Source of the DNA: Bryobacteraceae bacterium CoA2 C42
GTDB taxonomy: Bacteria > Acidobacteriota > Terriglobia > Bryobacterales > Bryobacteraceae
Assembly (NCBI GenBank): GCA_019931245.1
Contig: JAINDL010000066.1
Span: forward strand, 1-50,097
Reading direction: 5' to 3'
DNA: 50,097 nucleotides
A model generated the notes under the pieces. It made no database searches. It saw nothing but the letters and a program-made list of their open reading frames with translations, and was not told the origin of the DNA. A program made the position numbers and the translations under genes. Shown here one piece after another: positions 1 to 50,097 of the stretch (within the stretch, counting starts at the first letter, position 1; every line of letters starts with the position of its first letter).

Positions 1-464
1 AGCGCGAGGGCGAAGTTGGTGAGGGGGCCGAGGGCGAGCACGTCGATGGGCGCGCCCCGGCGCAGGCGGCGCTCGAGGTAAGAGGAGGCTGATTCGGCCT
101 GCGGGCGGAAGCCGGCGCTGGGATGGGACCGGAGCAGTTGCCCGGCGGCCGTCCGCCATTCGTGCGGGAATGCGGCGGCGCCGGTGAGCGGCCGGGCGGC
201 GCCGAGGTAGACGGGGATGCCCGGGCGTTGGCAGTAGGCCAGCAGGCGACCCACGGACTCGGCTCCGGCGGCGGGCTCGGCCAAACCGTGCACGATGGTA
301 ATGGCTTCGATTCGCACATCAGGACGCGCGAGGAGGAACAGCAGGGCCAACAGGTCGTCGGCGCCGGCGTCGGTGTCGACAACGACCGAGCGGACAGTCT
401 GCCCGCGGAGGCTCAGGGCTAAAGTTGCCAGCAGAATCAGCCGATGGAGCGGACGAGGAAGCAT
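1..464 (-). CDS. Nucleoside hydrolase, N-terminal part (runs off the window)
   Basis: This is the N-terminal 154 or so residues of an inosine/uridine-preferring nucleoside hydrolase, an enzyme that cleaves the N-glycosidic bond of nucleosides; the 3' end lies beyond base 1. The translation opens with a signal-like hydrophobic stretch (MLPRPLHRLILLATLAL), followed by VVVDTDAGADD, which matches the family's calcium- and ribose-binding DTDxGxDD motif. Near the cut end it reads VLALGPLTNFALA, another family hallmark. The export signal suggests an extracytoplasmic enzyme. Its ATG shares the CATG at 462-465 with the divergent serine hydrolase, so each gene's promoter must lie inside the other. The family call is firm; substrate is unknown. 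Confidence 0.85.
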   Translation of the reverse strand, partial: MLPRPLHRLILLATLALSLRGQTVRSVVVDTDAGADDLLALLFLLARPDVRIEAITIVHGLAEPAAGAESVGRLLAYCQRPGIPVYLGAARPLTGAAAFPHEWRTAAGQLLRSHPSAGFRPQAESASSYLERRLRRGAPIDVLALGPLTNFALA

Positions 465-1512
465 GAGGGCGCTCTCGACTATTCTCCGCCACTTTCTGAT
501 TTTGGTGATGGCCGGTCTTCCGTTGGCCGCCGAAAGAGCCACCTGGCAGGCGGAGCTGGCGTTTGCGCGGCTGCTGGGGAAGTACGACATTCCGGGCGGA
601 GCGTTGGCCGTGGCGCGGAACGGCGAGATCCTGACATCGCGAGGCTTTGGCAACGTGGAGCCGGAGTCGGAACTGCCGATTGCGAGTTGCACGAAGGTAA
701 TTACGCGGGCCGCGGCGATGCTTCTGGTCAAGGATGGAAGGCTGCGCCTCGATCAGCCGGCCTGGGGCACGGTGGCCGAGCTGTTGCCGCCGCACCGGGA
801 CCCGCGCCTCGACCGGGTGACCATTCGGCAACTGCTTGACCATTCCGGCGGCTGGGACCGTGCGCTCTCGAAAGTGGATGTGGTGGCCGCCAACCTGAAG
901 GCGGCTGAACCGTTGCGGGCCGTGGCAGCGGCGCCTCTGGACTTCGACCCCGGCCGCCGGCGCCGTTACTCCAACGCCGGGGCGCTGCTGCTGGGGGCGA
1001 TTGTGGAGCGGGCCAGCGGTCAGCCGTTTGAGCGATTTGTAAAGACGCGGATTCTGGATCCGTTGGAGATGAAGCAGACGCGGTGGAGCCGGACGCCGGG
1101 CGTCCGGGAGTGGGGTGCGGCGGCGGGATGGACGGCGAGCATGGCCGACCTGGCGCGGCTGGCCAATGGCATCGACCATCTGGTAGGAGAGCCGCGCGGC
1201 GCGTGGGCGCAGAGCGGGGCGTTACACGACTGGGGCCTCGCCTGGATTTATCGCAGTGCGGACGGACTCTCGGTGGCCTGGGCGGTCAATCGTTCTCCGG
1301 AGCGGGGGGATTTCCGGGCCGAGGCCCAGGAAGCGGTGCTGAGCGCCTTGGGAATCACCGAGCGGCCCAGGCCCGAAGAGGCCGGGGAGGGAGAGGGAGC
1401 CGGGGTGCGCCGGAAGTTGCCGAAACCGCCGCGGAATCAGCTGCGGCCGCCGGTGTATGACTCGAGGAAGCACCGGCCGATGGTCTATCGGAAGCCGAAG
1501 ATTCGGCGCTAG
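463..1512 (+). CDS. Serine hydrolase, beta-lactamase class C / penicillin-binding-like
   Basis: A 349-residue exported protein of the class C beta-lactamase/esterase fold. The start at 463 is chosen over an in-frame upstream ATG at 295 because it is preceded by GAGG at suitable spacing and gives a signal peptide (MRALSTILRHFLILVMAGLP). The nucleophile motif SxxK is SCTK at residues 75-78, LLDHSGG follows at about 124-130, and the YxN motif is YSN at 169-171. No clear C-terminal KTG-like motif is visible; the tail is rich in Arg, Pro and Lys. It probably hydrolyses an ester or amide in the periplasm. Beta-lactamase activity cannot be inferred. Confidence 0.85.
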   Translation: MRALSTILRHFLILVMAGLPLAAERATWQAELAFARLLGKYDIPGGALAVARNGEILTSRGFGNVEPESELPIASCTKVITRAAAMLLVKDGRLRLDQPAWGTVAELLPPHRDPRLDRVTIRQLLDHSGGWDRALSKVDVVAANLKAAEPLRAVAAAPLDFDPGRRRRYSNAGALLLGAIVERASGQPFERFVKTRILDPLEMKQTRWSRTPGVREWGAAAGWTASMADLARLANGIDHLVGEPRGAWAQSGALHDWGLAWIYRSADGLSVAWAVNRSPERGDFRAEAQEAVLSALGITERPRPEEAGEGEGAGVRRKLPKPPRNQLRPPVYDSRKHRPMVYRKPKIRR

Positions 1513-1552
1513 CCGAAATCCGTAGCTATTTGATAGACTTTGGGGTGATTCG

Positions 1553-2296
1553 ATGAACGGTCCTTATCCTGAGCCAGGAACAACGCCCGAAGAGTTGCTG
1601 CGCTGGGCTCTGGCGCGGTTTGGAAGCCGGTTTGTGATCACCACGTCCTTCCAGCGCGAGGGCATGGTGCTGCTCGACATGGCGGCCCGGATTGATCCGC
1701 GGGTGCGGGTGGTAACGCTCGATACGGGCCGGCTGCCGGAGGAGACCTTCACGATGATGGAGATGGTGCGGGAGCGCTACGGAGTGGAAGTGGAAACGGT
1801 CGCGCCGGAGGCGGGCGAGGTGGAGAGCATGGTGCGGCAGCATGGTCCGAACCTGTTCTACGGGAGCGTTCCGGAGCGGAAGCTGTGCTGTCAGATTCGC
1901 AAGGTACGACCGCTGGCGCGAAAACTGCAGGGGGTAGAGGCGTATGCCGTGGGTCTGCGGCGGGAGCAATCCGATGCGCGGGAGACGATTGCGGCGGTCG
2001 ATCAGGAACGGGGCCGTTTGAAACTGAGTCCGCTGGCGGACTGGAGCAGCGAACAGGTGCGAGCCTATACCGCCGAGTACAACGTGCCGGAGCACCCTCT
2101 CTACGACAAGGGGTTTCCGTCGATCGGCTGCCAGCCGTGCACCCGGCCCACGTTGCCGGGCGAGGGCGAGCGGGCGGGGCGCTGGTGGTGGGAAGAGTCC
2201 GCCGATAAAGAATGCGGGCTGCATTTCACCCCGTCCGGCAAGGTGTTGCGGACAGTGGATGTGCTGCTCGAGCAGGTATTGAAACCGAATGCATAA
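1553..2296 (+). CDS. cysH: Phosphoadenylyl/adenylyl-sulfate reductase, APS type
   Basis: A 247-residue thioredoxin-dependent reductase of activated sulfate, giving sulfite for cysteine synthesis in the cytoplasm. It has the cysteine set of the [4Fe-4S] APS-type enzymes: Cys112-Cys113 (KLCCQIRK), Cys193 and Cys196 (GCQPC), plus the catalytic Cys221 in KECGLH. PAPS-only enzymes such as E. coli CysH lack the four cluster cysteines, so APS is the likely substrate. The P-loop-like region is [10 protein letters not shown] near residues 30-39. The 3' end overlaps the APS kinase start by 8 bp, so the two are co-transcribed and probably translationally coupled. Length is normal for the family. Confidence 0.93.
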
Positions 2297-2816
2297 GGGA
2301 TTCGCACTGTGGTTTACGGGCATGAGCGGGGCCGGGAAGTCGACGCTCTCCCAACGAATTTACGATCGGCTGAAGGCGCACGGCGCCCGGGTGGAGTTGC
2401 TCGACGGAGACGAAGTTCGGGAGCATCTGTCGAAGGGATTGGGGTTCTCGCGCGAGGACCGCGATACGAACGTCCGGCGGATCGGCTTTGTGGCGGAGTT
2501 GCTCGCGCGGAACGGGGTGATTGCGATTACGGCGGCGATTTCGCCCTACCGGGAGACGCGGGATGCGGTGCGGGGCCGGATTGAACATTTTGTTGAGGTG
2601 TTCATGGATGCGCCGGTGAGTGTGCTGGCGGAACGCGATGTCAAAGGCCTGTACAAGAAGGCGCTGGCGGGGGAGATCCCGCACTTTACCGGCGTCTCGG
2701 ATCCGTACGAGCCACCGCGGCAGCCCGAAGTTCGCTGCGACTCGGCGACCGAACCGATCGAAGTCAGCGAGGCGAAGGTGTGGACGAAGTTACAGGAACT
2801 GGGACTGATCGATTAG
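2289..2816 (+). CDS. cysC: Adenylyl-sulfate (APS) kinase
   Basis: A 175-residue APS kinase that phosphorylates APS to PAPS with ATP. The Walker A motif is GMSGAGKST (residues 11-19), and [11 protein letters not shown] and [11 protein letters not shown] are characteristic substrate-binding segments. It is a stand-alone kinase, not fused to an ATP sulfurylase or CysN. The gene starts inside the end of cysH. Since the neighbouring reductase looks APS-specific, this kinase may make PAPS for sulfation or compete for APS instead of being an obligatory assimilation step; that is inference. No sulfate adenylyltransferase gene (cysD/cysN or sat) lies in the window. Confidence 0.94.
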
Positions 2817-2825
2817 GCTAGGAAG

Positions 2826-3680
2826 TTGATAGACCTTCACAGTCACACGGATGCTTCCGACGGAACGGATACACCGCGGGAGTTGATTGACCGGGCCCGG
2901 CAAGCCGGCCTTTCGGCCCTTTCCATCACGGACCATGACACGTTTGCCGGCTACGAGCAGGCCCGGGAGTATGCCGCCGGACTTGGCTTCGTTTTGCTGT
3001 GCGGCATTGAGCTGTCGACGAAATTCCACGGCAAAACCGTCCATGTGCTGGCTTACTTTCCGCAGGGCGAGCCGGAAGCGGCGTTCCTCGCCTGGGTGCG
3101 GGAGCAGCAGGAGTACCGGCGCGACCGGAACATCCGGCTGATTGCGCGCTTGAACGAGGTGGGCGTCGCCATTACGCTGGCCGAGGTGGAGGCGCTGGGC
3201 CGGACGATGACGGGCCGTCCCCACTTTGCCCGGGTGTTGGTGGATAAGGGTTACGTGCGAACGACGCAGGAGGCCTTTGACGCTTATCTGGCCGAGGAGG
3301 GCCGGGCGTTTGTCCAGCGCGAGGAGGTGGCGTTGGCCGAGGCGCTCGACCGGGTGCGGGCGGGCGGCGGCATCGCCGTGATGGCGCACCCCATCCGGCT
3401 AGGGAAACGCAAGGCGGCCGACGAGGAGGCGCTGGTGGCGGAGGCGGTAGAGTTGGGGTTGGCGGGTCTGGAGGTGATTCACTCTGACCACACGGTGGCG
3501 GATGTCGAGCGCTACCGCGGCTACGCGGCCAGGTACGGGCTGATTGAGACCGGGGGCTCGGACTACCACGGCGGCAACAAGCCGGATATCGATTTGGGCA
3601 CTGGGCGGCGGGGCAACGTTGCCGTGCCGGATGAGTTTTTCGTTCGCTTGCGGGGTTACCGTCCAGAGGTCCACCGGTAG
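2826..3680 (+). CDS. PHP domain phosphoesterase (YciV/RNase AM-like)
   Basis: A 284-residue protein of the polymerase-and-histidinol-phosphatase (PHP) family. It begins with the metal-binding IDLHSHTDASDG, followed by SITDHDTFAGY and GIELST, and later has VMAHP and GSDYHG, which together supply the His/Asp ligands of a trinuclear metal centre. Members include the 5'-3' exoribonuclease/nucleotide phosphatase YciV (RNase AM). The start used is a TTG at 2826, nine bases after the cysC stop; it is the only start that includes the first metal-binding motif. An imperfect copy of its 3' end lies 121 bp downstream, where it forms the end of the convergent YgfZ gene. Confidence 0.85.
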   Translation: MIDLHSHTDASDGTDTPRELIDRARQAGLSALSITDHDTFAGYEQAREYAAGLGFVLLCGIELSTKFHGKTVHVLAYFPQGEPEAAFLAWVREQQEYRRDRNIRLIARLNEVGVAITLAEVEALGRTMTGRPHFARVLVDKGYVRTTQEAFDAYLAEEGRAFVQREEVALAEALDRVRAGGGIAVMAHPIRLGKRKAADEEALVAEAVELGLAGLEVIHSDHTVADVERYRGYAARYGLIETGGSDYHGGNKPDIDLGTGRRGNVAVPDEFFVRLRGYRPEVHR

Positions 3681-3803
3681 CGGGCAGCGACGGGGCGACT
3701 TCGTCTTGCGAGAGCACTGGGCGCAGCGACGCGGCAGCGGGGCCCGTCCGGAGGAGTTTCTAGCTCGCTTGCGGAGTTACGGCCCGGCCGTCCACGGTTA
3801 ACG
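3630..3803. repeat. Imperfect direct repeat of a gene end
   Basis: The last 50 or so bases of the PHP gene (about 3630-3683) recur in diverged form at about 3751-3803, an offset of 121 bp. By eye roughly three quarters of positions agree, including a shared run CGCTTGCGG followed by GTTAC. The first copy encodes EFFVRLRGYRPEVH and the second would encode EFLARLRSYGPAVH. On the opposite strand the second copy supplies the last codons of the YgfZ gene. The 3684-3750 spacer contains no gene I can support. Confidence 0.6.
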
Positions 3804-4650
3804 GCGTGCTGAGCAGTTCAACCCGCAGGATGCCAAGCGCGGCGGTCTCTTCACCAAGCGGCGTGGCGGAGGTCACCTCGCCAGCCTCTTTCTCACCCGC
3901 CAGGATCTTCGCATGCGGCTCCACGGGGCCATTGCCGGCAATCCGCAGCGCCAGCAGGCGGCGATGCACCTGGCCGCGGGAGCGGACCCGTTCAACGATC
4001 TCCTGCCCCAGATAGCAACCCTTCTGGAAGTGCACGGCGTGCATCAACTGAGTCTCCTGGACGAGATGGGCTTCCGAAAAATCAACCCCGTAGCGCGGCT
4101 TGCCGTGAACGATGCGGAGCGCATCGGCCTGCCCGAAGGTCAACTCCGCCGCGCCGGCCGCCAGCAGCGCCTCGTGGACAATGGGCGCATCGAGCGGCGA
4201 GACGAGAATCCAATAACCGGGCTGACCGGTGAAGCTGGTTTTGACGACGAGGCGTCCCGCCCAGGGCACCGCGGCGAAATCGGCCTCGGGCGCCGGAATG
4301 CCGGCCGCTTCGAGCACAGCGGCGGCGCCGGGGCCTTCGACGGCCAGCGTCGTCCACGCGGCCGTCTCATCGGCAAGGGTTACGTCGTCGGCGATGATGA
4401 ACTTGTCGAGGTGGCCGAGGACAAACTCGCGGCTCTCCGGTTCGACATCGAGCAGCAGCGAATCTTCGGCGGCCAGGACCAGTACATCGGACAGGATGCG
4501 GCCGTTGGCGTTCAGAAAGAAGGCATAGCAGCCTTGGCCGGGCGCCAACTGCTCCACATGGTTCGTCGTCATCGCATGGAGGAGCCGTTTGCGGTCTTCC
4601 CCGGTGACGCGGATGCGGCCCCGGCCGGCGAGTTCAAACAACGCCGTCAT
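3760..4650 (-). CDS. ygfZ: Folate-binding YgfZ/GcvT-like protein
   Basis: A 296-residue protein related to the aminomethyltransferase (GcvT) fold, with the YgfZ signature KGCYLGQE at residues 210-217 that contains the conserved cysteine. YgfZ/IBA57 proteins bind folate and help maintain certain Fe-S enzymes. The N-terminal part (FELAGRGRIRVTGEDRKRLLHAM) also matches the family. The ATG directly follows the TAG stop of the upstream membrane protein gene (TAGATG), so the two are probably coupled. The C-terminal codons lie on the duplicated sequence described at 3751-3803. Family assignment is strong; the exact client enzymes are unknown. Confidence 0.9.
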   Translation of the reverse strand: MTALFELAGRGRIRVTGEDRKRLLHAMTTNHVEQLAPGQGCYAFFLNANGRILSDVLVLAAEDSLLLDVEPESREFVLGHLDKFIIADDVTLADETAAWTTLAVEGPGAAAVLEAAGIPAPEADFAAVPWAGRLVVKTSFTGQPGYWILVSPLDAPIVHEALLAAGAAELTFGQADALRIVHGKPRYGVDFSEAHLVQETQLMHAVHFQKGCYLGQEIVERVRSRGQVHRRLLALRIAGNGPVEPHAKILAGEKEAGEVTSATPLGEETAALGILRVELLSTPLTVDGRAVTPQAS

Positions 4651-5049
4651 CTAGTTCCCCAGCGAGCGCAGCGCCGTGCCGAGCAGCAGTACGCCCACAC
4701 CCGAGAACGCCAGGCCGGTGAGCAGCCGGGCGCGTTTTTCGGGGGTCGTCTGCGGCTTCACCAGGATGATGGAAACCGCCGCGATATGGAGAAACAGCAG
4801 GAACTTGATGCCGAAGACCATGTGGTAGAACTTGGGCACGCCGCCGCCCATGCGGGTCATCAACTGATGCAGGCCGGTGGCCAGCAGCAGCAGGACCGAG
4901 ATCAGCATCGAGGGCTGGAAACCATCGGCGGGGTTGCCGGAGAGCTTGCCGGACTTGCTGAGGTTCCAGGCGTAGAAGATGCCGCCCAGCAGAACGACGG
5001 CGGAGCCGATGTGCAGGAAGCGGACGAGATAGACAAGGGGATCGATCAT
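4651..5049 (-). CDS. Small four-helix membrane protein, unknown function
   Basis: A 132-residue membrane protein with about four hydrophobic segments: FLHIGSAVVLLGGIFYA (residues 11-27), SMLISVLLLLATGLHQLM (47-64), MVFGIKFLLFLHIAAVSIIL (77-96) and LLTGLAFSGVGVLLLGTAL. Conserved His residues in segments 1-3 recall heme- or copper-handling membrane proteins such as CopD-like or cytochrome b-like families, but I cannot name the family securely. It is first in a two-gene minus-strand unit with ygfZ and diverges from the MBL hydrolase at 5101, leaving a 51-bp intergenic region. Confidence 0.8.
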   Translation of the reverse strand: MIDPLVYLVRFLHIGSAVVLLGGIFYAWNLSKSGKLSGNPADGFQPSMLISVLLLLATGLHQLMTRMGGGVPKFYHMVFGIKFLLFLHIAAVSIILVKPQTTPEKRARLLTGLAFSGVGVLLLGTALRSLGN

Positions 5050-5100
5050 GGCTAACTATTACTCTCTCTTAGATGGGGCGCCGGTGGCAAAGGTCCTAGA

Positions 5101-5742
5101 ATGAAAAGCATGATCCACGAGATACTGCCGGTGGGGCAGCTGCAGTGCAACTGCTCGATTTTGGGGGATGAGATCACGCGAGAAGCGATCGTCGTCGACC
5201 CCGGCGACGACATCAGCGACATCGAAGCGATCCTGGCCAAGCACCAGCTGACCGTGAAGATGATCGTGATTACCCACGCCCACATCGACCACATCGGCGG
5301 CGCGGCCAAGCTCAAAAAGATCACCGGCGCCCCCGTGATCATGAACCCGAAAGACCAGGAGCTTTACGACGCCCTCGCCATCCAAGCCGGTTGGCTCGGC
5401 ATGGAGACGCCCGAGCAGACCACCATCGACACCCCGGCCAAAGAGGGCGACACGCTCCGCTTCGGCGACTACGCGATGCACATCCTCCACACCCCGGGTC
5501 ATACGCAGGGCAGCACCTGCCTGTACCTGCCGGCCGAGCGGACGCTGATCGCCGGCGATACGCTGTTCCGCGACAGCATCGGCCGCACCGATCTGCCGGG
5601 CGGCGACGGGCGCAAGATCCTGGCGAGCATCAAGACGAAGCTGCTCGTGCTGCCCGAGGACACCGAGGTGATCTGCGGCCACGGGCCAAACACGACCATC
5701 GGCCGCGAGGCGAAACGGAATCCGTTTCTGCGGGGGCTCTGA
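5101..5742 (+). CDS. MBL-fold metallo-hydrolase (glyoxalase II-like)
   Basis: A 213-residue metallo-beta-lactamase-fold hydrolase. The zinc motif HxHxDH is HAHIDH at residues 59-64; HTPGHTQGS, AGDTLF and CGHGP supply the remaining metal ligands. Size and motif spacing match the short glyoxalase II-like family (YcbL type), which hydrolyses thioesters or related substrates in the cytoplasm. No rhodanese or dioxygenase domain is fused. Its TGA overlaps the ATG of the next gene (TGATG), so it is coupled to the methyltransferase. The substrate is not evident. Confidence 0.9.
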   Translation: MKSMIHEILPVGQLQCNCSILGDEITREAIVVDPGDDISDIEAILAKHQLTVKMIVITHAHIDHIGGAAKLKKITGAPVIMNPKDQELYDALAIQAGWLGMETPEQTTIDTPAKEGDTLRFGDYAMHILHTPGHTQGSTCLYLPAERTLIAGDTLFRDSIGRTDLPGGDGRKILASIKTKLLVLPEDTEVICGHGPNTTIGREAKRNPFLRGL

Positions 5743-6380
5743 TGAGCGAACTCCTCCGCGCGGCCTGGCTTACGATTGAGCCGGGCGACTACGAACAGCA
5801 CATGGCGGGCATCGGGCAGGCGCAGGCCAACGCCGGACTGATGGCGGCGTGGCTGGCGGCGGTAGGTCCGTCGGAGACGGTGCTCGTAGCCGGAGCGGGC
5901 ACCGGGCAGATGTTCGACTATCTGCCAGCCGACGCCGCCGGCGCCAGCCGCATGGTCTTCACGGATTTCAACCCGGTGTTCCTGGCCCGGCTCCGCGAGC
6001 GGCTCGGCGAGGCGGAAACCTTCGTCGATGATATCGAGGCCACGCAGTTGGCCGGGCCTTACGCGCATGCCGCCGTCACCCTCGTGCTCGAGCACGTCAA
6101 CTGGCGACGCGCCCTCGGCAGCTTCCGGCAGTGGGAGAGCCGTCGCGTGCTGACCGTGATTCAGGAGAACCCGGCCGATGTGGCCAGCGCCGTTACGCCC
6201 GGGCGGACGGTGCCCGGCACCATGAACGTGTTCCGGGACCGCGCCCGGCCCACGCTCGTGCCGCTGGCCGAGCTAACGGCCGCGATGGCCGACCTTGGCT
6301 ATCAGCTCGAGCAGGTGCATCCGGCGCCGGTCAGCGACGGCAAGCGGATGCTCGGCTGCTGGTTCGTCAGGACTTCTTGA
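5742..6380 (+). CDS. Class I SAM-dependent methyltransferase-like protein
   Basis: A 212-residue protein with a Rossmann-type nucleotide-binding segment VLVAGAGTGQMFDYL (about residues 47-61), followed by MVFTDFNPVFLARL, where an acidic residue at the end of beta-2 would bind SAM. A central AAVTLVLEHVNWR fits the post-II region. The start at 5742 overlaps the preceding stop and is preferred to far-upstream ATGs that lie inside the MBL gene. The 3' end overlaps a convergent small gene by 14 bp. The glycine motif (GAGTG) is acceptable but the substrate is unknown; it could be a non-catalytic relative. Confidence 0.75.
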   Translation: MSELLRAAWLTIEPGDYEQHMAGIGQAQANAGLMAAWLAAVGPSETVLVAGAGTGQMFDYLPADAAGASRMVFTDFNPVFLARLRERLGEAETFVDDIEATQLAGPYAHAAVTLVLEHVNWRRALGSFRQWESRRVLTVIQENPADVASAVTPGRTVPGTMNVFRDRARPTLVPLAELTAAMADLGYQLEQVHPAPVSDGKRMLGCWFVRTS

Positions 6381-6618
6381 TTTCGGACATGGCGCCCTGG
6401 ATGAGCTCCTTGGCGCCCTCGAGTCCGGCCAGGATCAGTTGCAGGTCCATGGCGGGCTTCGACGGATTGCGGGTGCTGGCGCAGTAGACGCCGTGCTGGC
6501 CAACCAGCACGAGCGCATCGGTAAGCACATCGAGGGCGAGGGCCAGTTTCCCTCGGGCAGGACCCATCTGGAATTCCAGCCGTTCCAACTCCTCAACTCT
6601 TTCGCGCAAAATGTCCAT
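6367..6618 (-). CDS. Small conserved-looking hypothetical protein
   Basis: An 83-residue protein I do not recognise. It is predicted to be mostly helical: it begins MDILRERVEELERLEFQM, a heptad-like charged stretch, and ends ILAGLEGAKELIQGAMSEIKKS. It contains one Cys and no membrane segment or signal peptide. Support for a real gene is its open frame on the strand opposite the methyltransferase's last codons, its close fit between neighbours (14-bp overlap and 17 bp to the next start), and a protein-like amino acid composition. A purine-rich AAAGGA lies directly before the ATG, closer than ideal. Confidence 0.6.
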   Translation of the reverse strand: MDILRERVEELERLEFQMGPARGKLALALDVLTDALVLVGQHGVYCASTRNPSKPAMDLQLILAGLEGAKELIQGAMSEIKKS

Positions 6619-6635
6619 TCCTTTACTCTAGAGGG

Positions 6636-7760
6636 ATGACTGAGCTTCCGTCCTGGCCCGTGTCGACCTCCCGCGAACGAGAGTTGCTCGATCAGGTGCT
6701 GGCCAGCCCGCAGTGGGGCGGCTTCCACCCGATCGTGGCCGACTTTGAAAACGCCTTTGCGGCCTATCAGGGCTGCCGCTACGGCGTTGGCGCGGTGAAC
6801 GGCACCGTGACGCTCGAGATGATGCTGGCCGCGGCCGGCATCGGCCCGGGCGACGAGGTGATCGTGCCGGCCATCTCGTTTGTCTCCACCGCCGCGGCCG
6901 TGTCCCGCGTGGGCGCGACGCCCGTGTTCGTCGACATCGAGCCTTACTCGTTCAACATGGACCCCGCACAGGTCCGGCAGGCGATCGCGCCCGCCACCAG
7001 GGCCATCCTCGCCGTCCATTTCGGCGGCCCGCTGGCCGACATGGACGCGCTCAACGCCCTCGCCGCCGCGCACGGCCTACTGCTGCTCGAAGACGCCGCG
7101 CACGCCCACGGCGCCGAGTGGCGCGGAAAGCGGGCCGGGTCGTTCGGCCTCGCCAGCAGCTTCTCCTTCCAGAACGGCAAGGTGATGACGGCGGGCGAAG
7201 GCGGCATCGTCCTCACGAACGACGAGGCCTTCGCCGAGCGCCTGCGCAGCTACCGGAACCAGGGCCGCCGCCCGGGCTACTCCTTCTTCCACCACTTCGA
7301 ACTCGGCAACAACTACCGCCTCTCGGCCCTGCACGCCGCCGTGCTCATGGCACAACTCGAACGCCTCGACGAACAGATTGAAACCCGAATGCGCAACTGG
7401 CCGGTCTTTGCCGCCGAACTCGCCGGCCTCGCCGGCATCACCTGGCAACAGGCGCCGGAGGCGGTGAACCGCAACCCGTGGTACCTGCTGCTCGGCCGCG
7501 TCGATGACCGGCTCGGCATCTCGCGGGATACCTTCTGCCAGCGGCTGCAGGCGGCCGGCATCCCCGCCACCCCCTTCTATCCCCACACGCTGCAGCAGAA
7601 CCCGATGTATACGGGCGGCCTACCGCACCGGGCGCTTCCCTGCCCCGTGGCCGAAGCCTGTATTGACGATTCGTTCTGGCTGCCGTTCCGGCTGCTGATG
7701 GGGGATGAGGCCCGGACGCGGGATATCGCCCGGACCGTTGCGTACGCCGTGCGCGGGTAA
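6636..7760 (+). CDS. DegT/DnrJ/EryC1/StrS family PLP aminotransferase
   Basis: A 374-residue fold-type I aminotransferase of the DegT/StrS sugar aminotransferase family, which typically transaminates nucleotide-linked keto sugars for cell-surface glycans. The internal aldimine lysine is Lys182 in SFSFQNGKVMTAGEGG, a near-perfect family signature. LLLLEDAAHAHGA (about 148-160) holds the Asp that contacts the pyridine nitrogen, and NYRLSALHAAV is the conserved C-terminal motif. Full length for the family. No nucleotide-sugar dehydratase or glycosyltransferase lies beside it, so its pathway is not shown here, though two phosphohexomutase genes follow nearby. Confidence 0.92.
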   Translation: MTELPSWPVSTSRERELLDQVLASPQWGGFHPIVADFENAFAAYQGCRYGVGAVNGTVTLEMMLAAAGIGPGDEVIVPAISFVSTAAAVSRVGATPVFVDIEPYSFNMDPAQVRQAIAPATRAILAVHFGGPLADMDALNALAAAHGLLLLEDAAHAHGAEWRGKRAGSFGLASSFSFQNGKVMTAGEGGIVLTNDEAFAERLRSYRNQGRRPGYSFFHHFELGNNYRLSALHAAVLMAQLERLDEQIETRMRNWPVFAAELAGLAGITWQQAPEAVNRNPWYLLLGRVDDRLGISRDTFCQRLQAAGIPATPFYPHTLQQNPMYTGGLPHRALPCPVAEACIDDSFWLPFRLLMGDEARTRDIARTVAYAVRG

Positions 7761-7905
7761 GGGGCAGGACCCGGACGGCTTGTGACGGGGAGAGAATTGG
7801 GGGTGGGCGTGGAGATCGTAGGGAGGACCGGGCGGCGGCCGCGGGTCCACGTTCCCCGCGCGGCGGAGCGCCCGGCCATCGCTCCGCTAGACTAGAATTG
7901 GACCC

Positions 7906-8601
7906 ATGATGAAGGCGCTATTCCTGTTTGCCCTGCTCGTTTCCGCCGCCGCCGCCGCGGACCCGGAGCTGATGTTCAGCTTCTACTCGCGCACCGAGTT
8001 CCCGCTCACCGCCGATCCCACCCAGCCGCAGTGGCGCTACCAGGCCCCCGCCATCGCCGTCAACGACCACTTCGGCAAACCCGTGCCCAACCATCGCACC
8101 GAGATCCGCTCCCGCTGGACCAAAGACCACCTCTACTTTCTGTTCACCTGCCCCTACGAGGACCTCTACGTCAACGCTGCCCCGGTCACCAACGCCGAAA
8201 CCATGAAGCTCTGGGACCACGACGTGGCCGAGATCTTCATCGGCGCCGATTTCGAGCAGATCTGGCAGTACCGCGAATACCAGATCTCCCCGCTCGGCGA
8301 GTACATCGACCTCGACATCGACCGCAAAAAACCGCTCGCCAACGGCGGCGCCGACTGGAACTCCGGCTTCACGGTCAAGGCCCGGCTCGACAAGGAAAAG
8401 AAGGTCTGGTTCGGCGAGTTCAAGATCCCCATCAAATCCATCGACAGCCGCCCCGCGCAGATCGGCAACGAGATGCGCATCAATCTATTCCGCATTCAGG
8501 GCCCGGGGCCGAAGCGGAAGTACATCGTCTGGCGGCAGACCGGCGTGCTCAACAACCACGTGCCGGAGGCCTTTGGGAAGATCAAACTGGTAACGCAGTG
8601 A
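7906..8601 (+). CDS. Secreted carbohydrate-binding (CBM9-like) protein
   Basis: A 231-residue exported protein: signal peptide MMKALFLFALLVSAAAAA, then a single beta-sandwich resembling the family 9 carbohydrate-binding module found in xylanases and stand-alone proteins. Supporting features are SRWTKDHLYFLFTCPYEDL, the WDHDVAEIFIG segment and a late FGEFKIPIKSI strand. No catalytic domain is present. The 145-bp upstream gap (7761-7905) holds GC-rich sequence with no promoter I would defend. The next gene starts inside its last codons. The ligand is unknown; plant or microbial polysaccharide is a family-based guess. Confidence 0.75.
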   Translation: MMKALFLFALLVSAAAAADPELMFSFYSRTEFPLTADPTQPQWRYQAPAIAVNDHFGKPVPNHRTEIRSRWTKDHLYFLFTCPYEDLYVNAAPVTNAETMKLWDHDVAEIFIGADFEQIWQYREYQISPLGEYIDLDIDRKKPLANGGADWNSGFTVKARLDKEKKVWFGEFKIPIKSIDSRPAQIGNEMRINLFRIQGPGPKRKYIVWRQTGVLNNHVPEAFGKIKLVTQ

Positions 8602-9959
8602 ACAAAGCCCTCCGCATCTCTCACGTCGGCCTGCGCGGCATCGTGGGACAGGGGCTGACGGCGACTCATGTGCTCGAGTTCGCCGCCGCCTTCGGCACCT
8701 TTCTCGAACCCGGCCGGCCCGTGGTTCTCGGCCGCGACCCCCGCCTGAGCGGCCACATGATCCGCGAAGGCGTTCTCGCCAGCCTGCTCGGTTGCGGCCA
8801 CGATGTGATCGATCTCGGCGTTGTCTCGACGCCGGTCGTCCAGCACGCCATCCAGCGCCTCGACGCCGCCGGCGGCATCGCTATCAGCGCCTCCCACAAC
8901 ACGATCGACTGGAACGCCCTGCGCTTCTTCGGGCCGAGCGGCATCTACCTGAACACCGCTGAAGCCGGCGAACTGCTCGATATCTACCACCTGCGCCGCT
9001 TCCGTTTCGCCCCCTGGGACCAACTCGGCAAACTCACCGTCACCACCGAGGCCATCGACGCCTACCTCGATGGCCTCGCCCGCGTCTTCGACCTCCCGCG
9101 CCTCCGCCCCCTCCGCGTCGTCGTCGACTGCTGCAACGGCGCGAGCGCCCTCATCCTCCGCCGCATGAACGAGCGCTTCGGCTGCGGCTTCATCCTCATC
9201 AACGAACGCGTCGACGGCCGCACCGTCGCCCACACCCCGAACACCAGCGCCAGTATCGTCGAACTGCAACTCGCCCCGCTCATGCAGCCGCTGCGGGCCG
9301 ACGCCGGCTTCCTGTTCGACATGGACGCCGACCGCGTCGCCCTCGCCGACGAACTCGGCCGCGGCGTCAGCGAAGAGATGGTGCTGCCCCTGCTCGCCGA
9401 TTCGCTGCTGCCGGCGAGTCCGGGCAAGCTGATCATCGCCAACCTGTCGAGCACCGCGCTGCTCGAAGACGTGGCGGCCCGGCACGGCGGCCGCGTGCTG
9501 CGGGTGCCCGTCGGCCGGCAGGCCGCCATCGACGCGCTCTCCACCTACCGCCCCGAACAGATCGCGCTGGCCGGCGAGGGCACCGGCGCCGTCATGATGC
9601 CGCAGTTCCGCTTCGTCTACGATGGCATCGCGAGCATGCTGGCGATCCTGCACACAATCTGCGACCGGGGCCAGCCGCTCAGCCGGATCCTGGCCGGCTA
9701 TCCGCGCCACCACATCCTTAAGGCCGAAGTGCCGCTCACGAGCCCCCGCATCCCCGCCCTGCTCGAAGAGCTGCAGGAGCTGTTTCCCGACGGTGAGTTG
9801 GACCGCAGCGACGGGCTGCGCATCGCCTGGCCGGACCGCTGGTTCCACGTGCGCGTGAGCCAGACCGAGCCGATCATCCGGGTGATCGCCGAACAGCGCG
9901 ACAGCGAGCCGCGCGAGTTGTTTGAGACTCTGCTTGACCGGGTCCGGAGGTGGAACTGA
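8598..9959 (+). CDS. Phosphohexomutase paralog A (divergent active-site motifs)
   Basis: A 453-residue alpha-D-phosphohexomutase-superfamily protein (phosphoglucosamine, phosphoglucose or phosphomannose mutase). The start is a GTG at 8598 overlapping the previous stop. The phosphoserine loop is SASHN (Ser99), but other motifs depart from consensus: the metal loop reads DMDADR (241-246) rather than DPDGDR, the sugar loop GEGTG (326-330) rather than GEGSG, and the phosphate loop RVSQTEP rather than RSSNTEP. The three metal-binding Asp residues remain. It lies directly upstream of, and overlaps, a canonical paralog, suggesting tandem duplication and possibly altered substrate or activity. Confidence 0.85.
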   Translation: MNKALRISHVGLRGIVGQGLTATHVLEFAAAFGTFLEPGRPVVLGRDPRLSGHMIREGVLASLLGCGHDVIDLGVVSTPVVQHAIQRLDAAGGIAISASHNTIDWNALRFFGPSGIYLNTAEAGELLDIYHLRRFRFAPWDQLGKLTVTTEAIDAYLDGLARVFDLPRLRPLRVVVDCCNGASALILRRMNERFGCGFILINERVDGRTVAHTPNTSASIVELQLAPLMQPLRADAGFLFDMDADRVALADELGRGVSEEMVLPLLADSLLPASPGKLIIANLSSTALLEDVAARHGGRVLRVPVGRQAAIDALSTYRPEQIALAGEGTGAVMMPQFRFVYDGIASMLAILHTICDRGQPLSRILAGYPRHHILKAEVPLTSPRIPALLEELQELFPDGELDRSDGLRIAWPDRWFHVRVSQTEPIIRVIAEQRDSEPRELFETLLDRVRRWN

Positions 9960-11317
9960 TGGCCCGCGAGCATCTGTTGAAGGTAGGGGTTTCGGGGGTG
10001 CGCGGGGTGATCGGCGGCTTCCTAACGCCGGGTCTGGCGGCGAGCTTCGCGCAGGCCTTCGGCACCTACGTCGGCCAGGGCCCCGTGGTGCTGGGCCGCG
10101 ATACCCGGACCTCCGGGCCGATGCTGACCCACGCCGTCAACTGCGGCCTGCTGGCGGCCGGCTGCGAGGTGATCGACCTCGGGGTGATGCCGACGCCGAC
10201 CATTCAGATCTACGTCGCCCACCGCAAGGCCCGCGGCGGCATCGCGCTGACGGCCTCACACAATCCGCCGGAGTACAACGCCCTCAAGCTGTTCAACCAC
10301 GAAGGGCTGTTTTTCAACCAGTACGAGCGCAGCGAACTGCTCGACCTGTTCCACCAGAGCCAGTTCACGCAGGCCGGCAACGAGGAGATCCGCACGGTGA
10401 AACCGGACTTCACGACGGCCCCGGCGCTGCATTTCGAGCGCGTGCTGCGCCACGTTGATGCGGACCGCATCCGGAGCCGCCGCTTCCGGGTGGCGCTCGA
10501 CGGGGTGAACGGCGCAGGGTCGGCCATGTCGGTCGAGTTTCTCAGTACGGTGCTTGCGACCCGTCTCGAAGCCATCGCGGTGGATCCGACGCAGGTCTTC
10601 CCCCGCATCGCCGAACCGCGGCCCGATACGTTAACGGACCTCGCCGCGCTCGTCCGCCGCACCGGCGCCGACATCGGCTTCGGCCAGGACCCGGACGGCG
10701 ACCGCCTCGCTGTTTGCGATGAGAACGGCACGGTGCTCGACAACGACGACGTCCTGGCCCTGGCCGTCGAGCGAGCGCTGGCGTACACGCCGGGCGACGT
10801 CGTCGTCAACCTGACCACCTCGGCCACCATCGACGACATTGCGGCGCGGCACGGCCGCCGGGTGCACCGCACGCCCGTCGGCGAAGCCAACGTGGTGGAT
10901 CGGATGCAGGCCGTCCGGGCGGCGATTGGCGGCGAAGGCTCCTCGGGCGGGATCATCTTCCCGGCCGTGCATCTGTGCCGGGACAGCTACACGGCCATGG
11001 CGCTGCTGCTCGACCTGATGGCCGAAACGGGCCAGACGGTTTCGGCGCTGGTGGCGGGGCTGCCACGCTACTCGCGGCTCGCCGGCAAGGTACCCTTTGA
11101 ACACGGCCGTCTGGGCACGCTGATGCAGAACCTCGAGGCGAGCTTCCCGGACGCGCAAACCAATCGCACCGACGGGCTCAAGCTGCTGTGGGAGGGCCGC
11201 TGGCTGCACATTCGCAGCTCGAACACCGAGCCGCTGCTGCGGCTGGCGGTCGAGGCGCGCACGCCCGGAGAGGCGCAATCCCTGTTCGATGCAGCGTGGC
11301 GGCGGCTGACCGGTTAA
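9959..11317 (+). CDS. glmM: Phosphohexomutase paralog B (phosphoglucosamine mutase-like)
   Basis: A 452-residue phosphohexomutase with all four canonical motifs: TASHNP (phosphoserine Ser100), DPDGDR (244-249), GEGSSGG and RSSNTEP. These fit phosphoglucosamine mutase, which converts glucosamine-6-phosphate to glucosamine-1-phosphate for peptidoglycan precursors, but phosphomannomutase/phosphoglucomutase specificity cannot be excluded from sequence alone. The ATG at 9959 is preferred to an in-frame GTG at 9950 because GGAGGTGG lies at ideal spacing and the ATG overlaps the preceding stop (TGATG). It converges on the ftsB-like gene with a 4-bp overlap of the ends. Confidence 0.88.
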   Translation: MAREHLLKVGVSGVRGVIGGFLTPGLAASFAQAFGTYVGQGPVVLGRDTRTSGPMLTHAVNCGLLAAGCEVIDLGVMPTPTIQIYVAHRKARGGIALTASHNPPEYNALKLFNHEGLFFNQYERSELLDLFHQSQFTQAGNEEIRTVKPDFTTAPALHFERVLRHVDADRIRSRRFRVALDGVNGAGSAMSVEFLSTVLATRLEAIAVDPTQVFPRIAEPRPDTLTDLAALVRRTGADIGFGQDPDGDRLAVCDENGTVLDNDDVLALAVERALAYTPGDVVVNLTTSATIDDIAARHGRRVHRTPVGEANVVDRMQAVRAAIGGEGSSGGIIFPAVHLCRDSYTAMALLLDLMAETGQTVSALVAGLPRYSRLAGKVPFEHGRLGTLMQNLEASFPDAQTNRTDGLKLLWEGRWLHIRSSNTEPLLRLAVEARTPGEAQSLFDAAWRRLTG

Positions 11318-11652
11318 TTCGGCTGCTGCCCGGGGGCCGCAGGCTCGGGGTCCGGTACCTGGTAGAGCTTTTCTCCGGGGCGGAGCTTTTGCAGTTTCTT
11401 GCGGATTTCGAACTCCCGGGCCTCAGCGCTGTCCTGCAGAATCCGGACTTTTTCTCGCCGGTTATTGAGTTCAGAGACGAGGCGGGCGTTTGTCGCTTCG
11501 ATCTCCTGCAGCTCTTTCCATTTGGCAAACAGCGCTTTGATGCCCTGCGGTCCAGTAAGATTGATTACGGCGTAGATGCAGAAACCAGCAACCGCCAACA
11601 CCAAGCCCAGCCGCTTGTACACTTGAATTGCCTGCGAACGACGAACTGCCAT
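11314..11652 (-). CDS. FtsB/DivIC-type septum formation initiator protein
   Basis: A 112-residue single-pass membrane protein with the layout of FtsB/DivIC, which link the divisome subunits FtsQ and FtsL. A short basic N-terminus (MAVRRSQAIQVYKR) is followed by a transmembrane helix LGLVLAVAGFCIYAVINL (about 15-32), then a heptad-rich coiled coil (KWKELQEIEATNARLVSELN) and a GEKLYQVP segment like the family's conserved GE(x)YxF region. The tail is Pro-rich. The upstream region (11653-11716) is shared with the divergent cutA and contains TATATAG, a possible -10 element for this gene. Confidence 0.85.
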   Translation of the reverse strand: MAVRRSQAIQVYKRLGLVLAVAGFCIYAVINLTGPQGIKALFAKWKELQEIEATNARLVSELNNRREKVRILQDSAEAREFEIRKKLQKLRPGEKLYQVPDPEPAAPGQQPN

Positions 11653-11716
11653 ACCTATCCCTACTATATAAACCGCTTCCGGCGGAAAAAGCTAGTACCT
11701 GCAAACGCCAGCCACG

Positions 11717-12040
11717 ATGACTGATAAGATTGTGCTCTTCACTACCGTTTCTTCTCCGGAGGAGGCTGATCGCCTGGCGCGGGCCCTGGTGGACCGCCGT
11801 CTGGCCGCCTGCGTGACGATTCTGCCGCAGGTACGGTCGGTCTATCGCTGGCAGGGGGCGGTGGAGGAGGCAGACGAACTGTTGCTGCTCATCAAGTCTC
11901 GCCGGTCGCTGTTTGAAGCGCTGCGCGAGGCGGTCCGCGCCCTGCACCCTTACGATGTTCCTGAACTGATCGCTCTTCCGGTTGTGGACGGCTATGCGCC
12001 CTACCTTGACTGGATCGACCACGAAACCGAGGCTCTCTGA
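11717..12040 (+). CDS. cutA: Divalent-cation tolerance protein CutA
   Basis: A 107-residue CutA1 family protein, a small trimeric ferredoxin-like fold protein associated with copper and divalent-metal tolerance. Diagnostic segments are LVDRRLAACVTILP, VRSVYRWQG, ELLLLIKSRRSLF and HPYDVPELIALPV, in the family's order and spacing. It is full length. Its stop overlaps the ATG of the MFS transporter (TGATG), implying one transcript. The physiological role of the family is still debated, so the link to metal tolerance is established by name rather than shown here. Confidence 0.94.
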   Translation: MTDKIVLFTTVSSPEEADRLARALVDRRLAACVTILPQVRSVYRWQGAVEEADELLLLIKSRRSLFEALREAVRALHPYDVPELIALPVVDGYAPYLDWIDHETEAL

Positions 12041-13335
12041 TGCAATCGACTTCCACCACCCCGCGGCCCGCCGCGATTCCCGCCAGCAACGCGCGGCGCA
12101 AAGTGATCTGGTTTGCCGTCACCCTGGCGATTCTCGCCTACATCGACCGCGTGGCCATTTCGATGGCCGCCCCCGAGATTTCGAAAGACCTGAACCTGGA
12201 CAAGGGACAGATGGGCTACGTCTTCGGTGCGTTCGCCATCGCCTACGCCCTGTTTGAGATTCCCGGCGGCTGGCTGGGCGACTGGATGGGGCCGCGCAAG
12301 GTGCTCATGCGGATCGTCATCTGGTGGAGCTTCTTCACCGCCGCTACCGGCTGGATGTTCAGCTACTCCAGTATGCTCGTGACGCGTTTTCTGTTCGGGG
12401 CGGGCGAGGCCGGCTGTTTCCCCAACATCACGAAGGCTTTCTCCACCTGGCTGCCGCTCGAAGAACGGGTGCGCGCGCAGGGCATTCTCTGGATGGCCGC
12501 CCGGTGGGGCGGCGCGGCCACCCCGCCGCTCGTCATCTGGATCTTCAAGGTGATGGATTGGCGCACCGCCTTTATGACCTTCGGCGTGGTCGGCACGGTC
12601 TGGGCCTACTTCTTCTACCGGTGGTTCCGGGATAATCCGCAGGAGCACCCGGAGGTGAACGAAGCCGAACGCGCCCTGATCGCCAAAACCGCCCATCCCG
12701 CCAGCGGCCACGGCGACGTGCCCTGGGGCAAGCTCATCCGTTCGCGGGCGGTCTGGCTGCTCTGGCTGCAATACTTCCTGCTGAGCTTCCCCTGGTACTT
12801 CTACCCCACCTGGCTGCCCACTTACCTGCAGGAGTATCACGGCGTGGACCGCGAGACCAGCGGCTACTACGCCATTCTGCCGCTGTTTCTGGGCGGGCTG
12901 GGATCGCTCGTGTGCGGCTTCCTGTCCACGCGCCTGTCGCGTCATTGGGGCGATGTCGGCCGCTCGCGGCGCGTCATCTCCTCGGTGGGCTTTGGCAGCG
13001 CGGCGTTGATGATGTTCATCGCCATTCAGGTGAAGGATCCGCTGTGGGCGATGATCGGCCTCGGCCTGTCGAGCTTCTGCAACGACCTGGTGATGCCGAA
13101 TGCCTGGGGCGCCTGCATGGACGTGGGCGGCAAATACGCCGGGACCCTATCCGGATCGATGAACATGATGGGCAACATCGCCGGCTTCGTCGCCCCGGTC
13201 ACCGGCGGCCTCATCCTCCGCTCAACCGGCAACGACTGGAACCTGTTCATCACCATCATGGCCGGCGTCTACCTGCTCGGCATGATCACCTGGCCGTTCA
13301 TCGACCCGGTGACGCCGCTTGAAAACGAGGCCTGA
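12040..13335 (+). CDS. MFS transporter, anion:cation symporter-like
   Basis: A 431-residue major facilitator with about 12 hydrophobic segments. Early sequence (LAYIDRVAISMAAPEISKDLNLDKGQMGYVFG, in part) and GGWLGDWMGPRKVL after helix 2, followed by the TRFLFGAGEAGCFPNITK region, match the ACS family of sugar-acid and organic-anion transporters (hexuronate, galactarate, phthalate). A second half with SFCNDLVMPNAWGACMDVGG is also typical. The start overlaps the cutA stop. Converging radical SAM gene begins its stop 3 bp after. The transported compound cannot be determined; a carboxylated sugar is the family-based guess. Confidence 0.9.
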   Translation: MQSTSTTPRPAAIPASNARRKVIWFAVTLAILAYIDRVAISMAAPEISKDLNLDKGQMGYVFGAFAIAYALFEIPGGWLGDWMGPRKVLMRIVIWWSFFTAATGWMFSYSSMLVTRFLFGAGEAGCFPNITKAFSTWLPLEERVRAQGILWMAARWGGAATPPLVIWIFKVMDWRTAFMTFGVVGTVWAYFFYRWFRDNPQEHPEVNEAERALIAKTAHPASGHGDVPWGKLIRSRAVWLLWLQYFLLSFPWYFYPTWLPTYLQEYHGVDRETSGYYAILPLFLGGLGSLVCGFLSTRLSRHWGDVGRSRRVISSVGFGSAALMMFIAIQVKDPLWAMIGLGLSSFCNDLVMPNAWGACMDVGGKYAGTLSGSMNMMGNIAGFVAPVTGGLILRSTGNDWNLFITIMAGVYLLGMITWPFIDPVTPLENEA

Positions 13336-13338
13336 CGG

Positions 13339-14379
13339 CTATTTGATCTGCACCAGGTCCGTCCGGACGGGCGCCGCGGGCTTCCCCCAACGCGTCCGGC
13401 CAGTCTGCCACGGCGCCCAGGAGCTGACGAGAGCGCCCACGGCCATCGACCCGCGCACCAGATGCTTCACCCGCAGCGGCCCCGCCACCTGGGCGCCGCC
13501 GATCCAATGCAGCGCCGCCGACATCGAGCAGCCGCACTGGCTGCAGTCCGGGTCGCCGCCGAACACGCACGGCTCCACCTGGGTCCGGAAGTCCGCCGTG
13601 TAGTTGGCCGACATCCGCGAGAAGATGCACTCTTCCGGGCTCTCGGGCGGCGCGGCGAAGGCTTTGGCCATGCCGTCCGGCACCAGCAGCTTCGGGTACT
13701 CTTTTGCGAGCGGCGGAATCTGCGCCGCCAGACTCTGCCGGTTAGCCGGGGGTAGAATCTCCGGGCTCACCTCGCCCCGCTGCGGCGTGTAGACGCTCAT
13801 CCAGATCTTGTGCACCTCGGGCCGGTTGTTCCAGAACGAGACGTACTGTTCGAGATAGCCGGGCTCCTCCATGTGCTGGTTCACTACGGTCCAGTGCACA
13901 TTGATCCGGCAGTCTTTAATGTTCTTGAGGATCCGTTCGTAGGTGGCCGGCTTGCGCCGGACGTCGTGGTCTTTGGCCAGGCCATCGACGGAGACGGCAA
14001 TCGTGACAAACGGCATCCGGGTCCACTCGGGGGGGATGGGGATGACGGCGCTGGTGACGATCATCGTGTAGATCCCGCGCGCGCTCAGCACCGGCAGCAC
14101 GCGCGCCAATTCCCGATGGCGCATCATCGGCTCTCCGCCCACGAGCGACACCTGCACCGGTTGGTGCTCATCGACCAGACGCAGAATGTTTGCCACGAGT
14201 TCGTCGCCTTTCGAGTCGGTCAGATCGACGAGTTTGGCGCCACCGGCCAGATGGGAGTCGCCGTAAGCGTAGCAACCGGGACAGCTGAGCGGGCATTCCC
14301 GGGTGATCTCAATCGAAAGCAGCGGAATTCGCCCCCGCAGGATCTTGCCCCAGGCGGTCAGGAAATTAGTTGGTCGCAT
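13339..14379 (-). CDS. Radical SAM protein with C-terminal cysteine cluster
   Basis: A 346-residue radical SAM enzyme. The [4Fe-4S]-binding CxxxCxxC is CPLSCPGC at residues 29-36, followed by a SAM-binding SLVGGEPMM (GGEP) motif and VSVDGLAKDHD. The C-terminal third carries five more cysteines (CIFS, then CVFGGDPDCSQCGC), suggesting an auxiliary Fe-S cluster as in SPASM or related enzymes. The N-terminus (FLTAWGKILRGRIPLLSIEITRECPL) is like that of HpnH-type and heme/peptide-modifying members, but I cannot assign a substrate. It is the last gene of a run that includes a glutaredoxin and a rhomboid. Confidence 0.85.
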   Translation of the reverse strand: MRPTNFLTAWGKILRGRIPLLSIEITRECPLSCPGCYAYGDSHLAGGAKLVDLTDSKGDELVANILRLVDEHQPVQVSLVGGEPMMRHRELARVLPVLSARGIYTMIVTSAVIPIPPEWTRMPFVTIAVSVDGLAKDHDVRRKPATYERILKNIKDCRINVHWTVVNQHMEEPGYLEQYVSFWNNRPEVHKIWMSVYTPQRGEVSPEILPPANRQSLAAQIPPLAKEYPKLLVPDGMAKAFAAPPESPEECIFSRMSANYTADFRTQVEPCVFGGDPDCSQCGCSMSAALHWIGGAQVAGPLRVKHLVRGSMAVGALVSSWAPWQTGRTRWGKPAAPVRTDLVQIK

Positions 14380-14385
14380 CGGCGT

Positions 14386-14643
14386 CTACTTCTTCTGATG
14401 CGCGCCGAGGCTCAACAGTTGCCTTTGGAACTCGTTCTTGTCCAATTCGTAACGGAAGCGGCGCCCGTTGGGCAGCAGCGTCACCGGGACCTCTTCGTGG
14501 TAGAGCGCCCGGGCGGCGGGATCGCTGTCAATATCGACGACGGTGGCGACAAACTCCCACTCGGCGGCCACCTGGGCGAGCACCTGGGCGGCCCGCTCAC
14601 ACAGGTGGCAGCCGCGGCGGGTGTAGAAGTGCACCGTTACCAT
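14386..14643 (-). CDS. Glutaredoxin/thioredoxin-like protein
   Basis: An 85-residue glutaredoxin-family protein with the redox motif CHLC (Cys12-Cys15) right after the first beta strand (VTVHFYTRRG), and the cis-proline segment EEVPVTLLP (about 55-63). The start at 14643 is the only ATG that begins directly with the thioredoxin-fold strand; a longer in-frame reading from 14736 lies in the rhomboid gene and is rejected. It overlaps the rhomboid 3' end by 7 bp and is followed 6 bp later by the radical SAM start, so it may serve as reductant for a neighbour; that is speculation. Confidence 0.85.
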   Translation of the reverse strand: MVTVHFYTRRGCHLCERAAQVLAQVAAEWEFVATVVDIDSDPAARALYHEEVPVTLLPNGRRFRYELDKNEFQRQLLSLGAHQKK

Positions 14644-15305
14644 CGCAGATCCTGCCGCCCGCGGTACTTCGCTTGCGGGCGGAGGAGATAGATCAGCACA
14701 ACCCCGGCCACAAAGCCGCCCACGTGCGCAAACCACGCCACGCCGCCCTGGTTAAGATGGGACTGGCCGATAGTGCCGACCCCGCTGAAGAACTGCAGAA
14801 CAAACCAGTAGACCAGGATCAGCCAGGCCGGAATCTCCATCGTGGTGAAAAAGATGATCACCGGCACCAGCGTCACGATCCGCGAGTGCGGAAATTTGAC
14901 GAGATACGCCCCCATGATGCCCGCAATCGCCCCGCTGGCGCCGATCGTGGGAACGCGGGAGTCGAGATTGAACAGCACGTGCACCAGGCCGGCGGCCACC
15001 CCGCACAGCACATAGAACAACAGAAACTTGCCGCGCCCCAGAATATCTTCGATGTTATCGCCGTAAATCCAGAGGAACCACATGTTGCCGATCAGATGCC
15101 ACCATCCGCCGTGGAGGAAAATGTTGGTAAAAAAGTCGCTAAGCTGAAGGCGGCGCGGGACGAGCCCATATTCAGCGACGAAATGGTTCAGCGAAAACTC
15201 ATCGAGCGAGATCTGGTAGAAGAACGCCAGGACGTTGACGGCGATCAACCCGACGGTAACAACCGGGAAATGGTGGCTCGGCTGGGTATCGCGTAAGGGG
15301 ATCAT
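14637..15305 (-). CDS. Rhomboid family intramembrane serine protease
   Basis: A 222-residue rhomboid protease. It has about six membrane segments. The catalytic serine is Ser124 in GASGAIAG and the partner histidine is His194 in FAHVGGF; the oxyanion-side HGGWWHLIGNMW (65-76) holds the conserved His and Asn. Rhomboids cut transmembrane helices of membrane proteins. Full length with no fused domains. The gene is followed with a 7-bp overlap by the glutaredoxin gene and is preceded by the PfkB kinase gene 7 bp upstream, so the minus-strand genes from 16260 to 13339 look like one transcription unit. Confidence 0.95.
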   Translation of the reverse strand: MIPLRDTQPSHHFPVVTVGLIAVNVLAFFYQISLDEFSLNHFVAEYGLVPRRLQLSDFFTNIFLHGGWWHLIGNMWFLWIYGDNIEDILGRGKFLLFYVLCGVAAGLVHVLFNLDSRVPTIGASGAIAGIMGAYLVKFPHSRIVTLVPVIIFFTTMEIPAWLILVYWFVLQFFSGVGTIGQSHLNQGGVAWFAHVGGFVAGVVLIYLLRPQAKYRGRQDLRW

Positions 15306-15312
15306 GGCTGGG

Positions 15313-16260
15313 TCAGGAGGAGGCGCGCTGGACGAAGTCGCGTTTGCTGCGGCGCTGGCCGGTGGCGATCAGTTCGCGGGCGGCGGCGGCGTCGCGAATG
15401 CCGCCGCGGGCGCCGATCTCCATGCAGTTCAGGGCCGCCATGGCGTTTGAGAAGTCGAGGGAATCGCGCAGACTGAGACCGGAGAGGACGGAGTAGCAGA
15501 ACGCCCCGTGGAAGACATCGCCGGCCCCGGTCGTATCGACACAATCGACGACGAATGCCGGCGAGTAAACAAACTGGCCGTCCATGCGGGCAATGGCCCC
15601 GAAAGCGCCCAGCGTCATGGCCGCCACTTTCATGCCGAACTCCTCCTGGATCATGATCAGCGCGCGGAAGGGGTCGCGTTCGTTGGTCCACTGCGGGGGA
15701 AACTCGGAGCTGGTGATGAGGTAGTCGATGTTGGGGAGGACGCGGTCGAAGCCATGGTAGACCGTATCGACATCGACCGTGACCGGGATGCCGTGCGCAC
15801 GGGCGATTTCGGCGGCGCGGGCGACCGCGGGAGTATCGTGACCGTCGATGTGCAGCAGGCGGGCGCTGGTGATCATCTCGGGCGCGATCTCCTCGGGCGT
15901 CAGACGGAGGCAGTCCGGGCGCCGCCACAGGACGGTGCGTTCGCCGGTCGATTGATCGATGACGATGTAGGCGGACTGGTTGGCGCAGCCCTCGCGGATC
16001 TGGACGTCGTCGAGGTTGATGCCCGTGCCGAGCAGGCTGTCGCGCTGAATCCGGCCCCGCTCGTCATCGCCCATCGTGCCGATGTATTTGACCCGCAGGC
16101 CCAGTTTGGCGCAGGCCACCATGGCGCTGGCCACCTGGCCGCCGGGCGAAAACATCTCCTCGACAAAAGGCTCCTTGCCGGCGTAGGCCGGGAACTTGGG
16201 AACGAGAAGCAGGGTGTCGGTGGCGTTCAGGCCAACTCCGACGACATCGAATCGGGACAT
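15313..16260 (-). CDS. PfkB/ribokinase family carbohydrate kinase
   Basis: A 315-residue PfkB-type kinase that phosphorylates a sugar or nucleoside with ATP. The N-terminal substrate motif GGQVASAMVACAKLG (40-54) and the C-terminal signature DTTGAGDVFHGAF (242 onward, with catalytic Asp248) are both intact. Family members include ribokinase, fructokinase and adenosine kinase; the particular substrate is unclear. The 23-bp gap to the upstream methyltransferase gene suggests co-transcription with it and with the rhomboid gene downstream. Confidence 0.92.
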   Translation of the reverse strand: MSRFDVVGVGLNATDTLLLVPKFPAYAGKEPFVEEMFSPGGQVASAMVACAKLGLRVKYIGTMGDDERGRIQRDSLLGTGINLDDVQIREGCANQSAYIVIDQSTGERTVLWRRPDCLRLTPEEIAPEMITSARLLHIDGHDTPAVARAAEIARAHGIPVTVDVDTVYHGFDRVLPNIDYLITSSEFPPQWTNERDPFRALIMIQEEFGMKVAAMTLGAFGAIARMDGQFVYSPAFVVDCVDTTGAGDVFHGAFCYSVLSGLSLRDSLDFSNAMAALNCMEIGARGGIRDAAAARELIATGQRRSKRDFVQRASS

Positions 16261-16283
16261 CCTCTCAGGCTACCGCGAAGCCG

Positions 16284-16829
16284 CTAATTCTTGCGGGGAC
16301 CAATTTCGTAGAGGTAGATCTTGTGGCGGCGGTTATGCACGAAGACCTCCTGGACATCGACCGGATTCCAGCCCCGGATTCCGTAGTCGTGCGAAACCAC
16401 GCGCGCCCCCGGGCGGAGGGAGCTTTCCAGCTTGGGCCGCAACTTTTCGTTCGATCCCGTGGTTAAGTACAGGGTGACCACATCGGCCTGCGTCAGATCA
16501 GCGCCGAAAATGTCCCCGCGCACAACACGAGCATGGCTTTGCAAACCCAGCCGCGCGATCATCTCCGAGGCCTCTTTCGCCAGCTTGGGATTCAACTCCA
16601 CGCCCACGGCCTTGGCCCCGAACTTCTGCACGGCCGTGATGAGAATCCGCCCGTCCCCGCAGCCGAGATCCACCACAATCTCACCGGGCTTCACGTTGGC
16701 CGCTTCGAGCATCCGTTCAATAATCTGGGCCGGCGAGGGGACAAACGGCGCCAGACGCTGCGGTTCCATCGGCTGGGCAGCCAGAGTCATAGCCGAAAGC
16801 GCGACCAGCGAGCAAATGGAGCTTGTCAT
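16284..16829 (-). CDS. SAM-dependent methyltransferase with an export-like N-terminus
   Basis: A 181-residue class I methyltransferase with motif I VVDLGCGDGR (52-61), acidic residue at the end of beta-2 (AVGVELNPKLA) and motif post-I/II VVRGDIFGADLTQADVVTLYL. The start at 16829 has AGGGA just upstream and gives MTSSICSLVALSAMTLAAQP, which resembles a signal peptide. Longer in-frame starts reach into the next gene. A SAM enzyme outside the cytoplasm would be unusual, since SAM is cytoplasmic, so the segment may act as an anchor or the true start may differ. The fold resembles Dot1/histone-lysine-like or protein methyltransferases of small size. Confidence 0.8.
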   Translation of the reverse strand: MTSSICSLVALSAMTLAAQPMEPQRLAPFVPSPAQIIERMLEAANVKPGEIVVDLGCGDGRILITAVQKFGAKAVGVELNPKLAKEASEMIARLGLQSHARVVRGDIFGADLTQADVVTLYLTTGSNEKLRPKLESSLRPGARVVSHDYGIRGWNPVDVQEVFVHNRRHKIYLYEIGPRKN

Positions 16830-16908
16830 ATTTCCCTGTGCAATTCCTCTATCGAAATGGACGTAAGCGAGCCTGACGGGTTTCCTCCGCCTGCAAAGAA
16901 CGGGCCTT

Positions 16909-18150
16909 CTACGGAGAAGGAGCGTTTTGGGCGAGGCGACCGCTGCGATTCTTGAGAATCCGGCTGACCACATCCGAGGTGGCAAACCACAGATCTCGAG
17001 GCTTGCTAATAGTGTACTCCTGCCCCTTGAAGAACTTCACGGCGTGCGAGATGGAGTCCCGCCAGGGGATCTGCGCCGGGTAGAGATTGTAGTTCAGATA
17101 GAAAAGCGGGAAATCCACGGTGCCCACCTCTTTGAGCGTTTCCGCCTCGACGTTCTGCTCGAGCATCACCTTCGGGCCGGCAAAGATGATCGCCTCCGAC
17201 TTGTTCGCACCGCCGAGTTCGGTCCGGATCAGGTCGCCGAGAAACTGCGTTTCACTGTTTTTGACCGCCAGCTTACTCAGATCGACCGTGCCGAATTTGA
17301 CCTTGCTCAGCGCCTCGCCAAGCGCCGGCAGGTCGAGATGGTCAACGTTCTCCTGCCGGTAGAGAACCTGCTGGCTGGCCATCGAAAAGGCGACCAACGA
17401 GAACCTGCCGATCTTCGGCTCCCGCAGGATCGACCGGAGAATCGAAACCAGCGCGGTCGTATCAACCGGCCGCATCACCGTGTTGCGCGGGTTCTGAGGA
17501 GCGTAGTTGAGCAGGACCTTGACGGCGATGCTCTCCCCGGCGGCGGCCCGTTCGACCGGCGGCTCGTCCTTGAAGCTCTCCTGATCAGCGGCGCGCACCG
17601 CATGCGGCGGAATCACCATCGCCATCTGGCTTTCCTTGCCGCTGAGCGTCGCCTCCACCTCCCAGAAATTCGAACACACCCGCTCCGCGCGGTCGCGCAT
17701 CAGCCAGTCGACGCGATACTTGCCCTCGCCCAGATCGAAGGCGCCGTACAGGGAAGCATCGCCTTTGGCCTCTTCTTCAATCTCCGGCACGCGGATCTTC
17801 TGCAGGAAGTAAACCGGATGATCGGGATCGGTGAGTGGGGCAACGCGGAACAAAATCGTCAGCAGGTTCTCGCGGCCGGCAAGTTCGCGCAACGGAACGG
17901 CCACTTCAAAACCGGCATGGAATCTGAGATCGAAGCCGACCAGCGCACTCTTGGTGGGAACCACCTGGCAGGGCAGATCCTGGCGCGGTTCGCGCATCTC
18001 AAAAACGGCCATGTCCGTGCCAAATAGGCGCACCGGCCCGCCGCTCGGGTTCATCACCGTTTGACCGGCGCCCGGCAGAGCCGCCAGTAGTGCCCCGGCA
18101 GCGGCCAGCAGCCGGGACGGACAACGTGGGAAGCAGGACAAGCGAAGCAA
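16909..18150 (-). CDS. Secreted hypothetical protein, VWA-like (acidobacterial type)
   Basis: A 413-residue exported protein I cannot assign with certainty. The first 30 residues look like a signal peptide (MLRLSCFPRCPSRLLAAAGALLAALPGAGQ). The C-terminal half (about 220-400) has the alternating hydrophobic strands and helices of an adhesion-type domain: IGRFSLVAFSMASQQVLYRQ, AIIFAGPKVML and VDFPLFYLNYN resemble von Willebrand A-like domains in Acidobacteria secreted proteins. A metal-ion-dependent adhesion site (DxSxS) is not seen. The tail overlaps the beginning of the neighbouring upstream reading frame but not the chosen methyltransferase start. Confidence 0.7.
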   Translation of the reverse strand: MLRLSCFPRCPSRLLAAAGALLAALPGAGQTVMNPSGGPVRLFGTDMAVFEMREPRQDLPCQVVPTKSALVGFDLRFHAGFEVAVPLRELAGRENLLTILFRVAPLTDPDHPVYFLQKIRVPEIEEEAKGDASLYGAFDLGEGKYRVDWLMRDRAERVCSNFWEVEATLSGKESQMAMVIPPHAVRAADQESFKDEPPVERAAAGESIAVKVLLNYAPQNPRNTVMRPVDTTALVSILRSILREPKIGRFSLVAFSMASQQVLYRQENVDHLDLPALGEALSKVKFGTVDLSKLAVKNSETQFLGDLIRTELGGANKSEAIIFAGPKVMLEQNVEAETLKEVGTVDFPLFYLNYNLYPAQIPWRDSISHAVKFFKGQEYTISKPRDLWFATSDVVSRILKNRSGRLAQNAPSP

Positions 18151-18357
18151 TGTTCCTCACAATTCCACTGCACGATTTCTTTCAGCCGAACGGAGACAAC
18201 CGGGTCGCCACCTAGCACACCGCCAGCCAGTGGATAAGCAGTATTATGTCTCAGATTCGCCGTCGCGCAACTGGGTGCATCACTTAATTCCCCACCGGAA
18301 TACCCGGGGACTCCTGCTTGCGGTGCCGCCGCCGCGCTGTGCTAGAGTGCAAGGATT

Positions 18358-18840
18358 ATGGCTTCGCGCAGTGTAAACAAGGTGATTCTGGTTGGCAATC
18401 TCGGCCGGGACGCCGAGACCAAGTTCACGCCCTCCGGCGTGTCGATGACTCGATTCTCAGTGGCGACCGCCCGCCGGTACAAAGACCAGGCGACCGGCGA
18501 ATGGAAAGAGGATACGGATTGGTCGAACGTCGTGCTGTGGCGGGCCGAGAACGTGGCGCCGTATCTGACCAAGGGCAAACAGGTGTACGTCGAAGGCCGG
18601 CTCCAGACCCGTAGCTACGAAGACAAGGACGGCCAGAAACGGTACTCGACCGAAGTGGTCGCCGATGATGTCATTCTGCTTGGCGGTCGCGGCGGCGAGG
18701 GCGGCGGCGACAGCGGCGGCTTCAGCCAGGAGCCGCGTATGATGTCTTCGCCCCGTTCGAGCGCCCCCCGATCCGCGCCCGCCCCGAGCGGCGGCTCTCC
18801 GTTCGATGCAGGCATCAGCGACGACGACGTTCCGTTCTAA
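18358..18840 (+). CDS. ssb: Single-stranded DNA-binding protein
   Basis: A 160-residue SSB. The OB-fold spans about residues 1-110 (VNKVILVGNLGRDAE, FSVATARRY, TDWSNVVLW, VYVEGRLQTRSYEDKDG), followed by a Gly/Ser/Pro-rich flexible linker and the acidic tip DDDVPF that recruits replication and repair partners. It forms tetramers and coats ssDNA during replication. A possible promoter is TTGCGG (18318) and TAGAGT (18343), with a long 19-bp spacer. The 207-bp upstream gap (18151-18357) shows nothing else I can name. Two DUF669-like genes follow after a 20-bp palindrome. Confidence 0.96.
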   Translation: MASRSVNKVILVGNLGRDAETKFTPSGVSMTRFSVATARRYKDQATGEWKEDTDWSNVVLWRAENVAPYLTKGKQVYVEGRLQTRSYEDKDGQKRYSTEVVADDVILLGGRGGEGGGDSGGFSQEPRMMSSPRSSAPRSAPAPSGGSPFDAGISDDDVPF

Positions 18841-18842
18841 AC

Positions 18843-18862
18843 TGGAACACCGCGGTGTTCCA
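18843..18862. promoter_or_regulatory. 20-bp perfect palindrome directly after ssb
   Basis: TGGAACACCGCGGTGTTCCA at 18843-18862 is its own reverse complement. It starts 3 bases after the ssb stop codon and about 90 bases before the start of the next gene. No T-run follows, so it is not a standard intrinsic terminator. It could be a protein-binding operator, an mRNA hairpin that limits read-through, or a stabilising 3' structure. Confidence 0.6.
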
Positions 18863-18951
18863 ATTTGGCGCGAGCCGCAGGTCGGCATCGTGGAATCAAA
18901 CACTTAGCAATGGCAATCGGGTTGCTTTCTTTGAGTACGGAGGCAATGCCC

Positions 18952-19431
18952 ATGGCCGAGTTCGTCTCACTGTTTGATTCCCTGCCCGATCCGGTTCCCG
19001 AGCCACCCGCTCCGCACCCGCCCGGTGGTAACCCGGGCGACCCCATGAACCTATCGCGTTTCAACCGCGTCTTTTCCGCCGAAACGGTCCCGCCGCCGAG
19101 TTTTGGCGAGGTCCCCGACGGACGCTACCGGGTCCTGATTACCGACCTGGAATTGACCTTGGCTTCCACCGGCAATCCGGTCCTGAAGTACGGCATGCGC
19201 ATCGGGGCCGGTCCGTGTGCGGGCCGGATGATCTGGAAGCGCCGCGCCATTACGGCCAATACGCTGCGCTACACCAAGAGTGAACTGCTCACCTGCGGTC
19301 TCCGCCTCGAGCGGCTATCCCATCTCAACCGCCGTCTCGCGGAGTTGCAGGGCATCGGCCTCGAGGTCAGCAAGGTGTCCAAGGGCGAAAAATCGGACGT
19401 TTTCTTCAACCGGAGGCTGGTGACCGTATGA
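18952..19431 (+). CDS. DUF669-like protein 1, no acidic tip
   Basis: A 159-residue protein, probably of the DUF669 family, which occurs largely in phages near recombination genes. The start at 18952 is chosen for GGAGG 8 bases upstream; upstream in-frame ATGs lack this. After a Pro-rich N-terminus (LPDPVPEPPAPHPPGG), the domain covers about residues 48-157: VPDGRYRVLITDLEL, GNPVLKYGMRI, a WKRRAI segment and FFNRRL. It has the beta-rich pattern expected of an OB-like or related fold. It lies after ssb and overlaps the next paralog by 4 bp. It lacks the DDDIPF tail of that paralog. Function unknown; ssDNA-related by context. Confidence 0.7.
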   Translation: MAEFVSLFDSLPDPVPEPPAPHPPGGNPGDPMNLSRFNRVFSAETVPPPSFGEVPDGRYRVLITDLELTLASTGNPVLKYGMRIGAGPCAGRMIWKRRAITANTLRYTKSELLTCGLRLERLSHLNRRLAELQGIGLEVSKVSKGEKSDVFFNRRLVTV

Positions 19432-19889
19432 ACGGAGTACTGGTGGATTCCCGCGTGGACCTGCGCCCCTACGACGAGGCCTACGCCAACGAGGTCGTCA
19501 GCGAGCAGGAGCCCTGGAACAGCATTCCGGACGGCCGGTATGAAGTGCGGGTCGACCGCGTCGAACTGACGCAGTCGAAAAGCAGCGGCAACCCGATGCT
19601 GAAGTGGACTCTGCGGATTCTCGGGGCAACGTTCCAGAACCGTCTCCTGTGGAAGTATCGCGCGATCACCGAGAACACGCTCAAGTACGTCAAGCAGGAT
19701 CTGTGGGTATGCGGACTGGAACTGCCGCAGTTTTCCGCACTGCCCTCTCATCTTTCGGCGCTCGCCGGCCTTGAGCTCGAAATCACGAAAATCAGCCGCG
19801 GCGAGGACTCCAACATCATCTTCAACCGGCGCTTGGGTTCCGTCGACCAGGGGGATGGCGGTGTCTGCGACGACGACATTCCCTTTTGA
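19428..19889 (+). CDS. DUF669-like protein 2 with SSB-like acidic tail DDDIPF
   Basis: A 153-residue paralog of the preceding protein, with matching blocks IPDGRYEVRVDRVEL, SGNPMLKWTLRI, LLWKYRAITENTLKYV and IIFNRRL. It ends DDDIPF (148-153), nearly identical to the tip DDDVPF of the SSB encoded two genes upstream. In bacteria this tip docks SSB onto its partner proteins, so this protein may compete with or substitute for SSB, or be presented to the same partners. The gene overlaps the first by ATGA. This is inference from a six-residue match plus gene order; no partner is identified. Confidence 0.72.
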   Translation: MNGVLVDSRVDLRPYDEAYANEVVSEQEPWNSIPDGRYEVRVDRVELTQSKSSGNPMLKWTLRILGATFQNRLLWKYRAITENTLKYVKQDLWVCGLELPQFSALPSHLSALAGLELEITKISRGEDSNIIFNRRLGSVDQGDGGVCDDDIPF

Positions 19890-19950
19890 GCGAGTTGCCG
19901 CAGGCAGCCCCGGGGAATTATTGTAGGGAGTTACGCTCCGTTTCTAAATT

Positions 19951-21405
19951 ATGGCCACGAACACTCCCATCACAGTCGCCCATGGCGACGGCATCGGTCC
20001 CGAGATTATGGAGGCCACCCTCCATATTCTGAAGGAGGCTGGCGCTCGTCTCGACATCGAGACCATTGAAATCGGCGAGAAGGTGTACCTGCGCGGCAAC
20101 TCCGCAGGTATCGAACCGAGCGCAATTGAATCGCTGCGCCGCACCAAAATTTTCCTGAAGGCGCCCATCACCACCCCGCAGGGAGGCGGCTTCAAGAGCC
20201 TTAACGTCACCACCCGCAAGATGCTCGGCCTCTATGCCAACATCCGGCCGTGTGTGGCCTACCATCCTTACGTCGATACGCTGCATCCGAAGATGGACGT
20301 GGTCATCGTCCGGGAAAACGAAGAGGATACCTACGCCGGCATCGAGCACCGCCAGAGCCGGGACGTCTACCAGTGCCTGAAGCTGATGACGCGTCCGGGC
20401 TGCGAACGCATTGTGCGCTATGCCTTTGAATACGCGGTTCGCAACAATCGTAAGAAGGTGACCTGCTTCAGCAAGGACAACATCATGAAGCTCACCGACG
20501 GCCTGTTCCACAAGGTCTTCGATGAGATCGCGCCCGAGTACCCGCAGATTGAGAACGAACATTGGATTGTCGACATCGGCGCAGCCAAACTGGCCGATAC
20601 GCCGGAGATTTTTGACGTCATCGTCATGCCGAACCTGTACGGCGATATTCTCTCCGACGTGGCCGCCCAGATTGCCGGCTCGGTAGGCCTGGCCGGTTCG
20701 GCCAACATCGGCGTTAAGTATGCCATGTTCGAGGCCATTCACGGGTCGGCCCCCCGCCGGGCGGGCCAGAACCTGGCCAACCCGTCGGGCCTGCTGCTCG
20801 GCGCCGTCATGATGCTGGTCCACATCGACCAGCCCGACATCGCCGAACGGGTGCATAACGCTTGGCTCCGGACCGTCGAGGACGGCATCCACACCTACGA
20901 TATCTACGCCGAGGGCGTCTCCACGCAGAAGGTTGGAACCAAAGAGTTTGCCCAGGCCGTCGTCGACCGCCTGGGGCAGGAGCCCACCAAACTGAAGGCC
21001 GCCCGCTACAGCAACGCGCCGCAACAGGATCTCTCCGACCGCAAGTCGCACTACGTGCCGGAGGTTAAACAGCAGATCGGCGTCGATATCTTCATCAACT
21101 GGACCGCGGGCACGGCCGAGGATCTGGGTAGCGCGCTTTCGCAGGTGGCCATCGACGGACTGAAGCTCGTCATGATCTCCAACCGCGGCGTGAAGGTGTG
21201 GCCGAACGGCTTTCCCGATACGCTGTGCTGCGATGCCTGGCGCTGCCGATTCATGTCCTCGGCCGCCGAGAACGGTCCGGTCACGCACGCGCAGGTGATC
21301 GCGCAACTGCAGGCGCTGCTCGTCGCCAACTACGACTTCATTAAGTACGAAAGTCTGTGTACCTTTGATGGCCGCCCCGACTTCTCGCTCGGCCAGGGCC
21401 AGTAA
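19951..21405 (+). CDS. icd: NADP-dependent isocitrate dehydrogenase
   Basis: A 484-residue beta-decarboxylating dehydrogenase that converts isocitrate to 2-oxoglutarate in the TCA cycle. Family features seen: N-terminal AHGDGIGPEIM, the KSLNVTTRKMLGLYANIRP substrate loop (with Ser/Asn/Arg ligands), VIVRENEEDTYAG, the D-rich LYGDILSDVAAQIAGS metal site and EAIHGSAPRRAG. A C-terminal extension of roughly 140 residues beyond the common core resembles that of the longer Thermus-type enzymes. The short gap (19890-19950) from the DUF669 gene contains a weak GGAG/CTCC hairpin. Cofactor choice (NADP) is inferred from the family. Confidence 0.93.
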   Translation: MATNTPITVAHGDGIGPEIMEATLHILKEAGARLDIETIEIGEKVYLRGNSAGIEPSAIESLRRTKIFLKAPITTPQGGGFKSLNVTTRKMLGLYANIRPCVAYHPYVDTLHPKMDVVIVRENEEDTYAGIEHRQSRDVYQCLKLMTRPGCERIVRYAFEYAVRNNRKKVTCFSKDNIMKLTDGLFHKVFDEIAPEYPQIENEHWIVDIGAAKLADTPEIFDVIVMPNLYGDILSDVAAQIAGSVGLAGSANIGVKYAMFEAIHGSAPRRAGQNLANPSGLLLGAVMMLVHIDQPDIAERVHNAWLRTVEDGIHTYDIYAEGVSTQKVGTKEFAQAVVDRLGQEPTKLKAARYSNAPQQDLSDRKSHYVPEVKQQIGVDIFINWTAGTAEDLGSALSQVAIDGLKLVMISNRGVKVWPNGFPDTLCCDAWRCRFMSSAAENGPVTHAQVIAQLQALLVANYDFIKYESLCTFDGRPDFSLGQGQ

Positions 21406-21411
21406 CTCTCA

Positions 21412-21886
<475 letters not shown>

Positions 21887-21900
<14 letters not shown>

Positions 21901-22066
21901 CCCACCGCGTCATTCCATCCGGCGCCGCCGGCGGCCTCCTCGCCATCCGCCAGCCCGCCCCCTTCAACGCCGACCCGCTCGCCTTTCAAACTCGCGCCGC
22001 CACCCGCCGCGGCCTCTCGCCGATAGCGGCCCCCAAAACCCTCCCATGACCCACCGCGTCATTCCA
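21887..22066 (+). repeat. Duplicated purE-purK junction with a 50-codon leader-like ORF
   Basis: The 31 bases at 21887-21917 recur exactly at 22036-22066, an offset of 149 bp. Each copy includes the end of a reading frame (TLP, stop) overlapping an ATG that begins MTHRVIP. Similarity continues for about 15 codons, then fades. The first ATG (21897) opens a 50-codon frame whose TGA (22047-22049) overlaps the true purK ATG at 22046. So the spacer is either a decayed duplicate of the junction or a short translated leader that couples purE to purK. Confidence 0.75.
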
Positions 22067-23179
22067 CCCGGCAACGCCGTCGGCGTCCTCGGCAGCGGCC
22101 AGCTAGGCCGCATGTTCGCCATCGCCGCCCGCCGCATGGGCTACCGCGTCCATACCTTCTCGCCCGATACCGACACCCCCACCGGCCAGGTCGCCGATCT
22201 CGAAATCGTCGCCCCCTACGAAGACCTCGACGCCGTGCGCCGCTTCTCAAGCCAGGTCCGCGCCGTCACCTTCGAGTTCGAAAACGTCCCGGCGGCCACC
22301 GCCGCCGCCTGCGCCGAATCCACCCTCGTCCGCCCCCACGGCGACGTCCTCCACACCACCCAAAACCGCCTCCGCGAAAAACAGTTCCTCGTCAAACACG
22401 GCCTCCCCCTCGCCCCCTTTCGCGAGGTCAACTCGCTCAGCGACCTCGAAGCCGCCATCGCCGCCCTCGGCGCCCCCGCAATCCTCAAAACCGCCGGCTT
22501 CGGCTACGACGGCAAAGGCCAGACGAAAATCTACTCCCCCTCGGCGGCCGAAGAGGCCTGGCGCCGCGCCCAGGGCCAACCCTGCGTCCTCGAAAAGCTG
22601 ATCGACTTCGACCGCGAGGTCTCCGTTGTCGCCGCCCGCGGTGCCGACGGCGACTTCGTCCACTACGGAGTCGTCGAAAACGACCACAAAAACCACATCC
22701 TCGACCTGACCCGCGCCCCCGGACGGGTCAGCGACACCGTGCGAAACGAAGCCATTGCCATCGCCCGCGCCGTCATGGAACAACTCGACGCCGTCGGCGT
22801 CCTCTGCGTCGAATTCTTCCTCACCAAAGACGACCGCCTCCTGATCAACGAACTCGCCCCCCGCCCCCACAACTCCGGCCATTTCACCTTCGACGCCTGC
22901 GTCACCAGCCAGTTCGAACAGCAGCTCCGCGCCACCTGCGGCCTGCCCCTCGGCTCGCCGGAACTCCTCCGCCCCGCCGCCATGGCCAACCTCCTCGGCG
23001 ACATCTGGACCGAAAACGAACCCAACTGGGCCGCGGCCGCCGCCTTCCCCGCCGTCAAGCTCCACCTGTACGGCAAGCTCTCCGCCCGCCCCGGCCGGAA
23101 GATGGGCCACCTCACGGCGCTCGCCCCCACAACGGACGAAGCCGTCGCGCAGGTCCTCGCCGCCCGCGCCGCGCTGTAG
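22046..23179 (+). CDS. purK: N5-CAIR synthase (ATP-grasp)
   Basis: A 377-residue PurK that makes N5-CAIR from AIR, ATP and bicarbonate. The N-terminal pre-ATP-grasp Rossmann motif is GVLGSGQLGRMFAIAARRMGY (about residues 13-33; quoted only in part of the domain), followed by ATP-grasp segments ILKTAGFGYDGKGQ and NELAPRPHNSGHFT. The start at 22046 is chosen over the in-frame-looking upstream copy at 21897 because only this one continues into the enzyme. Length is typical. It follows purE and precedes larC by 54 bp. Confidence 0.95.
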   Translation: MTHRVIPPGNAVGVLGSGQLGRMFAIAARRMGYRVHTFSPDTDTPTGQVADLEIVAPYEDLDAVRRFSSQVRAVTFEFENVPAATAAACAESTLVRPHGDVLHTTQNRLREKQFLVKHGLPLAPFREVNSLSDLEAAIAALGAPAILKTAGFGYDGKGQTKIYSPSAAEEAWRRAQGQPCVLEKLIDFDREVSVVAARGADGDFVHYGVVENDHKNHILDLTRAPGRVSDTVRNEAIAIARAVMEQLDAVGVLCVEFFLTKDDRLLINELAPRPHNSGHFTFDACVTSQFEQQLRATCGLPLGSPELLRPAAMANLLGDIWTENEPNWAAAAAFPAVKLHLYGKLSARPGRKMGHLTALAPTTDEAVAQVLAARAAL

Positions 23180-23233
23180 GCTCGGCTCGGCCACGCCTCC
23201 TACCAGCAAAGTCGTACCATCAAAGAGGACTCT

Positions 23234-24388
23234 ATGACGACGTGCTATTTCGACGCCTTCTCCGGAATCTCCGGCGACATGACCGTCGGTGCCCTCATCG
23301 ACGCCGGCGCACCGGGCGACCACGTCATCAACTGCCTCCTCTCGCTCGAACTCGGCGCCACCTACCGCTACGAAAAGACCCGGCGCCGCGGCCTCGCCGC
23401 CACCAAATTCCACGTCGACGGCGGCAAGCAGAAAGACCACCGTCACCTCCCCCACATCGCCAAAATCATCGACCGCGCCACCGCCGTCTCCCCCACCGCC
23501 AAACAGAACGCCCTCAACATCTTCCTGAAGCTCGGTGAGGCCGAAGCCCACATCCACGGCGTCCCGCTCGACCTCGTCCACTTCCACGAAGTCGGCGCCG
23601 TCGACTCCATCTCCGACATCGTCGGCGCCTGCGTCGCCCTCGACCTGCTCGGCGTCACCGACGTCGCCTGCTCGCCCATCAACGTCGGCAGCGGCACCGT
23701 CGAAACCGAACACGGCACCCTCCCGGTCCCCGCTCCCGCCACCGCCGAACTCCTCAAACAAAAGCCCATCTACGCCAAAGGCCCCACGATGGAGCTGACC
23801 ACCCCCACCGGCGCCGCCATCGTCGCCACCCTCGCCACCCACTTCGGCCCCCTGCCCCCGCTCTCCATCCAGTCCACCGGCTTCGGCGCCGGCTCAGCCG
23901 ATTTCGCCGTCCAGGCCAATGTCCTCCGCGCCACCATCGGCCAGCGCACCGGCGCCAGCGAAGCCACCACCATCCAGGTCCTCACCGCCAACCTCGACGA
24001 CGCCAACCCCCAGATCCTCGGCTACGCCATGGACCGCCTCCTCGCCGCCGGTGCCCTCGACGTCACCCTCCAGCCGCTCCAGATGAAGAAAAACCGGCCG
24101 GGCACCCTGCTCACCGTCCTCGCCAAGCCGGAAGATACCGATCGCCTCGCCGCCATCGTGCTCAGCGAAACCACCACGATCGGCCTCCGCGTCATCACCG
24201 CCGAACGCCGCGTCGCCGCCCGGCGCTTCCTCAACGTCGAAACCCCCTGGGGCGAGGTCCGCATGAAGATCACCGCGCACGGCGCCACGCCCGAGTACGA
24301 CGATTGCCGCGCCCTCGCCGAAGCCCGCGGCGTCCCGCTCAAAGACGTCCTGGCCCAGGCCCAATACGCCTATCTCAAAGAGTTCTAA
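23234..24388 (+). CDS. larC: Nickel pincer cofactor biosynthesis protein LarC, single ORF
   Basis: A 384-residue LarC (DUF111) protein that inserts nickel, CTP-dependently, into the pyridinium pincer cofactor of lactate racemase-type enzymes. It begins MTTCYFDAFSGISGDMTVGAL, diagnostic for the family, and continues with a His-rich region (KDHRHLPHIAKII, VHFHEVGAVDSISDIVG) and the C-terminal ferredoxin-like domain. In Lactobacillus plantarum larC is split and joined by programmed frameshifting; here both parts form one uninterrupted frame. No larA, larB or larE is in the window. Its TAA is directly followed by the metG ATG. Confidence 0.92.
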   Translation: MTTCYFDAFSGISGDMTVGALIDAGAPGDHVINCLLSLELGATYRYEKTRRRGLAATKFHVDGGKQKDHRHLPHIAKIIDRATAVSPTAKQNALNIFLKLGEAEAHIHGVPLDLVHFHEVGAVDSISDIVGACVALDLLGVTDVACSPINVGSGTVETEHGTLPVPAPATAELLKQKPIYAKGPTMELTTPTGAAIVATLATHFGPLPPLSIQSTGFGAGSADFAVQANVLRATIGQRTGASEATTIQVLTANLDDANPQILGYAMDRLLAAGALDVTLQPLQMKKNRPGTLLTVLAKPEDTDRLAAIVLSETTTIGLRVITAERRVAARRFLNVETPWGEVRMKITAHGATPEYDDCRALAEARGVPLKDVLAQAQYAYLKEF

Positions 24389-26329
24389 ATGGATAAGTAC
24401 TACCTCACTACCCCCATCTACTACGTCAACGCCGCCCCCCACATCGGGCACACCTACACCACCATCGCGGCCGACGTCATCAAACGCTACAAGCAGATGC
24501 AGGGCTTCGACGTCGTCCTCACCACCGGCACCGACGAACACGGCATCAAGATCCAGCGCTCGGCCGAAAAAGCGGGCCAGACGCCGGAGACCTTCACCAC
24601 CGCCGTCGCCAACGAATTCAGCGCCACCTGGCGTAAATTCGGCTTCGCCCTCGACCACGAGCAGCGCACCACCGATCCCAAGCACGCCGCCAACGTCCAG
24701 CGCCTCTTCAAAGACTGCCTCGCCAACGGCTACATCTACAAGGGCTCCTACACCGGCTACTACTCGGTCGTCAACGAAGCCTTCGTCCCGGACGCCAAGG
24801 AAGGCGACGTGGACCCGGAAACCGGCCAACCGCTCGAAAAAGTCACCGAAGAAAACTACTTTTTCAAACTCTCGGCCTTCCGCGAAAAACTCATCGCCCT
24901 CCACGAAAACAACCCGGATTTCCTCCAACCCGAAACCCGCCGCAACGAAGTCCTCGCCTTCCTCAAGCAGGACCTCGCCGACCTCTCCATCACCCGCACC
25001 ACCATCCGCTGGGGTATCCCGGTGCCGGACGAACCCGGCCACGTCTTCTACGTCTGGTTTGACGCCCTGATGGCCTACCACACGGCCGTGGCCGCAGAGG
25101 GCCGCTGGCCGGCCGACCTCCACCTCATCGGCAAAGAGATCGTCCGCTTCCACGCCGTCTACTGGCCGGCGTTTCTGATGGCCGCCGGCTGGGAGCTGCC
25201 CAAAAAGATCTTCGCCCACGGCTGGCTGCTCTTTGACAACAACAAAATGTCGAAGTCCCGCGGCAACATCGTCCGCCCGGAACCCATCCGCCAGGCGATA
25301 GGCGCCGACGCCCTGCGCTACTACCTCCTGCGCGAGATCGTCTTCGGCGCCGACGGCAACTTCGCCTACGATGCCATGGTCACCCGCTACAACGCCGACC
25401 TCGCCAACGGCCTCGGCAACCTGGCCAGCCGCACCCTCAGCATGATCCAGCAGTACCGCGGCAGCATTATCCCGGCCCCACCGGCCGCCGCGGCGCTCCC
25501 CCTTGCCAACAACATCGCCGCCGCCACCGCGGCCGCCATCGACGGCTACGAGAAGTTCGAGTTTTCAAAAGGTCTCGAGGCCATCTGGCAGCTCATCGGC
25601 GCCGCCGACAAGTACATCGTCGAACAGGCCCCCTGGAAACTCTTCAAGGCGAAAGAGGACGAAAAACTCAACGAAGTGTTGTACACCATTGCCGATGCCC
25701 TCCGCGCCGCCACGCTCCTGGCCGCCCCGGTCCTGCCCGAAAGCACGGGCAAAATCTGGCGGCTGCTCGGCTATGCCACGCCGCTCACCGCCGAACGCTT
25801 CGGCCAACTCGCAGCCGGCCAACTCCCCGCCGGCCAAACCATCCCGCCGGTCGAACCGGTCTTCCCGCGCCTCGAAATGCAGCCCACCATCGACAAAATC
25901 AACGAACTCGAAGAGATCGAAAAGGCCCGGCAGGATCTCCTGCTCGGCAAGACGCCCGAACCCGCCGCCCCGGCCGACCCCGGCGGCATCCCCCTCTCAA
26001 GCCAAATCACCATCGACGACTTCGTCAAAGTCGACCTCCGCGTCGGCCAGGTGAAGTTCGCCGAAAAGGTGAAGGGCTCCGACAAGCTGCTCCACATGAA
26101 AATCGACATCGGCGAAGCGGAGCCCCGCACCATCGTCGCCGGCATCTCGCAGGTCTACGATCCCGAATCGATGCTCGGCCGCAAAGTGGTCATCGTCGCC
26201 AACCTCGCCCCGCGCAAGCTCAAGGGCATCGAATCCCACGGCATGATCGTCGCCGCCTCCACGGCCGACGGCAAGCCCACCGTCGCCGGGTTCCTTGAGG
26301 ACGTGCCCGTCGGCGCCCGCCTCAAGTAA
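24389..26329 (+). CDS. metG: Methionyl-tRNA synthetase
   Basis: A 646-residue class I aminoacyl-tRNA synthetase charging tRNA-Met. The HIGH motif is at residues 18-21 and KMSKS at about 286. A C-terminal tRNA-binding OB domain (about 540-646: DDFVKVDLRVGQVKFAEKV, then GMIVAAS) is fused, as in many bacterial dimeric enzymes. The connective-peptide region reads GYYSVVNEAFV where zinc-binding versions have GxYCxxCE, so this looks like the zinc-free type. The start abuts the larC stop; the stop overlaps the tatD start by one base. Confidence 0.96.
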   Translation: MDKYYLTTPIYYVNAAPHIGHTYTTIAADVIKRYKQMQGFDVVLTTGTDEHGIKIQRSAEKAGQTPETFTTAVANEFSATWRKFGFALDHEQRTTDPKHAANVQRLFKDCLANGYIYKGSYTGYYSVVNEAFVPDAKEGDVDPETGQPLEKVTEENYFFKLSAFREKLIALHENNPDFLQPETRRNEVLAFLKQDLADLSITRTTIRWGIPVPDEPGHVFYVWFDALMAYHTAVAAEGRWPADLHLIGKEIVRFHAVYWPAFLMAAGWELPKKIFAHGWLLFDNNKMSKSRGNIVRPEPIRQAIGADALRYYLLREIVFGADGNFAYDAMVTRYNADLANGLGNLASRTLSMIQQYRGSIIPAPPAAAALPLANNIAAATAAAIDGYEKFEFSKGLEAIWQLIGAADKYIVEQAPWKLFKAKEDEKLNEVLYTIADALRAATLLAAPVLPESTGKIWRLLGYATPLTAERFGQLAAGQLPAGQTIPPVEPVFPRLEMQPTIDKINELEEIEKARQDLLLGKTPEPAAPADPGGIPLSSQITIDDFVKVDLRVGQVKFAEKVKGSDKLLHMKIDIGEAEPRTIVAGISQVYDPESMLGRKVVIVANLAPRKLKGIESHGMIVAASTADGKPTVAGFLEDVPVGARLK

Positions 26330-27123
26330 TGCTCATCGACTCCCACTGCCATCTCGATGGCGTCCGCTTCGCCGCCGACCGCGAAGCCGTCATCGAGCGG
26401 GCCCGCGCCGCCGGCGTCCGCCTGCTGCTCGCCATCGGCACCGGCGACGGCCCGCCGGATCTCGCCGTAGCCCTCCGCCTCGCCGAGGCCTACCCCTTCG
26501 TCTACGCCACCGCCGGCGTCCACCCCCACGACGCCGCCAAATGGACCCCCGAATGTATTCCGCAACTCCGGTCTCTGCTCGGGCATCGTAAAGTTGTGGG
26601 CCTAGGCGAAATCGGACTCGATTATCACTACGACTTCTCGCCGCGCGAGACGCAGCAGAGCGTGTTTTCCGCCCAGCTTCGCCTCGCGGCCGAAACCGGC
26701 AAACCCATCATCCTTCACACCCGCGAGGCCTGGTCCGACACGTTCGCCCTTCTTGCAGAGCACTGGACCCCCACCGGACGACCGGGCATCATGCACTGCT
26801 TCACCGGCGGCCCCGCCGAAGCCCAGCGCAGCCTCGACATGGGTTTCACCATCAGCTTTTCCGGCATCGTCACCTACACCAAGGCTCCCGAGGTGCAGGA
26901 GGCCGCGCGCATCACCCCGCTCGACCGGATTCTCGTCGAAACCGACTCGCCTTACCTCGCTCCCCTGCCCCACCGCGGCAAGCGCAACGAACCGGCCTTT
27001 GTCGTCGAAACGGCAAAAAAGATTGCCGAATTGAAGAATTTGAGTCTCGCCGACGTGGCCGCCGCCACCACGGCCAACTTTCTGCGGTTGTTCCCCGACG
27101 CGGCGGAAGGATACACTGGGTGA
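26329..27123 (+). CDS. tatD: TatD family metal-dependent hydrolase
   Basis: A 264-residue TatD/YcfH-type deoxyribonuclease-like hydrolase with a two-metal centre: DSHCHLD (His6, His8), VVGLGEIGLDYH (Glu ligand), PIILHTREA (His), GIMHCFTG (His) and VETDSPYLAP (Asp). These are the full set of ligands. TatD proteins act on 3' DNA ends and other phosphoesters. It often follows metG in bacterial genomes, as here with a one-base TAATG overlap. The product of translation is the common family length. Confidence 0.94.
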   Translation: MLIDSHCHLDGVRFAADREAVIERARAAGVRLLLAIGTGDGPPDLAVALRLAEAYPFVYATAGVHPHDAAKWTPECIPQLRSLLGHRKVVGLGEIGLDYHYDFSPRETQQSVFSAQLRLAAETGKPIILHTREAWSDTFALLAEHWTPTGRPGIMHCFTGGPAEAQRSLDMGFTISFSGIVTYTKAPEVQEAARITPLDRILVETDSPYLAPLPHRGKRNEPAFVVETAKKIAELKNLSLADVAAATTANFLRLFPDAAEGYTG

Positions 27124-27127
27124 TTCC

Positions 27128-28129
27128 ATGGGAATGAGCAAGCTTGGTCAGGCGTTAACGGCCCGCGAGATCTTCAAGCTTGTTGAAGCGGATTTGCGGC
27201 GCGTCGAAGAGAAGATGGGTCTCGAGTCCATCTCCTCGGTCGATGCCGTCACCGCCATCAACCGCCACTTGCAGCAGAGCGGCGGCAAGCGCCTGCGGCC
27301 CACCCTTGTGCTGCTCGCCTGTCAGCTGTTCGGCGAACCGAGCGAGGCGGCGGTAGCCATGGCGGCGGTGGTCGAGATGGTCCATACCGCCACGCTGGTG
27401 CACGACGATGTCATCGACGAGGCCAAAACCCGCCGTAGCCAGCCCTCGGCCAACGTCCTGTTCGGCAATCAGACCTCGGTGCTCGCCGGGGACTGGCTGT
27501 ACATGCAGGCGTTTCAAATCGCGCTGCGCTCCCGCAACTTCCGGGTGCTCGATCTGTTAATCGGCCTGACCCAGCTGATGGTCGAAGGAGAACTGCTTCA
27601 GTTGGAGCGGCTCGGCCGGCTCGAGATCTCCGAGGCCGACTACATGGAGCTGCTCGACCGCAAAACGGCCAGCCTGTTCAGCGTCTGCGCCCGCCTCGGC
27701 GCCATGGCCGGGGGCGCCGGCGAGGCCGACGAAGCCAAACTCGGCGAGTTTGCCTGGAATCTGGGCATCGCCTTTCAACTCGTCGACGATGTTCTCGACT
27801 TCACCTCCCGCGAAAAGGTGCTCGGCAAGCCGGTCGGCAACGACCTGCGCGAGGGCAAAGTCACCCTGCCGCTCATCTACGCCCTTGAAGACGCCACGCC
27901 CGCCGAGCGGCAGCAGGTGGAGACGGTCCTCCGGGAGCGCAGCTACGAATCGGTCTCCTTTGCCACGATCCTGGGCATCGTCATGCGCTACCGTGGCGTC
28001 GAACGGGCGATGGAGCGCGCCACGATCTTTACCGACCGCGCCCGCGTCCTGCTCCACCAGTTCCCCGACTCGCCCTACCAGCGGGCGCTGCTGAGCGTGA
28101 CCGATCTGGTCACCTCCCGCGATCATTAG
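27128..28129 (+). CDS. Polyprenyl (octaprenyl/heptaprenyl-type) diphosphate synthase
   Basis: A 333-residue trans-prenyltransferase that builds the isoprenoid chain of quinones. The two Asp-rich metal motifs are DDVID (93-97; a short-loop type) and DDVLD (220-224, preceded by FQ at 216-217), and GGKRLRPTL (52-60) binds substrate. It matches the IspB/HepT class. The alternative, a shorter-chain geranylgeranyl synthase, cannot be ruled out from sequence alone. Located 4 bp after tatD, so likely co-transcribed. Confidence 0.93.
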   Translation: MGMSKLGQALTAREIFKLVEADLRRVEEKMGLESISSVDAVTAINRHLQQSGGKRLRPTLVLLACQLFGEPSEAAVAMAAVVEMVHTATLVHDDVIDEAKTRRSQPSANVLFGNQTSVLAGDWLYMQAFQIALRSRNFRVLDLLIGLTQLMVEGELLQLERLGRLEISEADYMELLDRKTASLFSVCARLGAMAGGAGEADEAKLGEFAWNLGIAFQLVDDVLDFTSREKVLGKPVGNDLREGKVTLPLIYALEDATPAERQQVETVLRERSYESVSFATILGIVMRYRGVERAMERATIFTDRARVLLHQFPDSPYQRALLSVTDLVTSRDH

Positions 28130-28139
28130 GCCCCCCTGC

Positions 28140-28472
28140 ATGACCGAACTCGAACTGACGCCGCAACAGATCGAAGCCAGGCGCGAGGCGGGCGAATCGC
28201 TGTGCCTCATCGACTGCCGGGAGCCGGAAGAGTGGGCTCTGTGCCGGATCGAAGGCGCCAACCTGCTGTCGATGTACTCGGTGCCCGCCCATCTGCAGCA
28301 GTTGGATGCGCAGGCGGAGGAGACGCTGCTGGTGATCTACTGCCACCACGGCGTCCGTAGCCTGAACGTGGTGAACTGGCTCCGGGCGCAGGGCGTCGAC
28401 AACTGCGTTTCGATGATCGGCGGCATCGACCGCTGGAGCCGGGAAATAGACCCCTCCGTCCCCCGGTATTAG
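28140..28472 (+). CDS. Rhodanese-like domain protein
   Basis: A 110-residue single rhodanese domain. The active-site loop has the catalytic Cys68 in IYCHHGVRS, followed by the typical GVDNCVSMIGGIDRW (GGxxxW) end, and the N-terminal segment LCLIDCREPEEW. Such small proteins transfer sulfane sulfur or act as sulfur carriers. It follows the polyprenyl synthase by 10 bp, close enough for co-transcription. The biological acceptor is unknown. Confidence 0.93.
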   Translation: MTELELTPQQIEARREAGESLCLIDCREPEEWALCRIEGANLLSMYSVPAHLQQLDAQAEETLLVIYCHHGVRSLNVVNWLRAQGVDNCVSMIGGIDRWSREIDPSVPRY

Positions 28473-28561
28473 CTATGGCGGGCAAAGCCGGCGGGGGCCA
28501 AGCGCCCGAACGTCATCAGCCAACGGCCGGCCATCGAGTGCGCGTTCCCAAATTTTGACCA

Positions 28562-28790
28562 TTCGACAACCCGTGAGCCCGGTCCGCTCTCGCGGCCGGA
28601 ACAGACAGACTCCCCAGCCCCGGCGGCCAACCGCCCACAGCCAGCCAGCAAAAGCCACTGTCCAAATGTAGGCAGTTCGACAACCCGTGAGCCCGGTCCG
28701 CTCTCGCGGCCGGAACAGACAGACTCCCCAGCCCCGGCGGCCAACCGCCGACGGCCAACCAGCGTAAGCGACTGTCCAAATTTGGACGCG
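28562..28790. repeat. 114-bp tandem repeat, two copies, with internal hairpin
   Basis: A 74-bp stretch at 28562-28635 recurs exactly at 28676-28749, an offset of 114 bp, and similarity continues into ACTGTCCAAAT at about 28656-28666 and 28770-28780. The word CCAAAT appears at each unit boundary, including before the first copy. Each copy contains a GC-rich stem: CCGG, bulged T, CCGC, loop TCTC, then GCGGCCGG (28579-28599 and 28693-28713). The 412-bp gap 28473-28884 holds no gene I can support. Minus-strand reading frames exist across the repeat but are a consequence of its composition. Confidence 0.8.
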
Positions 28791-28884
28791 GCGCCAATTC
28801 ATGCGCCCTTGGTTCGCGGTAACCGGAGGCCCTCACCCTCTACCCGGCAACGCCCTCCTACCCAAGGGATTAGACTGGTATGTC

Positions 28885-30291
28885 ATGAATCGCCGCTCCT
28901 TTCTCTCCACCCTCGGCGCCGCCGCGGCGCAGGCCCAAACCTCCGCCCCGCCCAATATCCTCTTCATCCTGGCCGACGATCTCGGCTACGGCGATCTCGG
29001 CTGTTACGGCCAACGGCACATCCCCACCCCGCACATCGACAAGCTCGCCGCCGGCGGACTCCGCTTCACCGACGCCTACGCCGGCTGCACCGTCTGCGCC
29101 CCCTCCCGCAGCGTGCTCATGACCGGCAAACACACCGGCCACACCTCCGTCCGGGCCAACAGCGGCGGCGTCCCCCTGCTGCCCGAAGACATCACCGTCG
29201 CCGAGGTGCTCCACACCGCGGGCTACAAGACCGGCTGCTTCGGCAAGTGGGGTTTGGGCGACAAAGATACCACCGGCGTCCCCACCCGCCAGGGCTTCGA
29301 CGCCTTCCACGGCGTCCTGCACCAGATCCACGCGCACTTCCACTACCCCGGTTACTTCTTCGACGGCGAAAACATCGAGGAAGCGCCCCGCGGCCCCGCC
29401 TATACCTACACCACCTACACCAGCGATATCGCGGCGTCCTCCGCCGAAGGCTTCATCCGGCAGTACGCCCGGCAGAAAACCCCCTTCTTCTGCTATCTCC
29501 CGGTCACCCTGCCCCACCTCGAATTGATCGCCCCCCGGGAAAAGATGGAGCAGTTCGACGGCAAGATCGCCGAAGACGGACCCTACCTCGATCCCCGCAG
29601 TCACTACGCCAACCAGGCCAAACCCCGGACGGCCTACGCCGCCATGATCTCCCGGCTCGACGATTACGTCGGCCGGCTGATGGAACTGCTCGAAACGGAG
29701 AAGGTGGCCGCCAATACGATCGTTTTCTTTTGCAGCGACAACGGTTCGGCGACACCCATCTGGAACGACGGTGGCTTCTTCAACTCCTCCGGCCCGCTGC
29801 GCGGCCACAAAACCACCTTCTACGAAGGTGGCATCCGGACGCCGATGATCGTGCACTGGAAGGGCCGCATCAAGCCCGGGGTGAGCTCGTTTCCCTGGAT
29901 GTTTCAGGATGTGCTGCCCACGCTGGCCGAACTGGCCCGCGCCACCCCGCCCAAGGATATCGACGGGATCTCCATCGTCCCCACCCTGCTCGGCACCGGC
30001 AAGCAGGCCCGGCACGACTATCTGTACTGGGAGCTTCCGCGGCACTATCCCGTCAGTGGAAACTTCGCCGAAGAGACCCCGCGGCAGGCCGTCCGCCAGG
30101 GCAAATGGAAGGCCGTCCGCCCGGAAGCCAACGGGCCGCTCGAGCTCTATGATTTGAGCAACGACCCCGGCGAACGCAGCAACGTCGCCGCCCGGAACCC
30201 CGCGGTCGTCGCCCAAATGGAGGCCATCTGCAAGGCCGCCCGGACCCCGCCGCGCAAGCAGCCCCAGCCCGTGAACCTGCAGTGGAAGTGA
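28885..30291 (+). CDS. Secreted arylsulfatase-type sulfatase
   Basis: A 468-residue type I sulfatase, an exported enzyme that removes sulfate from organic substrates. The start at 28885 gives MNRRSFLSTLGAAAAQAQ, an RR-containing Tat-like signal; the longer frame from 28801 adds 28 poorly protein-like residues. The formylglycine precursor is Cys71 in CAPSR (71-75), preceded by metal ligands ADDLGYGD (30-37). FFCSDNGSATP, and PLRGHKTTFYEGGIRTP (about 310-325), are typical late motifs. Length fits N-acetylglucosamine-6-sulfatase/arylsulfatase A relatives. No maturase is in the window. Confidence 0.93.
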   Translation: MNRRSFLSTLGAAAAQAQTSAPPNILFILADDLGYGDLGCYGQRHIPTPHIDKLAAGGLRFTDAYAGCTVCAPSRSVLMTGKHTGHTSVRANSGGVPLLPEDITVAEVLHTAGYKTGCFGKWGLGDKDTTGVPTRQGFDAFHGVLHQIHAHFHYPGYFFDGENIEEAPRGPAYTYTTYTSDIAASSAEGFIRQYARQKTPFFCYLPVTLPHLELIAPREKMEQFDGKIAEDGPYLDPRSHYANQAKPRTAYAAMISRLDDYVGRLMELLETEKVAANTIVFFCSDNGSATPIWNDGGFFNSSGPLRGHKTTFYEGGIRTPMIVHWKGRIKPGVSSFPWMFQDVLPTLAELARATPPKDIDGISIVPTLLGTGKQARHDYLYWELPRHYPVSGNFAEETPRQAVRQGKWKAVRPEANGPLELYDLSNDPGERSNVAARNPAVVAQMEAICKAARTPPRKQPQPVNLQWK

Positions 30292-30338
30292 CCCCCGCTT
30301 GTGACAAATAGTATAATCCCTAGTGAGAATTAGGGATT
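30288..30338 (+). promoter_or_regulatory. Promoter plus inverted-repeat operator before the Rrf2 gene
   Basis: A TATAAT box lies at 30312-30317, with a weak candidate -35 element (GTGACC) at 30288-30293, 18 bp upstream. The inverted repeat AATCCCTA (30315-30322) and TAGGGATT (30331-30338), with an 8-base spacer, overlaps the -10 box, so a bound repressor would block transcription. Its place directly before the Rrf2 gene suggests autoregulation of the Rrf2-cysK unit. The palindrome is perfect in both 8-base arms. Confidence 0.7.
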
Positions 30339-30377
30339 GCGGCTTCATCCCCCCGCGACCCGCTCGAACAGGTACAA

Positions 30378-30806
30378 ATGACGATCTCGGTGAAAGGCGA
30401 ATACGCATTGCACGCCCTGTTTGACTTGGCCGCCCAGGGCGGCGCCACGCCCATCAAGATCGCCGACATCGCCCGCCGCCAGAAGATTCCGCAGAAGTTT
30501 CTCGAACTGATTCTCGCCGGCCTCAAGCAGGGCGGCTTTGTCGAATCGCGGCGGGGCGCCGATGGCGGCTATCTGCTCGCCCGGGCGCCGGAAACGATCA
30601 CCGTGGGTGAGGTGATCCGGCATGTCGACGGGGGCAAGGGCGCCCCGCCGGGCGCCGTCAAGCGTCGCGGAGAGACTCCGTTTTCCGAAATGTGGCACCG
30701 GGTGGACCGGGCCATCTCCGAAGTGATTGATCAAACCAGCCTCGCCGATCTCACGCTGCGCTGGAAGGAACGCCAAGGCAAGTACATTCCCAACTGGGAT
30801 ATCTAA
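30378..30806 (+). CDS. Rrf2 family transcriptional regulator, CymR-like
   Basis: A 142-residue Rrf2 winged-helix regulator. It has [16 protein letters not shown], the recognition helix region [30 protein letters not shown] and the wing [11 protein letters not shown]. There is no cysteine anywhere in the protein, so it cannot bind the Fe-S cluster of IscR or NsrR. CymR in Bacillus is also an Rrf2 protein that lacks a cluster and works with CysK. Here a cysK gene follows by 19 bp, so a cysteine-status regulator is likely (inference). Confidence 0.88.
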
Positions 30807-30825
30807 TTTCGAAGGAAGTGCAACG

Positions 30826-31779
<954 letters not shown>

Positions 31780-31793
31780 CGGCTATGAAGCGA

Positions 31794-31830
31794 ACGGGCG
31801 CGTAACTTTAGGTTTGGGATGCGCGCCCGT
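31794..31830. repeat. GC-rich inverted repeat after cysK
   Basis: ACGGGCGCG (31794-31802) pairs with CGCGCCCGT (31822-31830) with a 19-base loop. It follows the cysK stop by 15 bp and precedes the stronger terminator at 31857. No T-run follows, so on its own it is not a convincing terminator; it may stabilise the 3' end. Confidence 0.6.
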
Positions 31831-31856
31831 CCTTCGTAACGGGGATTTAAATAAAC

Positions 31857-31903
31857 AGCGCCGGCCGGATGCCAGAGGTTACCCGCCGGCGCTTTTTATT
31901 TTT
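31857..31903 (+). terminator. Intrinsic terminator after cysK
   Basis: Perfect 9-bp stem AGCGCCGGC (31857-31865) with GCCGGCGCT (31885-31893), 19-base loop, followed by TTTTATTTTT. It would end the Rrf2-cysK transcript before the DUF72 promoter at 31955. Confidence 0.9.
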
Positions 31904-31954
31904 GAGGAAAGGATGCCCCGCCAGTGAAGGCGAATAAGAGGCGAATCTTTTTCC

Positions 31955-31983
31955 TTGACGGGCGACGCAATCTGCTTTATTCT
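31955..31983 (+). promoter_or_regulatory. Sigma70-type promoter for the DUF72 gene
   Basis: TTGACG (31955-31960) and TATTCT (31978-31983) with an ideal 17-bp spacer, lying after the cysK terminator and 39 bp before the DUF72 start codon. The region is noticeably less GC-rich than its surroundings. Confidence 0.75.
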
Positions 31984-32021
31984 GGGGGCGAATAAAAAGC
32001 AAAGCTATTCCGAGGCTGCCC

Positions 32022-32915
32022 ATGACCCCTTTTTCTCTGGACTCCGAACTGTTGTTGCCTGCCCGCACGCCGGTGCTGGTTGGCCCCTCCGGCTGGAACT
32101 TTTCGCATTGGGAAGGGGTGATCTATCCGGCGGGGAGGCCGAAGGGTTTCCACGCGCTGGAGTTTATCGCCGAGCGGTTCGACGCGGTGGAGATTCCGGC
32201 GAGTTTTGAGTCCTACCCGCGGCCGGAAGTGGTGAAGTACTGGCTGGACAAGAGCGCCTGCAACCCGCGGTTTCAGTTTGTGGCCCGGCTGCACCGGCAG
32301 TTTACGCACGAACGTCGGCTGGATGTGCCTTCGGTGGAGGCGTTTTGCGCGGCGCTGCGACCGCTGCGCCGCGCGGGAAAGCTCGGGGCGGTGCTGATGA
32401 CCTTTCCCTGGTCGTTCCGCTTCACGCAGGAAAACCGGGACTACTTTATCCAGGTGCGCCGGACGTTTGCCGAGTTTCCGCTGGTGGCGGAGATGCGGCA
32501 CGAGAGTTGGGCGTGTCCGGAGGCGATCGGGACGTTGATCGACCATCGGGTGGGGTTTGCCAACATTGACCAGCCGGAGCATGTGCGGGCGATGGGTCCG
32601 ACGGCGCATTTGACGTCGGCAATCGGCTACACGCGGCTGCACGGCAAGCAGCGACCGGACTGGTATGTGGACTTCGACGAGCGGTTGCCGTCGCGGGGCC
32701 CGGGCTACCGGTACTCGGTGGCGGAGTTGGATCAGTGGCAGGTCCGAGTGCAGGATGTGGCGGCTTTCGCCGACCGGTCGTTCGTGTTTTTCACGAACGA
32801 TGCCGGTGGGCAATCGTTCTGGAACGCGCTGGCGATGAAGCAGCGTTTTGCCCTGCCGAAGCGGCAGGCGGCACGTACCGAGGGACCCCTACTGCGGCAT
32901 CTGGCGATGGCGTAA
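32022..32915 (+). CDS. DUF72 (YecE-like) protein
   Basis: A 297-residue protein of the DUF72 TIM-barrel-like family. It has the typical N-terminal VGPSGWNFSHWEGVIYP and FDAVEIPASFESYPRPEVVKYW, VAEMRHESW in the middle, and TRLHGKQRPDW with a late FVFFTNDAGG (FxNN-like) end. The family's biochemistry is not established. The gene has its own promoter (31955) and is followed by a small hypothetical gene after 26 bp. No membrane segment or signal is visible. Confidence 0.9.
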   Translation: MTPFSLDSELLLPARTPVLVGPSGWNFSHWEGVIYPAGRPKGFHALEFIAERFDAVEIPASFESYPRPEVVKYWLDKSACNPRFQFVARLHRQFTHERRLDVPSVEAFCAALRPLRRAGKLGAVLMTFPWSFRFTQENRDYFIQVRRTFAEFPLVAEMRHESWACPEAIGTLIDHRVGFANIDQPEHVRAMGPTAHLTSAIGYTRLHGKQRPDWYVDFDERLPSRGPGYRYSVAELDQWQVRVQDVAAFADRSFVFFTNDAGGQSFWNALAMKQRFALPKRQAARTEGPLLRHLAMA

Positions 32916-32941
32916 GATGTTCGTGGAGGATTGTCCCGAAT

Positions 32942-33232
32942 ATGGCCATGACTTACGAAACCGCGCAGCTGCGGAACGCCTGCGAAGCGGATCAGAGCAT
33001 TTTGAACAAGCTGACCGAAGTACGTACCCGAGCCCCCGGCTACGGCACACCCGGTCCGTCAGCGCTTGACCCACACGCGAAACACGCGCATTTGACGAAC
33101 GATACCGGCATCGCCTGGGTCTACCAGGGACAAAACGGGGTCAATCAACACATCCTGGCGCTCGGCCGGAAGAAAGACAATGCCAAGCCCGGTAACAGCG
33201 GGTACGCTTGGGACAAATTCGGCAATATCTGA
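32942..33232 (+). CDS. Small hypothetical protein
   Basis: A 96-residue protein I do not recognise. It begins MAMTYETAQLRNACEADQ, with a helical first half, and has a polar, Gly/Asn/Lys-rich second half (TGIAWVYQGQNGVNQHILALGRKKD). The start at 32942 has GGAGG about 12 bases upstream, a little far; the longer frame from 32735 overlaps the DUF72 gene. It has no signal peptide, membrane helix or Cys pair. Charge balance and a plausible fold make it more likely coding than not. The basic C-terminal region could bind nucleic acid, but this is a guess. Confidence 0.55.
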   Translation: MAMTYETAQLRNACEADQSILNKLTEVRTRAPGYGTPGPSALDPHAKHAHLTNDTGIAWVYQGQNGVNQHILALGRKKDNAKPGNSGYAWDKFGNI

Positions 33233-33238
33233 GAATCT

Positions 33239-33313
33239 TGGTAGCGCTAAGGAGAATTGAACTCCTGCCTGGGCCTTGAGAGGGCCCCGTCCTAACCACT
33301 AGACGATAGCGCC
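33239..33313 (-). tRNA. tRNA-Glu (CTC)
   Basis: A 75-base tRNA on the minus strand. The acceptor stem pairs GGCGCTA with TAGCGCT (first pair a G-U), followed by discriminator A and encoded CCA (33239-33241). The anticodon stem GGGCC/GGCCC closes a CTCTCAA loop, giving anticodon CTC (33278-33280), which reads GAG for glutamate. The T arm contains GTTCAAT. It lies between a hypothetical gene and the U32 peptidase gene; a small hairpin TACCC/GGGTA (33320-33333) precedes its 5' end. Confidence 0.95.
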
Positions 33314-33361
33314 ACGCGTTACCCTTTAGGGTATCACAAGGCGGGGCGCTATCCTAGAGGG

Positions 33362-35752
33362 GTGAAGCCGGAAATCATGAGCCCCGCGGGGTATTGGCCG
33401 CAGTTGCGGGCCGCCGTCGAGGCGGGGGCAGACTCCGTTTACTTTGGTCTGAAACACTTCACCGCCCGCGCTAAAGTCGGCTTCTCGCTCGAAGAGCTGC
33501 CGGAGGTCATGCGCACCCTACACCAGCGGGGCGTGCGCGGCTACGTCACCTTCAATACCCTCGTCTTCGAGCACGAACTCGCCGAGGCCAAACGGGTGCT
33601 GGCCGCCATCGCCGGCGCCGGGGTGGACGCCGTCATCATCCAGGACATTGGCGTCCTGCGCCTCGTGCGGGAGCTGGCGCCGGAGCTCGAAATCCACGCC
33701 AGCACCCAGATGAGTATCACCAACGCCGAAGGGGTGAGGCTCGCGCAGAGCCTGGGCGTGCAGCGCGTAACGCTGGCGCGGGAGCTGTCGCTTGACGAGA
33801 TCCGCGCCATTAAAGTGGCCACCGGGTGCGAACTCGAGATCTTCGTCCACGGCGCGCTTTGCGTGGCCTACTCCGGGCAATGCTTCTCGTCGGAGGCGTG
33901 GGGCGGGCGCAGCGCCAACCGGGGGCAGTGCGCGCAGGCCTGCCGGCTGCCGTATGAGCTGGAGGTAGACGGGAGCGTGACGCCGCTCGACGAGGCGCGG
34001 TATCTGCTCTCGCCGGGCGACCTGTACACGCTCGAACAGGTGCCGGAGATGATCGGCGCCGGGGTGGGCGCACTCAAGATCGAAGGCCGGTACAAAGACG
34101 CGGCCTACGTGGCGCTGACGACGCGCGCCTACCGGATGGCCGTCGACGGGGCGGACATCTCCGGGCAGAAGCCGCTGCTCGAACAGGCCTACTCGCGGGG
34201 ACTCGGCCCTTTCTTCCTCACCGGGACAAACCATCAGGCCGTGGTGGAGGGGCGGTCGCCGCGGCATCGCGGGGTGCGGCTCGGGACGGTGCGGCAGGTG
34301 CTGGCCGAGGCGGTGATCGTGGATTTGACCGTGCCGTGCAAGCCGGGGGACGGGGTGGTGTTCGACGCCGCCGACTGGCGGAGCCCGCAGGAGCGCGAGG
34401 AGGGCGGCAACGTCTATAGCGTGAGCGAGCGGGGCGAGCTGCGGTTTGCCAACGGGGCGATCGACTTCCGGCGCATACGGCCCGGGGACCTTGTCTGGCG
34501 GACGCATGACGCCGAGGTGGACCGGGCGGCGAAGCCGTATACGCAGGGGACGCTCGTGCGGAAACAGCCGGTGGATGTGACGGTGGAGGCGCGGGTGGGC
34601 GCGCCGCTGCGGACGGTGTGGCGCGTGGGCGCGGTGACGGTGACCGTGGAGTCGGGCGAACCGCTCGGGGCGGCGCAGAGGCGGGGGTTGACGATCGAAC
34701 CGGTGCGGGAGCAGTTCAGCCGGTTGGGCAATACGCCGTACGAGCTGCGGACGGTGGAGTTGATGGTTGAGGGCGAGCCGTTTGTGCCGGTGTCGCTGCT
34801 GAACCGGGTGCGGCGCGGGGCGGTGGAACGGCTTACCGAGCGGCAGGGGGAGCGGGCGCCGGTGGTGATTGGCGAGGTGGCGCTGGCGGTGACGCCGCGG
34901 CCGGCGGCCGGCGGGCCGGTGCAACTGCACCTGCTTGTCCGGACACCGGAGCAGCTCGAGGCCGCGATTGACCTGGCGCCGGCGAGCATCACGCTCGATT
35001 ACCTGGACCTGTACGGGCTGCGGCCGTCGCTTGACCGGGTGCTGGCTACGGGGCTGACGGTGCGGGTGGCGACGCCGCGGATTCTGAAGCCGGGCGAGGA
35101 GAAGATGGCCGAGTTCCTGGCGCGGCTGGGGGTGCCGCTGCTGGTGCGGCCGGCGAGTCTGATTCCGGTGCTGCGGGGGCGGGCGGCGATGGTGGGCGAC
35201 TTCAGCCTGAACGCGGCGAACTCGCTGACGGCGGACACGTTTCTCGAGATGGGTCTCGAGCGGATTACCCCGGCGCATGACCTGAACGCGGAGCAGGTGG
35301 CGGAGTTGGCGCGGCGGGTGGGGCCGGAGCAGATCGAGGCGATCGCGTATCAGCATCTGCCGGTGTTTCATACCGAGCACTGCGTCTTTTGCCGGTTTCT
35401 GTCGACGGGCACTTCCTACAAAGACTGTGGGCGGCCGTGCGAGGCGCACCGGGTGGCGGTGCGGGACCAGCAGGGGCGGGCGCATCCGGTGCTGGCGGAC
35501 GCCGGGTGCCGGAACACGGTGTTCGGGGCCGAGGCGCAGGAGGCGGGGGCGCACCTGGGGCGCTGGAAGGCGGCAGGGATTCGGCACTTCCGGCTCGAGT
35601 TCGCGCACGAGAGCGGGGCGCAGGTGACGGCCGTCACGGAGCAGTTTGAACAGGCGCTGCGGCACGGGCGGCGGGTGCAGTTGCCGGTGGCGACGACCGA
35701 GGGCAGCCTGTTTGTGCCGCATGACTACCTGACCTTTCCGATTCTCCAATGA
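33362..35752 (+). CDS. U32 family peptidase (RlhA/TrhP-like, with DUF3656-type extension)
   Basis: A 796-residue protein. The N-terminal U32 domain begins MSPAGYWPQLRAAVEAGADSVYFG and contains the family Cys residues in FVHGALCVAYSGQCFSS and NRGQCAQACRLPY (about 165-195). In E. coli, U32 proteins RlhA and TrhP hydroxylate rRNA and tRNA cytidine/uridine residues with prephenate-derived cofactors and probably an Fe-S cluster; the longer RlhA type has a DUF3656 region, as here. The C-terminal third adds HCVFCRFL and CGRPCEAH cysteines. A GTG at 33362 is the start. RNA hydroxylase rather than protease activity is the likely role. Confidence 0.85.
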   Translation: MKPEIMSPAGYWPQLRAAVEAGADSVYFGLKHFTARAKVGFSLEELPEVMRTLHQRGVRGYVTFNTLVFEHELAEAKRVLAAIAGAGVDAVIIQDIGVLRLVRELAPELEIHASTQMSITNAEGVRLAQSLGVQRVTLARELSLDEIRAIKVATGCELEIFVHGALCVAYSGQCFSSEAWGGRSANRGQCAQACRLPYELEVDGSVTPLDEARYLLSPGDLYTLEQVPEMIGAGVGALKIEGRYKDAAYVALTTRAYRMAVDGADISGQKPLLEQAYSRGLGPFFLTGTNHQAVVEGRSPRHRGVRLGTVRQVLAEAVIVDLTVPCKPGDGVVFDAADWRSPQEREEGGNVYSVSERGELRFANGAIDFRRIRPGDLVWRTHDAEVDRAAKPYTQGTLVRKQPVDVTVEARVGAPLRTVWRVGAVTVTVESGEPLGAAQRRGLTIEPVREQFSRLGNTPYELRTVELMVEGEPFVPVSLLNRVRRGAVERLTERQGERAPVVIGEVALAVTPRPAAGGPVQLHLLVRTPEQLEAAIDLAPASITLDYLDLYGLRPSLDRVLATGLTVRVATPRILKPGEEKMAEFLARLGVPLLVRPASLIPVLRGRAAMVGDFSLNAANSLTADTFLEMGLERITPAHDLNAEQVAELARRVGPEQIEAIAYQHLPVFHTEHCVFCRFLSTGTSYKDCGRPCEAHRVAVRDQQGRAHPVLADAGCRNTVFGAEAQEAGAHLGRWKAAGIRHFRLEFAHESGAQVTAVTEQFEQALRHGRRVQLPVATTEGSLFVPHDYLTFPILQ

Positions 35753-36138
35753 TTCACAAGATCGGGCTATTGGTGGTGCGGGATAACCGGGTGCTGCTGT
35801 GCCGGAAGCGGCGCGGGACTACGCTGCTGATTCTGCCGGGCGGCAAGCCGGAGGCGGGCGAGAGCGAGGAGCAGGCGCTCGCGCGGGAGATCCGCGAGGA
35901 GCTGGACGCCGGGGTAAATGCTATAGAGCACTTTGGAAACTACGAAGACGAGGCGGCGGGCGAGGCGCGGCGGGTCAGGATTTCGCTCTACAAGGGGGTG
36001 CTCGATGGGGAGCCGGTGGCGAGCGGCGAGATTGGGGAGTTGGTCTGGTTTGGGGCCGGGGACGACGGGGAGCTGATTTCGCCGAGCCTGCGGCGGCAGA
36101 TTCTGCCCGACCTTCTACGGCGGGGCATTCTCCGATAG
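35749..36138 (+). CDS. NUDIX hydrolase
   Basis: A 129-residue NUDIX domain protein that hydrolyses a nucleoside diphosphate linked to another moiety. The Nudix box runs from Gly32 (GGKPEAGESEEQALAREIRE) with Glu38, Arg46-Glu47 and Glu50-Glu51 in place; the final GU of the consensus is replaced by DA-G. It overlaps the end of the U32 gene by 4 bp (ATGA-type overlap) and precedes the FG-GAP gene by 10 bp. Substrate unknown; the small size resembles MutT/8-oxo-type and sugar-nucleotide hydrolases. Confidence 0.9.
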   Translation: MIHKIGLLVVRDNRVLLCRKRRGTTLLILPGGKPEAGESEEQALAREIREELDAGVNAIEHFGNYEDEAAGEARRVRISLYKGVLDGEPVASGEIGELVWFGAGDDGELISPSLRRQILPDLLRRGILR

Positions 36139-36148
36139 AATCGGGGCG

Positions 36149-37255
36149 ATGCATCGCTACGCTTTAATCCTGCTGGCCGCCGGCGCGCTGTGGGCCGGCC
36201 GCAATGAAGATATTCCGTTCCGGAAGCACCAGTTGCACTTCGGAGCCAACGAAACCGCGGCGCTGGCCGATTTGAACGGGGACGGACGCATCGACGTCGT
36301 CAACGGAGAGTACTGGCACGAACAGTTGCCGGGCAAGAAGTGGAAGAGCCACAAGTTCCGGACGATGGGTTTTTTGAACAACTACATCGACAATTTCACC
36401 GACCTGACGATGGACGTCAACGGCGATGGACGCATGGACGTGATCAGCTGCAGCTATTTTTCGAAGCGCATCGCCTGGTTTGAGAACCCCGGCAAGACGG
36501 GCGCCTGGAAGGAGCACTTGATTGATGAGGGCTATAGCGTCGAGTTCATGTTCTTCGTGGATTTGAACAACGATGGAAAGGCCAACGAGATTCTGCCGCA
36601 GTTTGGCGGGAAGGCGCCGACGGTGTACTACGAGTTTGTGAAGGGTAAGTTTGAGCGCCGGGCCGTGAGCGAGAAGAACTTCGGCCACGGGATCGGCGCC
36701 GGCGATGTCAACAAAGACGGCAAGACGGACATCATCACCCCGAAGGGATGGCTGGAGGCGCCGAACTGGACCGAGCACGCGGCGTGGGAGATCAAGAAAG
36801 CGACCGGGTTTATGTACTCGCTCGATGTGAACGGCGACGGGCGGAACGACATTGTCTGGCCGCACGCCCATGATTTTGGCATTTACTGGCTGACGCAGGA
36901 CGCCGATGGGAAGTTCAGCAACGAACAGAAAGTGGACGATGTGTGGAGCCAGGCGCACGCGACGACGCTGGTGGACCTGAACGGAGACGGCAAGAAGGAC
37001 CTGGTGGCGGGCAAACGGCTGTTCGCGCACGACCATGAGCCCGGGGTGAACGATGCGCTGGGCATCTACTGGTACGAGTATCAGCGGACCACGGACGGCA
37101 AGCGCATCGAGTGGGTCCGGCACATTATCGAGTACGGCGGGATGGCCGGGGCCGGCATGCAGATTGCTGTGGGCGATGTGGACGGGGACGGGGACCTGGA
37201 CATCGCCGTGGGCGGCAAGAGCGGCTGCTACTGGTTTGAGAATTTAACGAAATAG
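36149..37255 (+). CDS. Secreted FG-GAP/VCBS repeat beta-propeller protein
   Basis: A 368-residue exported protein with a signal peptide (MHRYALILLAAGALWAG) and seven calcium-binding repeats: DLNGDGRIDVV, DVNGDGRMDVI, DLNNDGKANEI, DVNKDGKTDII, DVNGDGRNDIV, DLNGDGKKDLV and DVDGDGDLDIA. Each has the DxNxDG EF-like loop of FG-GAP/VCBS modules, and seven blades make a complete beta-propeller. No catalytic domain is attached. Likely an extracellular binding or adhesion protein. The 76-bp gap after it holds a hairpin and a repeated word (see separate entry). Confidence 0.9.
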   Translation: MHRYALILLAAGALWAGRNEDIPFRKHQLHFGANETAALADLNGDGRIDVVNGEYWHEQLPGKKWKSHKFRTMGFLNNYIDNFTDLTMDVNGDGRMDVISCSYFSKRIAWFENPGKTGAWKEHLIDEGYSVEFMFFVDLNNDGKANEILPQFGGKAPTVYYEFVKGKFERRAVSEKNFGHGIGAGDVNKDGKTDIITPKGWLEAPNWTEHAAWEIKKATGFMYSLDVNGDGRNDIVWPHAHDFGIYWLTQDADGKFSNEQKVDDVWSQAHATTLVDLNGDGKKDLVAGKRLFAHDHEPGVNDALGIYWYEYQRTTDGKRIEWVRHIIEYGGMAGAGMQIAVGDVDGDGDLDIAVGGKSGCYWFENLTK

Positions 37256-37324
37256 CGAAACGAAGCCAAGCGCGGCCGCGGCACGGCCGCGCTACTAGTG
37301 AAATTGCGAAACGAAGCCAAGCGC
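37255..37324. repeat. Repeated 19-mer and GC hairpin between convergent genes
   Basis: GCGAAACGAAGCCAAGCGC occurs at 37255-37273 and again at 37306-37324, an offset of 51 bp. Between them AGCGCGGCCG (37269-37278) pairs with CGGCCGCGCT (37284-37293) over a 5-base loop. The genes on either side converge here, so the hairpin could end transcription from both sides, but no T-run follows. Confidence 0.7.
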
Positions 37325-37331
37325 CGCCGCG

Positions 37332-39131
37332 CTAGACGTCTCCTTCGCCAGGGGCCAGGAACAGGTTCTTCTCCAGCCCCTGCTGCTTTTCGTACAAGTC
37401 GCGGTAGCGGCCCTCGGTGGCGAGCAGTTCGCCGTGCGTTCCGCGCTCGACAATCTCGCCGGCTTCGACCACCAGAATCTGATCGGCCCGGCGGATAGTG
37501 GACAGCCGGTGGGCGATCACGAAGGTTGTGCGGCCCTTCATCAGGAAGTTCAGGCCCTCCTGAATCAGCGCCTCGCTCTCGCTGTCGAGCGAACTGGTCG
37601 CCTCATCAAGAATCAAGATCCGCGGGTCGGCCAGGATGGCCCGGGCGATCGAGACGCGCTGGCGCTGGCCACCGGAGAGCTTGACGCCGCGTTCGCCGAC
37701 AATGGTGTCGTACTTTTCCGGGAACCGCTCGCAGAACTCGTCGACGCGCGCGATTTTGATGGCGCGCATGAGATCCTCTTCCGAGGCGCCGGGCTTAGAA
37801 AACGCAATGTTCTCGCGGATCGTGCCGGCAAACAGGAACGTGTCCTGGAGGACGACACCGATTTGGGTGCGGTAGCTGGCGATCTTGACGGTCGCCAGGT
37901 CGATGCCGTCGACCGAGACCGTACCCTCGTTGGGAACATAGAAGGCCGCGATGAGGCCGATGATGGTGGACTTGCCCGAACCGGAGGAGCCGACCAGCGC
38001 CGTCATGGTGCCCGGTGACGAAACGAAGCCAATGTTCTGGAGAACCGGTTTGTTTTCCTCGTATTGGAACGAGACGCGGTCGAAGCGGATTTCGCCGCGG
38101 ATGGGCCCGAGGGCAACCTGGCGGCGGGGGTCGTCCTCTTCGCGGGCCTCGTTGAGAATCTCGCGGGTACGCTCGAGGCCGGCGATGGCTTCGGTCAATT
38201 GGGTGCCGATGTTGACGATCTGGAAGACCGGCGCGATCAGGAAGGCGAGAAAGGCCGTGAAGGTGACGAAGCCGCCCAGAGTGAGGGTTCCGCCGATGAT
38301 CTGGCCGGCGCCCATCCACATGACGAGGGCGCCGACGATGCCCATGAGCAGGGTGGCCGAGAGCGACATGAGCGAGACGCCGCTGAGGGACTGCAGGATG
38401 TTGTTGAGCAGCCGGTTGGCGCCCTGGCGGAAGACCTCCTCTTCGCGGGCTTCGGCGTGGTAACCCTTGATGACGCGGGCGCCGCCGAGCGATTCGGTGA
38501 GCCGGCCGGTGACTTCGCTTTGGATGACGCCGCGCTCCCGGAACACCGGACGCAGCTTGCGGAAGAAGTTTTGCAGCAGGCCGGTGAAGACAAGGACGAC
38601 GGCCATGGCGACCACGGTCATCGAAGTGCTGATGGACAGCAGGATGAAGAGCGAGAGCAGGGCCGTGAGCAGGCCGCCGATCAGTTCGACGAGGCCGGTG
38701 CCGACCAGGTTGCGGACGCCTTCGACGTCGGTCATGATGCGGCTGACGAGTTCCCCGGATTTGCGGGCGTCGAAGTAGGCGATGGGCAGACGGCCGATGT
38801 GGGCCTGGACTTTGGCGCGCATTTCGGCGATCAGGCGCTGGGCGGCCTTCGAGAGCAGCTGGGTCAGGCTGTAGGAGGCGGCCGCCTGCACGGCCGTGGC
38901 GGCAAAGACGGCGAGGATGAGCGGATTGAGCATCCCGTACTGCTGCTTGCCGAGGACATCATCGATGAGATAGCGGGTGGAGGCCGGCAGCACCAGACCG
39001 GCGACGCGGCTGATGACGATGAGGAGGAGTCCGAGACCGAGGGCACCCCGGCGCGGCTTGACGAGCGCCCAGATATCGGGCCAAAGGGCGCGCAAGCGCG
39101 CCGGACCGGGCCGTTTTGAAGCTGTTTTCAT
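37332..39131 (-). CDS. ABC transporter, fused permease and ATPase (MsbA/lipid exporter-like)
   Basis: A 599-residue half-transporter. The N-terminal membrane domain has about six helices (LGLGLLLIVISRVAGLV, ILAVFAATAVQAAASY and so on), followed by the ATPase: Walker A GSSGSGKST at about residue 380, signature LSGGQRQR, Walker B ILILDEATSSLDS and the H-loop AHRLST. It works as a homodimer exporting lipids, peptides or drugs; the sequence alone does not decide which. The final 25 residues are a short tail. Convergent with the FG-GAP gene and divergent from the parvulin gene, with 87 bp between starts. Confidence 0.93.
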   Translation of the reverse strand: MKTASKRPGPARLRALWPDIWALVKPRRGALGLGLLLIVISRVAGLVLPASTRYLIDDVLGKQQYGMLNPLILAVFAATAVQAAASYSLTQLLSKAAQRLIAEMRAKVQAHIGRLPIAYFDARKSGELVSRIMTDVEGVRNLVGTGLVELIGGLLTALLSLFILLSISTSMTVVAMAVVLVFTGLLQNFFRKLRPVFRERGVIQSEVTGRLTESLGGARVIKGYHAEAREEEVFRQGANRLLNNILQSLSGVSLMSLSATLLMGIVGALVMWMGAGQIIGGTLTLGGFVTFTAFLAFLIAPVFQIVNIGTQLTEAIAGLERTREILNEAREEDDPRRQVALGPIRGEIRFDRVSFQYEENKPVLQNIGFVSSPGTMTALVGSSGSGKSTIIGLIAAFYVPNEGTVSVDGIDLATVKIASYRTQIGVVLQDTFLFAGTIRENIAFSKPGASEEDLMRAIKIARVDEFCERFPEKYDTIVGERGVKLSGGQRQRVSIARAILADPRILILDEATSSLDSESEALIQEGLNFLMKGRTTFVIAHRLSTIRRADQILVVEAGEIVERGTHGELLATEGRYRDLYEKQQGLEKNLFLAPGEGDV

Positions 39132-39218
39132 GTACGATTTGATCCTCTACGGGAGAGCATAGCGGACGGGTGCAAGTATTCCGGGCGATTTCGCGATATC
39201 CTGGATCGAGGTATTTCG

Positions 39219-40214
39219 ATGAAACGTTATTTGTTTGTTGGACTTAGCGGTATCGCACTTTTTTCTGCACTGGTTGTGAACGGCCAGACGCCGACGCCCA
39301 AAAAGGCGGCCCCGGCGCCGGCGAAACCAGCGGCAGCCAAGCCCGCGGCGGCAGCCAAGCCCGCGGCAGCGGCGGCTAAGCCCGCAGCGGGGGCCAAACC
39401 GGCGGCGTCCGGCATTTTGGCGCAGGCCAACGACCCGGTGGTGATTCAGATCGGGGATACCAAGATTACCAAGGGCGAGTACGAGCGCTTTTTGGACGGC
39501 CTGCCCGAGCAGATCCGGACGCAGGCGACCGGGCCGAACAAGCGGCGGGTGGCCGAGCAGTTCGCTGACCTGAAGATGATGGCGATTGAGGCGCGGAAGC
39601 GGAAGGTGGATCAGGACCCGAAGCTGAAGGCGCAGTTGGAGTTTCAGACCGAGCAGATCCTGGCTTCGACGTTGTTCAAGAACATTGCCGACAAGATCAC
39701 GATTGACGAGGCGGCGGTGCAGAAGGCCTACGAAGAGATGAAGGGCGAGGCGGCCGAGGTGAAGGCCAAGCACATTCTGATTCGTTTTCAGGGATCGCGG
39801 GTGCCGCTCAAGGAGGGCCAAAAAGACCTGACCAAAGAGGAATCGCTCGCCAAGGCGAAGGCTTTGAAGGCGAAGATTGACGGGGGCGGGGACTTTGCGG
39901 CGATTGCCAAGGCCGAGAGCGACGACGCCGGATCGGGCGCGGCGGGCGGCGACCTGGGTTTCTTCACCAAGGGGCAGATGGTGCCGCAGTTTGAGCAGGC
40001 GGCGTTTACGCAGCCGATTGGCAAGGTGGGCGAGCCGGTGGAGAGTCCGTTTGGATACCATCTGATCCTGGTCGAAGAGAAGCGGTCGAAGAGCCTCGAA
40101 GATCTGCGGAAAGAGATTGAAGGCAAGCTGCGGCCGGAGTTGGCGAAGAAGGCGGTGGACGCCATTAAGGCGTCCATGCCGATTGTGGTGGACGACGCTT
40201 ACTTCGGCAAGTAG
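39219..40214 (+). CDS. Parvulin-type (PpiC) peptidyl-prolyl isomerase, secreted
   Basis: A 331-residue exported foldase. The signal peptide (MKRYLFVGLSGIALFSALVV) is followed by an Ala/Lys/Pro-rich linker (about 26-66) with repeats such as AKPAAAAKPAA, then an N-terminal helical chaperone-like region and a parvulin domain: KAKHILIRF (about 184) to SPFGYHLILVEEKR (about 287), with the FGYH active-site strand. It resembles SurA/PrsA proteins that help outer-membrane or secreted proteins fold. The 3' end overlaps the ene-reductase gene by 16 bp. Confidence 0.93.
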   Translation: MKRYLFVGLSGIALFSALVVNGQTPTPKKAAPAPAKPAAAKPAAAAKPAAAAAKPAAGAKPAASGILAQANDPVVIQIGDTKITKGEYERFLDGLPEQIRTQATGPNKRRVAEQFADLKMMAIEARKRKVDQDPKLKAQLEFQTEQILASTLFKNIADKITIDEAAVQKAYEEMKGEAAEVKAKHILIRFQGSRVPLKEGQKDLTKEESLAKAKALKAKIDGGGDFAAIAKAESDDAGSGAAGGDLGFFTKGQMVPQFEQAAFTQPIGKVGEPVESPFGYHLILVEEKRSKSLEDLRKEIEGKLRPELAKKAVDAIKASMPIVVDDAYFGK

Positions 40215-41254
40215 TCGGTGTACCCCTGGGCTCCCGGCGTGTAGAACGTGGACGGGTCGGGAGCCGCGAGGGGTGCGCCGGAGGCGAAGCGGGCGGGGAG
40301 ATCGGGGTTGGCGATTAAGGCGGTGCCGAAGACGGCGGCGTCGGCTTTTCCGCTCAAGAGCAGGGCGGCGGCGGACTCCTGGGTAAGGCCGGCGCCGGCG
40401 AAGTAGAGGCCGGGGAAGAGGGGTCGGAGCAGGGCGTGGAAGTCGGGCGCGGGGACGGTTTGCGCCACGTGCAGGTAGGCGAGGCCGAGCGGGGCGAGGG
40501 CCGGGACGAGGGCGGAGTAGGTTTCGACGGGGTTCGCGTCGGTGATGTCGTTGAAGGGCATGGCGGGGCTGATTTTGATGCCGACGCGGCCGGGGCCGTC
40601 GACGGAGATCATGACGGCGAGGAGTTCGAGGACAAAGCGGAGGCGATTTTCGAGCGAGCCGCCGTACTGATCGGTCCGGAGGTTGGTGCCGGAGGAGAGG
40701 AACTGCATGGGGAGGTAGCCGGAGGCGGCGTGGAGTTCGACGCCATCGAAGCCGGCGGCGTAGGCGTTGGCCGTGGCTTGGCGGTACTCTTCGACGATAC
40801 CGGGGATTTCGTGGGTTTCGAGGGCGCGGGGGGCTTCGAGGGGGAGGAGGCCGAGGTCGTCGGTCCACATCTGGCCGTTGGGGGTGACGGCGGAGGGGGC
40901 GACGGCCTGGGCGCGGCCGGGGAGGAGGTGGGGGTGGGCGATGCGGCCGCAGTGCATGATCTGGGCGAAGATGCGGCCGCCCGCGTTGTGGACGGCGCGG
41001 GTGGTGGTTTGCCAGGCGGTGATCTGTTCGGAGGTGTAGAGGCCGGGGATGCGGACGTAACCTTTTCCCATGGCGGAGGGGACAATGCCTTCGGAGATGA
41101 TGAGGCCGACCGAGGCGCGCTGGGCGTAGTAGGTGGCGGTGAGTTCGCCGACGAGGCCTGCGGGGGAGGCGCGGCTACGGGTCATGGGGGCCATGACGAT
41201 GCGGTTGGGGAGGGTGAGCGATCCGAGGGGGAGGGGGTCGAATAGGTTTGGCAT
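40199..41254 (-). CDS. Old yellow enzyme family ene-reductase, unusual active site
   Basis: A 351-residue FMN-dependent alkene reductase of the NemA/OYE family (LFDPLPLGSLTLPNRIVMAPMTRSRA; then FRTDQYGGSLENR-like NLRTDQYGGSLENRLRF). The conserved pair that binds the substrate carbonyl is normally HxxH or HxxN; here it reads His175-Ala-Ala-Ser178, with Tyr180 (the proton donor position) kept. So the second residue is Ser rather than His or Asn. It is convergent with and overlaps the parvulin gene, and lies beside a 521-bp gap. Confidence 0.9.
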   Translation of the reverse strand: MPNLFDPLPLGSLTLPNRIVMAPMTRSRASPAGLVGELTATYYAQRASVGLIISEGIVPSAMGKGYVRIPGLYTSEQITAWQTTTRAVHNAGGRIFAQIMHCGRIAHPHLLPGRAQAVAPSAVTPNGQMWTDDLGLLPLEAPRALETHEIPGIVEEYRQATANAYAAGFDGVELHAASGYLPMQFLSSGTNLRTDQYGGSLENRLRFVLELLAVMISVDGPGRVGIKISPAMPFNDITDANPVETYSALVPALAPLGLAYLHVAQTVPAPDFHALLRPLFPGLYFAGAGLTQESAAALLLSGKADAAVFGTALIANPDLPARFASGAPLAAPDPSTFYTPGAQGYTDYLPK

Positions 41255-41775
41255 AAAAGATCTGGTAGCCGATAGGATGCGGGGCGGGGCGGGAAGGATG
41301 CGGGGTGTGGGGGGAATCGGGAATTTTGGCGGGCGGCGCAGGCGCTGTTGGCGCGAACTGTACCGGGCCTGGTGGTCTACATCCGGCCGGGCCGGGTTGC
41401 GCGAAGGTACAGGGTGGATGGGGCTGTTTCGGGGGAATTCGGGGGGCTTTCCGGTCTTGACCGGGGGTGGTGGCGAGAGCTACGGCGGGGGACGGTTGTC
41501 GGGCTAGTACATGGGTTCAATAGACACGTCTGAGCCAGACCCCTAATCTAATGTTGTCAATGGTTGTCGTCGGCCCTTGTTCGGAAGATTAAGGGCTGCG
41601 GCGGGCGCTTCGATATCCGCATCCGCAGTGGTATTGACGGCGGTTGCATTGATTGGGAGTGCCGATCGGCGTTTGTTGATTCCTTATCTCCGCTCACACC
41701 CGGAGGGCCGTTGTCCTGGACGCGGCTCGCCGGGTTTTTTTTCTCCGGGAGCCGGGCGGTAGCGGGGGCGGGGGC
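41255..41775. other. 521-bp gap with no protein gene I can support
   Basis: Two genes on the minus strand flank this gap. Reading frames on both strands are short and unlike protein. The 41520-41700 part is less GC-rich than its surroundings and contains GTCTGAGCCAGAC (a 5-bp inverted repeat around AGC), beside a TTG-started 60-codon frame with one hydrophobic segment (SASAVVLTAVALIGS) that runs through the terminator. I see no promoter I would defend. The right end holds a strong intrinsic terminator for the + strand (41699-41742). Confidence 0.6.
41699..41742 (+). terminator. Strong intrinsic terminator in the + orientation with no known + gene
   Basis: CCCGGAGGGCCG (41699-41710) pairs with CGGCTCGCCGGG (41723-41734), giving a 12-position stem with one A-G mismatch and one G-T pair, a 12-base loop, then TTTTTTTT (41735-41742). 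The T-run sits to the right, so it stops rightward transcription. The nearest + strand gene upstream ends at 40214, 1.5 kb away. Read leftward there is no T-run after the hairpin. Confidence 0.8.
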
Positions 41776-42408
41776 CTAACGGGTTTTGAGTTGGGGAGTG
41801 GATTCTGCGAGGACGAACTCGAAGAGTTGATTGCCGCAGATCACCTTGAGGACGCCTGGGGGGAGGGGTTTGGCCATGGTGTGGAAGAAGAGAGCGCCGT
41901 CGGTGGTTTCGCCGGGGGCGAGTTTCGTTTGGACAAAGGCGATGGCGGAGGCGGCGGCGGCGGCCTTGAGCTTGGCGGATTCGACTTCGGCGAGTGCGGC
42001 GCGGCGCCGGGATTCGTAACCGGTGGAGGAGCGGAGCTGTTGGAGGCCGTAGAGGCCATTTTCATAAGCACCGACGAGACCGACGACATCGTCGCGGCGG
42101 GCCTTTGAGAGCATTTCGCGGACGACGATGCGAGCCGCCACGGGGGTGATGGCGGGGCCGGACTGGGGATACCAGGAGAAGTCCTCCGGGCGGATGATGA
42201 CGGGCTGGCGGGTGCCGTTCGAGACGGCGACCTGGATGGTGACGTATTCGCGGACGGTGGCGTCGAGGTGGGCGTACATGATGGTGACGCCATTTTTGGT
42301 GAGGGTCTGATACTTCAACCCCCCGGACTCAAACTCGATGACCTGGGCGGTGGAGGGCGGTGCGAGGAGCAGCAGGGGGATGAGGGCAACGAACCGCATT
42401 ACTCCCAT
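41776..42408 (-). CDS. Secreted hypothetical protein
   Basis: A 210-residue exported protein I do not recognise. It has a signal peptide (MRFVALIPLLLLAPPSTAQ) and a beta-rich N-terminal part (GLKYQTLTKNGVTIMYAHLDAT, VTIQVAVSNGTRQPVII), then an Ala-rich helical stretch (RRRAALAEVESAKLKAAAAAS) and a C-terminal beta part (GALFFHTMAKPL). An in-frame ATG nine bases after the annotated one (42399) has GGGAG only 2 bases before it, too close; I keep 42408. It is similar in style to acidobacterial secreted proteins with DUF-type names, but nothing more specific. Confidence 0.7.
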   Translation of the reverse strand: MGVMRFVALIPLLLLAPPSTAQVIEFESGGLKYQTLTKNGVTIMYAHLDATVREYVTIQVAVSNGTRQPVIIRPEDFSWYPQSGPAITPVAARIVVREMLSKARRDDVVGLVGAYENGLYGLQQLRSSTGYESRRRAALAEVESAKLKAAAAASAIAFVQTKLAPGETTDGALFFHTMAKPLPPGVLKVICGNQLFEFVLAESTPQLKTR

Positions 42409-42417
42409 TATGCGCTT

Positions 42418-42663
42418 TCAGGCGTCGAGAGGGGGCAGTTCAAAGTAGAGTTCGGGTTGGAGCAGAACTTCTCCCTGTTCGATATCGGAGGGGAGGAGGC
42501 GGAGGAGGACGGAGGGTCCGGCGGCGAACTGATGGGGTTCGCCGGGGAGAGAGGCGGAGAACTGGAGGGGGTCGCCGGGCAGCCAGATGTTGCCATCGGC
42601 GTCGACGAAGGGACGTTTACAGCGGAGGGGGCCGCGGCCGGCGAAATCAGAGAGGGCGGGCAT
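42418..42663 (-). CDS. Small protein, one DUF3601-like module
   Basis: An 81-residue protein containing one copy of a module that also appears twice in the upstream gene: GRGPLRCKRPFVDADGNIW, PGDPLQFSASLPG and ILLRLL-type strands ending QPELYFELP. The module resembles the 80-residue DUF3601 family, but I cannot verify the family from here. No signal or membrane segment. The start ATG lies inside the upstream gene's last codons (17-bp overlap), so the pair is translated together. Confidence 0.6.
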   Translation of the reverse strand: MPALSDFAGRGPLRCKRPFVDADGNIWLPGDPLQFSASLPGEPHQFAAGPSVLLRLLPSDIEQGEVLLQPELYFELPPLDA

Positions 42664-43147
42664 CGAAGGGGAGGTCGAAGAACCGTTCGGGGTAGAGGAG
42701 GACCGCGGCCTGCTGTTCGTTCTGTTCGTCGAGTTGGAGGACTTCTCCGGCGTGGCTGAGGAAGGAATGGATCAACTGGGTTTGATCGCGTTCGTGGACG
42801 GCCCAATTGAGCTGATCGCCGGGGAGGAAGGCGCGGCCGTGGCAGTCGGTGAAGCGGTGGGTGACGGGGAGGGCGGGACCGTTGGTGTACCAGGCGAGGC
42901 GGGGGAGGGGGAGGAGGAAGTAGTTTTCCGGGTGGTCGAGGATATGGGCATCGGCCGGAACGTCCGCGGAGAGGCGGAGGACGGAATTGCCGTTGCGGGA
43001 GAAGGTGAAGCCGGCGTCGAAGGGAAGCCGGCTGTAGAAGTCGAATTCGACGGATTGTCCGGGGCGGAGGGACTGTCCGTCGAAGTCGGTAAATTCCCGG
43101 ATTATCCGGAGGGGGCCGCAGCCTTCATAGTCAGTGAGGCGGCTCAA
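42647..43147 (-). CDS. Protein with two tandem DUF3601-like modules
   Basis: A 166-residue protein with two copies of the same module: DYEGCGPLRIIREFTDFDG to HPENYFLLP, and WYTNGPALPVTHRFTDCHG to YPERFFDLP. Both show GPL/GPA, a DxxG turn after F[T/V]D, a PG turn and an end of P[E]xxF[x]LP. The start is a TTG at 43147 overlapping the upstream stop (TTGA), with GGAG nine bases upstream; the long frame from 43372 runs through the neighbouring gene and is not protein-like there. Function unknown. Confidence 0.6.
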   Translation of the reverse strand: MSRLTDYEGCGPLRIIREFTDFDGQSLRPGQSVEFDFYSRLPFDAGFTFSRNGNSVLRLSADVPADAHILDHPENYFLLPLPRLAWYTNGPALPVTHRFTDCHGRAFLPGDQLNWAVHERDQTQLIHSFLSHAGEVLQLDEQNEQQAAVLLYPERFFDLPFDARPL

Positions 43148-43959
43148 CGTAAGCGCTCCAGTTCGTGTTTCAAAAGGGGGTTCTCCGGATAGTCTCTCAC
43201 GAGTCCGTGGAGCCAGTCGCGGGCTTCGGGTTTCTTCTTTTCGCGGAGGGCCGCGACGGCGAGGAGGATGCGGGCGAAGGGACCGAGAAAGCGGCCGTTT
43301 TTGGCGGCGAATTTGAGATTTTCGATGGCGACTTGTTTTGAGCCTTTGGTGTCGTCGAACTTGATAAACCATTTGACGAAGAAGGGGAGGCTGCCGAGGA
43401 TGTACTCGCTGAGGCCGGTGGTGAGGTAGGCGTCGCCGAAGGATTTGTCGACGGTGATGAGCCGTTTGGCGTAGGAGTGGGAGGTTTTGGCGTAGGAGAG
43501 GGAGGTGAGCTGTCGTTTTTCGACGAAGGCGGCGTAGTCGGTGGTGAGGCCCCAGGCGAGGGAGTTGGCAAAGAGGGCGGAGGTATCGTTGGGTTTTTTG
43601 AGCAGGATGGAGTCGGCGCGTTCCTGGGCCTGGCGGGTAGCCCAGTAGAAGGCATCGCGGGTTTTGGGGTCGGGGCGGAGTTTCTTTTTTTCGGCGATGC
43701 GGTCGTCGTCGAGGAAGAAGTCGGCCTGGAGGATGCGGAGGCGGTCGAGTTCCTGGAAGACGAGGGCGGCGGCGCGGGTGGAGTAGCCGAGGGGGTCGTG
43801 GGGTTGATCGTTGACGTGCTGGTCGATGAGGGCGTGGGCGCCGGGGAAGTCGAAGTTGTACATGCGCTGGTAGGCGCGGTCGAGCAGGTGGGGGTCGGCG
43901 GTGAGGGCCGGCAAGGCGGTGAGGAGGAACAGGGGAAGGGGACGGCAGCAGGCAATCAT
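43144..43959 (-). CDS. Secreted TPR-like hypothetical protein
   Basis: A 271-residue exported protein with a signal peptide (MIACCRPLPLFLLTALPALTA) and an all-helical body with TPR-like pairs (FPGAHALIDQHVNDQPHDPLGY, SFGDAYLTTGLSEYILGS, RILLAVAALREKKKPEARDWL). Such proteins are scaffolds in the envelope. Family name unknown; it is the common acidobacterial type lacking clear catalytic motifs. The stop overlaps the TTG start of the DUF3601-like gene, and the gene starts just inside the end of the glnE C-terminal part, so the unit is co-directional and tightly packed. Confidence 0.75.
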   Translation of the reverse strand: MIACCRPLPLFLLTALPALTADPHLLDRAYQRMYNFDFPGAHALIDQHVNDQPHDPLGYSTRAAALVFQELDRLRILQADFFLDDDRIAEKKKLRPDPKTRDAFYWATRQAQERADSILLKKPNDTSALFANSLAWGLTTDYAAFVEKRQLTSLSYAKTSHSYAKRLITVDKSFGDAYLTTGLSEYILGSLPFFVKWFIKFDDTKGSKQVAIENLKFAAKNGRFLGPFARILLAVAALREKKKPEARDWLHGLVRDYPENPLLKHELERLR

Positions 43960-45395
43960 GGGGCGGCGAAGAGACGGTCGAAGACTTGACGGGTTTGTCG
44001 ACGGATCAGTTCCACTTTAGCGGGCAATGGCTGATCGTGCAAATGGGGAGGGGTCCAGCGGCGGATGACGTCGGTGAGCATTTCGAGGTGGAGGGGGGAT
44101 TTGGGGAGGTCGGGTTCGGCGTTTCCGAAGATGACGCGGAGGCCGTGGTCGAGGGCGCGATAGAAGGTTGCGGCGTCGCGGAGGAAGAGGGCGCTGGCGG
44201 GATCGAGGTGGCCCATTTTTTCGACGACGTCGATGCGCTGGGGGGTGGAGAGCTGTTTGAAGAAGAACCCGGCGCTTTTGAGGCGGAGGTACATGAGAAT
44301 GAAGTCGATATCGTAGTAGCCGCCGGCGCCGGCTTTGAGAGGCTGGGCGGCGCCGTGCTGGCGCTCGAGGCGGAGGCGCATGCGGCGGAGTTCGTGTCGG
44401 GAGCGGCCGGACTGTCCGTAGCGGCGCCAGTCGATGTGCTGGAGTTCGTTGAGAAAGGCGGTGGTGGATTCGCGGTCGCCGGCGACGGCGCGGGCCTTCA
44501 TGAAGGCCATGCCTTCCCAGGTTTCGGCGTGGCGTTCGAAGTAGTCGCGGAAGGCGGCGGCGGACTGGACGAGGGAGCCGGCGCGGCCGTTGGGCCGGAG
44601 GCGGGAGTCGACGGCGAACATCATGCCTTCGCCGGTGTAGGCGCTGAGGATTTCGATGAGACGTTCGGCGATGCGGTCGCCGCGGGCGAGTTCGCCGGCG
44701 GCGGAATCGGGGAGGGCGAAGATGAGGTCAGCGTCGGAGCCGAGGTCGAACTCGCCCATGCCGAGGCGGCCGAGAGCGATGACCATGAGGCCGGGGGAGG
44801 GGTCGGGGGCGGCGGCGATGCGGTAGGCGGCGTCGATGATCCATTCGCCGAGTTGGGAGGCGCGTTCGAGGGTGGTGAAGACGGGGCGGTTGAGGCAGAT
44901 GGATTCGGCCTGGAGGCGGAACATTTCGCGGCGAAAGTAGCGGCGGAGGGCGGGGGGATCGGCGTTGGGCGGGGGAGGGGTGGGGGCGGTGTGGAAGAGG
45001 GCGAACTCGGCGAGGAGGTCGGGGGTGCGGACGAGTTGTTCGGAGAGATAGGGGCTGGTTTCGAAGATATCGAGGACGTAGCTGGCGAGTTTGGGATTGC
45101 AGTCGAGGAGGCCGAGCCAGCCGGGGAGGTCGAGCATTTTTTCAAGGAAGTGTTCGAGCGCGAGGGCGGAGCGGGCGGGGGGGCGGAGGGCGAGGAGGGT
45201 AGCCAGGCCAGGGGCCTTCTGGTCGAGGAAGCGAACGAGATTGGAGGGTTGGGCGGCGGGTTCGGGGGCGTGGTAGACGGGCTGTTGGGCGTGGATGACG
45301 CGTTCGTAGATTTCGTGGACCTCAGCGAGATGAAGGTGGAGGGTTTCCAGGAGACGTTCGGCGGAGACCACGCCACCGGCTTCGGCGGGGGGCAT
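43956..45395 (-). CDS. glnE: GlnE C-terminal part (adenylyltransferase domain), split by a frameshift
   Basis: 479 codons from an ATG at 45395 to 43956, the C-terminal half of the glutamine synthetase adenylyltransferase/adenylyl-removing enzyme. It has the second nucleotidyltransferase site LGRLGMGEFDLGSDADLIF (GxG...D-x-D) and the C-terminal all-helical domain. GlnE adds and removes AMP on glutamine synthetase according to nitrogen status. In the unbroken frame the coding sequence would continue upstream to about 45427 and join the N-terminal part. The ATG at 45395 may permit independent translation, or the gene may be broken; see the paired entry. Confidence 0.85.
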   Translation of the reverse strand: MPPAEAGGVVSAERLLETLHLHLAEVHEIYERVIHAQQPVYHAPEPAAQPSNLVRFLDQKAPGLATLLALRPPARSALALEHFLEKMLDLPGWLGLLDCNPKLASYVLDIFETSPYLSEQLVRTPDLLAEFALFHTAPTPPPPNADPPALRRYFRREMFRLQAESICLNRPVFTTLERASQLGEWIIDAAYRIAAAPDPSPGLMVIALGRLGMGEFDLGSDADLIFALPDSAAGELARGDRIAERLIEILSAYTGEGMMFAVDSRLRPNGRAGSLVQSAAAFRDYFERHAETWEGMAFMKARAVAGDRESTTAFLNELQHIDWRRYGQSGRSRHELRRMRLRLERQHGAAQPLKAGAGGYYDIDFILMYLRLKSAGFFFKQLSTPQRIDVVEKMGHLDPASALFLRDAATFYRALDHGLRVIFGNAEPDLPKSPLHLEMLTDVIRRWTPPHLHDQPLPAKVELIRRQTRQVFDRLFAAP

Positions 45396-46593
45396 GCGGC
45401 GGGCGATGGCTTTCGGTTGGGGGGGGGAGGGTGTGGGTTTGGCGGTCGTCTTCGAACTGGAGGCGGTGTTCGAGGTGGCGGAGGAACTGGTAGGCGCTGG
45501 TGAGGCGGCTGTATTCGATGGGGGAGAGGAGCTCTTTATCGTGGAGGCGGGAGAGGGCGAGCATGGTGCCGCCGTGGCGGACCCAGGGTTCGCGGCCGCC
45601 GTGGAGGCGCTGGAGACACTGGACGAGGAATTCGATATCGCGGATGCCGCCGGGGGAGAGTTTTACGTCGATTGAGCCGGATTGGAGTTTGCGGCTGGCG
45701 AGCTGTTCGTGGATGCGGAGGCGGGTTTGGGAGACGGCTTCGAGGGCGGAGAAGTCGAGAGAGGTGGAATAGATGAGGGGTTGGACGAAGGCGAGGAGTT
45801 CGCGGCCGGGGGCGGAGTCGCCGGCGGCGACGCGGGCTTTGATGAGCATTTGGAGCTCCCAGTCGCGGCCGCGGGACTGGTAGTAGTTTTTGGCGGCGTC
45901 GAGGGAGATGGCGACCTCGCCGAGGCGTCCTTCGGGGCGGAGGCGGAGGTCGACGCGGTAGCAGATGCCTTCGGGGGTGTAGCGGGAGAGGAGTTCGGTC
46001 GTGAGCTGGGCGACCTTGATGGCGAACTGTTTGTTGGTAATGACGTTGGGGCCGGCGGTGTCGCCGTTGGCGGCGTAGAGGAAGATGAGATCGATGTCGG
46101 AGCTGTAGTTGAGCTCTTCGCCGCCGAGTTTGCCGACGGCGAGGACGGAGAGCGAAGCGGAGGGGAGGCCGTGGCGGCGGGCGTAGTGGGCGATGACGCG
46201 GGCGAGGGTGACGTCGAGGATGGCGTCGGCGAGGTGGGAGAGTTCGCCGGTGGTTTCGGGGAGTTGGGCGAGGCCGCGGACGTCGCGCAGGAGGATGCGG
46301 AGGAGTTCACGGCGGCGGAAGCGGGCGAGGTGGACGGCGTCGGGGAGGCCGGGGGGGAGCGCGGCTTCGAGGCGGGCGGCGAACTGGAAGGAGTGGCAGG
46401 ACTGGTGGAGCGAGGGGCCGGCGCAGAGCTCTTCGAGCCAGTCGGGATGCTGGAGGATCTCTTCGGCGAGGAAGGGGGAGTGGGCGAAGACGGCGAGGGC
46501 GGACTGGTAGGAAGAGGGTTGGCGCTTGATGCGTTCGCAGGCTTCGGGGTGGAGTTGTTCGAGACGGGAGAGGTAGGCGGTGGCGATCAACAT
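45322..46593 (-). CDS. glnE: GlnE N-terminal part, frameshifted at a 9-base homopolymer
   Basis: Codons from the ATG at 46593 encode the N-terminal half of GlnE, with its first nucleotidyltransferase domain LAVGKLGGEELNYSSDIDLIF (about 150-170), then FRHLEHRLQFED, after which the frame changes: the reading becomes Pro/Arg-rich nonsense and stops at 45322. At 45419-45427 the + strand has nine G in a row. One G fewer gives QPKAIARRMPPAEAGG, which joins the C-terminal part in frame and is the expected GlnE sequence. So one extra base splits the gene. It may be a sequencing error, a real loss, or a slippage site. Confidence 0.85.
   Translation of the reverse strand: MLIATAYLSRLEQLHPEACERIKRQPSSYQSALAVFAHSPFLAEEILQHPDWLEELCAGPSLHQSCHSFQFAARLEAALPPGLPDAVHLARFRRRELLRILLRDVRGLAQLPETTGELSHLADAILDVTLARVIAHYARRHGLPSASLSVLAVGKLGGEELNYSSDIDLIFLYAANGDTAGPNVITNKQFAIKVAQLTTELLSRYTPEGICYRVDLRLRPEGRLGEVAISLDAAKNYYQSRGRDWELQMLIKARVAAGDSAPGRELLAFVQPLIYSTSLDFSALEAVSQTRLRIHEQLASRKLQSGSIDVKLSPGGIRDIEFLVQCLQRLHGGREPWVRHGGTMLALSRLHDKELLSPIEYSRLTSAYQFLRHLEHRLQFEDDRQTHTLPPPTESHRPPHAPRRSRWRGLRRTSPGNPPPSSR
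45419..45427. other. Nine-base G tract (frameshift site in glnE)
   Basis: A run of nine G on the + strand (nine C on the coding strand) right where the two halves of glnE lose frame. Eight bases would restore a single frame. Homopolymers of this length are prone to both sequencing errors and replication or transcription slippage. Confidence 0.85.
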
Positions 46594-47078
46594 GGATCCG
46601 GGAGAAGGGTGATGGGGTCGCCGGGGTAGAGCCGGCCGGTTTTGAGGACTTTGGCGTAGAAGCCGGCGAGGCCCCAGCGGGGGGAGGTGGGCTTCCCTGC
46701 CCGCACGTCGGCATCATAGACCGCTTTGCGAATGGATTCGCCAAAGGGGGCGAGGGCGCGGCAGGGTTCGCGCATTTTGGTGAGTTCGATTTCGATTTCG
46801 CCGAGGCGGTAGCGCTGCCCGAGGCGAAGGAGGCGGCGGTCGAGGCCGCGGGTGGTGATGTTTTCACCGAGGGCGCCGGGGTAGACGGGGTAGCCGGCGG
46901 CCTGTAGCTCTTCGAGGCCTTCGGCGGTGAGGAGGAGGAGGGCCTGGAGGGGCCCGCCGTGGTACTTGCGGTTCTTCTGGACATCGCCCGCGAGGCCGAG
47001 GGGGGTGACCTCGGCTTCGAGAACGGGCAGCTTGGGCAGGCCGCCGCGGGAGATGGCGAGTTGGAGGACGGTGGACAA
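46587..47078 (-). CDS. MOSC domain protein
   Basis: A 163-residue MOSC domain protein (molybdenum cofactor sulfurase C-terminal-like). It shows VTPLGLAGDVQKNRKYHGGPLQAL, the conserved His/Gly loop, GALGENITTRGLD, and MREPCRALAPFG with the conserved Cys. Such proteins bind the molybdenum cofactor or carry sulfur. The start used is a TTG at 47078, in the position expected for the domain; upstream sequence in this frame is not protein-like. The 3' end overlaps the glnE start by 7 bp. Confidence 0.85.
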   Translation of the reverse strand: MSTVLQLAISRGGLPKLPVLEAEVTPLGLAGDVQKNRKYHGGPLQALLLLTAEGLEELQAAGYPVYPGALGENITTRGLDRRLLRLGQRYRLGEIEIELTKMREPCRALAPFGESIRKAVYDADVRAGKPTSPRWGLAGFYAKVLKTGRLYPGDPITLLPDPC

Positions 47079-47091
47079 CGGGTTGGGGAGG

Positions 47092-48501
47092 TTAGATGTC
47101 GTAGTAGAGTTCGAACTCGTAGGGGTGGGGCCGGAGGCGGACGGCTTCGGCCTCGTGGCGGCGCTTATACGCGATATACGTCTCAATGAGCTCTTCGGTA
47201 AACACGTCGCCTTTGAGAAGGAAGTTGTGATCGTCTTCGAGGCAGTTGAGGGCCTCTTCGAGGGAGGCGGGCATGGAGGCGACCGACTTCATCTCTTCGG
47301 GGGAGAGGTCGTAGATGTCCTTGTCGAGGGGTTCGCCGGGTTCGATTTTGCGCAGAATGCCGTCGATGCCGGCCATGAGCATGGCGGCGAAGCCGAGGTA
47401 GGGGTTCGAGGCGGGGTCGGGGGGTCGGAACTCGACGCGCTTCGATTGGGGGCTGGACGAATACATGGGGATGCGGCAGCAGGCGGAGCGGTTGCGGCGG
47501 CTGTAGGCGAGGTTGACGGGGGCTTCGTAGCCGGGGACGAGGCGTTTGTAGGAGTTGGTGGTGGGGGCGATGATGGCGGACAGGGCGCGGGCGTGGCGGA
47601 GGAGGCCGCCGATGTACCAGAGGGCCATCTGGCTGAGGCCGGCGTAGCCGTCGCCGGCAAACAGGGGCTTGCCGTTTTTCCAGAGCGACTGGTGGCAGTG
47701 CATGCCGGAGCCGGCGTCGCCGAAGATGGGTTTGGGCATGAAGGTGACGGTTTTGCCGTACTGGTGGGCGACGTTACGGACGACGTACTTGTAGGTCATC
47801 ATGTTGTCGGCCGATTTGACGAGGGTGTCGTAGCGCTGGTCGATTTCACACTGGCCGGCGGAGGCGACTTCGTGGTGGTGGCACTCGATGACGAGGCCGC
47901 AGGACTCCATGACCTGGACCATTTCGGCGCGGAGGTCCTGGTAGTGGTCGGTGGGGGGGACGGGGAAGTAGCCCTCTTTGTAGCGGGGGCGATAGCCGTG
48001 GTTGTTGGACTCGCGGCCGGTGTTCCAGCGGCCCTCTTCGGCGTCGATGTAGTAGTAGCCGGAGTTGGGGGTGCTGTCGAAGCGGATGTTATCGAAGACG
48101 AAGAACTCGCCTTCGGCGCCGACGAAGCAGGTGTCGGCGAGGCCGGTGGAGCGGAGGTAGGCCTCTGCTTTCTGGGCGATGTGGCGGGGGTCGCGTTCGT
48201 AGGATTGGCGGGTGATGGGATCTTTGACCATGCCGGTCATGACGAGGGTGGGGACCTCGTAGAAGGGGTCCATCATGGCGGTGAGGGGATCGGGGATGAG
48301 GATCATGTCCGATTCGTTGATGGCGGCCCAGCCGCGGATGGAGGCGCCGTCGATGCCGAAGCCTTCTTCGAAGGCGTCTTCGGTGAGCATGGCGATGGGG
48401 TAGGAGATGTGATGTTGGAGGCCGGGGATATCGGTGAACCGCATATCCAGTTGCTTAGCGCCGTTTTCCTGGGCGAACGCGAGAACGTCTTGAGGACTCA
48501 T
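47092..48501 (-). CDS. glnA: Type I glutamine synthetase
   Basis: A 469-residue GSI that makes glutamine from glutamate and ammonia in the cytoplasm; the length equals that of the E. coli enzyme. Typical segments: [12 protein letters not shown] (start of the N-domain active-site loop), [20 protein letters not shown] (catalytic His/Glu), [18 protein letters not shown] and NRSACCRIP. Tyr397 in [10 protein letters not shown] is present, the residue adenylylated in enzymes controlled by GlnE. The gene is followed by a MOSC gene and glnE (broken) and diverges from xseA over a 27-bp gap. Confidence 0.96.
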
Positions 48502-48528
48502 AGGGGCTCCGGGTGAGAGAATCGGGGG

Positions 48529-49860
48529 ATGGACTTAGCGCCGCGGCGACAGTACACGGTCAGCGAGCTGACGGGAGAGATTGCGGGGATCCTATCCACC
48601 GAGTTTACAAACATTTGGGTGAGCGGGGAAGTTTCCGGCTTGAAGGTGGCGACGAGCGGGCACGCCTACTTTACCTTGAAGGACGATGGGGCGCAGATCC
48701 GGTGTGCGTGCTGGAAGGGGAGCTACCGGCTGCTGCGGTTCAAGCCGCACGACGGGCTGGCGCTGGTGGCGCGGGGGAGGGTGGAGGTGTACGAGCCGCG
48801 GGGCGAGTATCAGCTGATCGTCGAGACGATTGAGCCGCTCGGGCAGGGGGCGCTGCAGTTGGCGTTTGAGCAGTTGAAGAAGCGGCTGGAGGCGGAGGGG
48901 TTGTTTGCGGCGGGGCGGAAGCGGGCGCTGCCGAAGCTGCCGCGGCGAATTGGGATTGTGACGTCGCCGACGGGGGCGGTGATCCGCGATTTTCTGCATG
49001 TGATCGAGCGGCGGTTTCCGGGGCTGCACGTGCGGTTGTGGCCGGCGCTGGTGCAGGGGGCGGGTTCGGCGGAGCAGGTGGTGGAGGGGATCCGGCATTT
49101 TTCGGCGGGGGGATGGGCGGAGGTGGTGGTGGTGGCGCGGGGGGGAGGGTCGCTCGAGGATTTGTGGACCTTCAACGAAGAGAGCGTGGCGCGGGCGATT
49201 TTTGAGTGCGCGGTGCCGGTGATTTCGGCGATTGGGCACGAGACTGATTTTACGATTGCGGATTTTGTGGCGGACCTGCGGGCGCCGACGCCGTCGGCGG
49301 CGGCGGAGGTGATTACGGGGACGCGGGAGGCGATGCTGGACCAGATTGACAGCGCGCAGTGGCGGATGACGCAGGCGCTGCGGTTTGTGATTGTGGATGC
49401 GCAGCGGCGGTGGAGCGCGGTGGGGGTGGAGGGGGTGCAGGCGTCGATTGCACGGAAGGTCAACCGGCTGCAGCAGCGGGTGGATGACGCTGATTTTGTA
49501 TTGCGGGGTCTGGGTCGGGAGGCGGTGGGGGCGGCGCGGGAGCGGTGGACGGAGCTGGATTTGCGGCTGCGGCGGCTGGATTTGCGGCTGCGGATGGGGG
49601 AGGGGCGGCGGCGGTGGGAGCGGGCGGGGGGGCGGCTCGAGGAGTTGATCGGGCGGCGGTTGGGGGCGGCGGAGCGGCGGCTGGAGGTGGGGGCGGCGCA
49701 GTTGGCGCAGTTGAGTCCGCTGGCGATTTTGGAGCGGGGGTATGCGGTGGTGATGCGGGGGGATGGGCGGGTGGTGCGGTCGGCGGAGGAGGCGAAGGCG
49801 GGTGAGGAGTTGCGGGTGCGGCTGGGTCGGGGCGAGTTGGGGGTGCGGGTGGTGAAGTAA
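48529..49860 (+). CDS. xseA: Exodeoxyribonuclease VII large subunit
   Basis: A 443-residue XseA. The N-terminal OB-fold (about 8-105: [45 protein letters not shown]) binds ssDNA, followed by the nuclease core with [32 protein letters not shown] and [29 protein letters not shown]. The C-terminal third is an Arg/Gly-rich helical region. The small subunit XseB is not in the window. The 27-bp gap to divergent glnA leaves little room for two promoters. A hairpin after the stop (49867-49896) probably ends the transcript. Confidence 0.95.
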
Positions 49861-49866
49861 AGAGGG

Positions 49867-49896
49867 CCAGCCCCCGGCGCTCGGGGCGGGGGCTGG
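49867..49896. terminator. Hairpin between xseA and the PEP-CTERM gene
   Basis: CCAGCCCCC (49867-49875) pairs with GGGGGCTGG (49888-49896) over a 12-base loop. It is followed by GTGGTTT on the right and preceded by AAGTAAAGAG on the left, with no long T-run, so as a terminator it is plausible but not typical. It lies between two convergent genes. Confidence 0.6.
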
Positions 49897-49901
49897 GTGG
49901 T

Positions 49902-50097
49902 TTACCGTTGGCGGCGTCGGTCGTAGGAGGCTTTGGCGCCGAGGAGGGCGAGGGCACCGGCGACCAGGATGAGCGTGGACGGCTCCGGGATGTCCTCGAT
50001 GGGCGGCCTGGGAGGGGGGAAGGGGGGTGGCGGGTCGCTCGGCGGCGGGGGCGGACCCGGCGGCGGGGGCGGACCCGGCGGCGGGGGCGGCCCGGGC
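49902..50097 (-). CDS. PEP-CTERM protein, C-terminal part (runs off the window)
   Basis: The last 65 or so codons of a secreted protein. It ends with a PEP-CTERM sorting segment: IPEPSTLILVAGALALLG, then AKASYDRRRQR, that is the PEP motif, a hydrophobic helix and a basic tail, which are recognised by exosortase (EpsH-type). Upstream is a proline-glycine region made of (GPPPPP) repeats with an 18-bp period (50040-50097), then SDPPPPFPPPRPP. The protein's function is unknown, as its main domain is beyond the window. An exosortase must exist elsewhere in the genome if the signal is active. Confidence 0.85.
   Translation of the reverse strand, partial: PGPPPPPGPPPPPGPPPPPSDPPPPFPPPRPPIEDIPEPSTLILVAGALALLGAKASYDRRRQR

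Follow-up and report, generated by a model that had tools for sequence, protein, structure and literature searches.

A tandem DUF669 gene pair behind ssb in Bryobacteraceae is a candidate host-adopted, sigma54-controlled accessory SSB

The window, the whole 50,097-nt stretch of Bryobacteraceae bacterium DNA analysed here, carries two overlapping paralogous genes, dufA and dufB, just downstream of ssb. We read this pair, at a probability of about 0.6, as a host-adopted, sigma54-controlled accessory SSB, in which DufB bears a partner-docking tip and DufA is a tipless companion. The reading builds on computed family membership, fold prediction, the tip and its loss, synteny, a promoter element and purifying selection, and suggests a spare single-strand-binding system that only certain conditions would switch on.

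All stranded features of the locus lie on the forward strand. The first gene, ssb (18,358-18,840), encodes a housekeeping-type SSB (PF00436, E 5.4e-36, 123 bits) with the tip DDDVPF. It is followed by a 20-bp perfect palindrome, TGGAACACCGCGGTGTTCCA, at 18,843-18,862, the sole perfect palindrome of at least 18 bp in the window, and by a sigma54-type -24/-12 element, ATGGCAATCGGGTTGCT, at 18,910-18,926 with the spacing GG-N10-GC. The sequence GGAGG at 18,939-18,943, read directly off the DNA letters, is the likely ribosome-binding site of dufA. Both dufA (18,952-19,431, 159 aa) and dufB (19,428-19,889, 153 aa) encode DUF669 proteins (PF05037) with a modelled OB-like core, which is followed by a disordered tail in DufB and by no C-terminal tail in DufA. 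The two genes share the 4 nt ATGA (19,428-19,431), in which the stop of dufA overlaps the start of dufB, and the overlap is 1 or 4 nt across nine pair loci. The mechanical ORF of dufA starts at TTG 18,865; the ATG at 18,952, 8 nt past GGAGG, is the likelier start, because M(A/P)EF at this point is common to eight aligned DufA sequences. DufA and DufB share 42% identity over 130 residues, and the genome holds no DUF669 match besides these two. Thus ssb, the 20-bp palindrome and the two overlapping paralogues, as described by an earlier sequence-only reading, were all recovered. That reading also noted a Pro-rich N-terminus of DufA, which is present in the window but absent from three of the eight aligned sequences (L042-L044); the conserved part is M(A/P)EF(V/A)SLFD, which precedes the Pro-rich stretch and reads MAEFVSLFD in the window (18,952-18,978). 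Its EFVSLFD resembles the consensus of sliding-clamp motifs just loosely, and this assignment was set aside. Beyond ssb, the window's genome holds three more SSB-family matches, one on contig C177 (L004) and two close together on contig C159 (L005, L006).

Both paralogues were placed in DUF669, as had been proposed, with PF05037 scores of 27.7 bits for DufA (longer mechanical ORF) and 47.2 bits for DufB against the curated Pfam cut-off of 21. Their best stretches span positions 10-66 and 7-75, respectively, of a profile 138 positions long. Both also match PHROG families annotated as ssDNA-binding, and the Pfam profile search gave no PF00436 match for either protein up to an E value of 1. Neither an unrelated family nor a lack of conservation was found. 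The link between DUF669 and SSB function is experimental, since the DUF669 protein of phage HK620 (HkaK) is reported to act in vitro as a tetrameric SSB and to stimulate the annealase Sak4 (PMC5928155). According to the same source, its last six residues, NDYPPF, are required to bring Sak4 onto coated ssDNA, the protein without them is a barrier to Sak4, and the authors liken NDYPPF to the DDDIPF of E. coli SSB. In Firmicutes phages, DUF669 is described as adjoining sak4 (PMC8093625).

AlphaFold2 models of DufB and DufA, built from alignments of 56 and 42 rows, respectively, agree in a core of five strands, with helices placed between the third and the fourth. The DufB model has a mean pLDDT of 82 and is disordered at residues 140-153. 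The DufA model (mean pLDDT 81) has a low-confidence N-terminus and ends on strand 5, the last predicted strand of the domain, consistent with the earlier remark that the first paralogue lacks the tip. Against solved structures, the DufB model gave as its top match PrgE of pCF10 (E 4.8e-5, 16% identity), described as an OB-fold SSB of a conjugative plasmid that binds both dsDNA and ssDNA and oligomerises through its N-terminal tail (PMC11137577). Other PDB matches were weak (E 0.009 and up), with bacterial and mitochondrial SSBs and PriB interspersed with unrelated proteins; in the search against viral models a DUF669 protein came first (E 5.7e-9). A search of solved structures with the DufB sequence returned nothing meaningful. 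The OB assignment of both proteins is model-based, and the predicted OB-like fold makes the ssDNA binding proposed earlier plausible. Of the 25 columns without variation in the 55 other alignment rows, DufA retains 18, and of 43 nearly invariant ones it retains 28. Judged from the alignment, it is the most altered copy, yet one that retains the core pattern; because seven invariant and 15 nearly invariant columns are lost, its DNA binding may be changed or lost.

Counting the genome of the window itself, 17 of the 19 genomes of its genus carry the gene, nine as a tandem pair and eight as a single copy; the two genomes without it are 83% and 75% complete. Directly upstream of the pair lies ssb in 9/9 pair loci, and it lies within ~2 kb in five of the eight single-copy loci (L146, L147, L148, L149, L151), the remaining three having other neighbours or short contigs. 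The chromosomal location and the ssb linkage suspected from the window alone are supported, and the neighbourhood is conserved across the genus. Neighbour labels were assigned by eye, except for icd (Pfam), and the label vWA stands for a gene that matched no Pfam family significantly; the ORF picking in our first neighbourhood clustering took many antisense ORFs in this GC-rich DNA, and those cluster counts were not used. At one single-copy locus (L146, genome G003), an unannotated 208-aa ORF occupies 5,214-5,840 between ssb and the DUF669 gene. A class-wide search of 399 genomes (E 1e-10) gave matches in 36, all in the window's own family, and 61 of 200 genomes of that family hold a DUF669 match. 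In a second genus of the family, g67, one copy was found in 8/8 genomes, with neighbour clusters c1 and c2 common to all eight loci and no ssb match within the stretches examined around them.

In a tree of 100 rows, dufA, dufB, the single copies and the g67 copies (eight rows each) form one clade of 32 (99/95), separate from 47 phage-type rows (96/85); a third group (100/98) holds 20 of the family's 21 other orphan copies. Excluded from this tree were L134 and L137, which have bad frames, L127, whose protein is the same as that of L128, L037_A and L037_B, which come from a near copy of the window, and phage-type rows that were repeats. A FastTree run with viral rows added (144 rows) likewise recovered the 32 chromosomal rows as one group (0.997) free of phage-type and viral rows. 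The dufA rows sit on a long stem (0.91), so the duplication may either predate or postdate the divergence from the single-copy lineage.

The 20 orphan rows represent a second chromosomal DUF669 group within the family (L126-L165, for example L127, L131, L138, L159, L160 and L162), with mostly DDxLPF-like tips, no sigma54 sites and, for the most part, no phage-module matches nearby. At one locus in another genus of the family (L163, genome G135, 914-2,062), a member of this group stands directly behind ssb at a distance of 78 nt, with the tips DDDVPF and DDVPF and no sigma54 site, and constitutes a second ssb linkage.

The acidic, SSB-type tip DDDIPF of DufB (19,869-19,886), almost the same as the DDDVPF of the ssb product, had been pointed out in the window; it is indeed there and is kept in 9/9 dufB, and a -PF end was found in 0/9 dufA. 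All 16 single-copy and g67 proteins end in -(L/V/I)PF after acidic residues. The tip is not special to DufB, and its origin as a DufB innovation was rejected: -PF ends also occur in 44 of 47 distinct phage-type rows, in 70 of 77 viral rows and, among the other orphan rows, in 22 of 24. On these alignments, the -PF tip is a family trait and the tailless DufA is the exception. Acidic residues among the last eight average 3.0 in dufB, 2.5 in single copies, 4.1 in g67 and 1.4 in the 47 phage-type rows; by sequence, chromosomal tips resemble the DDDVPF of the host SSB more closely than phage tips do. Median dN/dS is 0.13 for dufA, 0.06 for dufB, 0.14 for single copies and 0.16 for g67, from 22, 14, 22 and 14 usable pairs, respectively, out of 28 each (L037 and pairs with pS of at least 0.7 were excluded). 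Both dufA and dufB are under purifying selection, and reading frames are open in all eight aligned DufA rows.

We then scored the -24/-12 element with weights that we set ourselves from the sigma54 consensus. Sites scoring at least 20 with GG-N10-GC, 39-47 nt before the start, were present at 25/25 clade loci (17 in the genus, 8 in g67). At 22 of these loci the score was at least 22.5, compared with a background of 4 of 692 mechanical ORFs of the same DNA; the other three score just 20, a level reached by 5.3% of background ORFs. Among the other orphan copies, 0/24 reach 20 within 80 nt, and among prophage-type loci 0/52 exceed 20.5 within 110 nt. The 25 loci are not independent events, because they are related, but the surroundings of the element differ between the two genera that keep it. 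The gene for sigma54, rpoN, was found in 13/13 genus genomes searched, in 7/8 g67 genomes and in 1/8 genomes from other families of the order.

The 19 genus genomes contain 96 strict sites (TTGGCAY-N5-TTGCW), whereas the reversed pattern occurs 25 times. Three of the strict sites are DUF669 sites (genomes G006, G012, G013), and the window's own site is not among the five strict sites of its genome. The genes downstream of the other 93 (L206-L298, for example L209, L211, L212, L264 and L290) were clustered from one picked ORF each, with 26 singletons and ten proteins annotated. Among these 93 are sites ahead of genes for an RtcB ligase, a sigma54 activator, an OmpA-type lipoprotein, a DksA-like protein, a glycosyltransferase and a HlyD-type protein. 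Such a set, stress- and envelope-like in character, gives a hint of the inducing signal.

The conserved element bears directly on the sequence-only description of the locus as an ssb operon, in which dufA and dufB would be read through from ssb constitutively and the -24/-12 element would be there by chance or for another use. The genes are on the same strand, only 111 nt separate the ssb stop from the dufA start, and a terminator scan of 18,000-20,000 found none. Against this, the GG-N10-GC spacing and its position are kept in 25/25 loci, including 8/8 g67 loci that have no ssb match in the stretches examined. The operon label is doubtful and is not borne out, because a conserved sigma54-type element sits between ssb and dufA, and we consider plain read-through rather unlikely.

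Somewhat less likely again is a competence-type second SSB, with the pair protecting incoming ssDNA in transformation. In Firmicutes, SsbB is a second SSB that guards incoming ssDNA in this way, a pattern that a conditional promoter and a tipless paralogue would match. However, no competence gene was found behind the annotated strict sigma54 sites (93 sites, ten proteins annotated).

The palindrome next to ssb, taken as GGAAC-N8-GTTCC with at most one mismatch, recurs at the same distance from dufA in seven of the eight pair loci examined. Three of eight single-copy loci have exact dyads, but with other spacings, and g67 shows only one-mismatch matches, in two of eight. Overall, palindrome-like dyads were found at 12 of 24 loci, compared with 6% of random stretches. 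The corresponding RNA hairpin folds well in the window, L039 and L041 and poorly in L038, L040 and L042-L044. The palindrome could be a 3' hairpin of ssb, or a candidate activator site ~84 bp ahead of the point where the transcript is expected to start. The genome has no other copy at up to two mismatches, so that a repeated regulator site was rejected.

The phage-type set has 132 loci, comprising 52 from genomes (L045-L096; 60 minus 8 orthologues) and 80 from viral contigs (L326-L405; kept of 102), with proteins obtained for 77 of the 80 viral loci. These relatives were found by short peptide patterns and 80 of 102 viral contigs were kept, which favours close relatives; they are uncultivated and 42-53% identical to DufB in the best segment, and named phage records gave no DufB match at E 1e-5. 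Nearby lie sak4 (51/52 genome and 79/80 viral loci, 130/132 in all) and genes for an ERCC4 nuclease (51/52 and 76/80), a RecD2-like helicase (49/52 and 72/80), an exonuclease (43/52 and 74/80) and a DnaG-type primase (35/52 and 50/80). An ssb match was found near 0/132 of these loci, and a second DUF669 stretch, as in a tandem pair, at 0/80 viral and 0/52 genome loci, with 8/8 pair loci detected as a positive control. The carriers may include other mobile elements, because some genome loci also hold a serine recombinase. Nine of the genome loci (L046, L047, L048, L049, L060, L061, L063, L064, L067) contain nearly identical DUF669-RecD2-primase modules on contigs assigned to very different bacteria, namely several Desulfobacterota groups, Ectothiorhodospira and a Thiosymbion MAG, and represent a broad-host mobile element or a binning error.

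A kinship with such phages would also suit an anti-phage or decoy role, in which the pair binds ssDNA or SSB partners needed by an infecting Sak4-type phage: dufAB would descend from the SSB of phages that are represented in the same family, and L045-L096 include Bryobacteraceae and Solibacteraceae records. Yet there is no PADLOC match, on which ground a defence gene was rejected, and there are no defence genes among the annotated neighbours, so that we regard this role as improbable. Least probable of all, and largely refuted, is a prophage or mobile-element remnant that came to lie behind ssb by chance and has no host function: the nearest relatives outside the family are indeed phage-type, but the same neighbourhood is kept genus-wide, no sak4, exonuclease, ERCC4, RecD2 or DnaG match lies beside the chromosomal locus, dN/dS is far below 1 and the frames are open in the eight aligned DufA rows.

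We thus return to the accessory SSB, for which ssDNA binding, co-assembly, docking and inducibility are what we infer. The dufAB lineage would descend from the phage Sak4-SSB (DUF669) lineage and would now be inherited chromosomally in two genera of one Acidobacteriota family. Sigma54 would turn the unit on; because it has its own sigma54 promoter, it should stay silent until an enhancer-binding ATPase answers a signal. The dufA/dufB overlap would couple translation of both genes. The OB-like domain of DufB would coat ssDNA, and its DDDIPF tail would recruit host proteins whose usual docking partner is SSB. DufA, with the fold but not the tail, would either co-assemble with DufB or coat ssDNA next to it, and its presence would lower the number of docking tips, an idea made concrete by HK620, because the tailless HK620 SSB is reported to block its partner (PMC5928155). 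The DufA motif M(A/P)EFxSLFD may provide a further contact. More tentatively, and as a minority view of ours, the pair could be a sigma54-inducible heteromeric SSB that the bacterium built from a phage SSB gene via tandem duplication. In such a heteromer one subunit would keep the docking tip, and the other would have lost it and would carry the N-terminal contact motif. If true, the heteromer would be the bacterial equivalent of RPA-like, multi-subunit SSBs and an alternative ssDNA coat under stress. The sequence-only reading had also suggested a possible heteromer, one that would compete for SSB partners.

DUF669 SSBs are known as phage recombination proteins. The available parts of the DUF669 literature report no stable chromosomal set, and our searches of the literature on Bryobacteraceae with RpoN, or on domesticated phage SSBs, returned nothing on one. 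Described here is a chromosomal DUF669 set that is conserved, selected and sigma54-linked, with one lineage split into tipped and tipless paralogues. The locus raises the questions of what role a second, conditional SSB coat plays in a bacterium, and whether repair and replication proteins are redirected when the number of SSB tips changes.

Among known systems, bacterial SSBs (PF00436), including second SSBs such as SsbB, share the OB-like fold predicted for both proteins and, with DufB, the acidic -PF tip; in contrast to them, DufA and DufB have no PF00436 match. PrgE is the best solved-structure match of the DufB model, but is plasmid-borne and only 16% identical to DufB (PMC11137577). The phage Sak4-exonuclease-ERCC4-RecD2-DnaG modules are alike in the 42-53% identity, the fold family and the mostly -PF ends of their DUF669 proteins. 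Unlike dufAB, they are single-copy at 132/132 loci, with sak4 at 130, no ssb nearby and, at the 52 genome loci, no comparable sigma54 site. The HK620 SSB belongs to the same Pfam family and has an SSB-like tip, NDYPPF against DDDIPF (PMC5928155). Compared with it, dufAB has no sak4 beside it and no Sak4-family match above the cut-off in the genome, where two AAA_24 matches elsewhere score 25.9 and 21.1 against 27 bits; it is chromosomal, has its own sigma54 element and pairs the tipped gene in tandem with a tipless paralogue.
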